A stretch of 64,000 nt of DNA from the NCBI RefSeq assembly GCF_002741055.1, contig NZ_CP016809.1, positions 5,372,501-5,436,500 on the forward strand. Reading direction: 5' to 3'. Source of the DNA: Paenibacillus ihbetae. GTDB taxonomy: Bacteria; Bacillota; Bacilli; Paenibacillales; Paenibacillaceae. Shown piece after piece: positions 1-64,000 of this stretch (positions within the stretch are counted from its first letter, which is position 1; every line of letters begins with the position of its first letter). The position numbers and the translations under genes are program-made. A model generated the notes under the pieces. The model searched no databases. It was not told the origin of the DNA and saw only the letters and a program-made list of their open reading frames with translations.

Positions 1-1
1 C

Positions 2-169
2 GCTGCTAAAGCGGCAGCACGATGGGGCTGGGAGATTCGGCGGTTGGGGCGTATTCCGCTATACAGCACGGCCTGGGACAATCTGAGCTCACAGTGGCTT
101 GCCCGCAAATTGGACCTTTATCAGTACGGGACGGATTTTCATATCACCATTCAGAGGAATTGCTTATGA
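2..169 (+). CDS. GNAT-type N-acetyltransferase, C-terminal end only (partial)
   Basis: An open frame enters from the left edge and stops at TGA 167-169, giving the last 55 residues of a protein. The tail contains IPLYSTAWDN followed by SSQWLARKLDLYQYGTDF. This resembles the C-terminal end of GNAT acetyltransferases of the FR47-like type, where a serine/asparagine-rich segment near the acetyl-CoA pocket precedes the last strand. Its stop overlaps the start of the next gene in an ATGA arrangement, which suggests translational coupling. The substrate cannot be inferred because the N-terminal part lies outside the window. Family assignment rests on a short tail, so it is only moderately sure. Confidence 0.55.
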   Translation, partial: AAKAAARWGWEIRRLGRIPLYSTAWDNLSSQWLARKLDLYQYGTDFHITIQRNCL

Positions 170-957
170 TCCAAACGCTGATTGTCGTCTTTGTCCTAAC
201 GATGGTCATTCATACGGCGGAAACGTTGTCCTACTCGATCCGTTATGCAGGCGTTAAGCTGAATAAAATAGCGGTAGCGCTGTCGCTGACGGGCATCGTC
301 CTGCTAGTGTCGCGGACCTCGAATTTAATCCAGGCCCCGCTCACCGGCAAATTTGTGGATTATGCCAAAGAACACACGTCATTTGACGTGCTCTCCTATT
401 TTCGGATCATATTGCTTGCCGCTTCGATCGGCACTATCGCAGCCATTGCGCTGTTCCCAACCTTCGTCAACCTGTTCGGCCGAATCATCAACAAGCTTGA
501 AGTAGCCGGCTCCATCCCGAAGCTGATCTCGAGCGTGACGGTCGGTCAGCTCAAAAATACAAGGCATTACATAAAGAAGCCCAATCTCAGCTTGAGCCAG
601 TTTCGATATTTGGGCGTGCCCAACCGCTTTATTTTACTTCATGTCGTCGTGACGGCTTTTTATACCGTCGGGGTGCTTTCGTCGTTGTATGCGGCTCATC
701 TCGTGCCCGCGCACAGCACCATGGCCTCCCAAGCCTCGGGGCTAATCAACGGCATGGCTACTATTATCCTGACGATTTTTATCGACCCGCAGCTAGGTCT
801 GATCACCGATAAAGCTACGCGGGATGAAGAAGCGAAGAATCAGCTGGGCAAGGTGTACACCATGCTCATGGTCTCCCGATTCTTCGGAACGATGCTGGCA
901 CAGCTCGTTATCGTTCCCGCCGCATATCTGATCAGCGTTATTGTCGGCTGGCTTTAG
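166..957 (+). CDS. amj: Lipid II flippase Amj (YdaH family)
   Basis: A 263-residue integral membrane protein with about six hydrophobic segments (roughly residues 1-22, 33-50, 78-100, 150-205 and 235-263). The N-terminal part, with HTAETLSYSIRYAGV and LVSRTSNLIQAPLTG, matches what I recall of Bacillus Amj/YdaH. Amj is an alternative flippase that moves lipid-linked peptidoglycan precursor across the membrane when MurJ is absent or inhibited. The frame is open further upstream, but ATG 166 is chosen: it has AGAGGA about 8 bases upstream, gives the usual family length and begins at the first membrane segment. It overlaps the upstream acetyltransferase stop by 4 bases. Confidence 0.85.
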   Translation: MIQTLIVVFVLTMVIHTAETLSYSIRYAGVKLNKIAVALSLTGIVLLVSRTSNLIQAPLTGKFVDYAKEHTSFDVLSYFRIILLAASIGTIAAIALFPTFVNLFGRIINKLEVAGSIPKLISSVTVGQLKNTRHYIKKPNLSLSQFRYLGVPNRFILLHVVVTAFYTVGVLSSLYAAHLVPAHSTMASQASGLINGMATIILTIFIDPQLGLITDKATRDEEAKNQLGKVYTMLMVSRFFGTMLAQLVIVPAAYLISVIVGWL

Positions 958-1016
958 GGGAAGGAAAGACAGCTATCCGGTATTAAATGATGCAATGATG
1001 GAGGGTGAGGAATGCA

Positions 1017-1301
1017 ATGATTTCTTGGAGAAGGATTGTCCTAGAATCCGTATTGTTCGCCGCAGTCGTATGCGGCGGTTATCTATTGTTCGGGATCATC
1101 CAGGGGATGATAATAACTCAAGCTTATGTGCCCGACATTCTAAGCCAGTATGAACATGTTGAACATCTGCCGTCCCAGGTATCCTTCGGCGCTGTACTGC
1201 GCGGTGGAAAACTGATTACGGTACAGGGCGCGGCCCTATTCCTGGTGCTGTGCGGCTTGTATGGAAGCATAAGATATGCGTTTGCCAAGCGGAAGCGCTG
1301 A
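1017..1301 (+). CDS. Small membrane protein of unknown function
   Basis: A 94-residue protein with a hydrophobic segment at about residues 8-30 and a second at about 68-86, ending in a basic FAKRKR tail. The loop between them (about 35-65) would lie on the other side of the membrane. I do not recognise a family. An in-frame GTG at 1005 would add four residues, but the GGAGGGTGAGG ribosome binding site at 1000-1010 is correctly spaced for ATG 1017. It lies 59 bases after amj on the same strand and may be co-transcribed. A GC hairpin follows at 1441-1463. Confidence 0.6.
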   Translation: MISWRRIVLESVLFAAVVCGGYLLFGIIQGMIITQAYVPDILSQYEHVEHLPSQVSFGAVLRGGKLITVQGAALFLVLCGLYGSIRYAFAKRKR

Positions 1302-1440
1302 CTCGCAGCATTTTTCTCGCACGGTTTAGCGGCTCTCGGGAGCGGCACAAGACAAGCCGCCACGTGCAGGTGGCCATTCCCTGCGACAGGAATAGGAGCC
1401 CGTTCGAACAATAAATCGTTAGTATATCACACCTATGAAG

Positions 1441-1463
1441 CCCCCCGCCTAAGAAGCGGGGGG
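1441..1463 (+). terminator. GC-rich hairpin, probable terminator
   Basis: CCCCCCGC (1441-1448) pairs perfectly with GCGGGGGG (1456-1463) around a 7-base loop. Only a weak T tract follows, so this is an imperfect intrinsic terminator. It separates the amj group from the GntR regulon. The rest of 1302-1741 holds the operator, cre and promoter elements listed separately. Confidence 0.5.
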
Positions 1464-1564
1464 TGTGCTTTGCCGTAATTGGATGCGCACTATAGAAGGA
1501 GCTGCCATTCTTCGAAGCTGACAAATCCATGACAGATCAGGGGTTATAGCCGCAAACAGCAGAA

Positions 1565-1581
1565 AATTGGATCACCCAATT
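1565..1581. promoter_or_regulatory. GntR-type operator O1
   Basis: AATTGG-ATCAC-CCAATT, a 17-bp palindrome with 6-bp arms. It is one of three near-identical copies flanking the GntR gene (also 1692-1706 and 2470-2486). This copy lies about 120 bases upstream of the predicted transcription start, which suits DNA looping or an auxiliary site. Assignment to the adjacent regulator is an inference from position and symmetry. Confidence 0.65.
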
Positions 1582-1628
1582 ACTCTTCGATTACGTCGGA
1601 TACTCAGGAAAATCGAGTTTATTTTAGA

Positions 1629-1642
1629 TGTAAGCGCTATAA
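1629..1642 (+). promoter_or_regulatory. cre site (CcpA), candidate
   Basis: TGTAAGCGCTATAA matches the catabolite-responsive element consensus TGNAANCGNTNNCA at every fixed position except one (A instead of C near the 3' end). It ends 6 bases upstream of the -35 box at 1649. This implies carbon catabolite control of the GntR operon, as expected for a carbohydrate catabolic locus. Confidence 0.55.
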
Positions 1643-1648
1643 TTTTGC

Positions 1649-1678
1649 TTGACAGCCCAAATGTGATCCGTTTATGCT
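1649..1678 (+). promoter_or_regulatory. Sigma-A promoter of gntR
   Basis: TTGACA (1649-1654), 18-base spacer, TATGCT (1673-1678). The predicted start is near 1685, just before operator O2 at 1692-1706, so a bound repressor would sit on the initially transcribed region. Confidence 0.7.
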
Positions 1679-1691
1679 AGATCTGCGGTCC

Positions 1692-1706
1692 ATTGGATGA
1701 CCCAAT
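1692..1706. promoter_or_regulatory. GntR-type operator O2
   Basis: ATTGG-ATGAC-CCAAT, the same 5-5-5 geometry as O1 and O3. It lies directly downstream of the predicted transcription start and 36 bases before the GntR start codon. Confidence 0.7.
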
Positions 1707-1741
1707 TACCGATTTTGATGAAGGATAGAGAGGGAAATCAT

Positions 1742-2440
1742 ATGACCATTAAGAAGATTAAATATCATCGGGTATATGAGGACGTCATTGAACAGATCAA
1801 AAATTTGATTTTAGAAGGAAATCTAAGCCCCGGTGATGTTCTGCCGACCGAGCGCGAGCTGGCGCAATCGTTCGGAATCAGCCGCGGAACGCTGCGGGAA
1901 GCCTTCCGCATTCTCGAGAGGGAAGGGCTGATCGAAGCAAGGCCCGGAGGGGGGCGTTTTCTCAGCAAGGCGCTCGATGTTGCGGAGGACCGAAGCCGGA
2001 TCCTCGACAATATCGAACGCGCGACGATCATTGAGCTGCTGGAAGCCCGGGAGCTGTTCGAGACGGGGATTGTGGAGCTGGCGGCCAAGCGGGCCACGGA
2101 AGAGGACATCGCTGAAATCGAGGCGGCCTTCGAGAAGTGGGGCCAGGTCGGGTTAGACGATGAAGACCGTTCCAAGCCGGATCAGGCCTTCCATTTATCG
2201 ATCGCGAAGGCGACGCATAACGTCGTGCTCGTCAATATGATCGAGCTGCATATGGACCTGCTTCAGCGCACCTTGAACAAGACCCAGGCGATCCCCGGCC
2301 GCAAAAGCGAGGTCTATGAGGAGCATCTGCTTATTTTACAGGCGATTAAGGAACGCGATCCGGTGAAGGCAAAGCTCGCCTTGTTGAACCATCTGAGCCG
2401 GGTGAAGGAGAACATAAAAAACAATTACATTCATGCATAG
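1742..2440 (+). CDS. GntR transcriptional regulator, FadR subfamily
   Basis: A 232-residue regulator. A winged helix covers about residues 8-75, with PTERELAQSFGISRGTLREA and the wing ARPGGGRF. An FCD effector domain follows (about 95-220). The FCD keeps the acidic/histidine set used by metal-dependent members: DQAFHLSIA, EEHLLILQAI and LLNHLSRV. FCD regulators usually bind small organic acids or sugar acids. ATG 1742 is preferred over ATG 1697 because 1697 lies inside operator O2 and lacks a ribosome binding site. The three operator copies indicate autoregulation together with control of the downstream catabolic genes. It is most likely a repressor released by the pathway substrate. Confidence 0.9.
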   Translation: MTIKKIKYHRVYEDVIEQIKNLILEGNLSPGDVLPTERELAQSFGISRGTLREAFRILEREGLIEARPGGGRFLSKALDVAEDRSRILDNIERATIIELLEARELFETGIVELAAKRATEEDIAEIEAAFEKWGQVGLDDEDRSKPDQAFHLSIAKATHNVVLVNMIELHMDLLQRTLNKTQAIPGRKSEVYEEHLLILQAIKERDPVKAKLALLNHLSRVKENIKNNYIHA

Positions 2441-2441
2441 C

Positions 2442-2463
2442 AGGGGAGTGGCTTCCCCTTTTT
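2442..2463 (+). terminator. Short terminator after gntR
   Basis: AGGGGA (2442-2447) pairs with TCCCCT (2454-2459), followed by TTTTT. The 6-bp stem is weak, so it is probably a partial terminator that lowers read-through from gntR into the structural genes. Confidence 0.5.
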
Positions 2464-2469
2464 AACACA

Positions 2470-2486
2470 AATTGGATAATCCAATT
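2470..2486. promoter_or_regulatory. GntR-type operator O3
   Basis: AATTGG-ATAAT-CCAATT, followed at once by a further half-site-like TATCCAAT. It lies between gntR and the AtuA-like gene, 45 bases before its start codon. It is well placed to control the structural operon separately from gntR. I do not see a convincing -35/-10 pair for that second promoter. Confidence 0.7.
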
Positions 2487-2530
2487 ATCCAATGGGCATG
2501 AGTGAATAATTTGGTAAAGAGGGATTGCAG

Positions 2531-3910
2531 ATGAATACAGACATTCGAATTTTATCCCCCTGCGGGATGCTGGGATACGGGTTTCCGGAGCAATCCTTCA
2601 TGAACGGATTGAAGCACGAGCTGCACGGCATCGTGGTCGATGCGGGTTCGACCGACGGTGGACCGCATAAGCTGGGCGCCGGCGTATCCATCGTCAGCAA
2701 GCGCGCGGTAAAGAAAGACCTGAAGATCATGCTCTCTGCCGGCCTTCCCCGGAACATTCCGATCATCATCGGCTCAGCCGGCGGTTCCGGCGCCAGAACG
2801 CATGTCAATTGGACGCTTGCGATCATTGATGAAATATTGGCCGAACTCGGGATGGAGGCGAAAGTATCGGTAATCTGGGCGGACTTCACCCAGGACGAAA
2901 TCCATCAGGCGAAGAAGGAAGGACGCATTCACACGCTTAGCCCGAACATCCCGCCATTGACGGATGAGATGATCGATACGACCAAGAGCATCGTGGCCCA
3001 AATGGGACATGAGCCCATTGTGGAAGCGCTTCAGGCCGGAAGCGAGATCATTGTCTGCGGTCGCGCCTATGATCCGTCCCCTTTCGCAGCGATCGGCATA
3101 TTCCATGGCAAGGATCCCGGACTCTCGTACCATCTCGGCAAAATTCTCGAATGCGGCGCGCTGTGTGCGGAGCCCGGCACGACGAAGGACAGCATCCTCG
3201 GCACCATCGGGGACGACAGCTTTACCGTACAGTCCCTGAATCCGGCACGTACCTGCAGCCCGACCAGCGTCGCGGCCCATACGTTCTATGAGAAGGAGCA
3301 TCCGTACATCCTGCACGGGCCCGGATTTACGCTGGATCTGGAAAACTGCCGGTTCGAAGAGATTGAGCCGGGCATCGTCCGCGTCAGCGGAAGCCGGTAC
3401 CTGCCTGCGGAGAAATACTTCGTCAAATTGGAAGGAGCAAGGCGCGTGGCTTACCGAACTTTCGTGATTGCGGGGATCCGCGACCCGATCCTGATCGGGA
3501 AGCTGGAGGAGGTCGAGGAGTACGTCCGAAGCCAGGCGAGAGAGTATTACGGTGAGATTCCCGAAACCGATTACCAAATCCGGTTTTACAACTACGGGAA
3601 GAACGGCGTACTCGGCAGCAAAGAGACGGAGCCCTTCCAGGGGCACGAGGTGGGGGTGATGTTCGAAGTGGTTGCGAGGACGCAGGAGCTGGCTAGCAGC
3701 ATATGCGCCACCGTCCGATCGACCTTCCTGCATTACGGCTATGAGGGCCGGAAGGCAACGGCGGGCAATTTGGCTTTTCCATTCGCCCCAAGCGATATCG
3801 AGTTCGGTCCTGTTTACGAATTCTCCGTGTATCACCTGATGGAAATGACCCGAAGTGCGTTTCGCATCGAATTTCGAAAGGGAGGTTATCAGCATGGCCT
3901 TGCTCGGTGA
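2531..3910 (+). CDS. AtuA-like protein (DUF1446 family)
   Basis: A 459-residue soluble protein of the DUF1446 family, named after AtuA of the acyclic terpene utilisation cluster. The biochemical role of the family is not established as far as I know. Recognisable segments are the glycine-rich GSAGGSGARTH near residue 80, VCGRAYDPSPFAAIGIFHG, and the C-terminal NYGKNGVLGSKE and GRKATAGNLAFPF. The start is ATG 2531 behind AAAGAGGG; an in-frame TTG two codons earlier is too close to the ribosome binding site. It is the first structural gene of the operon and overlaps the DUF4387 gene by 17 bases. AtuA-like and DUF4387 proteins are often neighbours, so they probably act as one enzyme. The reaction is unknown; processing of the non-sugar part of the imported compound is only a guess. 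Confidence 0.8.
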   Translation: MNTDIRILSPCGMLGYGFPEQSFMNGLKHELHGIVVDAGSTDGGPHKLGAGVSIVSKRAVKKDLKIMLSAGLPRNIPIIIGSAGGSGARTHVNWTLAIIDEILAELGMEAKVSVIWADFTQDEIHQAKKEGRIHTLSPNIPPLTDEMIDTTKSIVAQMGHEPIVEALQAGSEIIVCGRAYDPSPFAAIGIFHGKDPGLSYHLGKILECGALCAEPGTTKDSILGTIGDDSFTVQSLNPARTCSPTSVAAHTFYEKEHPYILHGPGFTLDLENCRFEEIEPGIVRVSGSRYLPAEKYFVKLEGARRVAYRTFVIAGIRDPILIGKLEEVEEYVRSQAREYYGEIPETDYQIRFYNYGKNGVLGSKETEPFQGHEVGVMFEVVARTQELASSICATVRSTFLHYGYEGRKATAGNLAFPFAPSDIEFGPVYEFSVYHLMEMTRSAFRIEFRKGGYQHGLAR

Positions 3911-4220
3911 CGTGGCGAAGGTGCTGCGGAGCAAAAACTCCGGCCCCTTCGAGATTACTTTGGACGTCCTGTTTGATTCCAAAGACGATTATGACAGAGT
4001 AAAACAATCCGGCTGCATTACCAAACGAACCATCTGCGATCTGTACCGGATCAAGGAAGAACAGGTTCATCACCTGGTGTTTTTTGACCAGGCGCTCGGC
4101 TTCAAAGTGACCATCTCGCGGGATATTTCGTCGGGCAGCGTCGGCGACCGCGACGTGTACGGAGCACAGCAGCATGCTCCGCTGATGAAGCTGGCCATCC
4201 ATCAATCAGAGGAGGGGTAG
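3894..4220 (+). CDS. DUF4387 family protein, partner of AtuA-like protein
   Basis: A 108-residue soluble protein beginning MALLGDVAKVLRSKNSG and ending in the DVYGAQQHAPL region typical of DUF4387. The start ATG 3894 has a GGAGG at 3881-3885 and lies inside the end of the preceding gene, indicating translational coupling and probably equal amounts of the two proteins. No catalytic motif can be named. I infer that it is the small subunit of a two-part enzyme with the AtuA-like protein. The transporter genes follow after 3 bases. Confidence 0.75.
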   Translation: MALLGDVAKVLRSKNSGPFEITLDVLFDSKDDYDRVKQSGCITKRTICDLYRIKEEQVHHLVFFDQALGFKVTISRDISSGSVGDRDVYGAQQHAPLMKLAIHQSEEG

Positions 4221-4223
4221 ACG

Positions 4224-5117
4224 ATGAAGGTGCTCAGACGCTTGAGGCAGGATTGGGTATTGTACGCCATGCTGGCCTTACCTCTGCTCTACTTTTTCAT
4301 CTTTCACCTGATTCCGCTCTATGGCATGAAGCTCGCCTTCCAGGATTACCGCATTCTGGGCGACCATGTCTGGGTCGGCTGGAAGCATTTCAAGACCTTG
4401 TTCAGTTCGCCGGCATTCACCAGCGTACTGGAGAACACGATCATTATCAGCTTGATGAAAATCATCTTCGTATTCCCGATTCCGATCATGCTGTCCCTGC
4501 TCATTAATGAAGTGCGCAGCAGCAAATACCGCAAGTATGTGCAATCCGTCGTTTATCTGCCGCACTTTCTGTCCTGGGTCGTTATCGCGGGGATCTGGAT
4601 CAGCCTGCTGAATCCGGCGGACGGCGGGGTCAATCTGATTGCGAATTTCTTTCAATTGCCGTCGGTCGATTATATGACCAGCAAGGAGCATATCCGCTGG
4701 GTGCTTGTTTTCTCCGAAATTTGGCGGAGTGCTGGCTGGGATTCCATCATTTATCTGGCCGCGATCATGAAGATCAGCCCGGGATTATACGAGGCCGCGA
4801 AAATCGACGGTGCCACCCGGCTGCAGCAGATGCGGTACATCACGCTTCCTCATTTGTACAGCACAATTGTAACCGTCTTCATTCTGAATCTAGGATTTTT
4901 CATGAATGCGGGCTTCGACCAAGTGTTTAACTTTATGAACGATTCCATCATCAGCGTGGTGGACATTCTGGACACCTATGTATACCGGATCGGTATCGGA
5001 AACGGGCAGTTTGCGTATGCAACCGCGGCTAGTCTATTTAAAGGCGTCATCGGGATTGTCCTCATCCTGGGCACGCATTTCATTTCGAAACGCATCTCGG
5101 GCAAGGGCGTCTGGTAA
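4224..5117 (+). CDS. ABC importer permease, LplB type
   Basis: A 297-residue permease with six predicted membrane segments. The cytoplasmic EAA loop, which docks the ATPase, is seen at about residues 190-210 (EAAKIDGATRLQQMRYITLP). It belongs to the CUT1-type group represented by B. subtilis LplB/YteP, which imports oligosaccharides or larger glycosides. No ATPase gene is present in the operon, which is normal for this group because a shared MsmX-type ATPase usually serves several importers. Its partner permease and lipoprotein follow directly. Confidence 0.88.
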   Translation: MKVLRRLRQDWVLYAMLALPLLYFFIFHLIPLYGMKLAFQDYRILGDHVWVGWKHFKTLFSSPAFTSVLENTIIISLMKIIFVFPIPIMLSLLINEVRSSKYRKYVQSVVYLPHFLSWVVIAGIWISLLNPADGGVNLIANFFQLPSVDYMTSKEHIRWVLVFSEIWRSAGWDSIIYLAAIMKISPGLYEAAKIDGATRLQQMRYITLPHLYSTIVTVFILNLGFFMNAGFDQVFNFMNDSIISVVDILDTYVYRIGIGNGQFAYATAASLFKGVIGIVLILGTHFISKRISGKGVW

Positions 5118-5129
5118 AGGGGGAGAACG

Positions 5130-6002
5130 ATGAGACGGCTGGAGTTATCGAAAATCGTCATTTATGTCTTGCTGTTCCTGTTCACGCTCATGGTGCTGAT
5201 TCCCATCCTGAACCTGCTGGCGCTATCCTTGACCGACCCGGGCAAAGCCCACCTGATGGGCGGTCTCGATATTGTGCCGAAAGGCTTCTCAACGATCAAT
5301 TATCAGCTGCTGTTTGCCAACCCGCTGATAACGGGGAGCATCATGAATTCGGTGTGGATAACCGCAGCTGGGACGTTTCTGAACCTGCTGCTGACGTCCA
5401 TGGCTGCATACGTGCTGGCGAGAACGGAGTTTATCGGCAAAAAAGCGGTGTTGTTTCTCTTGATTGTCGTTATGGTATTCGAGCCGGGCATGATCCCGGA
5501 GTATTTGCTGATTAAAGATCTCGGACTTATGAATACGCTTACCTCCTTGATTCTGTATAAGGCGATTAACGTGTATTACCTGTTTATCCTGATGCGGTTC
5601 ATTCAGGATATTCCGGAGGAGATTTTGGAAGCGTCCCGGATGGATGGCGCCGGACATTTCCGATTGTACACCCGGATCATTCTGCCGCTGTCGAAGCCGG
5701 GGCTGGCGACGCTGGGGCTGTTCTACGGCGTGTATCACTGGAATGAATATTTCCGTGCAACGCTGTACATCTCGGAGCCGGGCAAATGGCCGCTTCAGGT
5801 CGTTTTGCGCCAGTTCGTCGTCCGCAAGGACAACACGTCCTTGATGGGCAATCAGAATATGTTCGACAGCGCCATCAACTTCGACTTTGCTTCCTTGCAG
5901 GCAGGGACGATCATCATTGCGATCGTGCCGCTGCTGTTCCTATATCCTTTCATTTTGAAATATTACGCCAAGGGCGAGCTTGAAGGAGGGGTCAAGGATT
6001 AA
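5130..6002 (+). CDS. ABC importer permease, LplC/YtcP type
   Basis: A 290-residue permease with six predicted membrane segments and the EAA loop at about residues 164-186 (EILEASRMDGAGHF, then ILPLSKPG). It forms the heterodimeric channel with the preceding LplB-type protein. It starts 12 bases after that gene behind AAAGGGGGAG. The closing KYYAKGELEGGVKD tail is typical of this permease group. Confidence 0.88.
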   Translation: MRRLELSKIVIYVLLFLFTLMVLIPILNLLALSLTDPGKAHLMGGLDIVPKGFSTINYQLLFANPLITGSIMNSVWITAAGTFLNLLLTSMAAYVLARTEFIGKKAVLFLLIVVMVFEPGMIPEYLLIKDLGLMNTLTSLILYKAINVYYLFILMRFIQDIPEEILEASRMDGAGHFRLYTRIILPLSKPGLATLGLFYGVYHWNEYFRATLYISEPGKWPLQVVLRQFVVRKDNTSLMGNQNMFDSAINFDFASLQAGTIIIAIVPLLFLYPFILKYYAKGELEGGVKD

Positions 6003-6064
6003 GCCGGGAAGGCAAGATGTATCCGCCGCGTACGTTCCATTTTCTAAAAAGGGGAGAACAAACC

Positions 6065-7564
6065 ATGAAAAAGGTAAGCCTGTTGTTAATCGTAGCCATG
6101 CTGGTTATGGTCATGTCCGCATGCACATCGAACTCTAACTCAAGCGCTCCGGGCGCGGGGCAGGAGCCGGAAGCGGCAAAGCCCGACGGCAGCGGAGAGG
6201 CCGTGACGCTGAAGATCGTGTATAAGGATGAGGGAACGACCAATCCGGTCTCCGTAAAATTCTTCGAAACGCTGGAGAAAGCATTGGCGGAGGATGAGGG
6301 GCTGAACGTAAAGTTTGAGCTCGTCGATCTGGCGCAGGGCAGCTATGCCGAAAATTTGAATCTGCTGCTGCTCGGCGGCACGATTCCGGATATCATCTAT
6401 TTCCAGGGCGGCGACCAGCAAATCTCGGAGCAAGGCCTGCTGGAGGATCTGAGACCGTATATCGAAAAATCCAAGTACATCAAAGACATCATGGAGCCGC
6501 ATAACAAAACCCGCATGGAGAGCTATCCGTATCTGATGTGGATCAAGCCGCTCGCACCGAAAGCGCCGGTGATCCGCGCCGACTGGTTCAATGCGATGGA
6601 CAGCTCCAAAGCGTTGATCGAAAATCCGACCGTCGACAATTATTACGCCTTCTTTAAAGAGATGGTCGAGAAAAAGCCGGGCGAAGGCAAGCCTAGTTAT
6701 GCGCTGACCGCCGCAGGCGATATCGCCGAGATCAATTTCATTTTCAATACCGCTTTCGGCCTCGACACGACTTGGCTCAAGAAGGATGACGGAACGTATG
6801 AATATTCCAAGGTATCCCAGAACGAGAAGGAGAAGCTGACCTTCTATAACAAGCTTTACAAGGAAGGTTTGCTGGACCCGCAATTCATTACGAAGCAGTG
6901 GGACACGAAGGAAGATGCCTTCTATAAGGGCGATGCGGCCGTAATTACAGGCACCGTTGGCAAAATCCTGGATCTGTATGACGGAAGAATGCAGGATCTG
7001 GGCGGTAAGGAAGCCGAGCTGATCGTTCTGCCGCCTGCCAAGGGTGATGGAGGTCAAGGCTTCGGGGCCACCGACGTAACGAAGGAATCCCGCGGTCTCG
7101 CGATTTCTTCGCAGTCTCCTCACAAGGACATTGCGTTCCGGGTGTTTGATTACTTGGCAAGCCCGAAAGGACAAATGCTGGACCGCCTGGGCTTTGAGAA
7201 CGAGCATTTTACCGAGGAGAACGGGGAGATCGTGCTCAATGATAAATATTACAGCGAGTGGTATGCACGCTTCTGGGAGCCGGTCGAGATGAAATCGGCA
7301 ACGCCGCTGAAGACCCCGCTGCTGGGCAAGCCGGGAATGGAGTCGCTAAATATGGCTTCCGAATTTTACACCGAGGACAACAACTTCCTGATTCCGGAGC
7401 AATTCGTTGCCAACTGGGATGCGATGAACAATCTGTATAAGGAATATTCGACCGATTTCATTACCGGCAAGAAGGATCTGTCCCAGTTCGATGAATTTGT
7501 TGAAGCTTGGTATGCTGCCGGAGGCACGGAAGTAACGAAATATGCTAACGAGAACATCAAATAA
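6065..7564 (+). CDS. ABC importer solute-binding lipoprotein, LplA/YtcQ type
   Basis: A 499-residue extracellular lipoprotein. The signal peptide ends in the lipobox VMSAC, with Cys20 as the predicted lipidation site, followed by a flexible Ser/Asn/Gly/Pro linker. ATG 6065 is chosen over an upstream in-frame start because it has GGGGAG 10 bases upstream and begins a proper signal peptide. The length fits the large binding proteins of the LplA family. It should capture the substrate outside the cell and deliver it to the two permeases encoded just upstream. Confidence 0.9.
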   Translation: MKKVSLLLIVAMLVMVMSACTSNSNSSAPGAGQEPEAAKPDGSGEAVTLKIVYKDEGTTNPVSVKFFETLEKALAEDEGLNVKFELVDLAQGSYAENLNLLLLGGTIPDIIYFQGGDQQISEQGLLEDLRPYIEKSKYIKDIMEPHNKTRMESYPYLMWIKPLAPKAPVIRADWFNAMDSSKALIENPTVDNYYAFFKEMVEKKPGEGKPSYALTAAGDIAEINFIFNTAFGLDTTWLKKDDGTYEYSKVSQNEKEKLTFYNKLYKEGLLDPQFITKQWDTKEDAFYKGDAAVITGTVGKILDLYDGRMQDLGGKEAELIVLPPAKGDGGQGFGATDVTKESRGLAISSQSPHKDIAFRVFDYLASPKGQMLDRLGFENEHFTEENGEIVLNDKYYSEWYARFWEPVEMKSATPLKTPLLGKPGMESLNMASEFYTEDNNFLIPEQFVANWDAMNNLYKEYSTDFITGKKDLSQFDEFVEAWYAAGGTEVTKYANENIK

Positions 7565-7578
7565 GGAGCTTAGAGCGG

Positions 7579-8742
7579 ATGACATTCTTTCGTGACCGAG
7601 TAAGGGGCGTGGTCCTATCGACTGCGCTCGGGGATGCCCTGGGGGCTCCCGTCGAGAAGCTGACGTATGCGGAGATCAAATCGAAATATGGCCGGGTGGA
7701 ATCGCTAATGACCAAGTGGCATAAAGCGGACCTTCCCGCCGATGTCCGGCTCGGCAGAATGCGGGGCAACGGCATCGTAACGGACGATACGCTGATGACC
7801 ATCGCGCTGATGAAGGTGTATATGACCGAGGGCCGGCATTTGGACGCCTACGACATGGGCAAAGAATTCGTGAAGGAAATTGCATTTCGCAAGACCTACG
7901 TCCCGGAGCTGGATCAAGAGACGCTCATTATCGAGCGGCTGTTTTACCCGGAAAAATATATCTTCATGCGCCATGTGCTGGCAAACTGCGATCCACGGGA
8001 GGGCGGCATCGGCAATATGGTCAACTGCGGGGCGGCGATGTACATCGCCCCGATCGGAATCGTCAATGCTTGCCATCCGAAGGCAGCTTATGATGAAGCA
8101 ATTCTGTTCGCGATGGGTCATCAGAGCAGCTACGGACTGGAAGCAGCCGGCGTGCTTGCTGCCTGCGTTGCCAAAGCCTTCGAGCCGGGCGCGACGGTGG
8201 ATGATATCGTTCATACGGCAATCGCCCTCGCGAAGGACGGCACGAAAGCTGCAATTGCCGAATTGACGGAAGCGGCCCGAGAGCTGCGTCCGTTCCGGGA
8301 AGATATGGACCGGGTCGTTGAGACGTTCCAAGAGATCCTGCTGAAGTACTCGCCGATGGGCGATGACGTAAGCCGCCATATCGACAAGGTTGGCCTTCCA
8401 AGCAACCATTACACGCCGAGCCGCCTGTGGTCGATTGAGGAGCTGCCGCTTGCGCTTGCTTTTATGGTGCTGAATGACGGCGAATATTACCGGACGATAC
8501 TGGACGGCATCAATTCCGGCCGGGATACCGACTCCATCGGCGTCATGGCCGGCGTCATCCTCGGCGCAATGCACGGCTGTGAAGCAATACGGACCGAGGA
8601 TATCGAGCAGTTGAACAAGGTGAACCGATTGGATCTAATCGGTATCGCCGACCGCTTCTCCGAAGCCGCGGCCCGAATCATCGAGGAGGATCTTCGGATC
8701 CATGAAAGCAGAAAGCGGGTATGGTTGGAAGAGCTGCAATGA
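7579..8742 (+). CDS. ADP-ribosylglycohydrolase family protein (ARH1)
   Basis: A 387-residue soluble protein of the DraG/ARH family, enzymes that hydrolyse N- or O-glycosidic bonds to ribose using two Mg ions. The metal-binding motifs are intact: GDALGAPVE at about 18-26, TDDT at residues 68-71 and DTDS at 316-319. It should therefore be catalytically competent. It starts 14 bases after the binding-protein gene behind AAGGAG. Within an importer-ribokinase operon a metabolic role (releasing ribose from an imported N-riboside or ADP-ribose-like compound) is more likely than reversal of protein ADP-ribosylation. That is inference. Confidence 0.85.
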   Translation: MTFFRDRVRGVVLSTALGDALGAPVEKLTYAEIKSKYGRVESLMTKWHKADLPADVRLGRMRGNGIVTDDTLMTIALMKVYMTEGRHLDAYDMGKEFVKEIAFRKTYVPELDQETLIIERLFYPEKYIFMRHVLANCDPREGGIGNMVNCGAAMYIAPIGIVNACHPKAAYDEAILFAMGHQSSYGLEAAGVLAACVAKAFEPGATVDDIVHTAIALAKDGTKAAIAELTEAARELRPFREDMDRVVETFQEILLKYSPMGDDVSRHIDKVGLPSNHYTPSRLWSIEELPLALAFMVLNDGEYYRTILDGINSGRDTDSIGVMAGVILGAMHGCEAIRTEDIEQLNKVNRLDLIGIADRFSEAAARIIEEDLRIHESRKRVWLEELQ

Positions 8743-8775
8743 ACCGTTGAATTTGAACGGTTAGATTTAACCGTT
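8742..8775. repeat. Three-armed inverted/direct repeat
   Basis: AACCGTT (8742-8748), AACGGTT (8756-8762) and AACCGTT (8769-8775). The middle arm can pair with either flanking arm, giving two mutually exclusive 7-bp hairpins in the mRNA just after the ARH1 stop. No T tract follows. The remaining sequence up to 9013 shows nothing recognisable. Confidence 0.55.
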
Positions 8776-9013
8776 ATCAAGAAGCCTGATTTGAAGAATT
8801 GTCGGTCGCCGCAGCCGGGTTTCGTTATGCAAGAGAGCAGGAAATCCGGAGTGTGACTTGCCGGACCTGCCGGGGCACTAAAGGCTCATTTGAGGGAGAC
8901 ATCGGTTTTACACGCGGCTACCGAGCTTGCCGCTCCGAGCAAGGCAAGAGAGAAGGATCATGACTGGCCTTGGCACAATTCGTTCAACAGGCTGGGAGGG
9001 AGAGTGTACGTCT

Positions 9014-11125
9014 ATGATACCTGAAAATTATGTGGAGTCGGTTTATGCCGGATTTATCGGCATGAACATCGGCATACGGCTGGGAGCACCCATTGAGCCG
9101 GTGGCTTGGACCTACGAACGTATACGCGACGTATATGGGGATATCCGCGATTATGTGAAGCCGTATACCACGTTTGCGGCGGATGATGATGCGAACGGGC
9201 CGGTGTTTTTTATACGGGCGCTCTATGACGATGCAGCAGACCGGGAATTGGAGCCGGAGGATGTCGGCAGAGCTTGGCTCAATTATGCCCGCGAAGGCAT
9301 CGGCATGTTCTGGTGGGGCGGGGAGGATATCAGCACGGAGCATCGTGCCTACGTGAATCTCCGCAAAGGAATCCCCGCTCCGAAGTCCGGCTCGATCGAG
9401 GTGAACGGAGAGGAAATGGCGGAGCAGATCGGAGGACAGATCTTCATCGACTCCTGGGGGCTGCTGTTCCCCGGTCGGGCGGAGAAGGCCGCCGAATACG
9501 CGGAGAAGGCGGCGAGCGTATCCCATGACGGCAACGGGCTCTATGGCGCACGCTTCATGGCTGCGTGCATCGCCAAAGCTTTCGATGCGGCTTCCGTCGA
9601 TGAAATCATAAGCGAAGGACTGCGCATGATTCCGGCAGATTCTACGTATGCACGCGTCGTGCGTGCGGTCCAGGATTTCCATCGCGACCATCCCGAGGAT
9701 TTCCGGGCATGCCGGCAGTACCTGGAGGAACACTGGGGATATGATAAATATACCGGGGTGTGCCATATTATCCCGAATGCCGGCGTCTGCGTGCTTGCCC
9801 TGCTGTACGGTGATGGGGATTTCGCGCGTACGGTCGAGATCGCGTCGATGTGCGGCTGGGATACGGACTGCAATGCAGGCAATGTCGGCAGCATTCTCGG
9901 TGTATACAGCGGTTTGGCCGGCATTCCGGACCACTATCGCAAGCCGATCAATGATTTTATCGTAGCCTCGAGCGTGTCCGGCTATTTGAATTTGGTCGAC
10001 TTTCCGACCTTCGCCAGAGAGCTTGCGCTGCTCGGCTATCGGCTGAACGGAGAAACAGCCCCGCAGGACTTAGTGGAGCGCGTGAAGCCGGGCGAGGTCA
10101 GCTTCGACTTCGATCTGCCGGGTTCAACCCACGGCTTCCGCACCAGCAATCCGTTCAAGACGCCTGTCGTCAGACACTCGGTTCAACAAACCTATGGCGG
10201 CAGGGGGGCGCTGGAAATCGTGTTCGACCGATTGGTTGAAGGCGACAGCAGCAAAATTTATTACAAGCCGTTCTACCGCAGAGCCGAGTTCAATGACGAG
10301 AAATACAAGCCGACCTTTGCTCCGCTGGCCTATAGCGGTCAAACCGTTTCTGCGAAAATCTATGCGGATCAATGGGAGGGCGAGCCAATCAGGCTGACAC
10401 CCTACGTACGCAACACTTATAATAGAGAAGAAGTATTGCTCAGCCCGGCTACGCCGGAGAATGGAAAGTGGAACGATATCGAATGGGTAATTCCCGACAC
10501 CGATGGGGCCATGATCGACGAGATCGGCTGGATATTGGAGAGCCCTTCCCCGCTCGCGAACCGGGCCATCGGCCGGCTGTTTATCGGACAGTTCCGCATT
10601 ACGGGCGAGGCGAAATACACGATCGATTTTGCCAAGCAGGCCAAGGAATTCGGCTCCGTCACCCCGTTCTCCCATCATCGGGGCGTTTGGGAGCTTCGCG
10701 ATGGCACGCTGTGGGGAAAGGCGGAAGGGGATGCCTCATCCTACTCCGGCAATTACTATGCGGATGACACGGAGGTCGAAGCGGTTATCACGCCGGTCTC
10801 GGGAGACAGCCACTGCCTTATCGTAAGAGCGCAGGGCGTGATGCGGCACTATTTGGCCGGCTTCGACGGCCCGAACGCCGTATCGTTTATCAAACAGGAA
10901 TTCGGGGCGAAACGGCTCATCACCGCCAGATATGATTGGGAGCACGGGCAGGCGTATCATTTCAAGCTGAAAGCGCAGAAGGATCATTTCACGCTGTTCA
11001 TCAATGGCGAGAACGTTCTGGAATGCAAGGATAGTGCGTTTGGGCACGGGATGTTCGGGTTCGGCTGCCTGGAGGATGGGGAGCTTCACATTCGAGAGGT
11101 TCAGGTACGAACGTCCGTATCGTGA
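9014..11125 (+). CDS. ADP-ribosylglycohydrolase domain fused to C-terminal beta-sandwich-like region (ARH2)
   Basis: A 703-residue protein without a signal peptide. Residues 1 to about 345 form a second ARH domain. It has LGAPIEPVAW near 23-32 and a divergent metal motif, ADDDA at 56-60 instead of TDDT. The C-terminal metal motif DTDCN at 283-287 is conserved. Residues from about 370 to the end are not ARH; the last 150 (GVWELRDGTLWGKAEGD, then FTLFINGENVLECKD, then GMFGFGCLEDGELHIREV) resemble a concanavalin-like jelly roll such as LamG or DUF1080. ATG 9014 is chosen because GGGAGGGAGAG ends 8 bases upstream; ATG 8960 is a weaker alternative. The fusion suggests recognition of a glycosylated substrate, presumably in the cytoplasm. 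Confidence 0.8.
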   Translation: MIPENYVESVYAGFIGMNIGIRLGAPIEPVAWTYERIRDVYGDIRDYVKPYTTFAADDDANGPVFFIRALYDDAADRELEPEDVGRAWLNYAREGIGMFWWGGEDISTEHRAYVNLRKGIPAPKSGSIEVNGEEMAEQIGGQIFIDSWGLLFPGRAEKAAEYAEKAASVSHDGNGLYGARFMAACIAKAFDAASVDEIISEGLRMIPADSTYARVVRAVQDFHRDHPEDFRACRQYLEEHWGYDKYTGVCHIIPNAGVCVLALLYGDGDFARTVEIASMCGWDTDCNAGNVGSILGVYSGLAGIPDHYRKPINDFIVASSVSGYLNLVDFPTFARELALLGYRLNGETAPQDLVERVKPGEVSFDFDLPGSTHGFRTSNPFKTPVVRHSVQQTYGGRGALEIVFDRLVEGDSSKIYYKPFYRRAEFNDEKYKPTFAPLAYSGQTVSAKIYADQWEGEPIRLTPYVRNTYNREEVLLSPATPENGKWNDIEWVIPDTDGAMIDEIGWILESPSPLANRAIGRLFIGQFRITGEAKYTIDFAKQAKEFGSVTPFSHHRGVWELRDGTLWGKAEGDASSYSGNYYADDTEVEAVITPVSGDSHCLIVRAQGVMRHYLAGFDGPNAVSFIKQEFGAKRLITARYDWEHGQAYHFKLKAQKDHFTLFINGENVLECKDSAFGHGMFGFGCLEDGELHIREVQVRTSVS

Positions 11126-11160
11126 GCTAGAGCGAGAATAATGGAAGGGAGGAGATCGAT

Positions 11161-12090
11161 GTGGGGAAACTTTACGTCATTGGCAGCATCAACATGGATG
11201 TGGTCAGCAGCGTATCGAAGTTTCCGCAGCCGGGGGAGACGATTCACAGCAGCGGGACGTCCTTCTTCCCCGGAGGGAAAGGGGCGAATCAGGCCGTGGC
11301 CGCCGCGATGGCCGGCGCGGAGTGTGCGATGATCGGAGCGGTCGGCCACGATCCGTTTGGCGATACGCTCGTTTCTTCCCTGGAGGACCGGGGAGTGGAG
11401 GTGAAGTCCGTATTAGCCAAGGAAGGCACCTCGGGCATGGCGATTATTACGGTTAATGAAGAAGGCGAGAATCATATCGTGTTGTCAGCTGGAGCCAACG
11501 GACAGTTAACGGAGGCTGACGTCCAAGCGGAGGTCCATTGGGAGGATATTTGTGCGGTCCTGCTGCAAAATGAAATCCCATGGGAGACAAACGAGGCCGT
11601 CATTCAGTCTGCGAATGCAGCGGGGGTTCGCGTCTGGCTGAACCCGGCTCCTGCCCGGGCTTTGCCTCCGTCGCTGTTTCCGCTGCTGGATACATTGATT
11701 CTGAATGAGACGGAGGCGGCGGCCGTCAGCGGCGTGAAGGTGGAAGACCCGATGACGGCCGAGCTTGCCGCAGGGAAACTGCTAAGCCTGGGAACGGAGA
11801 ACGTGATCGTTACACTGGGAGAGCAGGGATGCTTCTACGCAAACCGCCGAGGAGAGCGGATTGCCGTGCCGGCTTACTCCGTGAAGCCCGTGGATACGAC
11901 AGCGGCAGGCGATACCTTTATCGGGGCATATGCGGCCGCAAGCTCAGGGGGCATGGCAACCGAAGCAGCGCTTCGATTCGCTGCCGCCGCCGCAGCTTTA
12001 GCGGTCACCCGCCCGGGTGCGCAGGCTTCCATTCCGTCCAAGCAGGATATTGAGTGGTTCTTGGAGAAGCAGCCGACATCGACACATTGA
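11161..12090 (+). CDS. rbsK: Ribokinase-like PfkB carbohydrate kinase
   Basis: A 309-residue PfkB-family kinase with ribokinase hallmarks: GSINMD (8-13), GGKGANQA (38-45), the NPAPA segment, NETE, and DTTAAGDTF with catalytic base Asp251, plus TRPGAQ near the C-terminus. Ribokinase converts D-ribose to ribose 5-phosphate with ATP in the cytoplasm. It starts at GTG 11161 behind GGGAGGAG. As the last gene of the operon it fits a pathway in which the upstream glycohydrolases release ribose. The ribose 5-phosphate can be used by RpiA, encoded at 60895. Another furanose cannot be excluded. Confidence 0.85.
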   Translation: MGKLYVIGSINMDVVSSVSKFPQPGETIHSSGTSFFPGGKGANQAVAAAMAGAECAMIGAVGHDPFGDTLVSSLEDRGVEVKSVLAKEGTSGMAIITVNEEGENHIVLSAGANGQLTEADVQAEVHWEDICAVLLQNEIPWETNEAVIQSANAAGVRVWLNPAPARALPPSLFPLLDTLILNETEAAAVSGVKVEDPMTAELAAGKLLSLGTENVIVTLGEQGCFYANRRGERIAVPAYSVKPVDTTAAGDTFIGAYAAASSGGMATEAALRFAAAAAALAVTRPGAQASIPSKQDIEWFLEKQPTSTH

Positions 12091-12136
12091 TGGAGAACAG
12101 CTCTTCTGTTCGGGGGAGCCGTCCAAACCCAATAAG

Positions 12137-12175
12137 CCATAGAGGGCGTTTGTAAGGTCCCCCTATGGTTTTTTT
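12137..12175 (+). terminator. Intrinsic terminator of the ARH-ribokinase operon
   Basis: CCATAGAGGG (12137-12146) pairs with CCCCCTATGG (12159-12168) with one mismatch, followed by seven T residues. Confidence 0.85.
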
Positions 12176-12258
12176 GGTTTTCCATAGAGCCGGGGCGGAT
12201 TGGACTTACACGATTCACATTGCAAGCAGCGCTTTTTAGACATAAGACCATTCAACAT
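12163..12258 (-). CDS. Possible Cys-rich microprotein
   Basis: A 31-codon frame with start ATG at 12258 and an AAAGGGGGAG ribosome binding site well spaced in front of it. The product carries CLQCESC, a tight cluster of three cysteines, and a basic Lys/Pro-rich tail. It is divergent to the Zn-ribbon gene at 12327. Its last codons overlap the terminator stem of the opposite operon, which argues against strong selection there. I do not recognise a family; coding status is uncertain. Confidence 0.3.
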   Translation of the reverse strand: MLNGLMSKKRCLQCESCKSNPPRLYGKPKKP

Positions 12259-12326
12259 GTTCAGGCTCCCCCTTTCATACAATGTAGAGTCAACGAAATG
12301 ATGAATGAAACGGGGGATGGAACGTA

Positions 12327-12512
12327 ATGGCCAAGCAAAAAAGAGGAAAGGCACTGTGGCATCTGCCCAGCCGAGCGCGGGGAACGTGTCCGGTGTGTGG
12401 AAGCACGCGAACGAAGCTGTTATATCCGCGGACGAAGACGGACGGAACGGCATTGAAGGTCTGCAAGCGCTGCGACGGCGCATCGCAGGAGCGAGTTGAC
12501 GCCGCGGTCTGA
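12327..12512 (+). CDS. Small zinc-ribbon protein
   Basis: A 61-residue basic protein with two CxxC pairs (Cys21/Cys24 and Cys46/Cys49) separated by 21 residues, a classic zinc-ribbon layout: TCPVCGSTRTK and LKVCKRCDGA. The N-terminus MAKQKRGKALWHLP is strongly basic, suggesting nucleic acid or ribosome contact. The start ATG 12327 has GGGGGATGG upstream. It stands alone between the rbsK terminator and a nucleotidyltransferase gene. Function unknown. Confidence 0.7.
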   Translation: MAKQKRGKALWHLPSRARGTCPVCGSTRTKLLYPRTKTDGTALKVCKRCDGASQERVDAAV

Positions 12513-12654
12513 TCCGCGCTTGCGGCGGCACCGCTTCTTTTGTAATCATGCGCGCAATCTTGCTCGACGGAGCCTCAATCCGCTAAGAGATGCTTTCACT
12601 TTCTGTAATCGCCGTTAAGGCGAATGAGCCGAACCATGTTTTGAATGGGCTGTA

Positions 12655-12743
12655 TTGCCGGCAGGGGATGAACTGGAATATAATAGGTTTACTTGTTGAC
12701 CGAATATAGACCGTTTTCCATTAGGAGGCGGTCTTTGGCTTTT
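12655..12743 (+). promoter_or_regulatory. Promoter and short leader hairpin before nucleotidyltransferase gene
   Basis: TTGCCG (12655-12660), 18-base spacer, TATAAT (12679-12684). The expected transcript soon meets AGACCG (12708-12713) pairing with CGGTCT (12729-12734), followed by a broken T-rich stretch TTTGGCTTTTT. The hairpin could act as a weak attenuator. The rest of 12513-12906 shows nothing else I can name. Confidence 0.45.
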
Positions 12744-12906
12744 TGGCGGGAGAATGCTTGTTCGGACGAGCCTACGCAGCTTCTCCCTGGTGCACTCGAG
12801 GTACCGAAATGGCAGCTAACAACCTGCATGGAGCGCTCCCTCGGCTATAATCAGACGTATTTTCAAAACTTGGATGTTTACTACAAGCGTGCAGGAGGTG
12901 AATGGA

Positions 12907-13455
12907 TTGTTAGAGGAACGGTTAAAGAGCTGGATCTGTGAACATCAGCCTTTGATGGCGGATTTGCAGCGGGTGCGGGAGCTAGACCTGCCGCAATGCT
13001 ATATTGCTGCAGGCTATATCCGCAACTATGTGTGGGATATCCTTCATGGATATGACCGTTCCGATCGGCACAGCGATATCGATGTGGTGTTTTTTGATCC
13101 GGATGATGCTTCCCGGGAGCGGGACGAGCTTCTGGAACGGAAACTAAGGGAATCGACGCAGAATCCCAAGTGGTCGGTCAAGAATCAGGCCCGGATGCAT
13201 ATCAAAAACGGGGATGCGCCTTACCGGTCGACCCATGATGCGTTGTCGATGTGGCCCGAAACCGCTACGGCCATCGGGGCGAGGCTAAATCCGGCTGGAG
13301 GAATCGAGCTGGTCTGCCCGTACGGGCTTGAGGATCTGTTCGCTATTCGCGTGAGGCGCAGCCCCGCATTCTTAAAGCGTGAGTATTACCTGGAACGGGT
13401 ACAAAGAAAGCAGTGGGCGGGCCAGTGGCCGCTGCTGACGATTATTGAGGATTAG
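12907..13455 (+). CDS. Nucleotidyltransferase family protein (NTP_transf_6 type)
   Basis: A 182-residue soluble protein with the nucleotidyltransferase signature HSDIDVVFF (Asp57 and Asp59 as metal ligands), preceded by the AAGYIRNYVWDILHG segment typical of the DUF925/NTP_transf_6 group. The family has a polymerase-beta-like fold but mostly unknown substrates. TTG 12907 is chosen because AGGAGGTG at 12892-12899 is spaced for it; the longer frame from ATG 12874 would place that ribosome binding site inside the gene. The neighbours downstream are a methyltransferase and a NUDIX protein on the same strand. Confidence 0.75.
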   Translation: MLEERLKSWICEHQPLMADLQRVRELDLPQCYIAAGYIRNYVWDILHGYDRSDRHSDIDVVFFDPDDASRERDELLERKLRESTQNPKWSVKNQARMHIKNGDAPYRSTHDALSMWPETATAIGARLNPAGGIELVCPYGLEDLFAIRVRRSPAFLKREYYLERVQRKQWAGQWPLLTIIED

Positions 13456-13535
13456 CCGCATGGAGTTTATCCTCATCCGGTGGCATATGCGGATATCGCC
13501 ATGCTGCTGCAAAACAGAGAAGGGGAGAGAGCGAC

Positions 13536-14243
13536 ATGGGAGATTTTCAGCAAGCACGCGAGAAGGAAAGAGCTTATCACGAACAGTTTTACGATCAAAC
13601 CGTATTGTTCGAGCCCGGGAGCTGGCTGGCGCGGCCAGTGGCTGCGGTCATGGAACATCTGGAGCTGCTGAGGGTCCAGAACATGCGGATCCTGGATTTA
13701 GGCTGCGGCGTCGGCCGGAACAGCATTCCGATGGCTCAGCGGATCCGCGACATGAACGGGACGGTCGTCTGTGTGGACCTGCTGGAGTCGGCAATCGCGA
13801 AGCTGCGGCAGTATGCCGAGCAGCATGGCGTTGCGTCCCATATCGAGACGCATGTGGCGGATGCCCAGTATTTTCGAGTCACGCCGGGCATGTATCATTA
13901 TATTGTGGCTTGCTCCTGCCTTGAGCACCTCAGCTCGGAGGAAGCGTTCGTTGCCAAGCTCGAAGAGATGCAGGAAGGCACGGCTCCCCTTGGTATCCAC
14001 TGCATCATGATCAACACGAATGTGAAGGAGATCGATGTGGAGACGGGCAAGGAGCGGGACGGCTTGATCGAGCTGAATCTTCCAACGGAACGCGCCTTCT
14101 CGATCCTGCATCGTTTGTATGCCGATTGGGAGATCCTGTGTGAGCGGCAGGTCCATCAGGAAATTCCCGAGGTCCACGACGGCAGGGATATGATGTTTTG
14201 CGGCGAATGGATTACCTTCACTGCACGAAAAGGAGCGCGGTAA
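13536..14243 (+). CDS. Class I SAM-dependent methyltransferase
   Basis: A 235-residue protein with the SAM-binding motif I LDLGCGVGRN at about 53-62, an acidic residue ending the second strand (VVCVDLLESA) and motif IV-like IVACSCLEHL. This is the Rossmann-type methyltransferase fold. The substrate cannot be read from the sequence. It starts at ATG 13536 behind AAGGGGAGAG. The NUDIX gene follows after 2 bases, so they are co-transcribed. Confidence 0.8.
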   Translation: MGDFQQAREKERAYHEQFYDQTVLFEPGSWLARPVAAVMEHLELLRVQNMRILDLGCGVGRNSIPMAQRIRDMNGTVVCVDLLESAIAKLRQYAEQHGVASHIETHVADAQYFRVTPGMYHYIVACSCLEHLSSEEAFVAKLEEMQEGTAPLGIHCIMINTNVKEIDVETGKERDGLIELNLPTERAFSILHRLYADWEILCERQVHQEIPEVHDGRDMMFCGEWITFTARKGAR

Positions 14244-14245
14244 GC

Positions 14246-14731
14246 TTGGAGAAATATACCCATCTCGGCATTTATGGCGTATTAATTCGCAATCAGCGCC
14301 TATTGCTGGTTCAGAAAGCCCGGGGTCCCCATCGGGGAAAATGGGATCTGCCCGGCGGCTCGGTCGAGTTCGGAGAAGAGCCCGAGCGAACGCTGCAGCG
14401 TGAATTTCTGGAGGAGACAGGCCTGTCGTCAATCCAGGGAACGATTCGGACGGCCGTCTCCTACACGTTGATCTATCAATATGATGAGAGCAGGCTGGAG
14501 GAGCTTCATCATATCGGGATCATATATGATGTGGAGCTGACGGAAGAGCCGGCGGGCTTGAAAGCGGAAGCGGACGGCGAGGATTCGTTAGGCGCGGCAT
14601 GGATTCCGCTGGAGCGGCTGAGCGCGCTGCCGCTGACGCCGTTTGCTGAAATGATGGCAGAACAGATCATGGATGAGGACGATAAGCGGACCACGAAGAA
14701 TGATCTCGAGCCGCACATGAGCGAGGAATAA
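14246..14731 (+). CDS. NUDIX hydrolase
   Basis: A 161-residue NUDIX protein. The 23-residue box is complete at about 38-60: GGSVEFGEEPERTL followed by REFLEETGL, carrying the Glu residues that bind Mg. Such enzymes hydrolyse a nucleoside diphosphate linked to another group. Start TTG 14246 is supported by AAAGGAG at 14229-14235 and directly follows the methyltransferase stop. Substrate unknown. Confidence 0.82.
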   Translation: MEKYTHLGIYGVLIRNQRLLLVQKARGPHRGKWDLPGGSVEFGEEPERTLQREFLEETGLSSIQGTIRTAVSYTLIYQYDESRLEELHHIGIIYDVELTEEPAGLKAEADGEDSLGAAWIPLERLSALPLTPFAEMMAEQIMDEDDKRTTKNDLEPHMSEE

Positions 14732-14816
14732 TTGAATTGGATTCCACAGTATTTTGTGAAACGTAAATACGGCTTCCGCGATCCCGGATTCATCCTGGCA
14801 GGTCTTCGAGGAATGC

Positions 14817-14862
14817 AAAAAGCAGGCCCAATCGGCTCCATTCCGACTCAGGCCTGCTTTTT
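14817..14862. terminator. Bidirectional terminator
   Basis: AAAAAGCAGGCC (14817-14828) pairs perfectly with GGCCTGCTTTTT (14851-14862). A/T tracts on both sides serve the NUDIX operon (+) and the chemoreceptor gene (-). Confidence 0.85.
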
Positions 14863-14875
14863 GTATGTATAACAT

Positions 14876-16126
14876 TTAGAATTTGAAAATATTGATCGTC
14901 TTCTGCAGCTGGAAGACCGCGTTGTTCATTGCTTCCGCTTCCTCGGCCATCTTCTTGATCGAGGTAATCCCCTCGTTCATGGAGGCGGATACCTGCTCCG
15001 TGCCCGCCGCGGACTGCTGGGTAATGGCCGAAATGTTCTGAATGGCGGCCGATATGCTCTGCGCGCTCTCCAGCATGGACTCGCTTTCCTTGGAGAAGGC
15101 GGCAATCTGCTCGGTGATGTACTGCACGCTGCTTACGATCTGCATGAAGACTTCCTCGGCTTCCCGGATCAGCTCCGTCTGTTGGCGCACGACATCCTCA
15201 TTGATCTTAATGTTCTGGGTTGCATGCTTGATGTCCGCCTCAATGCTGCGAACCAGATTGAATACTTCACGCGTGGAAGAGGTCGATTCCTCTGCGAGCT
15301 TTCGAACCTCCTGGGCTACAACGGCAAAGCCTGCACCGTGCTCGCCGGCACGGGCCGCCTCGATTGAAGCGTTTAATGACAGCAGATTCGTCTGATCGGC
15401 CAGCTCGGAGATCGTTTCGGTAATTTTCGTAATGCCTTTGGCGTTTCGCGCAAGCGCATCAATGGATTCGGATACTTTGGCCGTAGCCTCGATATTTCGC
15501 TGCATGCCGCTCGACTGCCGGGATACCGATTCTCTTCCTTGCTCCACCAGCTGCAGAGTTGCCATCGACCGGGAGTTCATTTCATGGGTAGAGTGGGTGT
15601 AATTGCCGACCTTCTCCTCGATTTCCTTGATGGAGTCGGTCATTGCGGCTACGTCCTCCGAGATTTCGCCGGCTCCGACGGCCAGCTCTCCTGCAGAAAG
15701 CGACACCTGGTTCATGACCTGGATCAGCTCCTGATTTTTGGTTGATATATTCCGGCTTGAAGTCATGACGCTGCGGGTAATGTCGGAGGTTTCCTGAAGG
15801 ATTTTGCGGAGCTTGTCCACCATGCTGTTGAAGGTTCTGCTGAGATCATTCATTCCTCCCATCTCTTCTACCTGGAAGGTAAAGTCCCCTTTGGCAATTT
15901 TGGCGGAGACGCTGGAGATTTCGGAGAACGTGCTCGTAAGCGCTCTCTCAATAACTCGGGAAAGAGGATACGTGAGTCCGATTAGCACCGCAACAAGCAC
16001 GATACCAATAACCGCCTTACCCAGAATGATAAAGGCAATCAGCATTGGCAGCGCGAACAAGGCGGCAATGAGATAACAGGCTGCTGTGATTTTTTGAGCG
16101 ATCGGGAGTCTGTTGAACCATGCCAT
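14876..16126 (-). CDS. Methyl-accepting chemotaxis protein without extracellular sensor domain
   Basis: A 416-residue receptor. Two closely spaced membrane segments lie at about 12-34 and 37-55, with almost no external loop. A HAMP-like linker (about 55-110) and a full signalling domain follow; the hairpin tip is seen in [20 protein letters not shown] and [16 protein letters not shown]. It should couple to CheA/CheW. With no ligand domain outside the membrane, it probably senses an intracellular, membrane or energy-state cue. An extended -10 (TGCTATAAT on the minus strand, hexamer at 16170-16175) lies upstream. The gap 16127-16343 holds nothing else. Confidence 0.88.
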
Positions 16127-16343
16127 ACGAATGAATCCTCCTCAAGCGACATAGGATATTTTTACCATGATTATAGCATTATGCGACAAAAGTAGATATA
16201 AGGAATTACAAAATTTTCAATCAGATGAGTCTAAAGACCTGACGCTGGAGAAGACCAGAAAGCCCCGGACCTCTAATCATCCTCATAAAAAGAATAGAGC
16301 GGATTTCCACGCGGATGCGCAAAAAAACCGCCCCATCGATTAT

Positions 16344-17066
16344 CTATTTCTCCGCCCGGAACAATGCGGAGGCCAAATACTCGGTGTTGTCGAGAATCAT
16401 GCGGTCATGCTTGAAGACCGTCTCCCAGAGCGCGAGATCGAGCAAGATCCCTTTATCCCGCTGCTCATAGGCGTCCAGGTGGCGCGTCTGCTCCTCCTTC
16501 AGCTGTTCGTTGAAATGATTGTACTCCAAAACCTCGGCCAGCCTGAAGCCACTGCCCAGCAGCGCATCGCGCCATTTCTCCCGGTCCATGAGGCAGGGGA
16601 TGCCGAAGAAGGCAAGCAGCTCGCCAAGCTGCGGCTCAGGCATGCTCTTGTCGAGAATCAGCTCCCTGTCCAATAAAATGCCGCCGGCATCCAGTACGCG
16701 GTAATATTCCGGGATGGAACGCGACGCGTCGGTGAAGACGGTGACCGACTCGGCCAGGATGACATCGAATTGATGGTCCGGAAAAGGCAGCGAGCATACG
16801 TCAGCCTGAAGAAATTCCACGTCCGCCCCCATAGCCTCCGCCCTGGCTTTCGCTTTGGTTATCATATGTTCATTCAGGTCAATGGCCGTCACCTGGTAGC
16901 CCAGGCCGGATAGATGGCAGGCCGTTCGGCCGGTGCCGCAGCCAACCTCCAGAATTCGGCTGCTCGGCCGGATGGGGTACGATTTCAGCATTCGCAGTGT
17001 TGCTTCGAATCCGCCGGGGTGGGCGCTGCCCATCCCTAATTTGGACAGCATATTAATGTAATTCAT
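16344..17066 (-). CDS. Class I SAM-dependent methyltransferase
   Basis: A methyltransferase with motif I LEVGCGTGRT at about residues 38-47, VTAIDLNEHM, and VEFLQADVCSLPFPD as the SAM adenine-binding region. It is of the UbiE/Methyltransf_11 type. The ATG at 17066 (240 residues) is preferred because a modest purine-rich site precedes it; ATG 17096 would give 250 residues but has no ribosome binding site. It stands alone between an MCP gene and a divergent nucleotidyltransferase gene. Substrate unknown. Confidence 0.78.
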   Translation of the reverse strand: MNYINMLSKLGMGSAHPGGFEATLRMLKSYPIRPSSRILEVGCGTGRTACHLSGLGYQVTAIDLNEHMITKAKARAEAMGADVEFLQADVCSLPFPDHQFDVILAESVTVFTDASRSIPEYYRVLDAGGILLDRELILDKSMPEPQLGELLAFFGIPCLMDREKWRDALLGSGFRLAEVLEYNHFNEQLKEEQTRHLDAYEQRDKGILLDLALWETVFKHDRMILDNTEYLASALFRAEK

Positions 17067-17205
17067 CGGATTGATCCCTACTTTCGTCGTCTGCATAAGG
17101 ATATTTGTTTATTTACCATATGATTGAGGTACGTTTGGGGTTTTCGCTGAATTTACTATTTTGAGCCCTTTTTTTGAAGATATGAGCGGTTTGGGGGAAA
17201 GACGC

Positions 17206-17904
17206 ATGAAGATGGAGCCGATTCAGGCCGCCATGAAGGTCGTGTCGGAACAATATCCGGATTGTCTGCTGGCTGTACTGGGGGGCAGTGCTTCCAGAGG
17301 AGAACACAACGAGCATTCCGACCTTGACGTGATCATTGTAGAGAGAGAAGGCGAAGGGCTGAGAAGAAGGACGATCGAAGCTGCCGGCTGGATCGTAGAG
17401 CTGTTTATCGTATCAAGCTCAGGCTATCGCGAGGATTTTGACGCAGGCATCGTTGCGGCGAATCCGACACTGCAGCGGATCATGGCCGAAGGCATCGTCC
17501 TTCGCTCGGTACCGGAGGGGGACAACATTCGCGAGGAGGCGCAGGCTGATCTGGCTTACGGCCCGCTGCCGTTAACGATGTCCGATATTGATGCAGCCCG
17601 GTACATGATCACCGAGTATATGATGGATCTTGAGCAAGCCAAAGGGGACGGGGAAGCCTGGTTTACCGTTCAAAAAATATCGACTCTGCTCTGCGAGTTT
17701 GTCCTGAGGGTGAACCGGCAGTGGACGGGGGAGGGGAAGACGCTGTTCCGGTTAGTGTCGGGGTTCGACCCGCGCTTTGGCGAGCAGCTGGTGCATGCGC
17801 TGGAGGCGATGTACCGGAGCCGGCAATCGGAACAGCTTATGAAGCTGTGCGAGCAGGTGCTGCTCCCTTACGGCGGCCCGCTGCTTGCCGGTTATGAAGA
17901 ATAA
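17206..17904 (+). CDS. Nucleotidyltransferase domain protein
   Basis: A 232-residue protein with the polymerase-beta-like signature GGSASRGEHNEHSDLDVII (Gly/Ser at 26-30, Asp39 and Asp41). The C-terminal half is helical. The architecture resembles aminoglycoside-type or KNTase-like nucleotidyltransferases, but I cannot assign a substrate or claim resistance. ATG 17206 is chosen because TTGGGGGAAAG precedes it; an in-frame TTG at 17161 would add 15 residues without such a site. Confidence 0.72.
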   Translation: MKMEPIQAAMKVVSEQYPDCLLAVLGGSASRGEHNEHSDLDVIIVEREGEGLRRRTIEAAGWIVELFIVSSSGYREDFDAGIVAANPTLQRIMAEGIVLRSVPEGDNIREEAQADLAYGPLPLTMSDIDAARYMITEYMMDLEQAKGDGEAWFTVQKISTLLCEFVLRVNRQWTGEGKTLFRLVSGFDPRFGEQLVHALEAMYRSRQSEQLMKLCEQVLLPYGGPLLAGYEE

Positions 17905-17945
17905 GGCAACCAGGTTGGGGCAAGACAAGCGGTACAGCTGCCGTG

Positions 17946-17973
17946 ACCGGCATCCTTTCCGGATCATACCGTA
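17946..17973 (+). promoter_or_regulatory. Sigma-K-type promoter of yjcZ
   Basis: ACC (17946-17948), 16-base spacer, CATACCGTA (17965-17973). This fits the mother-cell sigma-K consensus mACm-N16-CATAnnnTA. A small inverted repeat GTGAT-AAC-ATCAC (17978-17990) overlaps the predicted start. Confidence 0.6.
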
Positions 17974-18019
17974 ATATGTGATAACATCACGTATTTCAAT
18001 AAATCCAGGAGGGATCTTC

Positions 18020-18118
18020 ATGAGCGGAACATATGGTGGAGATGTATGGGGCACATCTACGGGTATTATATTGGTTCTCTTTATCCTGCTCGTAATCATC
18101 TCGCTTGCTTGGGTTTGA
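18020..18118 (+). CDS. YjcZ-family sporulation protein, 32 residues
   Basis: A 32-codon gene with a strong AGGAGGGA ribosome binding site at 18007-18014. The product has a Gly-rich start, MSGTYGGDVWGTSTG, followed by a single hydrophobic segment (IILVLFILLVIISLAW), the layout of YjcZ/YjcM-type tiny spore membrane proteins. The upstream sigma-K-like promoter and a perfect downstream hairpin (18145-18175) support a real transcription unit expressed late in sporulation. Its molecular role is not known. Confidence 0.8.
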   Translation: MSGTYGGDVWGTSTGIILVLFILLVIISLAWV

Positions 18119-18144
18119 TTCATCAAGGATACGCGGTGGATAGC

Positions 18145-18175
18145 GCAAGGACCCGGCATTTTGCCGGGTCCTTGC
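18145..18175 (+). terminator. Terminator of yjcZ
   Basis: GCAAGGACCCGGCA (18145-18158) pairs perfectly with TGCCGGGTCCTTGC (18162-18175) around a TTT loop. There is no clear T tract after it, but the stem is very stable. Confidence 0.7.
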
Positions 18176-18191
18176 CTGCTTAAGCTGCATA

Positions 18192-18797
18192 TTATACGCT
18201 TCTATGCTTTGGTGATGGGCTGTGCGCAGACACGACAGCGGTCATCACCAGGTGGCTGGAGTCCGTTTGTATGGCATGACTGAACGCATCCTCCAGGGAT
18301 TCGAATACGCGCGAGAGCGTTCCGTCAAGACGGCTTGCGTAATGGACGCTGCCCCCGAAGGTTCCTTTTTCCTTGGCACGCTGCACTTCGCCGTAAATGA
18401 TATCCATGTATTGCTCGGTCCCGAGCGGGTATAAGGCGAACTGGCAGGCGCTTTCGATATCCGCATGCGGTCCAAGCTCGCTGTTTAACACCCGGGAATC
18501 CTCGGACATATAGACATCCGCATCCGTATCGCCGGGGCAGCCGATCGAGTAGGTTCCGTTAAAAACCGTATGTACGCCGGAAGCTGCCGCATGGGCGAAT
18601 ATCGCCCGGGTCACGTCAAAAACATGCTCCGCACGGCCCCGGACGCAAGTGCTGACATCATCGGTGTGAATCCATACCTTATCCGTTTGCACAGACTTTA
18701 GTGCTCCCATAATCACTTCGACGAAGCGGTCCGTCATCGGAAATACCGAGAACCGGCAGCCAACAATCCGGCTGGTTCCGCATACTAGCTCATTCAT
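18192..18797 (-). CDS. ykoF: YkoF-family thiamine/HMP-binding protein
   Basis: A 201-residue protein of the YkoF family, which binds thiamine and its hydroxymethylpyrimidine (HMP) precursor through tandem ACT-like folds. Recognisable segments are GTSRIVGCRFSVFPM, VWIHTDDVSTCVRG and TFGGSVHYASRL. In B. subtilis ykoF precedes the ykoEDC HMP transporter; here no transporter gene follows. The start ATG 18797 is behind GGGAGGAAAC. A longer in-frame start lies inside the riboswitch terminator and is rejected. Expression is under the TPP riboswitch upstream. Confidence 0.85.
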   Translation of the reverse strand: MNELVCGTSRIVGCRFSVFPMTDRFVEVIMGALKSVQTDKVWIHTDDVSTCVRGRAEHVFDVTRAIFAHAAASGVHTVFNGTYSIGCPGDTDADVYMSEDSRVLNSELGPHADIESACQFALYPLGTEQYMDIIYGEVQRAKEKGTFGGSVHYASRLDGTLSRVFESLEDAFSHAIQTDSSHLVMTAVVSAHSPSPKHRSV

Positions 18798-18843
18798 TGT
18801 CGTTTCCTCCCGCAGCATAAATTTAAGAACGTTAAATAGAACG

Positions 18844-18876
18844 CAAAAAAACCGCACCCCGTTGGAAAGTGCGGCA
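18844..18876 (-). terminator. Riboswitch expression-platform terminator
   Basis: On the minus strand CCGCAC (18874-18869) pairs with GTGCGG (18857-18852), followed by seven T residues. It sits between the TPP aptamer and ykoF, so TPP binding should promote termination. Confidence 0.8.
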
Positions 18877-18908
18877 ATGTCTACGCGAAAAATACATAAA
18901 CATAAACG

Positions 18909-18997
18909 CTACACTTCCCCACGCTAGCATGACCTAGATCGGGTAGTAAGGGTTAACGGCGGTTCCGCCGTTTCTCAGCACAAGGCACCCCTAGTAC
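18909..18997 (-). ncRNA. TPP riboswitch aptamer (THI element)
   Basis: Reading the minus strand, the element shows the conserved THI-box blocks in order: ACTAGGGGTGCC, GCTGAGA, a P3 stem of ACGGCGG/CCGCCGT, ACCCTT, and the second half CCGATCTAGGTCATGC followed by GCGTGGGGAAGTG. It binds thiamine pyrophosphate and lowers expression of the downstream ykoF-like gene when the vitamin is plentiful. The region 18998-19175 beyond it holds no gene. Confidence 0.95.
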
Positions 18998-19175
18998 AGC
19001 AACACAAGATATGAAGTTTTACTTTGATGCCGGCCGGTACAAGCTTCGAAAGAGGGCGGCTTCTTTACCTGGTAATTGTAACGTCTTGGGATCGAAAAAA
19101 CAATGGACCGCAGCAAAAAGCCGCCACGGGGAGCTTGTGCAAAGCTTCCTGATGGCGCTTTTGATCTTGTCTCGC

Positions 19176-19778
19176 TTAGTTGTAAACTTTCACGCGATCT
19201 TCAAGCGGAGCAAATTCCTTGTCCCCTGGCTCAGCGACCGGCTTGCCGAACGGCATTTGCGCAATCAGCTTCCAGTTTTCTGGGATGTTCCATTCCGCTT
19301 TTACTTTTTCGTCGATCAGCGGGTTGTAGTGCTGCAGGGAAGCACCCAGTCCTTCGGCTTCCAGCATTGTCCACACAACGAGCTGAAGCATGCCGTTCGA
19401 CTGATTAGCCCATACCGGGAAGTTGTCGGCATAGAGCGCAAAGTTTTGCTGAAGCCCTGCGATGACGTCATTGTCCTCGAAGAACAGCACGGTGCCATAG
19501 CCTGCACGGAAAGAGGCCATTTTCTCAGCAGTGGATTTGAATGCTTGCTCGTCGCCCACCACTTCCTTCAGAATGCCTTCCGTAATATTCCACAGCTTGT
19601 CATGCTGCTCACCAAGCAGAACGACCGCGCGTGCGCTTTGGGAGTTGAAGGAAGAAGGCGTGTATTTAACGGCATCTTTCACGATTTCTTGGATACGCTC
19701 ATCGGAGATGACGGAATCCTTGCTGATCGCATAGTAGGAACGGCGATTTTTAAGTGCGGTAAGGAAGTCTTTAGACAT
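19176..19778 (-). CDS. Nitroreductase family protein
   Basis: A 200-residue FMN-dependent oxidoreductase of the nitroreductase superfamily, closest in feel to the HBN1-like group. Seen are the N-terminal RRSYYAIS FMN-phosphate segment, YTPSSFNSQSAR, and the C-terminal IAQMPFGKPV and DRVKVYN. It uses NAD(P)H to reduce nitro or quinone compounds in the cytoplasm. A good ribosome binding site (GGAGGG on the minus strand) precedes ATG 19778. Upstream are a TTGACA box at 19965-19960 and two inverted repeats (19902-19937), which suggest control by a stress- or redox-responsive repressor. Confidence 0.85.
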   Translation of the reverse strand: MSKDFLTALKNRRSYYAISKDSVISDERIQEIVKDAVKYTPSSFNSQSARAVVLLGEQHDKLWNITEGILKEVVGDEQAFKSTAEKMASFRAGYGTVLFFEDNDVIAGLQQNFALYADNFPVWANQSNGMLQLVVWTMLEAEGLGASLQHYNPLIDEKVKAEWNIPENWKLIAQMPFGKPVAEPGDKEFAPLEDRVKVYN

Positions 19779-19901
19779 GTTGATAAACCCTCCTGAGTCA
19801 TGGTTTGGATTGCATACGCCTGATAAAAAGATGTCCTATCATTCAAGCAAATATGCATCACGGTAATCGCTAATAAAAGTTGAATTATTATTCCTTAACA
19901 A

Positions 19902-19937
19902 CTTACTTATCGTAAGAAATAATACTTCCGTTAGTAT
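19902..19937. promoter_or_regulatory. Two adjacent operator-like inverted repeats
   Basis: CTTAC-TTATC-GTAAG (19902-19916) and ATACT-TCCGTT-AGTAT (19922-19937) lie in the leader of the nitroreductase gene, just downstream of its minus-strand promoter (TTGACA at 19965-19960; TATAAT at 19946-19941 is 13 bases away, an alternative TAACAT 18 bases away). Such TTAC/GTAA sites resemble operators of HxlR/YodB-type repressors. The regulator is not in the window. Confidence 0.5.
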
Positions 19938-20180
19938 GTTATTATATCTCATTGGTCATTGTCAACCCCGTAATCGAGAATTTATTGATGTAATACCCCG
20001 TAATCAGGAGCTGTAACAGGCAGCTGAAATTTTCTTTCCTATAATAAGGCGTAAAGAGGGAGAACAAAGGAAGGATGAAGGACAACAACGGCTATTCCAG
20101 CCAAGCTTCATATTATGAACAAATGATGAACAAATCATGCAAAGATGAAAAATTTAATTGAGTTTGATTCTCAATTATAC

Positions 20181-20241
20181 TTGTCGGTTGAGAATGAGGA
20201 TGATATAATGCTTATCAGAACGTAATTGATAATCAATCTCA
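20181..20241 (+). promoter_or_regulatory. Promoter and Fur-box-like site of siderophore importer
   Basis: TTGTCG (20181-20186), 17-base spacer, TATAAT (20204-20209). Starting at 20227, TGATAAT-C-AATCTCA matches the 7-1-7 Fur box (TGATAATnATTATCA) at 12 of 14 fixed positions. Further GAGAATGA half-sites lie on both sides. Iron-loaded Fur would block the initially transcribed region. The remaining part of 19938-20307 shows no gene. Confidence 0.65.
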
Positions 20242-20307
20242 ATGAGAATGATGACTGAATTACGAGCTGCCGGATTAATCAGAGACATATGCATAGAAGG
20301 AAGAGCC

Positions 20308-21261
20308 ATGAAGATCATTTACTTAGCCGCAGCCGTTGTGGCGCTTTCCATCGTCTCCTTATTTATCGGAGTCAAAGATATTTCGCCGCTGGACTTATTC
20401 TCCATGACGGAACAACAACAGCATATTATGCTCGTCAGCCGCTTGCCGCGTCTGGTCAGTTTAATTCTGGCTGGAGTCAGCATGAGTATCTGCGGATTGA
20501 TCATGCAGCAGCTTAGCCGCAACAAGTTCGTATCGCCGACAACGGCGGGAACGATGGATTCCGCAAGACTGGGGATTCTCGTAGCGATGCTCGTATTCAC
20601 GACAAGCGGACCGCTTGTGAAAATGCTGGTAGCTTTTGTATTCGCTCTTGCCGGCACGTTTATCTTCATGAAGATCCTGGACCGGATCAAGTTCAAGGAT
20701 GCGATCTTTATTCCGCTCGTCGGACTCATGTTCGGGAACATTGTAAGCTCGATCGCTACGTTCTTCGCTTATAAATATGATCTCATTCAGAACATGTCCG
20801 CATGGCTTCAAGGCGATTTTTCCATGATCATCAAGGGACAATACGAACTTCTGTATATCAGTGTTCCGCTGGTCATCCTGGCCTACCTGTTCGCCAACAA
20901 ATTCACGGTTGCCGGCATGGGTGAGGAATTCGCCACGAACCTAGGACTTCATTACCGGCGCGTCGTTAATTTGGGCTTGGTCATTGTAGCGCTGGTAACC
21001 GCATCCGTCGTATTGACGGTCGGCGTGATTCCTTTTCTCGGTTTGATCATACCGAATATTGTAAGCCTGTATCTGGGAGACCATTTGAAAAAAAGCCTTT
21101 CCCATACCGCGCTGCTAGGGGCCGGATTCGTTCTGTTCTGCGATATCCTTGGCCGGATCATCATTTACCCATACGAAATTCCGATCAGTCTGACCGTGGG
21201 CGTGCTCGGAAGCGGTATTTTCATTTACTTACTGATGAGGAGAAAGGCTTATGACTTATAG
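20308..21261 (+). CDS. yclN: Siderophore ABC importer permease, YclN type
   Basis: A 317-residue FecCD-family permease with about nine hydrophobic segments. Long stretches such as SMSICGLIMQQLSRNKFVSP and DAIFIPLVGLMFGNIVSS read like B. subtilis YclN (FpbN), a channel subunit of the petrobactin importer. Start ATG 20308 follows GAAGGAAGAG; the longer frame from 20242 overlaps the Fur-box region. It overlaps the next permease gene by 11 bases. The gene order permease-permease-ATPase-binding protein is the same as in yclNOPQ. Confidence 0.85.
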   Translation: MKIIYLAAAVVALSIVSLFIGVKDISPLDLFSMTEQQQHIMLVSRLPRLVSLILAGVSMSICGLIMQQLSRNKFVSPTTAGTMDSARLGILVAMLVFTTSGPLVKMLVAFVFALAGTFIFMKILDRIKFKDAIFIPLVGLMFGNIVSSIATFFAYKYDLIQNMSAWLQGDFSMIIKGQYELLYISVPLVILAYLFANKFTVAGMGEEFATNLGLHYRRVVNLGLVIVALVTASVVLTVGVIPFLGLIIPNIVSLYLGDHLKKSLSHTALLGAGFVLFCDILGRIIIYPYEIPISLTVGVLGSGIFIYLLMRRKAYDL

Positions 21262-22198
21262 AGCCAAAATCGGCCTGCTGGCCGCGGTGGCAATTATTCT
21301 GGTGGCGGCCTTTCTGTTCATCGATCTTGGCGGCAGTTGGGACTATGCCTTCCCGCGAAGAATCAAGAAGGTGCTGGCCATTATTCTGACCGGCGGGGCG
21401 ATCGCCCTGTCGACCATGGTGTTTCAAACGGTCACGAATAACCGGATATTGACGCCGAGCGTCATGGGATTGGATTCTTTATACATTTTGATTCAGACGA
21501 CCGTCATCTTCGTGTTCGGCTCCTTCACACTGTACGAACTGGGAAGCAATGTGAATTTCCTGATCAACGTCGGGGCCATGATTCTGTTCGCCGGCGTGTT
21601 ATACCGGCTTCTGTTCCGGAGGGAAGGCAATAATATTTACTTCCTCCTCCTGATCGGTATGATCTTCGGCACCTTGTTCTCGAGCATGTCCTCCTTCATG
21701 GAGGTGCTGATCGATCCGAACGAGTTCCAGTATGTAGCGGATAAGATGTTTGCAAGCTTTAACAACGTAAAGACCGATCTGCTGATCATGGCAAGCATCG
21801 TCGTTGCCGTTACGCTCCTGTATTTCGCCAGATTCACCAAGTATCTGAACGTGCTTGCGCTCGGTCGGGAGCAGGCGATCAACCTTGGCGTGAACTACGA
21901 TTATGTCGTTAAGCGGCTGTTGATCGTTGTGGCGGTGCTGATCTCGGTTGCTACAGCGCTGGTGGGTCCGATCACATTCCTTGGACTGCTGGTCGTCAAC
22001 GTTGCTTATGAATTTATGAAAACCTACCGTCATTCCTTCTTGATATCAGCTTCCATACTGATCAGCGTCATCGCATTGGTTGGCGGTCAATTGATTGTAG
22101 AACGGGTGTTTACCTTCTCCACGACGCTCAGCGTCATCATCAACTTCATCGGCGGTGTTTACTTTATATACCTGCTATTAAAGGAGAGTAAAGCATGA
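21251..22198 (+). CDS. yclO: Siderophore ABC importer permease, YclO type
   Basis: A 315-residue FecCD-family permease with multiple membrane segments, including TVTNNRILTPSVMGLDSLY and LVGPITFLGLLVVN, as in YclO (FpbO). It forms the importer channel with the preceding subunit. Its stop overlaps the start of the ATPase gene as ATGA, so the three proteins are translationally coupled. Confidence 0.85.
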   Translation: MTYRAKIGLLAAVAIILVAAFLFIDLGGSWDYAFPRRIKKVLAIILTGGAIALSTMVFQTVTNNRILTPSVMGLDSLYILIQTTVIFVFGSFTLYELGSNVNFLINVGAMILFAGVLYRLLFRREGNNIYFLLLIGMIFGTLFSSMSSFMEVLIDPNEFQYVADKMFASFNNVKTDLLIMASIVVAVTLLYFARFTKYLNVLALGREQAINLGVNYDYVVKRLLIVVAVLISVATALVGPITFLGLLVVNVAYEFMKTYRHSFLISASILISVIALVGGQLIVERVFTFSTTLSVIINFIGGVYFIYLLLKESKA

Positions 22199-22953
22199 TC
22201 CAGGTTACGAACGTATCGAAAGTCTATGGCGGCAAAAAAGTCGTCGACAACGTGTCGGTTACGATCCCGAAAGGCCAAATCACGTCCTTTATCGGTCCGA
22301 ACGGGGCCGGTAAAAGTACATTGCTGTCCATGATCAGCAGACTGACGGGCAAGGATAGCGGACAGATTACCGTGGACGGCAAGGAAGTCAGCCAATGGAA
22401 GAGCGGTGATCTGGCGAAGAAGGTTTCAATCTTGAAGCAGTCGAACCACATCAGCCTCCGCCTGACGGTACGCGAGATCGTATCCTTCGGACGTTTTCCT
22501 TACTCCCAAGGCAGGCTGACGGCGGAAGATGAGAAGTACGTGGATGAAGCGATCGCTTATATGGAGCTTCAGGATATGCAGCATAAATACCTTCACCAGC
22601 TCAGCGGCGGTCAGACCCAGCGCGCCTACATCGCGATGGTCATTGCTCAGAACACCGAGTATATCCTGCTTGATGAACCGCTGAACAATCTGGACATGAA
22701 GCATTCGGTGCAGATTATGAAAATCCTCAGAAAGCTTGTCACCGATCTGAACAAAACGATTGTCATCGTCATTCATGATATCAACTTTGCTTCGTTTTAC
22801 TCCGATTACATCGTGGCGTTGAAGGATGGGGCGATCGAGAGCGAAGGCCCGACAGAGCATATTATTCAGAGCAACGTGCTTCGCAGCATCTATGATATGG
22901 ACATTGAGATCGAAGAGATTAACGATAACAGAGTGTGTGTATACTACGCCTAA
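22195..22953 (+). CDS. yclP: Siderophore ABC importer ATPase, YclP type
   Basis: A 252-residue ATPase with Walker A GPNGAGKST (35-43), the signature LSGGQTQRAY near 137, Walker B YILLDEPLNNLD and the switch histidine in IVIHDINFA. It powers the FecCD-type channel from the cytoplasmic side. It is followed by a 362-base gap with a structured element before the binding-protein gene. Confidence 0.88.
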   Translation: MIQVTNVSKVYGGKKVVDNVSVTIPKGQITSFIGPNGAGKSTLLSMISRLTGKDSGQITVDGKEVSQWKSGDLAKKVSILKQSNHISLRLTVREIVSFGRFPYSQGRLTAEDEKYVDEAIAYMELQDMQHKYLHQLSGGQTQRAYIAMVIAQNTEYILLDEPLNNLDMKHSVQIMKILRKLVTDLNKTIVIVIHDINFASFYSDYIVALKDGAIESEGPTEHIIQSNVLRSIYDMDIEIEEINDNRVCVYYA

Positions 22954-22976
22954 CGTCAAGGATGAAATAAGCGTTC

Positions 22977-23086
22977 GGAGGATAAGAACCGGGAGACATT
23001 CCGAAAGGCTTAAGCCCTAGCGTTCCTATCCGTCCGGACAGACCTGGCTGCCTTTTAGAAGGACGGCACGGTTCTATGCGTCCTCC
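22977..23086 (+). ncRNA. Candidate structured RNA between yclP and yclQ
   Basis: Outer stem: GGAGGA (22977-22982) with TCCTCC (23081-23086) and AGAACCG (22985-22991) with CGGTTCT (23069-23075). An internal stem pairs CCGTCC with GGACGG. An alternative stem pairs GGATAAGAAC (22980-22989) with GTTCCTATCC (23022-23031), 9 of 10 pairs, and would exclude the outer stem. No T tract follows. It matches no riboswitch class I know. The rest of the gap to 23315 contains only AT-rich sequence. Confidence 0.45.
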
Positions 23087-23315
23087 TAATATTACAGAAT
23101 CAACCAAAAATTCAAAATAAATGAAACTTCATTGCTATTCTTGATTACAGCCAGGAGGGATGAACGGTTATACATAGGATTAGATCGTTGGGTAGGAGAA
23201 GCTTAACCGGGCTTGACCAAAGGTTATGTGCGACAAACGCATAGGAATCAGCATGACAAGAAGTCATAAACCATGGATTACGAATATAAAAAATCATTCA
23301 AACGGGGTGGAAGCA

Positions 23316-24278
23316 ATGAAAAAATGGTTAGCGTTAGTTATGGTAGCAATGTTCACTTTCGTACTCGCAGCTTGCGGACAGGATAAGGAGGCAACGGGAG
23401 CAGCCGGCGGTGATACGAACACGCCAGCTTCCGAGAAGATTACGATTACGCATAAGCTTGGCAAAGCAGATATAAAGAAGAATCCTACGCGCGTTGTCGT
23501 ATTCGATTTCGGAATTCTGGATTCCTTGGATAAGCTGGGTGTAGAAGTACTTGGCGTACCGCAAGCGAATATTCCTTCGTACCTATCCAAATTCGAGGAC
23601 AAGAAATACGAGAACGTCGGCAGCCTGAAAGAGCCTGACTTCGAGAAAATCAACAGCATCAAACCGGACCTGATCATCATTTCCGGCAGACAGCAGGAAG
23701 CCTATGACGAGCTTAACAAAATCGCTCCTACAGTCTTCCTGGGCGTGGATACAAGCAAATACATGGAATCCTTTGAAGAGAACATGAACACGCTCGGACA
23801 AATTTTCGGCAAGGAAGCCGAGGTTGAGCAAGAGCTGAAAACGATTGAAGACAGCATTAAGGCATTGAATGAAAAAGCAACGGCAACTGGCAAAAACGCA
23901 CTGATCATTCTTGCGAACGAAGGCAAGATCAGCGCATACGGTCCAGGCTCGCGCTTCGGCATCCTGCACGATGTGTTCGGATTCAAAGCGGTGGACACCA
24001 CCATTGAAGTTAGCACCCATGGTAAAGACATCTCGAACGAGTATATTGTAGAGAAAAATCCGGACTACCTGTTTGTCGTTGACCGCGGCGCAGCCGTAGC
24101 TACAGGAAACGGCGAATCCGGCGCGAAGGCAGTTGTTGAGAACGAGCTCGTCAATACAACGAACGCTGCGAAAGAAGGGCATATCGTGTACTTGGATCCT
24201 GATTTCTGGTACCTGTCCGGCGGCGGTTTGACTTCCGTATCCGAGATGGTTAAAGAGGTGGATGCGGCTATCAAGTAA
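23316..24278 (+). CDS. yclQ: Siderophore-binding lipoprotein, YclQ type
   Basis: A 320-residue lipoprotein: signal peptide with lipobox VLAAC (Cys20) and then a FatB/YclQ-like periplasmic-binding fold. Features include NPTRVVVFDFGILDSLDKLG and KPDLIIISGRQQEAYDEL. It captures ferric petrobactin or a related catecholate siderophore outside the membrane and passes it to YclN/YclO. ATG 23316 is chosen over an upstream in-frame start because it has GGGGTGG and begins the signal peptide. A strong terminator follows. Confidence 0.88.
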   Translation: MKKWLALVMVAMFTFVLAACGQDKEATGAAGGDTNTPASEKITITHKLGKADIKKNPTRVVVFDFGILDSLDKLGVEVLGVPQANIPSYLSKFEDKKYENVGSLKEPDFEKINSIKPDLIIISGRQQEAYDELNKIAPTVFLGVDTSKYMESFEENMNTLGQIFGKEAEVEQELKTIEDSIKALNEKATATGKNALIILANEGKISAYGPGSRFGILHDVFGFKAVDTTIEVSTHGKDISNEYIVEKNPDYLFVVDRGAAVATGNGESGAKAVVENELVNTTNAAKEGHIVYLDPDFWYLSGGGLTSVSEMVKEVDAAIK

Positions 24279-24324
24279 TAGTGAGGGATACGAAGATTCC
24301 TTCATAATACAAGCTCAAATTCAA

Positions 24325-24366
24325 AAAGATGGCGGTACCCGGAGCATTCCGTGTCCCGCCATCTTT
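24325..24366 (+). terminator. Terminator of the siderophore importer operon
   Basis: AAAGATGGCGG (24325-24335) pairs with CCGCCATCTTT (24356-24366). The remaining sequence to 24581 has no gene and no promoter I trust. Confidence 0.8.
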
Positions 24367-24581
24367 CGTTGTATTTAGCCGATTTCACTGTCGAGCTGCG
24401 TGAGCAAGCGTCTCCCAATTAGAACAACTCGGCATTTCGGCTGGAGCTGTGATCTTATCGCTTCGTCCCTTATGTTCGTTTCTTTGCTTTGGATCATCGA
24501 TTATCGGATAATAAAGAATATGGCAGCATTCGTTGAATCAGGGTTTAAGCTGCAGTCTTGCAAGAAGACAGGAGGTTATAT

Positions 24582-26009
24582 ATGATGTTTCGAGATCAAA
24601 TATATATCGGCGGCCAATGGATCCGGACCGACAAGTCGATCGAGGTGTATAATCCGGCGGACGGCAAGGTGATCGGGACCGTGCCGAAGGCCGGCAGAAT
24701 CGAGGCCGAACAGGCCGTGGATGCTGCGGCTGAAGCATTCGGGCATTGGTCGGGGCTGACGGCCCAGGAGCGCGGCGATCTGCTTCGCCGCTGGTTTGAA
24801 CAGATCAGTGAGCATACCGATGAGCTGGCGTGGATCATGACGATGGAGCAGGGCAAGCCGCTGAAGGAGGCAGCAGGAGAGATTGCCTATGCGAACAGCT
24901 TCGTCTCTTGGTATGCGGAGGAAGGCAAACGCATCTATGGCGAGACGATTCCCGCTTCGTCGAACAAGAAGCGGATTATCGTAACCAAACAGCCGGTCGG
25001 TGTCGTTGCTGCGATTACGCCTTGGAACTTTCCGGCCTCGATGATTACCCGTAAGGTCGCGCCGGCACTGGCTGCGGGCTGCACCGTGGTCATCAAGCCT
25101 TCAAGCGAGACGCCGTTTACCGCCGTCAAGCTGGTTGAGCTTGCGGAGCAAGCTGGCATTCCGGCAGGAGTGATCAATCTCGTGACGGGTCCCTCGAGTG
25201 AAATCGCGGAGGCATGGCAGCAGGACAGCCGGGTGCGGAAATTGTCCTTTACCGGCTCTACCGAGGTCGGCAAGAAACTGATGGCCGGGGCGGCCGCGAA
25301 TGTGAAGAAGATATCGCTGGAGCTCGGCGGACACGCTCCGTTTATCGTGACGGCGCATGCCGATTTGGAGCAGGCGGCTTCGGGTTTGATCGCGTCTAAG
25401 TTCCGCAACGGGGGGCAGACCTGCGTCTGCGCCAACCGGATTTATGTCGAGGAGCGCGTAGCTGAGGAATTTGCAGAACGTGTTACGCGGCTTGCTTCCG
25501 AGCTGAAGGTAGGAAACGGGCTGAAGGAAGGCACGGATATTGGACCGCTCATCAATGAGGATGCAGTGGATAAGGTGGTGAAGCAGATTCAGGACGCGAA
25601 GGCGAAGGGAGGCGTCGTGCTGACTGGCGGAAAGAAGCTGCCTGAGCTCGGCGACCGCTTCGTGGAACCGACCGTCATTATGAACGCTACCGACGACATG
25701 GCATGCATGCAGGAGGAAACATTCGGGCCGCTGGCGCCAATCACCACCTTCACCGCCATCGAGGAGGCGATCAAGCGCGCCAACAACAGTCCGTACGGTC
25801 TGGCAGCTTATGTATTCACGCAGCATCTCGGGGAAGCGGTGCGAATCGCCGAAGCGCTGGACTACGGCATCGTGGGCGTGAACGATCCCGTTCCGTCTAC
25901 GGCCCAAGCGCCGTTTGGCGGCTTCAAGGAAAGCGGGCTTGGACGGGAAGGCGGGCATTACGGGATCGATGAGTTTTTGGAGATCAAGTACATCTCGCTT
26001 GGTTTGTAG
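24582..26009 (+). CDS. gabD: NAD(P)-dependent aldehyde dehydrogenase, succinate-semialdehyde type
   Basis: A 475-residue aldehyde dehydrogenase. It has the TPWNFPASMITRKVAPALA segment, SFTGSTEVGKKLM (cofactor binding), the general base in LELGGHAP, the catalytic cysteine in GGQTCVCANRIYV and EETFGPLAP near the C-terminus. The GGQTCVCANR context and overall pattern fit GabD-type succinate-semialdehyde dehydrogenase, which makes succinate from GABA-derived semialdehyde; other semialdehydes are possible. Start ATG 24582 follows a perfect AGGAGG. It stands alone, without a GABA transaminase nearby. Confidence 0.85.
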   Translation: MMFRDQIYIGGQWIRTDKSIEVYNPADGKVIGTVPKAGRIEAEQAVDAAAEAFGHWSGLTAQERGDLLRRWFEQISEHTDELAWIMTMEQGKPLKEAAGEIAYANSFVSWYAEEGKRIYGETIPASSNKKRIIVTKQPVGVVAAITPWNFPASMITRKVAPALAAGCTVVIKPSSETPFTAVKLVELAEQAGIPAGVINLVTGPSSEIAEAWQQDSRVRKLSFTGSTEVGKKLMAGAAANVKKISLELGGHAPFIVTAHADLEQAASGLIASKFRNGGQTCVCANRIYVEERVAEEFAERVTRLASELKVGNGLKEGTDIGPLINEDAVDKVVKQIQDAKAKGGVVLTGGKKLPELGDRFVEPTVIMNATDDMACMQEETFGPLAPITTFTAIEEAIKRANNSPYGLAAYVFTQHLGEAVRIAEALDYGIVGVNDPVPSTAQAPFGGFKESGLGREGGHYGIDEFLEIKYISLGL

Positions 26010-26083
26010 TTGATGGCAGTGTAATTGCAGTTCATTTATGTTTATAGTATGGATGTGTAATCACTTTCGAGAACGGATGTAAG

Positions 26084-26119
26084 AAGGGCGATCCCCGTTG
26101 ACTCTGCGGGATCGCCCTT
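26084..26119. terminator. Bidirectional terminator
   Basis: AAGGGCGATCCC (26084-26095) pairs with GGGATCGCCCTT (26108-26119), followed by a T tract on the plus strand and an AAGAA stretch on the other side. It separates gabD (+) from the convergent oxidoreductase (-). Confidence 0.85.
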
Positions 26120-26135
26120 TTTGCGATGCATGATT

Positions 26136-27110
26136 TTATTCAACGGATGAGAGCTGAACAACCTTGCCGGTCTCCGCGGATTCGTTGGCGGCCAGCGTCG
26201 CTTCAAGCGTCTTGAGGCCTTCATCATAGGAGGCCAGAACGAGGCTGGGATCTTGCTTTCGGATGGCCTCGATCAGCGCATCGGTCAGGTTTTTATAGAA
26301 GTTGGAGCTGCTCCGGTATATTGTTTCTTTTCCCTTCTCGACAATGGACAGCGTAGTTCCGTCAAGAACTAGTCGGAAATCCCGTCCCATGATTTCGACG
26401 CCCGTGCGGTGGTCGAATTGGATGAATCCGGTTTGCATCTGTCCAAGCGCTCCGGATTCAAGCACGAACTGGATGACGCCGACATCCGGAATGTCCAGAT
26501 CCGGGATATCCTGCACGAGGAGCAAATCCATATTCGCATACAGATTGGAAATATTGCCGCATAGATACCTGACCAGGTCCAAGGTATGCGTAGACTGCTC
26601 TACGAGCTGGCCGCCCGAGAGTTCTTTTTTGCGCCACCATGGTGTCGGTACGGGCATGGTAATGTAATGGGCGCGAACCATACCGATTTTTTTGTCCTTT
26701 AGATAATCCTTGGCGATTGCAACCGTATCCAAATAACGCAAGCAATAGCCGGAAGCGGCAATAATCCCGCTGTCCGCAATGGCTTTCGCTTTGCTGCGGA
26801 CGGATTCCAGATCAAGTCCGAGCGGCTTCTCCACCATCAAGTGAATCCCTTTCGCTGCCGCGCGCTCTTCCAGATCGCCGTGGCAGAACGGCGGGATGCA
26901 GATATACAGCACATCGAGCGGCTCCTGGTCAATCATGACGCTGCCGTCCGTATAATAAGCGGCTCCGTATTGCTCCGCCTGTGCCTTGGCGAGTGCTTCG
27001 TTGGAATCGCAAATGGCGGCGAGCTGCACATGCTCATGCTCGTGGAGATTTTTGATGTGTACGGCGCCCATCCCCCCGGCCCCGATTACGCCTGCTTTAA
27101 TCATTGGCAT
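26136..27110 (-). CDS. Gfo/Idh/MocA-family oxidoreductase
   Basis: A 324-residue NAD(P)-dependent dehydrogenase with N-terminal Rossmann motif VIGAGGMGAVH (8-18), the family's EKPLG motif near 95 and the C-terminal alpha/beta substrate domain (SGGQLVEQSTHTLDLVRYL with the catalytic His). Such enzymes oxidise sugars, inositols or sugar acids. It is the last of three family members on this strand, but is separated from the other two by 329 bases containing tandem repeats, so it may have its own promoter. Substrate unknown. Confidence 0.82.
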   Translation of the reverse strand: MPMIKAGVIGAGGMGAVHIKNLHEHEHVQLAAICDSNEALAKAQAEQYGAAYYTDGSVMIDQEPLDVLYICIPPFCHGDLEERAAAKGIHLMVEKPLGLDLESVRSKAKAIADSGIIAASGYCLRYLDTVAIAKDYLKDKKIGMVRAHYITMPVPTPWWRKKELSGGQLVEQSTHTLDLVRYLCGNISNLYANMDLLLVQDIPDLDIPDVGVIQFVLESGALGQMQTGFIQFDHRTGVEIMGRDFRLVLDGTTLSIVEKGKETIYRSSSNFYKNLTDALIEAIRKQDPSLVLASYDEGLKTLEATLAANESAETGKVVQLSSVE

Positions 27111-27134
27111 TGATCACTCCTAGTGGTTAGGTAA

Positions 27135-27159
27135 ACGTACCACACCCGTTCCGGTACGT
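27135..27159. promoter_or_regulatory. Inverted repeat upstream of oxidoreductase gene
   Basis: ACGTACC (27135-27141) and GGTACGT (27153-27159) are perfect inverted arms separated by 11 bases, 25-49 bases upstream of the minus-strand start codon at 27110. It could be an operator or an mRNA hairpin near the ribosome binding site. Confidence 0.4.
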
Positions 27160-27282
27160 AGTCCTCGTGATTATATCCCTGATTTCCATATTATTCAACA
27201 CGGTAATTTTCTCTTAATACCGGAAGACAGCCGATATAAAGCCATAGGAAGCATAGGGCATTTAGGGATGCACGGATTCATC

Positions 27283-27367
27283 CACATGCCGGCTCAAAGC
27301 ACATGTCAGCTCAAAGCACATGTCAGCTCGAAGCACGCGCCAGCTGCATGCACATGCCAGCTCCAAG
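27283..27367. repeat. Five tandem 17-bp repeats
   Basis: Five head-to-tail units of exactly 17 bases at 27283, 27300, 27317, 27334 and 27351. The best copy is CACATGTCAGCTCAAAG. Units 1-3 and 5 differ at one to three positions and unit 4 is the most diverged. The block lies in a 329-base gap between two dehydrogenase genes. A 14-bp palindrome, AGCCTTATAAGGCT, follows at 27393-27406 and may help end the minus-strand operon. Confidence 0.85.
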
Positions 27368-27439
27368 CACCGAGCGTACGGTGACAAACTCAAGCCTTAT
27401 AAGGCTGCTTTCTGTGTTTCCCCTTGCAATGCCCGAAGT

Positions 27440-28426
27440 TTACTTCAATTCCTGCATGTTCACGGTGCGTCCTTGCTCTGATGAACGGTACGCAGCTACA
27501 GCAACCGCGAGTGCCTGCAGACCGTCCTCGCCGGTGACCGAAGCGTTGGCAGCGCCGGATGAGATGGCTGCAATGAAATCACGTATCAGTCCGGCATCCA
27601 TGCTGTCGCCCCAGGCATGATGGCGGTAGCCGGACTCATCGGTAAAGACGTGCAGCTTCTGGCTGGTCGCATTCACGCTAATCGTCCCCTGCGAGCCGAT
27701 GATTTCCAAGGTAACGTCGCCCCAGGTCGGATATTCCTTATTGCGGGACCAGCTGCAGTCGAGCGTCGCAAATACGCCGTTATCAAATTCCATGGTCAGC
27801 ATGCCGCAATCATCGATCGGCTTCTCTGAAATCAAATGGCCGACCTCGGCGTAAACATCCTTTACCTCGGCGCCGGAGATCCAGCGCATAATGTCTGCCA
27901 CATGCACCGTATGATCGATGACGGCGCCGCCTCCCGAGAGTGCCGGATCAATGAACCATCCCCCGGGATTACGCCCCCGGTTGGTCCCTTTCATAGCCAG
28001 GATGCGGCCTAATGCGCCGTCATCCACCAACTGCTTGGCGCGGATGACCGTGGAATTATAGCGGACGGGGAAGGCGGTCTGCAGCAGAACGCCGCTTGCC
28101 TTGCATGCTTCAATCATCTCTTGGGCATCCGCTATATTGGTGGATAGCGGTTTTTCGCAGAGAACATGGACACCGGCCTTCGCGGCGGCAAGAGTATGCT
28201 CTTTGTGATGGGCGTTCTCGGAAGTGACGATGACGCCGTCAATGCCTTGCGCCAGAAGCTCCCGGTAATCCGGATAATAGGTCGTTCCGAAATATTCCGC
28301 ATACTTGGCTCCACGCTCCGCATCGGGATCGGCGATTCCGGCCAGCTCCACGCCGTCAATCTGGAGCAGTGCTTTCGTGTAGCTGAATGCATGCATATGT
28401 GCAAAGCTTATAACGCCAATCTTCAT
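27440..28426 (-). CDS. Gfo/Idh/MocA-family oxidoreductase
   Basis: A 328-residue dehydrogenase. The N-terminus MKIGVISFAHMHAFSY lacks the textbook GxGxxG and instead has a histidine-rich SFAHMHA turn, a variant seen in several sugar-operon members of this family. The CEKPLS motif lies near 91-96 and the catalytic-histidine helix is GGGAVIDHTVHVADIMRW. Its start overlaps the stop of the upstream dehydrogenase gene by 4 bases, so both are translationally coupled. It is the last gene of the ABC transporter operon. The substrate is presumably the imported carbohydrate or a derivative. Confidence 0.83.
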   Translation of the reverse strand: MKIGVISFAHMHAFSYTKALLQIDGVELAGIADPDAERGAKYAEYFGTTYYPDYRELLAQGIDGVIVTSENAHHKEHTLAAAKAGVHVLCEKPLSTNIADAQEMIEACKASGVLLQTAFPVRYNSTVIRAKQLVDDGALGRILAMKGTNRGRNPGGWFIDPALSGGGAVIDHTVHVADIMRWISGAEVKDVYAEVGHLISEKPIDDCGMLTMEFDNGVFATLDCSWSRNKEYPTWGDVTLEIIGSQGTISVNATSQKLHVFTDESGYRHHAWGDSMDAGLIRDFIAAISSGAANASVTGEDGLQALAVAVAAYRSSEQGRTVNMQELK

Positions 28427-29469
28427 GATATCACCCCTCTGTATGAATGAGCTTCGACTAAGGTCCCGGCATCCGGAGCGAGCAGGACCGGCTGACCGGA
28501 AGACATGGACGACAGTGCCGCCAGCGAGACGCGCAAGGCCTCGAGCGCATCCTCCGCCGTGACCAGCGGCTCGCTGCCGTCCTGGATGCAGGACATGAAG
28601 TGGGCAAGCTCACGGTAATACGGGCTCTGGGCGAGCGTGCTTTCAGGGACGATGACGCCCGGAACCGTCTCCGATTGGCGGCGCGATTTGTAGACGATCG
28701 GGGTGTCCGTCCGGCTGTCGTAATCGATAACGCCCGTCGTCCCGGCCATTTCGAAATACATGGAGAAGCCCTCATGGGCCCAAGTCCCTTCGACATGAGC
28801 GATGACTCCGCTTCGGAACCGCAGGGTCACGAGCGCATAATCGAGCTGTGCCTGATGGCGGCCGTGAAGCCCCTTGGCGTATACGCGCTCAACCTCGCCG
28901 AAGCACCAGCGCAAATAGTCGAAATCATGGATCATCGCATCGAGCGTAACGCCTCCGCTGGCACCGAAGTCGCTGTACCAGTCATTCCAGCCGATCGGAT
29001 ATCCGCCGCCGCGGCCGGCCCGGATGACGGCGGGCTTGCCGATCGATCCCTGGTCCAGCAGCGCTTTGGCTTTAACATACTCCGGAAAGAACCGGAGCAC
29101 ATGCCCGACGAACAATCGAACTCCCTTCTTGCGGCAATAGCGGATCATGAATGCGGCATCCTCCGCGCTGCGGGCGATGGGCTTTTCACAGATGACGTGC
29201 TTGCCGGCATCAGCCGACTTCACGACAAATTCCTTATGGAGCGGGGTTGGCAGGCAAATGTCGATAACATCGATACCGGCAAGGCCAAGCTCCTGCACCG
29301 CTTCCTCGAAGGAAGGGAACGCGCGGGTGCTCCATTTGGCAGCCAGACCGCCCGCTTTGTCCGCCTGGATGTCCGCGATGCCGACAAGCTTCACGCCAGG
29401 CATCACGGCATAGGCTGAGGCGTGGGCTCTTCCCATGGTGCCTGCGCCGATGACTAATACACGTATCAT
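28423..29469 (-). CDS. Gfo/Idh/MocA-family oxidoreductase
   Basis: A 348-residue dehydrogenase with Rossmann motif VIGAGTMGRAH near residues 6-16, ICEKPIA near 95 and the active-site helix GGVTLDAMIHDFDYLRWCFG. This arrangement is common in inositol/sugar dehydrogenases. ATG 29469 is used because AAAGGAG lies 8 bases upstream; the in-frame GTG at 29478 is too close to that site. It follows the permease gene after a GC-rich hairpin and overlaps the next dehydrogenase by 4 bases. Confidence 0.83.
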   Translation of the reverse strand: MIRVLVIGAGTMGRAHASAYAVMPGVKLVGIADIQADKAGGLAAKWSTRAFPSFEEAVQELGLAGIDVIDICLPTPLHKEFVVKSADAGKHVICEKPIARSAEDAAFMIRYCRKKGVRLFVGHVLRFFPEYVKAKALLDQGSIGKPAVIRAGRGGGYPIGWNDWYSDFGASGGVTLDAMIHDFDYLRWCFGEVERVYAKGLHGRHQAQLDYALVTLRFRSGVIAHVEGTWAHEGFSMYFEMAGTTGVIDYDSRTDTPIVYKSRRQSETVPGVIVPESTLAQSPYYRELAHFMSCIQDGSEPLVTAEDALEALRVSLAALSSMSSGQPVLLAPDAGTLVEAHSYRGVIS

Positions 29470-29487
29470 TTTATACACTCCTTTATA

Positions 29488-29524
29488 GATGGGCCCAGCC
29501 GTGCTCTAGTCGGCCGGGCCCATC
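29488..29524 (-). terminator. Intercistronic GC-rich hairpin
   Basis: GATGGGCCC (29488-29496) pairs with GGGCCCATC (29516-29524), with GCC/GGC continuing the stem inside. No T tract follows. It sits between transporter and dehydrogenase genes, so it may set different transcript levels or protect the 3' end of the transporter mRNA. Confidence 0.5.
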
Positions 29525-29574
29525 AACCATGTGAATACAGTCGAAATTTACGACAGAACAAGACGATCGAACGC

Positions 29575-30411
29575 TTACCCCTTAATGCCGTTCATCGCGA
29601 TCCCTTCAATAAAGTAACGTTGCAGGAAAATGAACAGAATGATGATCGGAAGCGTGGCCATTACAGCCCCGGCCATCAGCAGCGGGTAATCGGTGGAATG
29701 CTGTCCCTGAAAGCTGGAAATGCCGATGGACAGCACGCGCATTTCCTCGGAGCTGGTCATGATCAGCGGCCACAGCAGATCGTTCCAGGATGCCAGTATC
29801 GTAAAAATGGCAAGCGACACGAGCGCGGCTTTGGACAAGGGCAGATAAATGTTCCAATAGATGCGGAAATAACTGCAGCCGTCGATTTTGGCGGCCTCCT
29901 CCAGATCCTTGGGCAGCGTCATGAAAAACTGTCTTAACAGGAAGGTGCCGAAGGCGCTGAATATGCCGGGTACGATCAGCACGTAGAAGGTATCCAGCCA
30001 CTCGAACTCGCGCATGATGACGAAGCTCGGAATCATGACGACCTGCGATGGCACCATCAGCACGGCCAGCAGCGCGAGGAAGATCGTATTTTTGAACGGA
30101 AACCGCAGGCTTGCGAAGGCATAGGCGGCAAGAGAGCACAGCACGAGCTGGCCGGCGGTTCGCCCGAGCGTGACAATGACCGTGTTCAAGTAATACGTGC
30201 CGAAATCTATGCTGTCGATCACACGGGCATAGTTATCAAAGCGCCATTCGGTCGGGAGCCATTTCGGCGGGACGGACATGGAGTCCGCGAATGATTTGAC
30301 CGAAGTGGAGAGCATCCACAGAAAGGGCATGATCATGACCAGCGCGCCGACAGCTAACAGGAGATGGGCAGCCAGACGGCTCGTTTTATCGGATCGGGTT
30401 GTCGTTTTCAC
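29575..30411 (-). CDS. Sugar ABC importer permease, MalG/AraQ type
   Basis: A 278-residue CUT1-family permease with six predicted membrane segments and the EAA loop LEEAAKIDGCSYFRIYWNIY near residues 180-200. It ends in YFIEGIAMNGIKG, the usual MalG-type tail. It pairs with the MalF-type permease encoded 20 bases upstream. No ATPase is encoded here, so a shared MsmX-type ATPase is expected. Confidence 0.88.
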   Translation of the reverse strand: MKTTTRSDKTSRLAAHLLLAVGALVMIMPFLWMLSTSVKSFADSMSVPPKWLPTEWRFDNYARVIDSIDFGTYYLNTVIVTLGRTAGQLVLCSLAAYAFASLRFPFKNTIFLALLAVLMVPSQVVMIPSFVIMREFEWLDTFYVLIVPGIFSAFGTFLLRQFFMTLPKDLEEAAKIDGCSYFRIYWNIYLPLSKAALVSLAIFTILASWNDLLWPLIMTSSEEMRVLSIGISSFQGQHSTDYPLLMAGAVMATLPIIILFIFLQRYFIEGIAMNGIKG

Positions 30412-30431
30412 GTCGTATACTCCTCCTCCCG

Positions 30432-31382
30432 CTATTGGTAATGAACCCAGCGCTTTTGGATATACATCTGGACCATCGTAATCACCAGAATGACAATGAA
30501 CAAGATAAAGGCCTGGGCGGATGCATAGCCCATATTAAAGTACTTGAAGCCATCCTCCCATATGCTGTATACGACCGTCCGGGTGGATTCGAGCATCGTG
30601 GCCTGCTGGTCCATCATAATAAAGATCAGATCGAACACCTGAAAGGAATTGATGAAGGACATGACCAGTACAAAAAATAAGCTTGGCGTCAGCAGCGGCA
30701 GCGTAATCCGAAAAAACTTGTACAGCGTCCCTGCCCCGTCCAAGGAGGCCGCCTCGTAGTAGCTCCCCGAGATTCCCTGCAATCCCGACAGCAGGATGAC
30801 GGCGTTATAGCCGATGCTGCTCCAGACACTGACAAGGACGATGGAGAAGAGGGCAAATTTCTCATCGAACAGCCAATTCGGCTGCGGTAAATTCATCGCG
30901 CCCAGCACATAGTTAATCAAGCCGAATTCCGAGTTGTACAGCCATTTCCATACCATGCCGACCGCGATCGGCATCGTAATGACAGGGATGAAATATAGCG
31001 TCCGGTAGAAGACCATCCCTTTGATTTTCTGGTTCAGGAGCACCGCCAGCACCGTTGCCAGCGCGACGGACAAAGGGACCGTGCCGATGGTATACAGGAG
31101 CGTGTTCAGCAAGGACCCCGTAAACTTCTCGTCCTGCATCAGATCGGCGAAATTGTCGGTGCCGATAAACCGGGGGGAGGTTAACCCGTCCCATGCGGTA
31201 AATGACAGGAACAGCGATGCGGCGGAAGGAGCCATGTAGAACAGACCCAGGCCGAGCACCACAGGCAGGATGAAGACATAACCCCAGATGGCCTCGTTGA
31301 TCGAAAGCTTGGAGGGCTTTCGTTTGGCGGACGTTCCCGGGGGGTCCGTGGTGACTGTTACAGGAGAGCTCACAAGCAGCAC
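30432..31382 (-). CDS. Sugar ABC importer permease, MalF/UgpA type
   Basis: A 316-residue CUT1-family permease. A short cytoplasmic N-terminus is followed by six membrane segments, with the EAA loop YYEAASLDGAGTLYKFFRIT near 220-240. It forms the channel with the MalG-type protein and takes its solute from the lipoprotein encoded upstream at 32736. The 91-base gap to that gene holds no terminator. Confidence 0.88.
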   Translation of the reverse strand: MLLVSSPVTVTTDPPGTSAKRKPSKLSINEAIWGYVFILPVVLGLGLFYMAPSAASLFLSFTAWDGLTSPRFIGTDNFADLMQDEKFTGSLLNTLLYTIGTVPLSVALATVLAVLLNQKIKGMVFYRTLYFIPVITMPIAVGMVWKWLYNSEFGLINYVLGAMNLPQPNWLFDEKFALFSIVLVSVWSSIGYNAVILLSGLQGISGSYYEAASLDGAGTLYKFFRITLPLLTPSLFFVLVMSFINSFQVFDLIFIMMDQQATMLESTRTVVYSIWEDGFKYFNMGYASAQAFILFIVILVITMVQMYIQKRWVHYQ

Positions 31383-31473
31383 CGTCCTTTCTTCATTCGT
31401 TATCGAGTAATTCGGATTAGCGAGTTGCTGGAAGAGCTGGTGTCACTTCATGATCAGAAAAGCCGATGAGCTC

Positions 31474-32736
31474 CTATTTCGTTTCGGTAGCCAGAATGGC
31501 GTTCATCTGATCCCCGGCATTTTTGAGAGCTTCTTCAAACGACTTTTTGCCAAGAAAGGCTGCCTGGATTTCCTTAACCTCGGCATCCTGCCATTCCGCG
31601 GTTTTCTGGGAAACGGGATACGGGACGGCAAAATCCAGACTGTCTACGAACACCTGCAGGTCCAAGGATGGAATCGATTTGAGCCAGCCTTCTTCCGTTC
31701 CCTTATAGGCAGGCATCGAGAAGCCCGATTTCGCCAGCAGCTCTTGACCCTCTTTCCCGGACAGGACCTGGATCAGCTCCCAGGCTTCCTGCTCGACCTT
31801 GGTCTTTCCGTTGATCGCCCAGCTCAGGCCGTGAACGATGGAAGCTTTCTCCTTACCTGCCGGGAGAACCGCAACGCCGAGCTTGTCTCCGAGCAGCTCG
31901 TAAAGCTCCGGCGAATTGACCGAAATCCCCGGGAACATGGCCGCTTTGCCGGAACCGAACAGCTGGCGGGATTTCGTCTCCAGCTGCTGCTGGGCGGTAG
32001 GGGAATAGCCTTTGTCGATCAAGCTCTGCTGCCACTTGAACGCCTCCAGCGCTTCAGGCGTATTGAAGCCGGAGGTCGTCTTATCCTCGGAAATGACGTA
32101 GCCCCCTGCTTGGGAGATGTAGTTGTAATATCCGATTTGGCTGTCGATCGGGGCAATATAGCCGTAGATGCCGTTCGCCTTGTCGGTGAGCTTGGCGGCA
32201 TTCTCTTCCAGTGTCTCCCAGGTCCAGGTTTCATCCGGGTAGGCCAGACCGGCCTTATCAAACAATTCCTTGTTGTAGTACAGACCAATGGAATCCTGGA
32301 AGTAAGGAAGGCCGTGGAGCTTGCCCTGATACGTATACATGTCGATCAGCGCTTCGTTATAGACCGAAGTATCCAGACCGCTTTGTTCAATGAGCGGGGA
32401 CAGGTCTTTGATGAGACCCGAGGATGCGTACGAGTGGAAGTTCGGGCCGTTCATCCAATACACATCCGGGCCGCTGTTGCCGGCCAGGCTTGTTTTCAGC
32501 TTGGTCCAGTAATCCGCCCATGGCGTGTACGTCACCTTGACCTCGACATTCGGATGCTTCTGGTTGAAGATTTTGATCGATTGATCCAGCGTCTCCCGCA
32601 CATTTTCATCCCACAAGGCGACATTGATCACTTTCTTGCCGTTCTCTTCGCCGGACGCATCGCCGCCGCAAGCGGACAGAACGGCTGCGAGCATCAGGAT
32701 TACGGAAAACACGACCGCCATTCTTTTTCTCATCAC
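31474..32736 (-). CDS. Sugar ABC importer solute-binding lipoprotein
   Basis: A 420-residue family-1 solute-binding protein. The signal peptide ends in VLSAC (lipidated Cys23), followed by the mature fold with VYWMNGPNFHSYASSGLI and YNKELFDKAGL as in maltose/multiple-sugar binding proteins. It is the first gene of the minus-strand operon, and delivers substrate to the two downstream permeases. A ROK regulator is divergently encoded at 33165 and most likely controls this operon. Confidence 0.9.
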   Translation of the reverse strand: MMRKRMAVVFSVILMLAAVLSACGGDASGEENGKKVINVALWDENVRETLDQSIKIFNQKHPNVEVKVTYTPWADYWTKLKTSLAGNSGPDVYWMNGPNFHSYASSGLIKDLSPLIEQSGLDTSVYNEALIDMYTYQGKLHGLPYFQDSIGLYYNKELFDKAGLAYPDETWTWETLEENAAKLTDKANGIYGYIAPIDSQIGYYNYISQAGGYVISEDKTTSGFNTPEALEAFKWQQSLIDKGYSPTAQQQLETKSRQLFGSGKAAMFPGISVNSPELYELLGDKLGVAVLPAGKEKASIVHGLSWAINGKTKVEQEAWELIQVLSGKEGQELLAKSGFSMPAYKGTEEGWLKSIPSLDLQVFVDSLDFAVPYPVSQKTAEWQDAEVKEIQAAFLGKKSFEEALKNAGDQMNAILATETK

Positions 32737-32931
32737 ATAAAACCTCCCTAAGGAACTTGGTTTGATCCAACACGTGACTCCAACTTGACGCTTGGCTTGA
32801 AAATGACTCCTCTTGTATTGCCCCCTTTATCTGTGATTAAAAAGTCATAGTTATTCCAATGGTCGAAAAAAGTTGACGCGGGTATGCCATGTTTTGAGTG
32901 GAATAACGATGCTTCTGTTGCGAAAGATTAT

Positions 32932-32950
32932 ATATTTTGATTCAAAATAT
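32932..32950. promoter_or_regulatory. 19-bp perfect palindrome, candidate ROK operator
   Basis: ATATTTTGA-T-TCAAAATAT, with two perfect 9-bp arms around one base. It lies mid-way between the divergent binding-protein gene (starts 32736, minus) and the ROK regulator (starts 33165, plus). AT-rich palindromes of this kind are used by NagC/XylR-type ROK repressors. The rest of 32737-33164 is AT-rich intergenic sequence. Confidence 0.6.
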
Positions 32951-33052
32951 TTCAAGACAGCGGTTTCACATTGTTTTAAATTATTTTTTTCACATTTCAT
33001 GAAGGCGATGCCGGCTCCGTTGAACTTGAGTTATTTTTCTAAGTGGAATAAG

Positions 33053-33082
33053 TTTATAACGGATTCCCCAAAATGGTATAGT
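33053..33082 (+). promoter_or_regulatory. Promoter of ROK regulator
   Basis: TTTATA (33053-33058), 18-base spacer, TATAGT (33077-33082). The -35 box is weak. It lies about 80 bases upstream of the start codon. Confidence 0.45.
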
Positions 33083-33164
33083 GTAACTAGCGCTTGCTCC
33101 GCCAGCCCCCTAGGTACCATCCGGGAACGAGGCGATGATGAAACGAAAGAAAGGTTGAACTTGC

Positions 33165-34385
33165 TTGAACAATATGAAAAAAGGCGACCACAAGCTGATC
33201 CAGGCGCTGAATCGGTCTAAGGTGCTGAACAAGATAAGGACGGAGGGTCCGATCTCCCGGATCGACCTGGCCAAGAAGAATAACATCAGCCCATCGACGG
33301 TGGCGGCCGCCGTGCAGGAATTAATCAAGGACGGCTACGTCGTTGAAATCGGGACCGGCTCCTCCAGCGGGGGCAGAAAGCCGATCCTGCTTCAATTCAA
33401 TCCGAATAACCACTACCTGTTTGCGGTTGCGATCACGAATTCCCTCATCATTCTGGCGGCGATGAATCTGGAAGCGAGCATATTGAAAAAGGCCACTTTT
33501 CCGATCGACGGACTTCAGGGAAAAGAGCTCGTTGATCGGCTCCTGCAGCTTACGGATGATTTTATCCGATCCTACGGCGGCGGAGGACAATGCGTCGGCA
33601 TATCCGTTACCGTACCCGGAATCGTCGCCGATACCCAAGGGGTTGTCTACTACAACACCAAGCTGCGGATGGAGAACGTCCCGCTGAAACGGATCATGGA
33701 GGAGCGGTACGGTTTACGGGTATGGGTAGAGAACGACATGAACTCGGTGGCTTTGGCGGAGCGGAGGTTCGGCAATTATGCCTACTCCAACCTGATCTAC
33801 ATTTCGATCGGCGATGGCCTCGGATCCGGGATTCTCATTAACGATAACCTGCTTCGCGGCAAGCACGGAGGGGCGGGGGAGTTCGGCCATACCAGCGTGA
33901 ATTGGAACGGCATCCGCTGCGAATGCGGCAATATCGGCTGCCTGGATACAAGCATCAGCTGGGTGGCGATTTACTCCCGGATTATTACGGCGATCGCTAC
34001 AGGGCGGCCGACCCTGATCCAGGAGCTAAGCGGCGGCGACTACGCTAAAATTGATCCTTCAATGTATAAGGAGGCGCTTCGGCGCGGGGACCGACTGGCA
34101 CTCTCGATTAACGAGGAGGTGGCGGAGCATCTCGGGGCCGGCATCGTGAACCTCGTGAATATGTTTAATCCGGAGGCGCTTATTCTCGGCGGAGAAATGG
34201 CTTTGGGGAACGAGGAGCTGCTGGCGATGGTCCGAACCTACATTGAACGGCACGCCATGCCGATTCTGGCGAATGACATGGTGTTCGGGCTTGCTTCGCT
34301 GGGCGCGGACGACAAGCTGATCGGCGCTGCGGCCGTCCTGCTTCAAGATCTGTTCGGCTTCTCGCTGATCGAAGCTTCGATTTGA
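33165..34385 (+). CDS. ROK-family transcriptional regulator (NagC/XylR type)
   Basis: A 406-residue protein. The N-terminal winged helix-turn-helix (about 10-70) contains GPISRIDLAKKNNISPSTVA. A ROK sugar-kinase-like domain follows with GISVTVPGIV, the sugar-binding GEFGHTSV and the zinc cluster CECGNIGCLD. It is expected to repress the divergent sugar ABC operon and to respond to a sugar. TTG 33165 is used with an AAAGG site; ATG 33174 is a possible alternative start. A glpK gene follows after 64 bases. Confidence 0.87.
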   Translation: MNNMKKGDHKLIQALNRSKVLNKIRTEGPISRIDLAKKNNISPSTVAAAVQELIKDGYVVEIGTGSSSGGRKPILLQFNPNNHYLFAVAITNSLIILAAMNLEASILKKATFPIDGLQGKELVDRLLQLTDDFIRSYGGGGQCVGISVTVPGIVADTQGVVYYNTKLRMENVPLKRIMEERYGLRVWVENDMNSVALAERRFGNYAYSNLIYISIGDGLGSGILINDNLLRGKHGGAGEFGHTSVNWNGIRCECGNIGCLDTSISWVAIYSRIITAIATGRPTLIQELSGGDYAKIDPSMYKEALRRGDRLALSINEEVAEHLGAGIVNLVNMFNPEALILGGEMALGNEELLAMVRTYIERHAMPILANDMVFGLASLGADDKLIGAAAVLLQDLFGFSLIEASI

Positions 34386-34396
34386 CAACGTTTCCA
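34383..34396 (+). promoter_or_regulatory. cre-like site before glpK
   Basis: TGACAACGTTTCCA fits the CcpA consensus TGNAANCGNTNNCA with one mismatch. It begins at the ROK stop codon and lies 54 bases upstream of the glpK start. It suggests glucose repression of glycerol use. Confidence 0.5.
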
Positions 34397-34422
34397 CCAG
34401 CACGTAATCTTGGGGTACATGA

Positions 34423-35940
<1,518 letters not shown>

Positions 35941-35949
35941 CGGGAATTA

Positions 35950-36058
35950 TGCTATAATAAATATCAAGTAAATACATGTCTGGAGACTTGGAGAGACCAC
36001 TGGACACACAAAAACCCGGCAGACGGGGATATCGTTGTGTGTTTGTGGTCTCTTTTTT
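35950..36058 (+). promoter_or_regulatory. glpD promoter and terminator/antiterminator leader (GlpP type)
   Basis: An extended -10 box TGCTATAAT ends at 35958. The leader then forms a long stem: GAGACCAC (35993-36000) with GTGGTCTC (36045-36052), continued by ACACACAA/TTGTGTGT-like pairing inside, and followed by six T residues. This is a strong terminator between promoter and glpD. In Bacillus the equivalent glpD leader is opened by the antiterminator GlpP with glycerol 3-phosphate. GlpP itself is not encoded in the window. Confidence 0.75.
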
Positions 36059-36145
36059 GTTGTCTTTTGAGCCGCCTCTGGATAGTAGGAACTCAGGTTT
36101 TTAGGGTATATAGAGCTCGGGCAAACATACAGGGAGGGATCAGTT

Positions 36146-37882
36146 GTGAATCATTTTCGGACATTCTCAAGCCTGGACCGCAAGAAGCGGTTCCGGGAGA
36201 TGGATACCACGCATTACGAATTAATCGTCATTGGCGGAGGGATAACGGGAGCGGGCATCGCGCTTGATGCGGTAACCCGCGGCATGTCGGTGCTGCTGCT
36301 GGAAATGCAGGATTTTGCTTCCGGCACGAGCAGCCGCTCGACCAAGCTGGTGCACGGCGGGCTTCGTTATCTGAAGCAGTTCGAGGTCGGGATGGTGGCT
36401 GAGGTCGGCAAGGAAAGAGCGGTCGTTTATGAGAACGGTCCCCATGTCACGACGCCGGAATGGATGCTGCTTCCGATTCACCAGGGCGGCACGTTCGGCA
36501 AATTCAGCACGTCGATCGGGCTCATGGTGTATGATTTCCTGGCGGGCGTCAAGCGGGGAGAGCGGCGCTCGATGCTCTCCTCGGAGGAGACGCTCAAGAG
36601 GGAGCCCCTTCTCAGACGGGACGGCTTGAAGGGCGGCGGTTATTACGTGGAATACCGGACGGATGACGCCAGACTGACGCTGGAGGTCATGAAGGAAGCG
36701 GCGGCCAGAGGCGCGAACGTGTTCAATTATGTCAAGGTCGAATCGCTGAATTACGATGCGAACGGACGCATTACCGGCGTCACGGCCAGAGATATGCTCG
36801 ACGGCGAGGTTCGGCAGGCGGCCGGCAGCCAGATTGTGAATGCATCGGGGCCGTGGGTCGACCGCGTAAGGGAGATGGATAAATCCAAGAAAGGAAAAAT
36901 GCTGCAGCTGACCAAAGGCGTGCATCTGGTCATCGACCAGTCGAAGTTCCCGCTTCGTCAAGCCGTATATTTCGATACGCCGGACGGACGGATGGTGTTT
37001 GCGATCCCAAGGGACGGAAAGACATACGTCGGGACTACGGATACGGTATATAAAGCTGATCCCGCAAGGCCGTTCATTACGGTCCAGGACCGGGATTACA
37101 TCCTGAAGGCGATCTCTTATATGTTCCCGGACATCAGGCTGTCCCCGTCCGACGTAGAGTCCGGCTGGGCCGGGGTTCGGCCGCTCATTCTGGAGGAAGG
37201 CAAAAGCCCTTCGGAAATATCCCGTAAAGATGAGATCTGGGAATCTCCGTCGGGGCTTATAACGATTGCGGGCGGCAAGCTGACCGGCTATCGCAAGATG
37301 GCGGAAACCGTCGTCGACCTTGTTGCGAAGCGACTTCAGGAGAACGGCGGCAAGTCTTACGGCGCCGGCGTCACCCGCGAGCTTCCGATCTCGGGCGGAA
37401 AGGTTGGCGGCTCTGCTCATTTCCCGGATTTTGTGCGCACTCAAGCCGATCAGGGCGCGGCCCTTGGGATCGACCGCAAGCTCGCGGAGCAGTGGGCAAA
37501 CATGTACGGCTCAAACGTAGCCGAACTATTCCGCTTGGCAGGCGAGGAATCCGCGGGCTCGGGTGCGCAGGCGGAGGCGGAGGCGCTGCCGCTGTCGGTG
37601 CTCGTTCCGCTGCGGTATGCGATCGAGCACGAAATGGCTGTGAAGCCGGTGGACTTCTTTATCCGCCGAACCGGCTCCTTGCTGTTCAATATCGAATGGA
37701 CCCGGAGATGGAAGGGGTCTGTCATCGATTACATGGCCTCGATGCTGGGCTGGGACGATGACGAGAAGGAGATGTATGCTCTTGAGCTGCAAGAGGAGCT
37801 GGCCAGGGCGGAGCATGCGGCGCCTTCCGAGGAAAGCGGATTGGAGGCCGCGGCGGCCTCTGCAAGCAAGCTGTCATCCTGA
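36146..37882 (+). CDS. glpD: Aerobic glycerol-3-phosphate dehydrogenase
   Basis: A 578-residue FAD-dependent, membrane-associated enzyme oxidising glycerol 3-phosphate to dihydroxyacetone phosphate and passing electrons to quinone. It has the FAD motif VIGGGITGAGIALDA at 28-42, STKLVHGGLRYLKQFE, and the C-terminal GlpD helical domain (LPLSVLVPLRYAIEHEM). It starts at GTG 36146 behind AGGGAGGGA. Together with glpK it completes glycerol entry into glycolysis. Confidence 0.93.
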   Translation: MNHFRTFSSLDRKKRFREMDTTHYELIVIGGGITGAGIALDAVTRGMSVLLLEMQDFASGTSSRSTKLVHGGLRYLKQFEVGMVAEVGKERAVVYENGPHVTTPEWMLLPIHQGGTFGKFSTSIGLMVYDFLAGVKRGERRSMLSSEETLKREPLLRRDGLKGGGYYVEYRTDDARLTLEVMKEAAARGANVFNYVKVESLNYDANGRITGVTARDMLDGEVRQAAGSQIVNASGPWVDRVREMDKSKKGKMLQLTKGVHLVIDQSKFPLRQAVYFDTPDGRMVFAIPRDGKTYVGTTDTVYKADPARPFITVQDRDYILKAISYMFPDIRLSPSDVESGWAGVRPLILEEGKSPSEISRKDEIWESPSGLITIAGGKLTGYRKMAETVVDLVAKRLQENGGKSYGAGVTRELPISGGKVGGSAHFPDFVRTQADQGAALGIDRKLAEQWANMYGSNVAELFRLAGEESAGSGAQAEAEALPLSVLVPLRYAIEHEMAVKPVDFFIRRTGSLLFNIEWTRRWKGSVIDYMASMLGWDDDEKEMYALELQEELARAEHAAPSEESGLEAAAASASKLSS

Positions 37883-37903
37883 ATCCAGCTCTATAAGGTT
37901 CGG

Positions 37904-37942
37904 CCAGCTTCCGTGAGCATGGGCGGGAGCTGGTTTTGTTTT
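37904..37942 (+). terminator. Terminator of glpD
   Basis: CCAGCTTCCG (37904-37913) pairs with CGGGAGCTGG (37924-37933), followed by TTTTGTTTT. Confidence 0.85.
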
Positions 37943-38021
37943 GATCGTCCAAGTTATAGAAGCATGGGCATCGGTGTGATATTCTATATACGTCGTCAAA
38001 TATGAGAGGAGAGATCAACCG

Positions 38022-39014
38022 ATGAACCACAAAGCATATGAAGGCACGTTCCACGGCGAGCCTGCGGTATGGCTGCAGCACGGCCCTTATGAAGCGGCAA
38101 TTTTGCCCGCAGTCGGCGGTAATCTTATAGCCTACCGGGATATCGAAAGCGGTTACCGGTTTCTGCGGGAGCCCGAAGCGGATGAAATGGAATCGTTCAA
38201 GGAGAATCCCGGCGTACACGGCATTCCCGTCCTGTTTCCGCCAAACCGCTATGAGGACGGACGGTTCCCATGGAAAGGCAAGACCTATCAGTTTCCGGTG
38301 AATGAGGAAGCAACGGGCAACCATCTGCACGGCTTTTTACATACAACTCCGTGGCGGGTTGAGGAGTATGGCAGCACGGAAGCGGGCAGCTATGTCGTCG
38401 TCTCGGTCCAGGTCGATGAAGACCATCCGGTATATGCGATGCTGCCTCACCGGTTCACCTTCCGTCTGCGCTACACCCTTAGTCAAGACGGTTTGTCCCA
38501 GCATGTCTTGATTCGCAACGAAGGCGACAGCGACATGCCTTGCCTGCTCGCCTTCCATACAGCGATCATGGCGCCGTTTGCACCAGGCAGCACGGCAGAC
38601 GATGTGACTGTCCGCATGACCATCGGCGAGCGCTGGGAACTTAATGAGCGCATGCTGCCTACCGGCCGCTACCAGCCGTTGACTCCGGACGAGGAGAAGC
38701 TCCGCGGCGAGGGAGTCAGCCCGTATTTTGCCGAGATGGACAATCATTATACGGCTGCTCCGCAAAACGGGAGAAACCGGATGGAGCTGACCGATACGCG
38801 CATCGGCAAAACGTTCGTATACGATGTCGGCACTTCCTACAAGCAGTGGATGGTTTGGAACAACAAGGCATGCGGGAAGTTCTTCTGTCCGGAGCCGCAG
38901 GTCAACCTCGTCAACGCGCCGAATGTGGATCTGCCGGCTGAGCAAATCGGCCTGTTCGGACTGGCGCCGGGCGAGATCTGGGAATCCACCTCGCGCCTGT
39001 ACATGAAGAATTAA
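38022..39014 (+). CDS. Aldose 1-epimerase family protein
   Basis: A 330-residue galactose-mutarotase-like protein. It shows GGNLIAYRD near the N-terminus, GIPVLFPPNRYEDGRFPWKG, the catalytic histidine region GNHLHGFLHTTPW and CLLAFHTAI, and a C-terminal glutamate-containing CPEPQVNLVNAPN. It should interconvert sugar anomers in the cytoplasm. It stands alone between two terminators, with GAGAGGAGAG as its ribosome binding site. The exact sugar is not readable. Confidence 0.85.
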   Translation: MNHKAYEGTFHGEPAVWLQHGPYEAAILPAVGGNLIAYRDIESGYRFLREPEADEMESFKENPGVHGIPVLFPPNRYEDGRFPWKGKTYQFPVNEEATGNHLHGFLHTTPWRVEEYGSTEAGSYVVVSVQVDEDHPVYAMLPHRFTFRLRYTLSQDGLSQHVLIRNEGDSDMPCLLAFHTAIMAPFAPGSTADDVTVRMTIGERWELNERMLPTGRYQPLTPDEEKLRGEGVSPYFAEMDNHYTAAPQNGRNRMELTDTRIGKTFVYDVGTSYKQWMVWNNKACGKFFCPEPQVNLVNAPNVDLPAEQIGLFGLAPGEIWESTSRLYMKN

Positions 39015-39037
39015 CCGGAAAGGCTTTCCATGGAGTG

Positions 39038-39097
39038 AAAAAAAGCGTATCGGAACCACCCGGTTTTACGGGTTGACATGTCCGTACGCTTTTTTTA
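39038..39097. terminator. Bidirectional terminator
   Basis: A-rich AGCGTA-T-CGGA (39044-39054) pairs with TCCG-TACGCT (39081-39090) with one bulge, flanked by A7 and T7 tracts. It serves the epimerase gene (+) and the YwaF-like gene (-). Confidence 0.75.
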
Positions 39098-39169
39098 CAC
39101 CTGGACCAAATGAAGCATTGTCCGTCATCCCAACCATAACCATCGTTCCGCAGCCATCGGCAGAGGAGG

Positions 39170-39934
39170 CTATCCTTTTAAGCTGATAGAGGATGGGTTA
39201 GCCTGGCGCCGTCTTCTCCGCACACGGTCCGGAATGACAAAGAACGCGGCATGCATGGCAACAAACAGGCATAGCGCAATGAGCTCCTCCGCGAGAATGT
39301 AATAGGGATGCGGCCCGAGGAAATCAAGCAGGGAGGGGGTATTCGGCTTATGCATCAAAAACATGTAGTTGGACCCCAGCACCGCATTTAGCAGTCCGAC
39401 CGCAAGCGCAGCGGCGTTCAGGAACAGCATGGTGTGGCCGATCGATTTCCAGGTCGGACGGTATCCGCGAATCCATGTCATGTACAGCGCCGTTAAGATG
39501 ATGGCCATATGCACGATAAAAAAATGAAAGAAGCGGAAGTGCGGGAATGGATAATCGAGATTGGGCGTCAGAACGGCCTGAAGCGCCCCGCCGATGCCTG
39601 CAAAATAGACGAGCGGATACAGCTTTGCCGAATTCGTTAGCAGCACCGCGGCCGATAGAAATAAGGTAAGGCTGCAGAGCTCAAGCGGAAGCGACGTGGC
39701 CTTATCCCATATCCCTGTTACAACGTACCAAACGTGAAGGGCGGCTTCGGGCAACACCAATGAAGCCAGGAGGCCGACCCGTATCCCCTGACGAAGCCAA
39801 GGACGGCTTCGAATCCTCTGCCGGAACAGAAACAGCAGCAGTCCGAGGCAAGCCAGCGTTCCGATGGCGGCGAGGTGCCAGGCGGAGAAGGCGGCAAAGG
39901 ACCGGGAAACGTCCGGATCAAAGATCGTCTCGAT
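39170..39934 (-). CDS. TIGR02206/YwaF-like membrane protein, non-canonical start
   Basis: A 254-residue multi-spanning protein of the YwaF family; function unknown. Recognisable parts are FAAFSAWHLAAIGTL near the N-terminus, ALHVWYVVTGIWD, LPLELCSLTLFLS and FRFFHFFIVHMAIIL. The family frame runs back in phase to a TAG stop, with no ATG, GTG or TTG before the conserved region. The best start is ATC at 39934, nine bases after AAAGGA, giving (M)ETIFDPDVSRSF. The nearby ATG belongs to another frame. Either a rare ATC start or a lost or miscalled start base is present. Confidence 0.7.
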   Translation of the reverse strand: METIFDPDVSRSFAAFSAWHLAAIGTLACLGLLLFLFRQRIRSRPWLRQGIRVGLLASLVLPEAALHVWYVVTGIWDKATSLPLELCSLTLFLSAAVLLTNSAKLYPLVYFAGIGGALQAVLTPNLDYPFPHFRFFHFFIVHMAIILTALYMTWIRGYRPTWKSIGHTMLFLNAAALAVGLLNAVLGSNYMFLMHKPNTPSLLDFLGPHPYYILAEELIALCLFVAMHAAFFVIPDRVRRRRRQANPSSISLKG

Positions 39935-40009
39935 GACATAACATCCTTTCCGAAAACGTAGTATCTAAATATTATCATCCTGACATTTTGAAAGAAAGGC
40001 TGGTGTTGG

Positions 40010-40951
40010 ATGACCATGCTTCGGGCCATAAAGCGTTATATGCTTGCCATGTTATGCATGGTGCTGCTGCTCGGGATGAGCGGACTGACAGCATCCGGGG
40101 AAGCGGATGCGGCCTCCAAATACAAGAAGTTTTTCGATATCAGCAGAAAGGGAGCGCCCATCCCGGGGCTTAGCGGTACCAAGGAGTGGGTGCCTCAGGG
40201 GCTGGCGCTCGTTCCAAGCAAACACTGGATCATCATTTCGCACTATTGGGGCAACAAAAACAAAAATCAAGCCAGCTCCATCTCGATCACCAACAGCAAA
40301 ACGAATAAACGGATCAAGACGTTTTATTTATATGAGGGCGGAGGCAGGAAGCATACCGGACACGTTGGCGGCCTTGCGGTAAGCAAGAAGCATCTGTGGA
40401 TCGCATCGGGTAAAAATGTATACCGCATTCCGCTAAGCACGCTCAGCAGCATGAAGGATTACAGCAATATCGTCATGAATAAATATTCGCTCGGGCACAA
40501 AGCCTCCTATGCAACCTACGCGGACGGTGTTTTGTGGGTAGGCGAATATATGGACGGAGAAGATATCGGGAAGAAGCAGTGCGCCCCTGGACCAAAGGGC
40601 AAGCTGCGGGGGTATAAGCTGACCGGCAGCGATCGGTTGCCGCCTGGCCCTAAGCCCTCGTATATCTGGACGACGCCGGACAGGGTGCAAGGGGCGGTAG
40701 TGACGAAATCGCGCGTGCTGTACAGTCAGTCGTGCGGACGGAACAAGGCGAGTACGCTTCTGATTTATACGTGGGGGAACTCGGGCAAGCCGGCAGCAAC
40801 ACCGCTCGCGATGCCGCCGATGTCCGAAAATATCGCGCTCCGCGGCAACGATCTGTACGTTCTGTTCGAGTCGGGGGCGAGGAAGTATCGGAACGGAGCG
40901 CTGCCCTTGAAAAATCTGTACATCGTCAATCTGAAAAAGCTGAGGCTGTAA
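40010..40951 (+). CDS. Secreted protein of unknown function, possibly beta-propeller
   Basis: A 313-residue protein with an N-terminal signal peptide (basic start, hydrophobic 11-24, likely cleavage near ASGEADAA). The mature part repeats short beta-rich blocks such as HVGGLAVSKKHLWIASGKNVYRI, YADGVLWVGEY and ENIALRGNDLYVLFESG. These resemble propeller blades that read out a stored value. No catalytic motif is evident, and I do not recognise a named family. It stands alone before a strong bidirectional terminator. Confidence 0.65.
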   Translation: MTMLRAIKRYMLAMLCMVLLLGMSGLTASGEADAASKYKKFFDISRKGAPIPGLSGTKEWVPQGLALVPSKHWIIISHYWGNKNKNQASSISITNSKTNKRIKTFYLYEGGGRKHTGHVGGLAVSKKHLWIASGKNVYRIPLSTLSSMKDYSNIVMNKYSLGHKASYATYADGVLWVGEYMDGEDIGKKQCAPGPKGKLRGYKLTGSDRLPPGPKPSYIWTTPDRVQGAVVTKSRVLYSQSCGRNKASTLLIYTWGNSGKPAATPLAMPPMSENIALRGNDLYVLFESGARKYRNGALPLKNLYIVNLKKLRL

Positions 40952-40975
40952 CATAAGTCAACGGTTCTAGTAATA

Positions 40976-41019
40976 CGAAAGCACCCGCTTCCCTATAACA
41001 GGAAAGGCGGGTGCTTTCG
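40976..41019. terminator. Bidirectional terminator
   Basis: CGAAAGCACCCGC (40976-40988) pairs perfectly with GCGGGTGCTTTCG (41007-41019) between convergent genes. Confidence 0.85.
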
Positions 41020-41050
41020 TTCATCGGACAGCAGCGGGAGCTGCCGCGTC

Positions 41051-41398
41051 TTACAAGACCGGCTGTCTCGCTTCGGCGACCAGCCGCTTGAGCGGCTCCT
41101 GCTTCCATCTCGGGATTCGAAGATGCTTGGCGGAGGGAGCCTTCTCCCCGAAGTATACGATGCCTTGCTCGACATCGGTCACCTTATCGATGTTGACGTA
41201 ACAGTTGCCTCCGACATAGTAGAATTGTTTGCCGGAGACCAGGGTATGGATGTTGTCGGCAGTCATTCTCTTTTTTATATTATAGTTCCTGCCGTGAAAG
41301 CTGACCAAACCGTGCGATCCGGTTTTAAAGAACAGAATGTCTGTCTCCACCACGAAGTCCTCATACATGTTGCGGGATTCCGATACGCGCTTCGTCAT
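41051..41398 (-). CDS. LytTR-type DNA-binding protein
   Basis: A 115-residue protein that appears to be a LytTR domain on its own. It contains ILFFKTGSHGLVSFHGR, MTADNIHTLVSGKQFYYV, CYVNIDKVTDVEQGIVYFG and the final basic segment LRIPRWKQEPLKRLV. LytTR domains bind direct repeats in promoters and normally sit behind a receiver or membrane sensor; neither is present here. The target is unknown. The start ATG 41398 is preceded by GGGGGAAG on the minus strand. Confidence 0.65.
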   Translation of the reverse strand: MTKRVSESRNMYEDFVVETDILFFKTGSHGLVSFHGRNYNIKKRMTADNIHTLVSGKQFYYVGGNCYVNIDKVTDVEQGIVYFGEKAPSAKHLRIPRWKQEPLKRLVAEARQPVL

Positions 41399-41491
41399 TC
41401 TGCTTCCCCCTTTTCCTTGATCAACTATTGATAACGCTTACATTTTACCATGTTTTACTCAGGGATTAAAGAACTTTTTCGAAATGCCGAT

Positions 41492-41524
41492 AAAAAAGCC
41501 CTGTACCGTCCGGTACAGGGCTTT
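41492..41524. terminator. Terminator of foldase gene
   Basis: AAAGCCCTGTACCG (41495-41508) and CGGTACAGGGCTTT (41511-41524) form a perfect 14-bp inverted repeat. Reading the minus strand it is followed by a T tract, so it ends the PrsA-like gene. Confidence 0.85.
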
Positions 41525-41578
41525 AATTGCAGGGGATGCAGAGACTTCCGCATCCTCCAGCTTAGACTGTTATTGAAG

Positions 41579-42736
41579 TTACTCGGCTGGTGTTTCTGCT
41601 TGATCCTCGCTTGCTGGATCCTTGGCATCTGCATCTGCAGCGCTTTTATCCAGCGTATTGGTGATTTTGGCTTTGTCCTTAAGCTCCTGAATGTAAGCCG
41701 GAGACTCTTGGTATACCTTTTGGTTGACCATCTGGCCGCGGATTTCTTCCTTCTTCTCCTCGAAGGTCGGGTTGGTCGCTTCCTTGCGGTCAGTAACCTT
41801 AATGATATGGTAACCGAAGGAGCTCTTGACCGGCTGGCTGATCTCGCCCTTCTTCAGCTTGAATGCCGCTTCCTCGAAGGCAGGGTCCATCTCGCCGCGT
41901 CCGAAGAAGTCCAGGTCGCCGCCTTTATCCTTCGTTGCATCCTGGTTCTTCTCTTTGGCGATCGCAGCGAAGTCTGCGCCTTCCTGCAGCTCCTTGTAAA
42001 TTTTGTCGGCTTCTTCCTTCGTTTCGACCAGAATGTGGGAAGCCCGCACCTGTTCAGGCGTTGCGAAGCTTTCCTTGTTCTGTTCAAAAATTTCCTTCAC
42101 TTCTTCATCGGTAACTTTGACTTTATCGGCAAGCAGCTTCTTGAGCTTCACTTGGTCTCGCATCTGCCGGCTCAGATCCTCTTCTGTCATACCGGCCTGC
42201 ATGAGCGCCATGTTGAACTGGTCCTCGGACGGGTAGCTTGCCTTGAGGGCAGCAACCTCGGCGGTTACCTCTTCGTCGGTTACCGTGAGGGACTTCTTGT
42301 TCATCTCCTGATCAATCAGCTCATCCCGGATGATGCCGTCAAGCATCTGGGTTCCTCCGGCTTCCACCATCGCATCGTACAACCGGTCCTTCGTAATGCT
42401 GACGCCGTTGACATTCGCTACCGCTTCGTTGCCGGATCCTTTGGCAAACGGAGGCACGATGAGAACGACGATCAGTGCCGCCGCGAGTACGAGGGAGGCG
42501 ATCATCCATCCTTTGCTGCCGTTTCCGCCGCCGCCGGAAGGGGCTGCTTCCGCTTGCGATGGCTGGTCATCCGGAATCATCAGACCTACCTTGTCATCCT
42601 CTTTGGACAAATCCAAGTCGCCCGAGTCGCGGAAATCTTCCCCGGAATGGCTCTCTTGCTGAAGATTCTCCTCGGCTTGTCCGTTCTTCTCATCTGGCTC
42701 TCCCGGATGATTTGGCTGCAAATCGTTATCTCTCAT
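41579..42736 (-). CDS. Membrane-anchored peptidyl-prolyl isomerase, PrsA-like
   Basis: A 385-residue foldase. Residues 1-75 are a very acidic, Gln/Glu/Asp-rich cytoplasmic segment, followed by one membrane helix (about 77-97) and an extracellular part. This holds a SurA-like N-terminal chaperone region (VNGVSITKDRLYDAM) and a parvulin domain at about 220-315 (RASHILVETKEEADKIY, GGDLDFFGRGEMDPAFEEAA, SSFGYHIIKVTDRKE). PrsA proteins fold exported proteins at the membrane-wall interface. Unlike classical PrsA it has no lipobox and is held by a membrane helix. It ends in an Asp/Ala/Glu-rich tail. Confidence 0.85.
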   Translation of the reverse strand: MRDNDLQPNHPGEPDEKNGQAEENLQQESHSGEDFRDSGDLDLSKEDDKVGLMIPDDQPSQAEAAPSGGGGNGSKGWMIASLVLAAALIVVLIVPPFAKGSGNEAVANVNGVSITKDRLYDAMVEAGGTQMLDGIIRDELIDQEMNKKSLTVTDEEVTAEVAALKASYPSEDQFNMALMQAGMTEEDLSRQMRDQVKLKKLLADKVKVTDEEVKEIFEQNKESFATPEQVRASHILVETKEEADKIYKELQEGADFAAIAKEKNQDATKDKGGDLDFFGRGEMDPAFEEAAFKLKKGEISQPVKSSFGYHIIKVTDRKEATNPTFEEKKEEIRGQMVNQKVYQESPAYIQELKDKAKITNTLDKSAADADAKDPASEDQAETPAE

Positions 42737-42866
42737 TCAGTAATTGACTCCCTTCGATTCCAAGTAATAAGTTGGATCATTCTGTAATAACTGTACCAGA
42801 TATGTCCGGGCTTTACCTTAAGAAAACATAAAAAATATGAAATCAGGGGCTGGAAGGACTCCTATA

Positions 42867-43937
42867 CTATAGGAACAGCTTGCCCGCCAATCCGCAGACA
42901 ATACCGAGGATCACGACGGAGCCCGCCACAAACCACAGCACCTTGCGTGGGAAGGATCGTCTTACCATGAACAAGGACGGAAGACTGATCGCCGGCAGCG
43001 TCAAAAGAAGAGCCGCGGCCGGTCCGGTTCCGAGGCCAGCTGCCATAAAGGCCTGGATGATCGGAATCTCCGCTGCCGTCGGGATGACGAAGAGCATGCC
43101 CATCACGGCAAAGAACATGATCGCCAGGATGCCGCCGCCGGCAGCTTCACCGAGCTGAGGGAACATCCATGCCTGCAGCGCGCCGAGCAGCAGCACGGCA
43201 ATGAAGTACGAAGGGACGACCCGGATGACCATGTCGGCAATGCTCGACATCCAGCGTTTCCAGAGCGGAGGGTGATCGGCTTCGTCAGGCTGCTCCGCGG
43301 CGTCGATCTCGACAGGAGCTGCTTCCTTCGAGATCCGGTTGGCCAGGTAGCTGATGCCAAAGGTCAGAAGGATCCCGAACACGAGCCGCAGCAGCGTGAA
43401 TTTCCAGGACAGCACAAAGGTCATGAACACGAGTGTGGCCGGGTTTATCGTCGGATTCCCGATCCAGAAGGCGAGCGCGGAGCCAACGGATACCTTCTTC
43501 TTGCGCAAGCCGACCGCGATTGGAGCTGCGCAGCAGGAGCACATCATGCCCGGTATGGATGCCAGGCCGCCGATCGCTGTGCTGCCGAAGCTGGATTTGC
43601 CCAGCACGCGCAGAAGCCAGCCTTGCGGAAGCAGCGATTGCACGAGGCTTCCCAGCAATATGCCGAGCACGGCGGCTTTCCATACGGCTTTAAAGTAAGT
43701 AACGGCATAGTCCCAGGCGGCTTGCCAAGACGGCAAGGCGTTATCCGGCTGAAAGCTCAGGATGGATGAGCCGATACTGTGATCTACGATCGCTTTAAGG
43801 GCTTTATTGTAATACGGCCACCATTTTACGTAAGTCAGTCCTGCCGCCGCGATGATGATAAACAGGACGATGAACCAAACCGTTTTTCTTCGGTCCGTAT
43901 GATGAAGCGGCATTCTGCCATCATTGGTATGCGTCAT
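42867..43937 (-). CDS. Permease of the ArsP/DUF318 family
   Basis: A 356-residue membrane protein with eight or more hydrophobic segments and the family's cysteine motif PGMMCSCCAAPIAVGLRKKK (Cys133, Cys135, Cys136), then FWIGNPTINPATLVF. Members related to ArsP export organoarsenicals; others in this family have unknown substrates. A charged cytoplasmic loop separates the two halves. ATG 43937 is preferred because GGAGGA precedes it at the right distance; ATG 43976 would add 13 residues. It diverges from selD, sharing the upstream region 43938-44259. Confidence 0.78.
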   Translation of the reverse strand: MTHTNDGRMPLHHTDRRKTVWFIVLFIIIAAAGLTYVKWWPYYNKALKAIVDHSIGSSILSFQPDNALPSWQAAWDYAVTYFKAVWKAAVLGILLGSLVQSLLPQGWLLRVLGKSSFGSTAIGGLASIPGMMCSCCAAPIAVGLRKKKVSVGSALAFWIGNPTINPATLVFMTFVLSWKFTLLRLVFGILLTFGISYLANRISKEAAPVEIDAAEQPDEADHPPLWKRWMSSIADMVIRVVPSYFIAVLLLGALQAWMFPQLGEAAGGGILAIMFFAVMGMLFVIPTAAEIPIIQAFMAAGLGTGPAAALLLTLPAISLPSLFMVRRSFPRKVLWFVAGSVVILGIVCGLAGKLFL

Positions 43938-44059
43938 ATTCAAGATTCCTCCGATATATCTGGGATGATAAAACATTTAACATACTCCAATCGACTAGTA
44001 TACCATAAATCAAGCATAAGGAACGAATAAATTCGGGAAGCAGATCCCGAACTCCGGAT

Positions 44060-44088
44060 TAGACTTCCTGCGGTTGATTTTTTATAAT
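44060..44088 (+). promoter_or_regulatory. Promoter of selD-mnmH
   Basis: TAGACT (44060-44065), 17-base spacer, TATAAT (44083-44088). Transcription should start near 44095, directly before the structured leader. Confidence 0.55.
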
Positions 44089-44102
44089 ATAAGATAGGAT
44101 TT

Positions 44103-44200
44103 TGCAACATCCTGAAGTAAATGCGTAGCGCAATAAACGAAATTGCTTTTCCCCGGAGTCCTTGAGCTGTGTTCGGCACCTCATATCCGGGGTTGTTGCA
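44103..44200 (+). ncRNA. Candidate structured leader RNA of selD-mnmH
   Basis: A closing stem TGCAACA (44103-44109) with TGTTGCA (44194-44200) encloses a strong hairpin CCCCGGA (44151-44157) with TCCGGGG (44186-44192). This is topped by GAG/CTC pairing and a TTCGG-type loop, and a small GCAAT/ATTGC stem lies on the 5' side. The closing stem begins within about 10 bases of the predicted transcript start. I cannot match it to a known riboswitch class, and no terminator follows. Confidence 0.4.
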
Positions 44201-44259
44201 TGTTGAATCCCTAACGGGGGAAGCTGCCGTAATATATATAATGAAGGGAAGTCCTAGAA

Positions 44260-45312
44260 ATGAGTCAATCCGACAAAATAAAGCTCACCTCTTATTCCTC
44301 CAAGGGCGGCTGCGGCTGCAAGATCGGCCCGGCCGACTTGGCCCAGGTTATACGCAAGCTGCCCCAAGCGGAGCCGGATCCGAATTTGCTCGTCGGGCTG
44401 GACACGAGCGACGATGCGGGCGTTTATCGTCTTACGGATGACCTCGCCATGGTGCAGACGGTCGATTTCTTCACGCCGATCGTTGACGATCCTTACGATT
44501 TCGGGCAAGTGGCCGCGGCCAATGCCATCAGCGACATTTATGCGATGGGCGGCAAGCCGCTGACGGCGCTGAATATTGTGGCCTTTCCGATCTCGACGCT
44601 GGACAAGCAGATTTTGGCCGACATCCTTCGCGGTGCGGCCGATAAGCTGAAGGAAGCGGGCGTTACGCTGGTCGGCGGTCATTCGATCGATGACAAGGAG
44701 CCGAAGTTCGGCTTGGCCGTTACGGGCACCGTGCATCCGGATAAGATCAGAACGAATGCCGGCGCCAAGCCCGGCGATGCCCTGATCTTGACCAAGCCGA
44801 TCGGCGTCGGCATTATGTCCAGCTCCATGAAGAAGGATTTGCTTAGCGATGAAGAGATCCGCCGAGTCACGGCAGTCATGGCTGCTTTAAACAAAACCGC
44901 CGCTGAAATCATGGAGCCGTATCAAGTCCATGCGTGCACGGACGTTACCGGCTTCGGACTCCTTGGCCATACGCTGGAAATGGCGAAGGGAAGCGGAGCG
45001 GGAATCCGGATTATCAAATCCGCCGTGCCGATGCTGGAGCGGGTAAGGGAGCTTGCCGAACTCGGCGTCATTCCGGGAGGAACGAAGAACAATTTCGACC
45101 ATGTGAAGGATTCCGTTGATTTTCCGGCCGGAATGGACCAGTACGACAAGTGGATCCTGAGTGATGCCGTCACATCCGGAGGACTTCTCATCGCGGTGGA
45201 AGGCTCCCAGGCGGATGCGCTTCTTCAAGAGCTTCTGGCTGCGGGCCTCGAGGCCGGCCGGATCGGAGAGGTCGTTTCCGAGCATGGCGGACGGATCTCG
45301 GTTGAATGGTAA
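44260..45312 (+). CDS. selD: Selenide, water dikinase
   Basis: A 350-residue enzyme that makes selenophosphate from selenide and ATP. The N-terminal glycine-rich loop GGCGCKIGP carries the catalytic cysteine (Cys18) and Lys21; it is a cysteine form, not a selenocysteine form. DDAGVYRLTDDLAMVQTVDF and LVGGHSIDDKEPKFGLAVTG are characteristic. The start ATG 44260 follows GAAGGGAAG. It is paired with mnmH 48 bases downstream, so its selenophosphate is destined at least for tRNA selenation. Confidence 0.93.
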   Translation: MSQSDKIKLTSYSSKGGCGCKIGPADLAQVIRKLPQAEPDPNLLVGLDTSDDAGVYRLTDDLAMVQTVDFFTPIVDDPYDFGQVAAANAISDIYAMGGKPLTALNIVAFPISTLDKQILADILRGAADKLKEAGVTLVGGHSIDDKEPKFGLAVTGTVHPDKIRTNAGAKPGDALILTKPIGVGIMSSSMKKDLLSDEEIRRVTAVMAALNKTAAEIMEPYQVHACTDVTGFGLLGHTLEMAKGSGAGIRIIKSAVPMLERVRELAELGVIPGGTKNNFDHVKDSVDFPAGMDQYDKWILSDAVTSGGLLIAVEGSQADALLQELLAAGLEAGRIGEVVSEHGGRISVEW

Positions 45313-45360
45313 GCGGGCAGGGACTGCTTGCAGGCTAATCGATATAAGGAGCGAACAGAC

Positions 45361-46413
45361 ATGTTTCAAGACATCACGGTAGAAGAACTTATTGAACTTC
45401 AGCGGAACAAGAAGCTGACATTGATCGATGTCCGTTCCCCTTCCGAATATGCGGATGCGACCATTCCCGGGAGTCTGAATATCCCGGTATTCAATGATGA
45501 GGAACGGGCCGAAATCGGTACGTTGTACAAGCAGGTCGGGGTTGATGCGGCGAAGGAGCGCGGGCTGGCGATCATGTCCGCGAAGCTGCCCGCGTTTGTG
45601 AAGCAGTTCAAAGAAATCGAGGGTGATAAAGCGGTATATTGCTGGCGCGGAGGCATGCGGAGCCGTACCGCTGCCACCGTGCTTTCCCTGATGGATATCC
45701 ATGTCAGCCGGATTACGGGCGGAATCAAGGCATACCGCAAGTACGTGCTGGATACGATGGAGACCCTGAGGCTACCTTCCGCATCCTTCGTGCTGCACGG
45801 GCTGACGGGAACAGGCAAGACAGCGGTGCTCCAACAGCTGCAGGAAGAAGGCTACCCGGTGCTTGATCTGGAGGGACTGGCCGGGCACCGCGGCTCGATC
45901 TTCGGCCACATCGGCCTCGATGCGAGCAATCAGAAGTCGTTTGACGCCAAGCTGTTCGAGCGGTTGAAACAGCTGGAGCATGCACCGTATATGGTGTTTG
46001 AAGCAGAAAGCAAGCGCATCGGCAAGATTGTCGTTCCCGATTTTATCATGCAGATGAAGGAGAAAGGGACCGCGATTGTACTGGAGCTTCCGATGGAGGA
46101 GCGCATTCGCCAAATTATGGAGGACTATCGGCCCGAGGCGTATCAGCAACAATATCTGGAGGCGTATCGTCTGATCAAAGGGCGCATCCATACGCCGATC
46201 GCTGCCGAAATCGGAAAGCATCTTGAGGAAGGGCGATTTGCCGAAGGAATCCGGATGCTGCTGGAGCATTATTACGATCCGAAATACAACTATACCGCAA
46301 GCCAGTATCAAGACAGCGAGCCGATTACGGTGTCGGTAAGGAGCGTAAACGAAGCGGCGGAAGCCGTGAAGGAAATTTTGACAAAGCGCGGTCAGCTAAA
46401 AACCGGTGCATAG
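45361..46413 (+). CDS. mnmH: tRNA 2-selenouridine synthase
   Basis: A 350-residue two-domain protein. The rhodanese domain (1-125) has LIDVRSPSEYADATIPGS and the active Cys94 in YCWRGGMRSR. The P-loop domain has GLTGTGKT at 147-154. It replaces the sulfur of 2-thiouridine at the tRNA wobble position with selenium, through a geranylated intermediate, using selenophosphate from SelD. ATG 45361 follows AAGGAGCG; an upstream in-frame start is less well supported. No selA or selB is in the window. Confidence 0.92.
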   Translation: MFQDITVEELIELQRNKKLTLIDVRSPSEYADATIPGSLNIPVFNDEERAEIGTLYKQVGVDAAKERGLAIMSAKLPAFVKQFKEIEGDKAVYCWRGGMRSRTAATVLSLMDIHVSRITGGIKAYRKYVLDTMETLRLPSASFVLHGLTGTGKTAVLQQLQEEGYPVLDLEGLAGHRGSIFGHIGLDASNQKSFDAKLFERLKQLEHAPYMVFEAESKRIGKIVVPDFIMQMKEKGTAIVLELPMEERIRQIMEDYRPEAYQQQYLEAYRLIKGRIHTPIAAEIGKHLEEGRFAEGIRMLLEHYYDPKYNYTASQYQDSEPITVSVRSVNEAAEAVKEILTKRGQLKTGA

Positions 46414-46460
46414 TGGTCTCGTATGGTTCGCAAAAGCTTATTTTTAGCAGGATAATTGGA

Positions 46461-46534
46461 CGGACCACAGCGGTTAATGGATGATCGGGAATAACATGTT
46501 GAGCCATGAATAATTGCCGCGGTGGTCCGTTTTT
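46461..46534 (+). terminator. Terminator of selD-mnmH
   Basis: CGGACCACAGCGG (46461-46473) pairs with CCGCGGTGGTCCG (46517-46529), one mismatch, with a 43-base loop and five T residues. In the rest of the gap to 46792 a TATGAT box with TG extension (46731-46736) may be the -10 of the PAP2 gene. Confidence 0.75.
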
Positions 46535-46792
46535 CTTGATCCTGGCGATATGTCCGCATGACAGAGCACGCCTTCGGTCGCCCTTACCTGGAGCGGATGC
46601 TTAAGCCATCCTTTCAGGAAGGGCGATTGTTTCTTTTAACGGGGTGTATTCCGCCGTGATTTGACAAAGACTATGAAAATATCGGGAAGAACAGATCCTT
46701 AAGCTCCTTTTCTTCATGTCAGGAACATGGTATGATCTTGATTCGCCCATTTGTCTCGGATACGATTCCATACGTTTAAAAGGAGAACGGCT

Positions 46793-47482
46793 ATGGTGCA
46801 GGAACAATTAAATCGGCTGCGGATGCGAAGGCGGTGGATTGATTTCATCTCGCTATGTGCTTTATTAGCGTTCGTACTCTTGGCCGCTCTAGTGAAGCAC
46901 AAGCGAATAGATGATTGGGACCATGCGATCAGTCGATATATTCAAAGCTTCGAACAGCCGTGGATTACGGATATCGCAGTCTGGCTTTCTTTTATCGGTT
47001 CCAGGGATGCGATTATCGTTCTGTGCCTGATTACGGTAGCTTTGCAGTACATGCTGCTCAAGCATCGAACAGAGATTTTTCTGCTCATCGGGGTCATTAT
47101 CGGCTCCTCGATTCTGAATCTTCTACTGAAGCTTGCGTTCCAGCGGATGAGACCGGATATTCACCGATTGATTGAGGTAACCGGCTACAGCTTTCCCAGC
47201 GGTCATTCGATGGTTGCCTTCTCATTCTATGGTGTTTTGGCCTATTTGCTATGGAGGCATATCGAGGCGGGAAGAGGCCGGATCGTGCTGGTCGTTTTTG
47301 CTGTCCTTATGATCGGGAGCATCGGTTTGAGCAGGGTCTATCTTGGTGTACATTATCCCAGCGACATCGTTGGGGGGTATTTGGCTGCGTGCTTCTGGTT
47401 AGCCATGTCGGTCGGACGGTATGAAAGGTTCACGGACCGGTCCCGTCGAAAGGCTGCCGGAATAATCCGCGGGTCCAGCTAG
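46793..47482 (+). CDS. PAP2-family membrane phosphatase
   Basis: A 229-residue membrane protein with the three PAP2 motifs: KLAFQRMRP, YSFPSGHSM and SRVYLGVHYPSDIVGG, placed between membrane helices so that the active site faces outside. Bacterial members dephosphorylate undecaprenyl pyrophosphate or phosphatidylglycerol phosphate. ATG 46793 has AAAGGAGAACG upstream and is chosen over the longer frame. The exact lipid substrate cannot be decided. Confidence 0.85.
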   Translation: MVQEQLNRLRMRRRWIDFISLCALLAFVLLAALVKHKRIDDWDHAISRYIQSFEQPWITDIAVWLSFIGSRDAIIVLCLITVALQYMLLKHRTEIFLLIGVIIGSSILNLLLKLAFQRMRPDIHRLIEVTGYSFPSGHSMVAFSFYGVLAYLLWRHIEAGRGRIVLVVFAVLMIGSIGLSRVYLGVHYPSDIVGGYLAACFWLAMSVGRYERFTDRSRRKAAGIIRGSS

Positions 47483-47646
47483 CCATCCGTCGAGTCCGGC
47501 ATCCGGCGCGCATGTATATCGAATGGCAAAAAAGGTAATTCAAGTCATAGCGTTTCTTGTGAAGGAGTATGTATCATTGTGTTCATTGCTGAGTTTAATA
47601 GGTGTGGCATGAGGTTTAATGATGTAACAGATAAGGAGGGCTGCCT

Positions 47647-48705
47647 ATGGCATTCGGAGCAAGAATGTTCAAAACCGGTCTCGCCGTAACCTTGGCGTTG
47701 TACATGGCGATGCTGCTGGATTTCAAGTCGCCGGTCGTTGCCGCAATCGCTGCCATATTCGCCATGCAGCCTTCGATTTACCGATCGTGGAGATACTTCC
47801 TGGATCAGCTGCAGACAAGCACGCTTGGAGCGATTCTGGCTATGCTTGGCGGCTATTTCCTGTCCAATCAGCCGATATCGGTCGGTTTGATCTGTATTGT
47901 CGTCATTATGATCTGTATGAAGCTGAAGATGGGAGAAACGATTGGACTTACTCTGGTTACGGTTATCTCGGTCATGGAGGCTTCCGGTCAATGGGATTTT
48001 GCCTTGAACCGGTTCATATTAACGCTTATTGGAATTATATCTGCCTTCCTCATTAATATTCTCGTCTTTCCGCCCAAACCGAAGGAGCAATACATTACGC
48101 GAATTCATACGGTTTTCGGGAAAATGTCGCTCCTCCTGCGCACGGCAATATCCCACGAGATGAAGGATTCGGTGTACCGCGCGGAGAAGAAGGAACTCGA
48201 GTCGGCGATTAAATCGTTATCCGACAAATACAACTTGTTTGAAGAGGAGCAGAAGAAGCTGAAGCGGGCAAAATACAGCCAGGCGCGACAGCTTGTGGTG
48301 TATAAGCAGCTGCTTCAATCGCTCCGCAAGGGCTTCGAGGTGCTGGATGCGGTGGAGAACCATTATTTTCAAGCCGAGCGCACGGAGGCGATCGATCAGC
48401 AGTTTGATGCCAATTTGGAGCGCTTGATGAAGTACCATGAGCACATCTTATGGAAATTCGAGGGCAAACTGAAGCCGAACGAGGATGAAGCCGAGACGAT
48501 GGTGGAGAACAATGAGGAGTTCATGGCGCAAGTCATGTGCGGCCCTGGAGGAGAACCGGGCGGGCTTCGTCTTTCCGTGGTTGCCGCAGCGATGTATGAT
48601 TACGGGTACCAGCTGGATCGTCTGAATCGGGTAGCGGAGCATGTGGAACGCGTGGTGGAGGATGACGGGCAGGAGGAGCCTTTGTTTTCATGGCTGAAAA
48701 AATAA
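47647..48705 (+). CDS. Aromatic acid exporter family protein (ArAE_1/DUF939)
   Basis: A 352-residue protein. The first half contains about six short membrane segments with the family segment SPVVAAIAAIFAMQPSIYRS near 28-47. The second half (from about 150) is a long helical, charged cytoplasmic domain with coiled-coil character (NLFEEEQKKLKRAKYSQARQ). This is the architecture of YqjA/YgaE-like ArAE_1 proteins; their transport substrates are not established. It starts at ATG 47647 behind AAGGAGGG. Confidence 0.8.
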   Translation: MAFGARMFKTGLAVTLALYMAMLLDFKSPVVAAIAAIFAMQPSIYRSWRYFLDQLQTSTLGAILAMLGGYFLSNQPISVGLICIVVIMICMKLKMGETIGLTLVTVISVMEASGQWDFALNRFILTLIGIISAFLINILVFPPKPKEQYITRIHTVFGKMSLLLRTAISHEMKDSVYRAEKKELESAIKSLSDKYNLFEEEQKKLKRAKYSQARQLVVYKQLLQSLRKGFEVLDAVENHYFQAERTEAIDQQFDANLERLMKYHEHILWKFEGKLKPNEDEAETMVENNEEFMAQVMCGPGGEPGGLRLSVVAAAMYDYGYQLDRLNRVAEHVERVVEDDGQEEPLFSWLKK

Positions 48706-48771
48706 GGGGGCGGCGGGTTCCATTGAGCCCGCTTCGAACCTGACCGGGATGAAGAGGTCAAGGCAAGCAGC

Positions 48772-48796
48772 AAAAAAGCCGGCTTCGCAGCCGGCT
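48772..48796 (-). terminator. Hairpin with T tract on the minus strand
   Basis: AGCCGGC (48777-48783) pairs with GCCGGCT (48790-48796). The run of six A at 48772-48777 makes this an intrinsic terminator only when read on the minus strand, although both neighbouring genes are on the plus strand. Confidence 0.55.
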
Positions 48797-48815
48797 CCTA
48801 ATGTTCATTCTAATA

Positions 48816-48890
48816 TTGATTCCATCTCATCACACTGCTATAATAAGCAATGGTCTGTCATTAATAAGACATAAATGGTCATAATATGAC
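48816..48890 (+). promoter_or_regulatory. helD promoter with two palindromes
   Basis: TTGATT (48816-48821), 17-base spacer, TATAAT (48839-48844) with TGC extension. Just downstream lie TGTC-ATTAATAA-GACA (48856-48871) and the perfect palindrome GTCATAATATGAC (48878-48890), good operator candidates overlapping the initial transcript. Confidence 0.65.
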
Positions 48891-48948
48891 AATTATATTG
48901 TAACACATATTTCTTACGCTGTCAACCAGTAGATTAGGGGGATGAGCC

Positions 48949-51282
48949 ATGGCTATCAGCGAACAGGATTGGCAAGAGGAACAAGGGCGAGTTACAGAGG
49001 TTACGGGAAAGATCGGAAGGAAAATTTCGGAGTTAGAAGCTGATGTCGGAGGGATTCGCGAGGAAGTCATCGAAATGCGGAAGGACTTCTGGGACGAGGT
49101 AACCGTAAACTTCAGCAACCCCGATGATTTGGGCGAGACGTCAACGAACCTGAGGCAGCAATCCCAGGTGTTGTCGGAACGGGAACGCGCCCATCTGCAA
49201 TCAAGCAAGCTGCTCAAGAAATACCGGAAGCTTGTCGATTCCCCTTATTTCGGACGGATTGATTTCCGGGAAGACGGATGGCCGGAGACGGAGTCGATCT
49301 ATTTGGGAACAGGCTCCTTCCTGGACGAGGATATGGAGTCCTTCCTGGTATATGACTGGCGGGCGCCGATTTCCAGTCTGTATTATGATGGGGCGCCGGG
49401 ACCTGCGCAGTACGAGACGCCTTCGGGCATGGTGACCGGAGAGATGCTGCTGAAGCGTCAGTTTGTCATCCATGATGCCAAAATCCAGGTGCTGTTTGAT
49501 ACCGGCATGACCATCGGCGACGAGCTTCTCCAGCAGGTGCTCAGCCATAGCGCGGACGACCGGATGAAATCCATCGTAGCCACGATTCAAAAAGAGCAAA
49601 ATGCGGTCATCCGCAACGATAAAACGCGCATGCTCATTGTCCAAGGGGCGGCAGGCAGCGGAAAGACCTCGGCTGCCCTGCAGCGGGTCGCTTACCTGTT
49701 GTATAAATATCGGGAGACGCTGAGAGCGGATCAGATGATCCTGTTCTCGCCCAACCCGCTCTTCAACAGTTATGTATCCACCGTTCTGCCTGAGCTGGGC
49801 GAGGACAATATGCAGCAGACGACGTTTCAGTCTTATCTCGAGTTTCGGCTGGGCAAGGAGTTTGATCTGGAGGATGTGTTCACCCAGACGGAAAACCTCC
49901 TTAACGAGGAGGATTCGCCGGAGTATAAAGCCCGGCTTGAAGGCATCGCCTTCAAGTCCTCGGGGACATATCTGGATACGATTCGACGGTACAAGGAATT
50001 GCTCGAGAAGGAAGGAATGCTCTTCAAACCGGCGGTGTTCCAAGGCAAAGTGATCGTCAGCTCCGATGAGATGGCGGCACAGTTCTACAGCTATGACGCT
50101 GCCGTCAAGCTGGCCGGCCGCATTGATCTCATGAAGGAATGGCTGCTGAAGCGGCTGTCCGAGTTCGCCCAGGAAGAGAAAAGCGCGCCTTGGGTCGAAG
50201 AGAAGATCGACCTGCTTGATTTGGAGGACTATCAAAGGGCTTTCCAGACGATGCGGAGGAAGCAGAACCGTAAGGAAACGACGTTTGACGATTTTGACAA
50301 GGAGCGGGATATTCTGGCCAAAATGGTCGTCAGCGACAGCCTGAAGCCGATCCGGCGCTGGATTAAGCGGTATCGGTACGTCGATGTAACGGGCATGTAC
50401 CGCAAGCTGTTCCAGGACGAAGCGTTATTCCGCCGGGCTGCCGGAAACACGGCTTCATTGCCGCCGTATTGGGAGCAGATCTGTCATCTCACCGTTCAGG
50501 CATTGAATGAGAAACGGCTGATGTATGAAGATGCAACGCCGTTCCTCTATCTGAAGGAGCTGCTTCAAGGCTTCCGGACCAACACGTCGATCCGGCATGT
50601 CATCGTCGACGAGGTTCAGGATTATTCAGCCTTTCAGCTGGAATTCCTGAAACGGCTGTTCCCAAGAGCGAAGATGACGGTGCTGGGGGACTTGAACCAG
50701 GCGATCTATGCGCATGGCGAGGCGCTTGGAAGTTTGGAAAACCTGGTCAGCCTGTACGGTGAAGAAGAGACCGAGGTCATTAATCTGACCCAGAGCTATC
50801 GCTCAACGCACGAAATCGTGGAATTTACGCGCCGGATGATACCCGGAGGGGACCGGATCGTTCCTTTTAATCGCAGCGGTGAGGCACCGCAGGTCATCCC
50901 AGTGAAGGATGAGGCAGCCCTTAAGCAGGCGGTAATCCAAGACATCGCCGAGCTTCATGCCCAAGGCTATGAATATGTCGCGGTCATTTGCCGGACGGAT
51001 GAGGAGAGCCGGCGCGTGCACCGGGAGCTGTCGGAGAGCGTTCAGGTCCGACTCATCACCAAGAACACGCCGGCCTTTGAGAAAGGAACGCTTGTCGTTC
51101 CGGCCTATCTGGCTAAAGGGGTAGAATTTGACGCGGTGATCATCTATAACGGCTCGGAGGGAGTATACCGGCGGGAGAGTGACCGGAAGCTGTTCTATAC
51201 GGCATGCACGCGAGCCATGCACCGGCTTCACATTTACCATATCGGCGAGAAGAGCCGCTTTATCCCGGATGCAGCAAATTAG
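48949..51282 (+). CDS. helD: RNA polymerase recycling motor HelD
   Basis: A 777-residue UvrD-like superfamily 1 ATPase of the Bacillus HelD class. The N-terminal coiled-coil arm (about 1-90) is the part that enters the RNA polymerase channel. Walker A GAAGSGKT is at 233-240; HVIVDEVQDYSAFQLEFL is motif II, and LTQSYRSTHEIVEFT and AYLAKGVEFDAVIIYN are later helicase motifs. HelD removes stalled or non-productive RNA polymerase from nucleic acid using ATP. Length matches the family. ATG 48949 follows AGGGGGATGAG. Confidence 0.9.
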   Translation: MAISEQDWQEEQGRVTEVTGKIGRKISELEADVGGIREEVIEMRKDFWDEVTVNFSNPDDLGETSTNLRQQSQVLSERERAHLQSSKLLKKYRKLVDSPYFGRIDFREDGWPETESIYLGTGSFLDEDMESFLVYDWRAPISSLYYDGAPGPAQYETPSGMVTGEMLLKRQFVIHDAKIQVLFDTGMTIGDELLQQVLSHSADDRMKSIVATIQKEQNAVIRNDKTRMLIVQGAAGSGKTSAALQRVAYLLYKYRETLRADQMILFSPNPLFNSYVSTVLPELGEDNMQQTTFQSYLEFRLGKEFDLEDVFTQTENLLNEEDSPEYKARLEGIAFKSSGTYLDTIRRYKELLEKEGMLFKPAVFQGKVIVSSDEMAAQFYSYDAAVKLAGRIDLMKEWLLKRLSEFAQEEKSAPWVEEKIDLLDLEDYQRAFQTMRRKQNRKETTFDDFDKERDILAKMVVSDSLKPIRRWIKRYRYVDVTGMYRKLFQDEALFRRAAGNTASLPPYWEQICHLTVQALNEKRLMYEDATPFLYLKELLQGFRTNTSIRHVIVDEVQDYSAFQLEFLKRLFPRAKMTVLGDLNQAIYAHGEALGSLENLVSLYGEEETEVINLTQSYRSTHEIVEFTRRMIPGGDRIVPFNRSGEAPQVIPVKDEAALKQAVIQDIAELHAQGYEYVAVICRTDEESRRVHRELSESVQVRLITKNTPAFEKGTLVVPAYLAKGVEFDAVIIYNGSEGVYRRESDRKLFYTACTRAMHRLHIYHIGEKSRFIPDAAN

Positions 51283-51311
51283 AAGAGCGGATTTCCTCCG
51301 CCAGTAACCTA

Positions 51312-51352
51312 AGAGGTTGATGTGCCAAGCCAGGCCGTCAGCCTCTTTTTTT
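51312..51352 (+). terminator. Terminator of helD
   Basis: AGAGGTTGA (51312-51320) pairs with TCAGCCTCT (51338-51346), one G-U pair, followed by seven T residues. Confidence 0.8.
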
Positions 51353-51500
51353 ATAAAAACATTTGGCCAGTGGACAATAAATTTGAAGTTTTTCGCAAGT
51401 TTTGCGTTTCATCCGCCTGATCCACTATTCATTTCGCGGGCTTTTTTGCCGAAAAAAACCTTGGGAATATAAATTCATACAAAAGGTCGGGTGCTCACGG

Positions 51501-53204
51501 ATGAAAATAAAAACGAAACTCATACTTTCATCTTCGATTCTTGCTGCTGTCACGGCGGTAATCATACTCATTGCATTTATTTCCACAAATTCGACAGAGC
51601 GAAAGTTCAGTCAGATCATCGATGTGGATCAGAAGATTATCTATAACCTGACCCAGCTGGAATATTTATTAACCGGCATATCGAATGATGAACGGGGTTA
51701 TTTGCTAACCGGTGACGATGAGTATGTCAACTCTTTGAAATCGAAGCAGCAGTCCATCGCATCGCTGATGGAGGAGACGAAAGGATTGATGACCTCAGCC
51801 GAGGACAAGAAGGTGATTGAGGGCATCGAAGCAGGATTCGCCGATTATACCGGCGCGGTCACCGAAGTGCTGAACAAGCTGGGATATGATTCCGGATTCT
51901 ATAAAGCGGTGCCTTTTAGGATTTATGAGGAAGCTTTCAATCGTGAGCGGGAACTCCGCAAATCGTTTGAAGCGCTTGTTACCGATTTTACAGCCAGTAA
52001 AAATCAAGCGCTTGCCAAGCAGGCAAACCGCATTGCCGAAGCAAGCCGGTTCCAGAATAACGTCATTCTATTAATAGGACTTGCCGCTATTGCTTATTTT
52101 GCCGTACAGGGGTATCTGCTGACCCGTTCGATCCAGCCTCTGAACCGGATGAAGGATCAGCTGTTGAAGATTGCGGAGGGCGGCGGCGATCTCGTTACTC
52201 GGCTTCAAATTACGACAAAGGATGAAATCCGGGATGTCGCCGACGCATACAATAAGCTGGTACAGGGCTTTAGAGACATGGTCGTGAAAATTCAAGAAAC
52301 GGCAGGACAAGTCGGCGCATCGGCTTCTCTACTACATACGACGACCGAGGAGATTCGCCAAGCCACGCATCAAACCTCAAGCATCATGGAGCAAGTGGCT
52401 GCTGGGGTAGAGAGCCAGCTTCAGGATACGGAGGAAACGACAACAACCGTCACCGATATGGCGGAAGGGATGAAGCATATCGCGATGACCGCGCAAGAGG
52501 TGTCCGGACTTGCATCCACTGCCAACAGGCTGGCCGCCGATGGAGAGCAAGCGATTGTTCAGACGCTGAATCAAATGAAGGGCATCCGCACAAGTGTAGA
52601 CCAATCGGCGCAATCCGTACGTCACCTAGGCGAGCGAGCCTCCAGCATCGGCGTCATGGGTCAGGTGATCATCGAAATTGCCGAGCAGACCTCGCTGCTC
52701 GCGATGAACGCCTCCATCGAAGCGGCCAGGGCTGGCGAACATGGCAGAGGCTTCGCGGTCGTTGCCGCCGAGGTCCGAAAGCTGGCCGATCAGGCTTCGA
52801 ATTCTTCGATTGAAATCCGCCAATTTGTTCAACAGCTTCAGCAGGACATCTATGAGCTTGCGAATGTGATGGAACGCAGCACCCGGGAGGTCTCCGAGGG
52901 TATGGACGTCGCCCAGGGGGCGGAACGTGCGTTCAAAGACATCGAACGAGCCATCGAGGAGCTGAACGGCCAGATTTACGGCGTGACCGTGGCGACTGAA
53001 GAGATGAATGCCGGGGCCGAAGAGCTGGTGCATACGATCCGCAGAATCCAGGATGTAACGGAAACAACGGCGGCAGGAACACAGAGCGTAAGCGCGGCAA
53101 CCGAAGAACAGCTTGCGTCGATGGAGGAGATTGCCGGCTCTGTAGAGGATCTAAGCAGCATGTCGAAGCAGCTGACCCAGCTGATGTCCGGGTTTAAAGT
53201 GTAG
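51501..53204 (+). CDS. Methyl-accepting chemotaxis protein with CHASE3-like sensor
   Basis: A 567-residue receptor. The first membrane helix is at about 8-30. An extracellular helical domain (31-190) contains [20 protein letters not shown], the signature of CHASE3-type sensors. The second helix is at about 191-213, followed by HAMP and the signalling domain with [20 protein letters not shown] and [17 protein letters not shown]. It should control flagellar switching through CheA. ATG 51501 starts just before the first helix; its ribosome binding site is weak. The longer in-frame start at 51402 has no better site. Confidence 0.87.
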
Positions 53205-53233
53205 CCGTCCAAGAAAATTATTCGGGTAAAATC

Positions 53234-53305
53234 GACCACCTTGATCGGATGCATATTCTAGGCGAAAGAACCTACAATATGGATACTGATAACATAAAGG
53301 TGGTC
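53234..53305 (+). promoter_or_regulatory. Nested inverted repeats covering the ribosome binding site of the MFS gene
   Basis: Outer arms GACCACCTT (53234-53242) and AAGGTGGTC (53297-53305) pair perfectly, and the right arm contains the AAGGTGG ribosome binding site of the gene at 53311. Inside are CATATTCTAGG (53252-53262) and CCTACAATATG (53271-53281), 10 of 11 pairs around an 8-base loop. It can be an mRNA hairpin that hides the start site, or a DNA operator, or both. Confidence 0.6.
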
Positions 53306-53310
53306 TTCTC

Positions 53311-54591
53311 ATGGAAACAAAAAAATGGGACCTGGTTGCGCTTGCTTCCATACCGCTCATTATGACGCTCGGCAACTCCATGCTGATTCCCATTTTGCCG
53401 CAAATATCCAAAGTCCTGGGAATAAGCTCCTTTCAAGTTAGCATGTTGATTACGGTTTATGCCGTGGTAGCCATTTTGCTGATACCGATCGCAGGCTATT
53501 TATCGGACCGGTTCGGGCGCAAGAAGATCATCATACCGAGTTTAATCATTGCGGCGGCGGGCGGAGCGGTCTCTGCCGTGGCAGCATGGCTGCTGACGGG
53601 AACGACATCTTATTATGTCATCCTGGCGGGCAGATTCCTTCAGGGAATCGGCGCGGCCGGCGCGTTTCCGATCGTGATACCGCTGGTCAGCGATATGTTC
53701 GATGACGAAGAGAAGGTTAGTAAAAGCTTGGGTATTATCGAAACATCCAACACGTTTGGGAAGGTTGTAAGTCCCATCCTGGGCGCGCTGCTCGGAAGCT
53801 TCCTTTGGTTTCTCCCGTTTATCTCCATTCCGGTTCTGTGCTTGATCTCGCTGGTGCTCGTCATCTTTTTGGTAAAGGCTCCGAAGGGAGACGAGCAGGA
53901 TGAGCGGTCTCTCGGCGAATTTTTAAAGACAACCCGGGAGGTGCTTCGTGAGAAGGGCCGGTGGATGTACGCTATCTTTGCGATCGGGGGTATTGCCATG
54001 TTTGGCGTGTTCGGCATGCTGTTCTATTTATCCGAGACGCTGGAAAGCACATACCGTCTGCAAGGAGTCGTTAAAGGCCTGGTGCTGGCTATCCCTCTGG
54101 CCCTGCTGTGCTTGGCGTCCTACTTGGCAGGGAAATTCACGGGTAAAAATAAGCGGGGGATGAAGTGGACCGGGTTTGCCGGCATGTGCCTCTTAACGGC
54201 GTCTCTGCTCGTGATCGGATTCAGCGATCAAATATATTTCGTGATCGGCATGATGACGATCGGCGGGATCGGGATCGGGATGGTGCTCCCATGTATGGAC
54301 ACGCTGCTTACCGAGGGGGTTGACAAGGAGCAGCGGGGAACGATCACGTCGCTATACAGCAGCATGCGATTTATTGGCGTTTCTTTGGGACCGCCCGTCG
54401 TCTCTTTGCTGCTGGGGACGCATCACGGGATCATGTTCGGCACGCTTGCAGCCATCGCAGCAGTAGGCGGGCTGCTTACGCTCTTTGCCGTGAAGCCCGA
54501 AGCCAAGAAGGATGATCCGGGCGGCGGATCCTATCGGGTGGAATTCAAGAAACCGAAGGGAATTAAGAAAAAAGGTCTTGTCCACAAGTGA
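53311..54591 (+). CDS. MFS exporter (multidrug or siderophore type)
   Basis: A 426-residue major facilitator protein with 12 predicted helices. Motif A, GYLSDRFGRKK, lies in the loop between helices 2 and 3, and the drug:H+ antiporter motif C region IETSNTFGKVVSPILGALLG is in helix 5, which points to export. The basic C-terminal tail KKPKGIKKKGLVHK is cytoplasmic. The substrate is not readable. Expression is probably controlled by the inverted repeats over the ribosome binding site. The last codons form part of the terminator stem. Confidence 0.82.
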   Translation: METKKWDLVALASIPLIMTLGNSMLIPILPQISKVLGISSFQVSMLITVYAVVAILLIPIAGYLSDRFGRKKIIIPSLIIAAAGGAVSAVAAWLLTGTTSYYVILAGRFLQGIGAAGAFPIVIPLVSDMFDDEEKVSKSLGIIETSNTFGKVVSPILGALLGSFLWFLPFISIPVLCLISLVLVIFLVKAPKGDEQDERSLGEFLKTTREVLREKGRWMYAIFAIGGIAMFGVFGMLFYLSETLESTYRLQGVVKGLVLAIPLALLCLASYLAGKFTGKNKRGMKWTGFAGMCLLTASLLVIGFSDQIYFVIGMMTIGGIGIGMVLPCMDTLLTEGVDKEQRGTITSLYSSMRFIGVSLGPPVVSLLLGTHHGIMFGTLAAIAAVGGLLTLFAVKPEAKKDDPGGGSYRVEFKKPKGIKKKGLVHK

Positions 54592-54606
54592 GTGGACAAG
54601 ACCTTT
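54571..54606. terminator. Bidirectional terminator overlapping the MFS gene end
   Basis: AAAGGTCTTGTCCAC (54571-54585) pairs perfectly with GTGGACAAGACCTTT (54592-54606), with A and T tracts on both sides. The left arm is coding sequence. Confidence 0.88.
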
Positions 54607-54632
54607 TTCGTTAAGCTAGGTATCGGGCCGGA

Positions 54633-55868
54633 TTATCCGGCTGCGCTCTGATTCGTCTCGTTTAAGGCAGTGGGAGGAGCTGCGGCAGCTCCTCGCACCA
54701 GCTTCATAATGACATAAATCACAATGAGCAGCACCAACGAGATGGCGGAGAACCGGTACATCATGCCATAGGATGTTGCCTTGGCAATCGACCCCAGCAC
54801 AATCGAGCCGATCGCTACCCCGAAGTCAAGCGAGTTGAAGAACATGCCGTTAGCCATGCCGCGCTGCTTCGGATGAACCTCCTGGATCATCCAGGTCTGG
54901 ATAGAAGGCTGCATGGCCCCGTAGCCCAGGCCGTAGCACAGCGCCGAGAGCAGAAGCGAGCCCGTCGATGCGGCAAAGGTCAGCAGCAGCAGTCCTGCAA
55001 TCATCAGAACGGCAGCCGGGACCATCAGCGCTTTATGCCCGTAGCGGTCATAAATTTTGCCGGAGAACGGGCGAACCAGAATGATGGCCAGCGCATTGAA
55101 CAGGAAGAAGTATTGGGGATTGCTAAGATGGGCTTCTTGGCCATACAGCGCCATAAAGCTGAGCAGTCCCCCGTACGTAATCGACATTAAAAAGTTCAGC
55201 ACGCTGGGGAGGATCAGCTTGCGGTTAAACCCGCTCGGAACATCAACGTCATCCGCGGTGGCTTTTGGCGCAGGTGCGGACTCTGCCTTCGGTCTTTTCG
55301 AGATCAGGATGTAGGCGAGCGGGAAGATCAGAATATTAATCAGCACGGTGAGCATCACGAGCGGCGTAAAGCCTCCGTGCTGCAGCATCGTAAGTCCGAT
55401 CATCGGACCGATCGACATGGCGAGCGTCGTCGATAGGCCGAAATATCCCATCCCTTCGCCCATCCGTTTCGGCGGGATCACGTTAGATGCCATCGTCGGG
55501 AACGAGGTGCTCGTCATGCCGAAGCCGATGCCGAACAGGATGCGCATCAAGAGCAAAAAGATAATGCCCGTGGCCCAATAATAACCAAGGGTTGCCGCCA
55601 AGGAGATGAAAAGTCCGACATACAGCAAAAGTCGGAGCTTGCCTTTCTCCAATGCTTTGCTTGAGACGAATCTGGATAGAATCGCGCTAAATGCAAATAA
55701 ACTTGTAATGAGGCTGACCTGAAGCGGGCTGGCCGTAAAGGCATCCTGCGCATATGCAGGCAGCGTGGTCAGCATCATCTGCAAGGTCAGGAACAGGAAC
55801 AGGTTGCTGACCATCAGGGTGATGAATTCTTTGGTCCATAAGGGTTGTTTCAGGTTATTCGGTTTCAT
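54633..55868 (-). CDS. MFS transporter, exporter type
   Basis: A 411-residue 12-helix MFS protein. It starts with a short cytoplasmic segment (MKPNNLKQPLWTKEF), and has the loop SSKALEKGKLR in place of a classic motif A, GYFGLSTTLAMSIGPMIGL as the motif C-like helix 5, and FSGKIYDRYGHK in the second half. It looks like a YfmO/YdgK-type efflux protein. ATG 55868 is used; it overlaps the end of the MarR gene by 14 bases. The longer frame up to 56015 is the MarR gene's shadow. The pair marR-MFS is a classic repressor-pump unit. Confidence 0.82.
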   Translation of the reverse strand: MKPNNLKQPLWTKEFITLMVSNLFLFLTLQMMLTTLPAYAQDAFTASPLQVSLITSLFAFSAILSRFVSSKALEKGKLRLLLYVGLFISLAATLGYYWATGIIFLLLMRILFGIGFGMTSTSFPTMASNVIPPKRMGEGMGYFGLSTTLAMSIGPMIGLTMLQHGGFTPLVMLTVLINILIFPLAYILISKRPKAESAPAPKATADDVDVPSGFNRKLILPSVLNFLMSITYGGLLSFMALYGQEAHLSNPQYFFLFNALAIILVRPFSGKIYDRYGHKALMVPAAVLMIAGLLLLTFAASTGSLLLSALCYGLGYGAMQPSIQTWMIQEVHPKQRGMANGMFFNSLDFGVAIGSIVLGSIAKATSYGMMYRFSAISLVLLIVIYVIMKLVRGAAAAPPTALNETNQSAAG

Positions 55869-56346
55869 GTAAGCTATCTCTCCTGTTGTTCTGTAGATGT
55901 TCAAGATTGTCATTGATGCGTGAGAGCGTATCCCAGAACAGCTCCAGCTGCCGGCTGTCGATTCCCTCGATGATCTGCCGGCCGCATTCGCGTTCGATCT
56001 CTGCCGTAGCTTCAATCAATTGCTTCCCCGAATCGGTCAGATACAGCTGGAAGGCTCTGCGGTCATGCGGTGAGACGGTCTTTCGCGTAAAGCCCTTCTT
56101 CTCGAGCAAATCCAGAATCCGGGTCGTCGTAGGCTGATCCTTATCCGCCTTCGCCGCGACCTCTTTCTGGTTGAGTCCTTCATGCTCAAATATGCGATAG
56201 AGGACGAGCCACTGCTCGGGCGTGATGTCATACGGCTTCAAAGCATGACTGAACCATTGGGAGGCCCGCCGATAGGTGTAGCCGAGATAAAAGCCGATGG
56301 ATGGATTTGAGTCAGGGGTTTTCAAGAAACAAGTCACGCCTTTCAT
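55855..56346 (-). CDS. MarR-family regulator
   Basis: A 163-residue MarR protein. The winged helix is at about 48-110 (LNQKEVAAKADKDQPTTTRI as recognition region, KTVSPHDRRAFQLYL as the DR-containing wing). Helices at both ends form the dimer. It is co-transcribed with the overlapping MFS gene and likely represses both; an inverted repeat TTGT-CTTA-ACAA lies just upstream. The ribosome binding site before ATG 56346 is poor. Confidence 0.85.
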   Translation of the reverse strand: MKGVTCFLKTPDSNPSIGFYLGYTYRRASQWFSHALKPYDITPEQWLVLYRIFEHEGLNQKEVAAKADKDQPTTTRILDLLEKKGFTRKTVSPHDRRAFQLYLTDSGKQLIEATAEIERECGRQIIEGIDSRQLELFWDTLSRINDNLEHLQNNRRDSLHETE

Positions 56347-56365
56347 TTCAGGCTTTCATAAATAG

Positions 56366-56377
56366 TTGTCTTAACAA
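56366..56377. promoter_or_regulatory. MarR operator candidate
   Basis: TTGTCTTAACAA, with TTGT/ACAA arms, lies 20 bases upstream of the MarR start codon. Such sites are typical for autoregulated MarR-MFS units. A second repeat TTCCAC-TTCTT-GTGGAA is at 56442-56458, closer to the divergent gene. Confidence 0.5.
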
Positions 56378-56546
56378 TTATATGTATAACATTCATTTGA
56401 AGTCAATCAAAATAAAATAAATCGCTTTCAAGACAGGTATTTTCCACTTCTTGTGGAATATGAGAATACGGATAACATAGTTCTAACAATTGCGAGCTAT
56501 AGTTAAAGTGACAAACTTTTATACCATTCAGGAGGCGAAAGAGAAC

Positions 56547-57284
56547 ATGCCGCAATTAATCATTTTTGCCCATCGCGGGGCTTCAGCAGTCTGCCCGGAA
56601 AATACGATGGCGGCTTTTGAAAAAAGCTTGGAGCTTGGTGCCACCGGCATTGAGACCGATGTACAGATGACGAAGGATGGAAGACTCGTCCTCATCCATG
56701 ATGAGACGCTGAAGCGCACCGCCGGAGCGGAAGGATTCGTTAAGGATTACACCTACGAGGAGCTGTCGAGGCTGGACGCGGGTGGATGGTTCGGGGAGGC
56801 ATTCCAAGGGGAGCGCATTCCGCTGCTGGAGGAGCTGCTCGAGCTGACCCAAAGCCGCGGCACGATCGTCAATATCGAGCTGAAGAACAGCTCGGTACCG
56901 TATCCGGGACTGGAGGAGAAGGTAATCGAGGCCGTCAACCAATTCAAGATGGGCGATCGTATCGTGATTTCCAGCTTCAATCATTATTCGCTCCTTCATT
57001 GCAAGCGCGTGGATTCGGAGATCCGGACGGGCGTTTTATATATGGAAGGCTTGTACGAGCCTTGGGAATACGCAAAGCGCATTCAAGCGGATGCTCTTCA
57101 TGCATACAAGAAGGCTGTTCTTCCTGAATGGGTGGCGGAAGCCAAACGGAACGGCGTCGTTTATCATCCGTTTACCGTTAATGACGAGCATGAAATGAAA
57201 TCATTGATCGAAGCCGGTGTGGCCGGCATTATTACCGATTATCCGGATGTGCTCTCCGGATTGCTGCAGACCAAGGGAGTGTGA
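56547..57284 (+). CDS. Glycerophosphodiester phosphodiesterase
   Basis: A 245-residue GDPD-family protein with TIM-barrel motifs: AHRGASAVCPENT (His9, Arg10), the metal-binding IETDVQ (Glu36, Asp38), His51 in LIHDETLKRT, and the C-terminal FTVNDEHEM. It cleaves glycerophosphodiesters to glycerol 3-phosphate and an alcohol. There is no signal peptide, so it acts in the cytoplasm. ATG 56547 follows AGGAGGCGAAAGAG. An MFS transporter gene follows after 4 bases, suggesting that the transporter brings in the diester or exports a product. Confidence 0.88.
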   Translation: MPQLIIFAHRGASAVCPENTMAAFEKSLELGATGIETDVQMTKDGRLVLIHDETLKRTAGAEGFVKDYTYEELSRLDAGGWFGEAFQGERIPLLEELLELTQSRGTIVNIELKNSSVPYPGLEEKVIEAVNQFKMGDRIVISSFNHYSLLHCKRVDSEIRTGVLYMEGLYEPWEYAKRIQADALHAYKKAVLPEWVAEAKRNGVVYHPFTVNDEHEMKSLIEAGVAGIITDYPDVLSGLLQTKGV

Positions 57285-57288
57285 GCTT

Positions 57289-58497
57289 TTGAGAAAAACA
57301 TGGCTGCTGGGCTTTGGTTTCTTCAGCATTAGCATCACCTGGGCGCTGTATAACGCTTTTGTGCCTTATTTTCTGGAGCGGTACATTTCCAGTGTCGCGT
57401 TGATCGGTTTTTTCATGACAATCGACAATTACTTTGCCTTGTTTTTGCAGCCATGGATCGGAAGCCGGAGTGACCGGACACATACAAGGTTCGGAAGAAG
57501 GATGCCTTATCTGCTGATCGGGATGCCGCTCGGCGCTTTGTTTACGGCGATCATTCCTTTTCATAACGGGCTCGCGACGCTGCTCCTGTTCATGGTGCTG
57601 ATGAACCTGGCTATGAGCTTATACCGTTCGCCTACCGTATCCTTGATGCCCGACATTACGGAAGAGCGGCGACGTACCCGTGCCAACGGGATCATTAACT
57701 TCATGGGAGGCGTCGGTTCGATTCTGGCTTTCGGTGCCGGATCCATTCTGTATAATGCCCATCCGTCGCTGCCCTTCATCGCCTCCGCAGTCGTCACCTT
57801 GGCCTCGCTGCTGATCTTGACCGTGTTTATTAAGGAACGGAGAGACGCACCGGGCTATAAAGCTCAGACGGAAGCGAAGTCCGCGGTATCCTTCAAGAAG
57901 CAGTTGAACCGTACGACGGTGTTTCTGCTCGCTGCCATTTTCTTCTGGTTTGTTGCCTATCAAGGGGTAGAGACGCTGTTTACCCTGTACGGTAAAAATG
58001 AAATGGGACTGACGGAGTCACAGGCGTCCTTTTCCCTGACTTTCTTCTCGCTGGCGTTCGTGCTGTTTGCGATTCCCAGCGGATGGCTCGGCAGCAAATT
58101 CGGGAAGAAGCGCGTTATTACCATTGGCGTCCTAGGATTGCTGATCGTGTTTTCCCTCGTGCCGCTGATCGAATCGCTGCTTGTGCTTCGCATTCTGCTG
58201 ACCGTGGGAGGATTGTTCTGGGCGTGCATCAACATCAATTCCTACCCGTTCGTTGTGTCCACCGGCTCGGAGGATAGCATCGGGACAAGAACCGGGATGT
58301 ATTATCTTGTATCATCACTTGCTGCCATCTCCTCGCCGCCGCTCCTCGGCAAGCTCATCGACAGCATGGGCTATTCGATATTGTTCTATTGTGCGGCTGG
58401 CAGCATGCTGCTGGCGCTCGTCTGCGTTTTGATGATTCGTCATCCCGAGTCATCGGGCCATAACAAGCCGCAAGCGGCTTCGGCCGGGGCGCCGTAA
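57289..58497 (+). CDS. MFS transporter of SLC45/GPH-like type
   Basis: A 402-residue 12-helix transporter. The early segment VALIGFFMTIDNYFALFLQP with PWIGSRSDRTHTRFGRRMPY is typical of the SLC45-type and GPH-like sugar transporters of Firmicutes. It begins at TTG 57289, behind GGGAG, 4 bases after the GDPD gene. The operon arrangement makes a glycerophosphodiester or a polyol a plausible substrate, but this is inference. Confidence 0.78.
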   Translation: MRKTWLLGFGFFSISITWALYNAFVPYFLERYISSVALIGFFMTIDNYFALFLQPWIGSRSDRTHTRFGRRMPYLLIGMPLGALFTAIIPFHNGLATLLLFMVLMNLAMSLYRSPTVSLMPDITEERRRTRANGIINFMGGVGSILAFGAGSILYNAHPSLPFIASAVVTLASLLILTVFIKERRDAPGYKAQTEAKSAVSFKKQLNRTTVFLLAAIFFWFVAYQGVETLFTLYGKNEMGLTESQASFSLTFFSLAFVLFAIPSGWLGSKFGKKRVITIGVLGLLIVFSLVPLIESLLVLRILLTVGGLFWACININSYPFVVSTGSEDSIGTRTGMYYLVSSLAAISSPPLLGKLIDSMGYSILFYCAAGSMLLALVCVLMIRHPESSGHNKPQAASAGAP

Positions 58498-58544
58498 ACG
58501 AACAAGATCCTGAATCTGCTCCCGGTAACAAGGGAGATTGCAGG

Positions 58545-58574
58545 CCATCCGGCACATCAGCCGGGTGGTTTTTT
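58545..58574 (+). terminator. Terminator of the GDPD-MFS operon
   Basis: CCATCCGGC (58545-58553) pairs with GCCGGGTGG (58560-58568), one G-U pair, followed by six T residues. The rest of the gap up to 58799 shows no feature I trust. Confidence 0.85.
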
Positions 58575-58799
58575 ATGTTCAAAGCCCGCTCGTCGGAACA
58601 TTCGGCTGACCTTCTTGGAACACACACCTCAGCTGAGCTCTCGCAACAGCAACCCCACAGTTTCGGGCAGCATGATCAGCTTTTACGCGGCAAGCCTCAA
58701 CGCCACTTGCAACAGTCCCCAAAGCAACCGATAATAGATATGCTGGGTTCAGAAAATACATAGCGTACACGAAGGCTGTACAAAGAGAGGAGGGCTGTG

Positions 58800-59423
58800 A
58801 TGCAGTGGATCGCTATGCTGACGATGCTGATTGATCATGTGGGGCTCGTATTTTTTCCGGATCAGGAATTGTGGCGGATCGTCGGACGCATCGCCTTTCC
58901 GATCTATGCCTACGCCCTGGTGCAAGGACATCGCTACACCTCCTCAAGGCCGCGGTACATGCTGCGACTAGCCGTCATTGCGGCCCTATCCCAAATTCCC
59001 TACCAGCTGGCGCTCGACACCCGTGGCTTGAACGTGGTCGTTACGCTGTTTGTTGGGGCGTTGGTGCTATATCTGCTGGAACGCTCGAAATCGTGGATAC
59101 TGTCGTCGATGCTTATAGTAGCCGCATGCACGCTCTTGAATGATCTTCCTTTTGATTACGGTGCTTATGGACTGATGCTGATTCTTATCTTTCGATATGC
59201 GAAGCCAAGCTGGCTCGCCCCGCTTCATATGCTGCTGAATCTGCTGTTCCTGTTCGTCAATAACTGGGAGCTTCAAATGTGGAGCGTCATTCCGACGGTG
59301 CTTATTGCTTATGGGCCGCAGATTTGGAGAAAGCTTGAAGCAGTCAGGGTCAGCCGCTGGGTGTGGCGTTCATTCTATCCGCTGCATCTGGTTCTCATTG
59401 CTGTGATCAGGGTCTTCATGTAG
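58800..59423 (+). CDS. TraX-like membrane protein
   Basis: A 207-residue membrane protein with about seven short hydrophobic segments. It starts with QWIAMLTMLIDHVGLVFFPD and RIVGRIAFPIYAYALVQGH, as in the TraX family. TraX acetylates pilin in the F plasmid, but chromosomal Firmicute members have unknown roles, possibly acyl transfer. An ATG directly follows an in-frame GTG; the GGAGGG site favours ATG 58800. There is no conjugation gene nearby. Confidence 0.78.
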   Translation: MQWIAMLTMLIDHVGLVFFPDQELWRIVGRIAFPIYAYALVQGHRYTSSRPRYMLRLAVIAALSQIPYQLALDTRGLNVVVTLFVGALVLYLLERSKSWILSSMLIVAACTLLNDLPFDYGAYGLMLILIFRYAKPSWLAPLHMLLNLLFLFVNNWELQMWSVIPTVLIAYGPQIWRKLEAVRVSRWVWRSFYPLHLVLIAVIRVFM

Positions 59424-59486
59424 AGCGACGGACTGGACGCTCCCGGGTTGATCGATACGAAACAAAAAAAAGGAGAGGCTTTATCG

Positions 59487-59906
59487 ATGATGAATATTGC
59501 CATTGCTGTGGCCGTTATTTTATTTGCTGCAGCAGGTTATCTTGCATTCATGAATTCCAGATTGATTGCAGATAAAAAGCGGGAAGCATACATTCCTCCG
59601 CCGGCTTCGGAATATACCGTTTATATGACGCCCCAATTCACGAGGGAGGATGAACGGACCCTGACGCCGATCGGCGTTATGGAATATGAGGATCCTCAAG
59701 GCCCGATGAAGGTGTATTTATGCCGAACCCGGCACAAAGCCGAGGATTTGAAGCTGGAGGAGGCGGGCGATGTATTTCTCTCCCATCTGAAAGCCGCGCG
59801 GGACCGGGGAACGCTGCGGTTCTACCGGACGGTTGAGGAGGCCCTTCAGGGCCAGGATGAGGTCCGGCTGACGGAACGGCTAACGGCGGTCGCCAAAAAA
59901 AGATAA
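59487..59906 (+). CDS. Single-pass membrane protein of unknown function
   Basis: A 139-residue protein with an N-terminal membrane helix (about 3-22) and a soluble domain of about 110 residues, including SEYTVYMTPQFTREDERTL and PMKVYLCRTRHKAEDL. No family is recognised. The start ATG 59487 has AAAGGAGAGG upstream. It stands between the TraX-like gene and the macrodomain gene on the same strand. Confidence 0.6.
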   Translation: MMNIAIAVAVILFAAAGYLAFMNSRLIADKKREAYIPPPASEYTVYMTPQFTREDERTLTPIGVMEYEDPQGPMKVYLCRTRHKAEDLKLEEAGDVFLSHLKAARDRGTLRFYRTVEEALQGQDEVRLTERLTAVAKKR

Positions 59907-59985
59907 CGCCAGGCCGGGCATTCAGGGTCAACCGACCCTCAGGCGGGGTAATAAAGGGTTAAAAGACCGAAAGGAGATTTTCCGA

Positions 59986-60561
59986 ATGAAAACTTTTAAA
60001 ATCGGAAGGACATCGGTCTCCGTCATAATAGGCGATATTACGACATGGACGGGCGACATTATCGTAAATGCTGCAAATTCGGGATTGCTGGGCGGAAAAG
60101 GGGTCGACGGTGCAATCCACAGTGCCGGCGGACCGGAAATCATGGAGCAGTGCATGGAGATTCGCAAGCAGCAGGGCGGCTGCCCGCCCGGCAACGCCGT
60201 AATTACAGGTGCGGGTCGCTTGGCTGCACAGCATATCATTCATACCGTCGGCCCGATCTGGGAAGGGGGCGGGCGCCGTGAGGAGCACACGCTTGCGGAA
60301 TGCTACAGGAACAGTCTTCTGCTTGCCATTGAGGTAGGCGCGCGAAGCATCGCCTTTCCGAATATCAGCACAGGCATTTATGAATACCCGAAAGCCCCGG
60401 CCTGCGACGTTGCCCTGACGGCGGTTACGAAGCTGCTGGAGGAGGACCTTCCGGATAACCGGCTGGAGCGTATTGACTTTGTGTGTTATTCTCCCGAGAA
60501 CGCCGAGCTCTATGTGAACTGGCTCGAACGCTTCACACGGGAGAAGGAGGCTCAAATATAA
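59986..60561 (+). CDS. Macrodomain protein, O-acetyl-ADP-ribose deacetylase type
   Basis: A 191-residue single macrodomain. ADP-ribose-binding elements are present: VIIGDITTW (14-22), VNAANSGLLGGKGVDGAI (27-44) and FPNISTGIYEYPKAPA around 123-138. This subclass (YmdB/MacroD-like) removes acetyl from O-acetyl-ADP-ribose or mono-ADP-ribose from acidic residues. It acts in the cytoplasm. It is the third ADP-ribose-related enzyme of this window, though far from the two ARH genes. The ribosome binding site is AAAGGAG. Confidence 0.88.
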   Translation: MKTFKIGRTSVSVIIGDITTWTGDIIVNAANSGLLGGKGVDGAIHSAGGPEIMEQCMEIRKQQGGCPPGNAVITGAGRLAAQHIIHTVGPIWEGGGRREEHTLAECYRNSLLLAIEVGARSIAFPNISTGIYEYPKAPACDVALTAVTKLLEEDLPDNRLERIDFVCYSPENAELYVNWLERFTREKEAQI

Positions 60562-60565
60562 AGGC

Positions 60566-60585
60566 AGGGGCGCCAAGGCGCCCCT
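60566..60585. terminator. Compact GC-rich hairpin
   Basis: AGGGGCGCC (60566-60574) and GGCGCCCCT (60577-60585) are perfect arms around two bases. T tracts are poor; probably a terminator between convergent genes. Confidence 0.6.
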
Positions 60586-60607
60586 CTCGTTATTTCGGTA
60601 TGCTTGA

Positions 60608-60805
60608 TTACATATGATAGGAGCCTCCCGGCTCGTTCAGCACCCATTCCAGCATGATCATCATATCGTCGAGGCGGGCCTCCTGTTGAACTAGGGCAGA
60701 GCGCTGCGGACTGCTCTCGTCCAGCTGTGCAATACGGGCGTGCAGCAGCTTTTTTTGCATGGCAAGCTCATTGAGCTTGGACTTGATCTGATTCTCGGTT
60801 CGCAT
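60608..60805 (-). CDS. Small coiled-coil protein
   Basis: A 65-residue charged protein with heptad-like helices (IKSKLNELAMQKKLLHARIA and LVQQEARLDDMMIMLEWVL). The start ATG 60805 follows GGAGG on the minus strand; the longer frame runs into the divergent rpiA gene. No family is recognised. It shares an upstream region with overlapping TATAAT-like boxes with rpiA. Confidence 0.6.
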   Translation of the reverse strand: MRTENQIKSKLNELAMQKKLLHARIAQLDESSPQRSALVQQEARLDDMMIMLEWVLNEPGGSYHM

Positions 60806-60894
60806 ATTCAACCTCCGTGTTGGACGAAATAAGTCGGTATAATTGAATATTATAGCATGGGTTGCACCATGATGTAGAAAGGTGAGATCACGGG

Positions 60895-61593
60895 ATGAAC
60901 ACGGAATATAATATGAAGCAAATTGCGGCGGAGCGTGCTGCCGGTTATGTCCAGAGCGGGATGAAGGTTGGCCTCGGAACCGGTTCAACGGCTTATTACG
61001 CCATTCTCAAAATCGGGGAGATGGTCCGTGCAGGGCTTGACATTCAAGCTGTAGCGACCTCTCGGGCTTCCGAGGAGCTCGCCGTTCAGCAAGGAATTCC
61101 GCTGGCCCCGATCCGGGATATCGGCCGGCTGGACCTGACGATTGACGGAGCGGATGAGCTCGACGGGAAGCTTCGGCTTATAAAGGGCGGAGGAGGGGCG
61201 CTGCTGCGCGAGAAAATGACGGCGTACCGCAGCGACCGGCTGATTATCATTGCCGACGAGACCAAAGCGGTGCCCGTACTGGGGGCGTTTCCGCTTCCGG
61301 TCGAAATCATTCCTTTCGCCTATGAATGGACCATTCAATCCTTGAAAGAGCTCGGTTGCTTTGTGCAAATGCGCCGGGACCGCGAAGGAGCCATGTATGA
61401 GACGGATAACGGCAACTATATCGCAGACTGCCGGTTTGAGCGGATTTCCGAACCGGAAGAGCTGGCTGCCCGGCTGAAGGGCATTCCGGGCGTCGTCGAG
61501 CACGGGTTGTTTCTGGGGATGGCGGATGAAGCGATTATTGGATATCGGGATGGTTCGGTGCGGATTTTCGGAGCTGACGCGGCAAGCGAATAA
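60895..61593 (+). CDS. rpiA: Ribose-5-phosphate isomerase A
   Basis: A 232-residue enzyme interconverting ribose 5-phosphate and ribulose 5-phosphate. Family blocks are GLGTGSTAYYAI (26-37), TSRASEEL, DGADELD (84-90) with catalytic acids, and KGGGGALLREK (97-107). Length and order fit RpiA. It would accept ribose 5-phosphate from the ribokinase at 11161, although they are not linked in an operon. Start ATG 60895 follows AAAGGTGAG. Confidence 0.92.
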   Translation: MNTEYNMKQIAAERAAGYVQSGMKVGLGTGSTAYYAILKIGEMVRAGLDIQAVATSRASEELAVQQGIPLAPIRDIGRLDLTIDGADELDGKLRLIKGGGGALLREKMTAYRSDRLIIIADETKAVPVLGAFPLPVEIIPFAYEWTIQSLKELGCFVQMRRDREGAMYETDNGNYIADCRFERISEPEELAARLKGIPGVVEHGLFLGMADEAIIGYRDGSVRIFGADAASE

Positions 61594-61658
61594 TCCATTT
61601 GACAGTTGAGCCTTGCGTTCATTAACCTTAATACATGACAACTTTCGGAGGGTGAAAT

Positions 61659-62108
61659 ATGTCGGATTTTCATGAACAAGAGGATTATCCATTGCATTTG
61701 ATGGTTATTTTGGCAAGAGCCTATAATGCGGTTATGACGCATTCCAACCGCAGCATCCAGAGTCACGGATTGAATTCCACGGAATTCGGCGTCCTGGATG
61801 TTCTGTACCACAAAGGACCGCAGCCGCTGCAGAAAATCGGTGAAAAAGTGCTGATCTCAAGCGGCAATATTACATATGTGGTAGACAAGCTGCAGAAGAA
61901 AAATCTCCTCGTTCGGCGGGCATCGGCGGAGGATCGCCGTGTGATATATGCAGAGCTGACTCCGCATGGCAAGGAGTTCTTTGAATCGATCTTTCCCGGC
62001 CACCAGCAGCTGATGATCAAGGCGCTCAGCGGATTGACCGATGAGGAAAAGGCGCAGGCGGCCAAGCTCCTCAAGAAGCTTGGCCGGAGCGCGGAGGAAA
62101 TGCTCTAG
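61659..62108 (+). CDS. MarR-family regulator, MhqR-like
   Basis: A 149-residue MarR protein with LNSTEFGVLDVLYHKGPQPL, GEKVLISSGNITYVVDKLQK (recognition helix) and the wing RASAEDRRVIYAELT. The sequence pattern is close to Bacillus MhqR (YkvE), a repressor of quinone and electrophile detoxification genes. No azoreductase or dioxygenase gene is adjacent, so its targets lie elsewhere. A TTGACA box lies about 60 bases upstream of its start. ATG 61659 follows CGGAGGG. Confidence 0.82.
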   Translation: MSDFHEQEDYPLHLMVILARAYNAVMTHSNRSIQSHGLNSTEFGVLDVLYHKGPQPLQKIGEKVLISSGNITYVVDKLQKKNLLVRRASAEDRRVIYAELTPHGKEFFESIFPGHQQLMIKALSGLTDEEKAQAAKLLKKLGRSAEEML

Positions 62109-62210
62109 CGATCCGATCGATCAGCGCCAGCGTTTTGAAGCACAGCTGAAAGAGAAGGAGCAGGACAGCTTTTTTTTGCTCACACACAAAGATGATGGGG
62201 GATACAAGGT

Positions 62211-62648
62211 ATGCTCAAGGAAATAACATCCCAAGCGGCAAAACTGGAGGTTCGGGAGCTGCTCGGCTATTCGGTTTTTCCCGATCCGGATCAGGTAGAG
62301 AAGGCCGTTTCATATTATAAGGCCGAAGGCGGGAGCAAGCTGTATGGTTACGTGGAGGAAGGGCTTCTCGTCGGCATTATCGGCTGTGACATTCAGCAGG
62401 ATGAAGTGACAATAAGGCATCTTGCGGTTATCCCCGAGAACCGGGGAAAAGGCTATGGACGGGGGATGATTCTGGAGCTGCTGCTTCAGCTTGACCCCAA
62501 GCCCAAGCGGGTAATTGCGGAGACTGACGAAGAAACGGTGGACTTTTACCGGAATATCGGGTTTGAAGTGCACAGCCTCGGGGAGAAATATCCGGGAGTC
62601 GAACGGTTCCGCTGTATCTATGAGGTCGATGCCGAGGCATTGGATTAA
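62211..62648 (+). CDS. GNAT-family N-acetyltransferase
   Basis: A 145-residue GNAT protein. The acetyl-CoA-binding motif is IRHLAVIPENRGKGYGRGMI (about 68-87), and the C-terminal VDFYRNIGFEVHSLGE completes the fold. The substrate is unknown. ATG 62211 is preceded by GGGGGAT. It lies 102 bases after the MarR gene, and may be co-transcribed. Confidence 0.82.
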   Translation: MLKEITSQAAKLEVRELLGYSVFPDPDQVEKAVSYYKAEGGSKLYGYVEEGLLVGIIGCDIQQDEVTIRHLAVIPENRGKGYGRGMILELLLQLDPKPKRVIAETDEETVDFYRNIGFEVHSLGEKYPGVERFRCIYEVDAEALD

Positions 62649-62709
62649 GGGCTAAACGTAGAGGATAATGAGGGATAAGCACCAGCCTGTATTCTTTTTA
62701 TTCGAGGCA

Positions 62710-62766
62710 CTGTCCCGTTTCACAACCGATGTTCTCGCTCATATAATGTCATAACGAGCGGGACAG
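62710..62766 (+). promoter_or_regulatory. Promoter inside nested inverted repeats
   Basis: TTCACA (62719-62724), 17-base spacer, TATAAT (62742-62747). Outer arms CTGTCCCG (62710-62717) and CGGGACAG (62759-62766) and inner arms CGCTC (62736-62740) and GAGCG (62756-62760) enclose the promoter. The right outer arm runs into the ribosome binding site of the SGNH gene. Confidence 0.6.
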
Positions 62767-62775
62767 GGGGTGAAC

Positions 62776-63411
62776 ATGTTGGTGTATCATTATACCGCTG
62801 TCGGCGATTCGCTGACTTTCGGGTTCGGAGCGATGCCTGGCAGCGGCTTTGTTCCGCTATATCGCCGGATGGCGGAAGAGAGGCTTCGGCAATTCGTGGC
62901 TCACGAAAATATGGGGATTAACGGATTAACCTCAGAGGGGCTGTATGAGCGGATCGTTCAAAATCCGGCCTATCGTTACCATTTGCAGCAGGCCCATATC
63001 ATAACCATATCGATTGGCGGCAACGACTTGATCAGAGCCGTGAAATCCGCCGGCGGCCGTCCCGACAGGGAATCACTGGATCGGGCGCTGCTTCGTTGCC
63101 AGTATTACATGTCTAACACCGTCAAGCATATTCGTAATATCAAGGCAGGAGGCGGCAAAGCTTATTTCATCCGTGCCGTCGGGCTGTACAATCCGTACCC
63201 TGCTTCCGCGGAAGCAGCGGAATACGTATCGCGGTTTAATCGATATCTTCATAGCCTCAGCGACGTGTACTTCCGGATAGCCGATGTGAATGCTGCATTT
63301 GCAGGCAAAGAGAAGGAGCTGCTATCGGTGGATGGGCTTCATCCGAACGGGAAGGGGTACCGGGTCATCGCCGAGCAGCTGAATCGGCTTGGGTACAAGC
63401 CGCTGGTATAA
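62776..63411 (+). CDS. SGNH/GDSL-family hydrolase
   Basis: A 211-residue esterase-like protein. Block I is AVGDSLTFGFGA (catalytic Ser12), the oxyanion residues come from NGLTSEGLY and ISIGGNDLIRAV, and block V is DGLHPNGKGY with Asp and His. It has no clear signal peptide, although the residues MLVYHYTAV are mildly hydrophobic. Substrates of this family are esters of lipids, sugars or peptidoglycan. ATG 62776 follows AGGGGGTG. Confidence 0.85.
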   Translation: MLVYHYTAVGDSLTFGFGAMPGSGFVPLYRRMAEERLRQFVAHENMGINGLTSEGLYERIVQNPAYRYHLQQAHIITISIGGNDLIRAVKSAGGRPDRESLDRALLRCQYYMSNTVKHIRNIKAGGGKAYFIRAVGLYNPYPASAEAAEYVSRFNRYLHSLSDVYFRIADVNAAFAGKEKELLSVDGLHPNGKGYRVIAEQLNRLGYKPLV

Positions 63412-63423
63412 ATAGATGGATCA

Positions 63424-63458
63424 ATAAGGCCCGCCGGCTTTTCGCCGGCGGGCCTTAT
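63424..63458. terminator. Bidirectional terminator
   Basis: ATAAGGCCCGCCGGC (63424-63438) and GCCGGCGGGCCTTAT (63444-63458) form a perfect 15-bp stem between convergent genes. Confidence 0.85.
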
Positions 63459-63514
63459 ATGGTTCAAGGTATGGAGTTTTCCACGGCGTTTCTTGGGGCT
63501 GATTTCAAGCGCAT

Positions 63515-64000
63515 TTAGAATAAGTTTCGGAAAAAGCTCCGAACCGCCCACTTGCGCTCTTGACGCCGCTTGTACTTGGGAAGGGATCGGTATACGCTCA
63601 TCGATTCCGAGAAGGCTTCCTTGGCTTCCTGACGCTGTCCCAGTACCCGATACATGGATCCCAGCAGGTAGTAGGCTTCAGAGGATGACGAATGCATGGT
63701 ATGAAACTTTTGTAAATAATCGAGCGCTTTCGCGGAATCCGCCGAACGGAAGGCGTCGGCAAGCCTCAGGTAGGGCCGGCCGTATTTTACCCGGGGGTTG
63801 ATATCCAGCGCCTGAAGGATATCCGCCTCTCCTTGAACGGTGTTTCCGGTTTTCAGGCGGGCGGTGCCGATATCATCCCAGTATTCCGCGGAGTCCTGCA
63901 TGCTTTCCGAGATGGATTCCAGCAGCTTCAGCGCCTCCCCGTATTTGCGGCGTTCGATAAGGAGCCTTGCCAGCTCATGCCGCGACGAGACGTCGCTGGG
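63515..64000 (-). CDS. Tetratricopeptide repeat protein, N-terminus cut by window end
   Basis: An open minus-strand frame of 161 codons that reaches the window end. It shows TPR-like helix pairs: ARLLIERRKYGEALKLLESI, DDIGTARLKTGNTVQGEADI, RLADAFRSADSAKALDYLQK and YLLGSMYRVLGQRQEAKEAF. It ends in a very basic tail (KYKRRQERKWAVRSFFRN). Such proteins act as scaffolds for protein contacts; its partner is unknown. The internal ATG at 63901 is not the true start because the repeat pattern continues upstream. Confidence 0.75.
   Translation of the reverse strand, partial: PSDVSSRHELARLLIERRKYGEALKLLESISESMQDSAEYWDDIGTARLKTGNTVQGEADILQALDINPRVKYGRPYLRLADAFRSADSAKALDYLQKFHTMHSSSSEAYYLLGSMYRVLGQRQEAKEAFSESMSVYRSLPKYKRRQERKWAVRSFFRNLF

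Follow-up and report, generated by a model that had tools for sequence, protein, structure and literature searches.

Several described systems share parts with the locus analyzed here. In Escherichia coli, the only operon targeted by the GntR regulator YegW/GgaR is yegTUV, which encodes a transporter, the ADP-ribosylglycohydrolase (ARH) protein YegU and, as YegV, a putative sugar kinase (PMC10819704). The rbs ribose operon includes a ribokinase, DraG, ARH3 and ARH1 are ADP-ribosyl hydrolases, the secreted fructanase levanase of Bacillus subtilis carries a CBM66 domain, and citramalate lyase CmlA/CmlB (PDB 9erq, 9evf) belongs to methylaspartate operons.

Our analysis considered a locus within a 64,000-nucleotide stretch of the Paenibacillus ihbetae genome (the window; contig NZ_CP016809.1). 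The locus resembles yegTUV in its combination of gene types but has an ABC rather than an MFS-type transporter, two ARHs instead of one, and CmlAB. It shares ribokinase with the rbs operon, and some relatives of the cluster also have an RbsR-like regulator, while the importer type differs and ARHs and a C-C lyase are present. Our literature search found no description of such a pathway, though most subscription journals were outside its coverage.

Gene content and layout

As the original prediction had claimed, nine genes lie on the forward strand between positions 1742 and 12090 of the window (Table 1; genome size 6.59 Mb). Their Pfam content is GntR with FCD, AtuA, DUF4387, two BPD_transp_1, SBP_bac_1, two ADP_ribosyl_GH and PfkB. 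Intergenic gaps are small, or the genes overlap, throughout the operon, except for a 271-bp spacer ahead of ARH2. As this spacer has no second copy in the genome, it was ruled out as a genomic repeat. An RNA-element scan gave a single match, far under the gathering score and to an animal microRNA family, which was dismissed as chance level. PADLOC gave no match for CmlA, CmlB, ARH1 or ARH2, and phage defence was thus rejected. The closing terminator claimed earlier is plain by eye as a hairpin but was not reported by the terminator scan, in our opinion probably because its loop exceeds the 8-base limit of that scan.

Table 1 Features of the operon, with positions given in the window.
Feature	Position	Strand	Evidence or remark
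Operator O1, AATTGGATCACCCAATT	1565..1581	n/a	pattern search
cre-like site, ATGTAAGCGCTATAA	1628..1642	+	one mismatch to consensus
Promoter-like TTGACA-18-TATGCT	1649..1678	+	consensus match only; between O1 and O2
Operator O2	1691..1707	n/a	pattern search; just 3' of promoter-like site
GntR-family regulator with FCD domain	1742..2440	+	Pfam; best NCBIfam model LldR, under its cut-off
Operator O3	2470..2486	n/a	between regulator and cmlA; arms AATTGGAT/ATCCAATT form a perfect palindrome
CmlA-like large subunit, citramalate-lyase family (AtuA, PF07287)	2531..3910	+	PDB 9erq_A, E 6.2e-137; Pfam; tree
CmlB-like small subunit (DUF4387, PF14330)	3894..4220	+	PDB 9erq_B, E 3.1e-31; Pfam; overlaps cmlA end
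LplB-type ABC permease	4224..5117	+	Pfam
LplC-type ABC permease	5130..6002	+	Pfam
Lipoprotein solute-binding protein	6065..7564	+	Pfam; lipobox-like MSAC by eye
ARH1, single-domain ADP-ribosylglycohydrolase-fold enzyme	7579..8742	+	Pfam; fold comparison
ARH2, three-domain protein	9014..11125	+	AlphaFold model, pLDDT 92.0; fold comparison
Ribokinase (PfkB family)	11161..12090	+	TIGR02152, 329.1 bits
Intrinsic terminator	12137..12175	+	read from sequence: long stem, 13-nt loop, T run

The CmlA/CmlB pair

The AtuA-type large and DUF4387-type small subunits, encoded by adjacent genes, match the two chains of a solved structure that the PDB names citramalate lyase (9erq/9evf), aligning over nearly their full length. 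Comparison of the two groups shows 102 positions that both conserve. The original prediction had this pair handle the aglycone. The pair is not of an unknown kind but belongs to the CmlAB family, and the aglycone step can thus be named as a C-C lyase step. It should be noted that the citramalate lyase label derives from the PDB molecule names and from operon context, and that the term DUF4387 was not found in any paper by the literature search. Terpene use, as suggested by the name AtuA, was rejected, as citramalate lyase is the closest relative among solved enzymes and no acyl-CoA enzyme is found among the nine genes.

Relatives of CmlAB lie inside methylaspartate operons of Salmonella and Prevotella, and of 17 loci sampled within the same phylum, 13 have them next to methylaspartate ammonia-lyase and one more next to fumarase genes. 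In contrast, the present pair shares its operon with an importer, ARHs and ribokinase, and this operon lacks glutamate mutase and methylaspartate ammonia-lyase. The genome gave no match to the latter over the cut-off, and a single sub-cut-off match to its family being the sole sign, a methylaspartate pathway was rejected. In the tree, the cluster CmlA falls outside the methylaspartate-linked clade and forms a separate clade beside it (0.52 stem, support 100/100). Moreover, 18 near-fixed positions, K47 and K219 among them and one being a gap, differ from the methylaspartate/fumarase-linked rows. The substrate may thus differ from citramalate, and plain citramalate may not be the compound that is split.

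ARH enzymes, importer and kinase

Both ARHs score over the PF03747 cut-off and have the ARH fold, with DraG, MJ1187 and ARH3 as the closest enzyme folds. D57-D59, D283 and D285 of ARH2 are invariant in 41 rows, and the paired acidic motifs of the two-metal site are intact. The PDB titles of related structures name the mutants E41A, D77A and D314A. The earlier assignment as ARH enzymes is therefore upheld at the level of domains and metal-site pattern. While fold and metal-site residues are the same as in DraG, ARH3 and the described ARH1, the cluster ARHs stand in a sugar-catabolism context with no transferase partner in the operon. A search with PF07357 (DraT) gave no match in the genome, as was also the case in the control genomes.

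According to the structural model, ARH2 comprises an ARH domain (residues 2-348), a predicted beta-sandwich carbohydrate-binding-like domain (residues 358-532), the fold match of which is less well tested than those of the other two (VIA-align), and a domain with a predicted CBM66-like fold (residues 536-703). DraG, ARH3 and ARH1 differ from ARH2 in the two carbohydrate-binding-like domains, and levanase differs in that its CBM66 is part of a secreted fructanase, whereas the ARH2 copy sits on a predicted cytosolic ARH. Mouse galactocerebrosidase ties with levanase CBM66 by Z in comparisons with this domain (18.4, rmsd 2.5, 182 aligned). As one CBM66 member is able to bind a non-fructose ligand (PMC11002231), the CBM66-like domain leaves the sugar unsettled.

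Import, as predicted, is supported by the LplABC-type importer genes in the conserved cluster, which probably serve this purpose. The kinase exceeds the NCBIfam TIGR02152 cut-off of 299.65. A PfkB kinase was found in 65 of 80 related loci and in none of the other 15. The 70 kinases fall into seven groups at 50% identity, which occupy differing places in the cluster. TIGR02152 was the best model for all 13 kinases scored and was over its cut-off in eight, while the kinases of three loci (L084, L100 and L107) were well under it. Ribokinases of several lineages have been recruited to the cluster, which points to released ribose, as had been proposed.

Regulation

The three matching operators of the original prediction were recovered. 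When up to three mismatches were allowed, three sites were found against 0.36 expected, and none of 100 shuffles reached three. The exact core ATTGGATNANCCAAT occurs in the whole genome only in these operators, while a reversed control pattern gave none, so that the regions upstream of the regulator and of the operon share a palindrome unique in the genome. Among the 27 loci that encode an orthologous GntR, 17 show TTGGATNNNCCAA in their regulatory gaps (one strand scanned). These gaps hold 27 of its 29 matches across the 80 loci (1.62 Mb), and one permuted control gave no match. The FCD-type GntR would repress the operon via these dedicated operators. Two promoter-like sites such as that of Table 1 were found, against 1.1 expected by chance. 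As for the predicted cre site, the upstream ATGTAAGCGCTATAA is cre-like, with one mismatch to the consensus, and suggests carbon control. A cre-like match was found upstream in 7 of the 27 loci. In many Bacillaceae loci, a LacI protein takes the place of GntR; for the one scanned, the best model was RbsR, under its cut-off. In one locus (L095), the LacI regulator is fused to the kinase.

Conservation of the gene set

The linkage sample comprised 80 related loci, 77 of which had at least 7 kb of downstream sequence. CmlA is linked to CmlB in all 80, to LplB and LplC in 78, to the solute-binding protein in 73, to ARH1 in 67 and to ARH2 in 76, and ARH2 is on the strand of CmlA in all 76. In the 77 loci with enough downstream sequence, CmlB is found in 77 and ARH2 in 76. 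ARH1 is absent from 10 of these, eight of which carry another ARH (F1). Among 394 Paenibacillaceae genomes, an ARH2 ortholog is found in all 35 with the cluster CmlA, the present genome being one of the 35, and in only one of the 359 without it. One locus (L083) has CmlAB, kinase and importer and no ARH. The original prediction made itself dependent on the genes staying together in other genomes; they do so across many families, in support of one catabolic unit.

Proposed pathway and alternatives

The computation directly shows the genes with their families and conserved linkage, the operators, the folds and the conserved metal site; from these we infer all reactions and their order, as well as repression and the substrate. 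With a probability of about 45%, the cluster is a self-contained catabolic operon, in which an imported ribosylated hydroxy-acid would be cut by ARH1/ARH2, its ribose trapped and its acid split by CmlAB. The lipoprotein and two permeases, with an ATPase encoded elsewhere in the genome, would import the compound. ARH1 and ARH2 would be cytosolic ribosidases, which, like their relatives, probably attack alpha-ribofuranosyl bonds, and the two carbohydrate-binding-like domains may let ARH2 hold furanosyl or oligomeric substrates. Ribokinase would convert ribose to ribose 5-phosphate, and CmlAB would split the freed acid, a 2-hydroxy-2-substituted succinate such as citramalate or one closely analogous to it, into acetate and a 2-oxo acid, the latter being pyruvate in the case of citramalate. 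We know of no natural ribosyl-citramalate, and none was found in the literature listing.

The aglycone step is the weakest, as importer and ARH genes occur without CmlAB in one Paenibacillaceae locus (L122) and on four rhizobial-order plasmids (L114, L115, L116 and L117; ribokinase in one of the four). These loci also speak for two partly independent modules under one regulator, in which importer, ARHs and ribokinase salvage ribosides, ordinary or modified, and the acid for CmlAB comes from elsewhere, being co-imported or a side product. Two further findings fit such modules: in 10 additional Paenibacillaceae loci, ARH2 relatives (40-45%) lie near ribokinase-like genes five times, once together with a nucleoside hydrolase, and four of eight ARH2-positive genomes of the phylum sample lack a CmlA match. 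However, in Paenibacillaceae an orthologous ARH2 and CmlA nearly always occur together, one locus (L078) without an importer retains just the five enzymes (CmlAB, kinase, ARH1 and ARH2), and a distant second CmlAB lineage (37-38% identity) is likewise found beside ARHs and importer (L142 and L161), so that we regard this separation as rather unlikely.

The importer type, the binding protein, whose nearest solved relatives are AlgQ1 and further binding proteins of family 1 (E 4e-9), and the CBM66-like and other beta-sandwich domains of ARH2 would also suit a piece of an oligo- or polysaccharide that contains ribofuranose residues and bears an acid substituent. ARH1 and ARH2 would then act on it as exo-ribofuranosidases, and its acid would be taken off by CmlAB or an esterase. 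Extra ARHs and esterase-like hydrolases are present in some variants from clostridia and Chloroflexota. Such a substrate is unlikely, however, as the conserved core, where flanking genes are annotated in part, contains no gene recognised as a secreted glycanase, and as the ARH2 start has no evident signal peptide by eye. That the ARHs are DraG-like regulators stripping ADP-ribose from proteins agrees with their closest folds and intact metal-site pattern; yet Pfam reveals no ADP-ribosyltransferase among the nine genes, and the carbohydrate-binding-like domains of ARH2, the several ARHs per cluster and the repeated ribokinase partners suit catabolism better, making this highly improbable.

Implications

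If ribosylated hydroxy-acid catabolism is indeed the function of this operon, a metabolic role would be found for those bacterial ARH paralogues that are poorly understood, E. coli YegU among them, and the citramalate-lyase family would be placed in a second pathway. Tentatively, and with some doubt, ARH-family proteins, known as ADP-ribose erasers, may then include a class of ribosidases that serve catabolism in the cytosol, some of them bearing carbohydrate-binding modules, and that together with a distinct CmlAB subfamily consume an unrecognised natural ribosylated hydroxy-acid in soil, plants and gut, as judged by the hosts. The genes are kept by Bacillota of many families, by a Chloroflexota member and, for the importer and ARH part only, by rhizobial-order plasmids. 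The pathway would thus point to an uncharacterised ribosylated metabolite that is common enough for such wide gene retention, and the binding protein would offer a direct route to finding it.

Operon organization and control sites

The gene calls place nine genes in one plus-strand operon, with the Pfam families, in order, GntR with FCD, AtuA, DUF4387, two permeases (LplB and LplC), a family 1 binding protein, two ADP-ribosylglycohydrolases (ARH1 and ARH2) and a PfkB kinase that scores over the cut-off of the ribokinase equivalog TIGR02152. Gene calls and Pfam thus bear out the nine-gene same-strand operon of the original prediction. Its three matching operators were also confirmed, as the core ATTGGATNANCCAAT has three sites in the 6.59 Mb genome, every one at the operon, with 0 matches for the reversed control. 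An orthologous regulator is encoded at 27 of the related loci, and 17 of these keep TTGGATNNNCCAA in the regulatory gaps; 27 of its 29 occurrences on one strand of all 80 loci (1.62 Mb) fall in such gaps, with 0 matches there for a permuted control pattern. The promoter-like site and the predicted cre site, both consensus matches, are weaker items, as is the predicted terminator, which is plain by eye but absent from the terminator scan output.

In the spacer between ARH1 and ARH2, repeated AACCGTT/AACGGTT arms stand immediately 3' of the ARH1 stop. No second copy of this spacer was found in the genome, and an RNA family search gave no match above chance; the ORF gap in a related locus, L034, is 47 bp.

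Coordinates of the operon, its surroundings and selected features elsewhere
Feature	Location	Positions	Description
Amj	window	22-957	upstream; 'Alternate to MurJ' family (PF10997)
O1	window	1565-1581	operator
O2	window	1691-1707	operator
O3	window	2470-2486	operator
Operon	window	1742-12090	+ strand
ARH1	window	7579-8742	
Spacer	window	8743-9013	271 bp
ARH2	window	9014-11125	ARH domain, two carbohydrate-binding-like domains
Downstream genes	window	12874-14243	nucleotidyltransferase (PF06042), then methyltransferase
Third ARH gene	same genome (G000:C1)	6295616-6296389	outside operon, ~0.9 Mb off
Fusion gene	related locus L095	8000-9961	LacI-ribokinase (domain scan), immediately upstream of CmlA
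ARH2-relative cluster	locus L123	4741-8796	two ribokinase-like genes, LacI, inosine-uridine nucleoside hydrolase

Identity of the AtuA/DUF4387 pair

The AtuA and DUF4387 proteins match chains A (E 6.2e-137) and B (E 3.1e-31) of PDB 9erq/9evf. The depositors name these chains as the A and B subunits of citramalate lyase, and we accordingly call the two proteins CmlA and CmlB. Relatives at 46-49% identity are held by methylaspartate operons on a Salmonella plasmid and a Prevotella replicon and adjoin fumarase genes on Neorhizobium and Klebsiella plasmids, while those on other plasmids (35-44%) have mixed contexts. In the phylum sample, CmlA was matched in 92 of 398 genomes. Context was checked for 17 of the 68 full-length matches (42-53% identity): 13 have methylaspartate ammonia-lyase within the fetched stretch, one has fumarase genes only and three have neither. 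Kronen and Berg 2015 (PMC4682846) had pointed out that a DUF1446 gene of unknown role adjoins the ammonia-lyase and that it was unclear what becomes of citramalate. From the PDB molecule names and the operon contexts, the pair belongs to a C-C lyase family. In the tree, the operon's CmlA falls in one separate clade (23 rows, support 100/100, stem 0.52), and cluster CmlA carries 18 near-fixed differences, including K47 and K219 and one gap; it may therefore act on a compound related to citramalate.

Conservation and variants

Of 142 loci of CmlA relatives from one scan, the best 80 were considered; CmlB is found in 80 of them, LplB and LplC in 78 each, the binding protein in 73, ARH1 in 67, ARH2 in 76 and a PfkB kinase in 65. 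When three loci with less than 7 kb downstream are set aside, ARH2 is present in 76 of 77, always on the CmlA strand (76/76), and the predicted co-occurrence of the gene set therefore holds. The loci come from Paenibacillaceae, from Bacillaceae and their relatives, from several clostridial families, and from one Halanaerobiales MAG and one Anaerolineaceae MAG. The 394 Paenibacillaceae genomes include 35 with CmlA (identity of 61% or more), 36 with ARH2 (54% or more) and 35 with both (Fisher 2.5e-49, uncorrected for kinship); G220, with a single CmlA match at 33% identity and none to ARH2, was excluded. The one ARH2 genome without a CmlA match (locus L122) combines importer, ARH1, ARH2 and kinase with an AraC regulator. 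In a further 27 of the 394, this CmlA is absent and the ARH2 matches are all relatives at 40-45% identity. In the phylum sample, ARH2 reached E 1e-60 or better in only 8 of 398 genomes, four with a CmlA match.

Loci without CmlAB include four viewed on rhizobial-order plasmids (L114-L117; CmlAB 0/4), with importer and ARH1 in all four, ARH2 in three and ribokinase in one. Where the ARH2 relative is 40-45% identical (ten loci), five loci have a ribokinase-like neighbour, one of these five also a nucleoside hydrolase, and the other five have no such neighbour.

The enzyme set also varies. Some Bacillaceae loci hold an additional ARH of family F1, which is also present in 8 of the 10 loci lacking ARH1, these being clostridial and Chloroflexota ones; some of them add an esterase-like hydrolase. 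L078 holds only CmlAB, kinase, ARH1 and ARH2, and L083 has no ARH, with aldehyde dehydrogenase and aminotransferase downstream instead. A distant CmlAB lineage occurs with ARHs and importer in L142 and L161, and no ARH match was found in L160 of the same lineage; in L161, an FGE-sulfatase-domain protein stands beside CmlAB, two ARHs and importer. Seven Bacillaceae loci (L046, L048-L050, L052, L055, L057) have the binding protein upstream of CmlA and one or two extra ARH-type genes (ARH-like or F1) before it, with up to four ARHs per cluster.

This GntR is missing from the Bacillaceae loci. In most of them CmlB is followed by a different kinase, and many also encode a LacI protein; for the one scanned, the best model was RbsR, below cut-off. 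The 70 kinases from related loci form seven groups at 50% identity. TIGR02152 was the top model for all 13 scored, of which 8 passed the cut-off of 299.65; those of L060 (297.2), L115 (279.4) and L084, L100 and L107 (215-222) fell below. In L100 and L101, long ORFs with a kinase match are, on these two criteria, candidate LacI-kinase fusions immediately upstream of CmlA.

Proposed pathway

Linkage conservation, folds and families were computed. In the reading that we prefer, and of which we infer every reaction, a ribosylated hydroxy-acid would be imported, ARH1/ARH2 would release its ribose, ribokinase would phosphorylate the ribose and CmlAB would cleave the acid part. Support is stronger for the ribose steps than for the aglycone step, because CmlAB can be missing; the C-C lyase assignment gives the predicted handling of the aglycone by AtuA/DUF4387 a named candidate reaction, and the CmlAB-free loci make it the weakest step. 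The FCD domain we take to mark a carboxylate-type regulator, and carboxylate-type and ribose-type regulators among relatives would fit a two-part substrate carrying both halves.

A literature search that covered few subscription journals found no description of this pathway. Its closest described counterpart is yegTUV of E. coli, controlled by the GntR protein YegW/GgaR, which shares GntR, transporter, ARH and sugar kinase and is of unclear function (PMC10819704). The component families are known; their combination, the putative ribosidase role of the ARHs and the substrate would be new.
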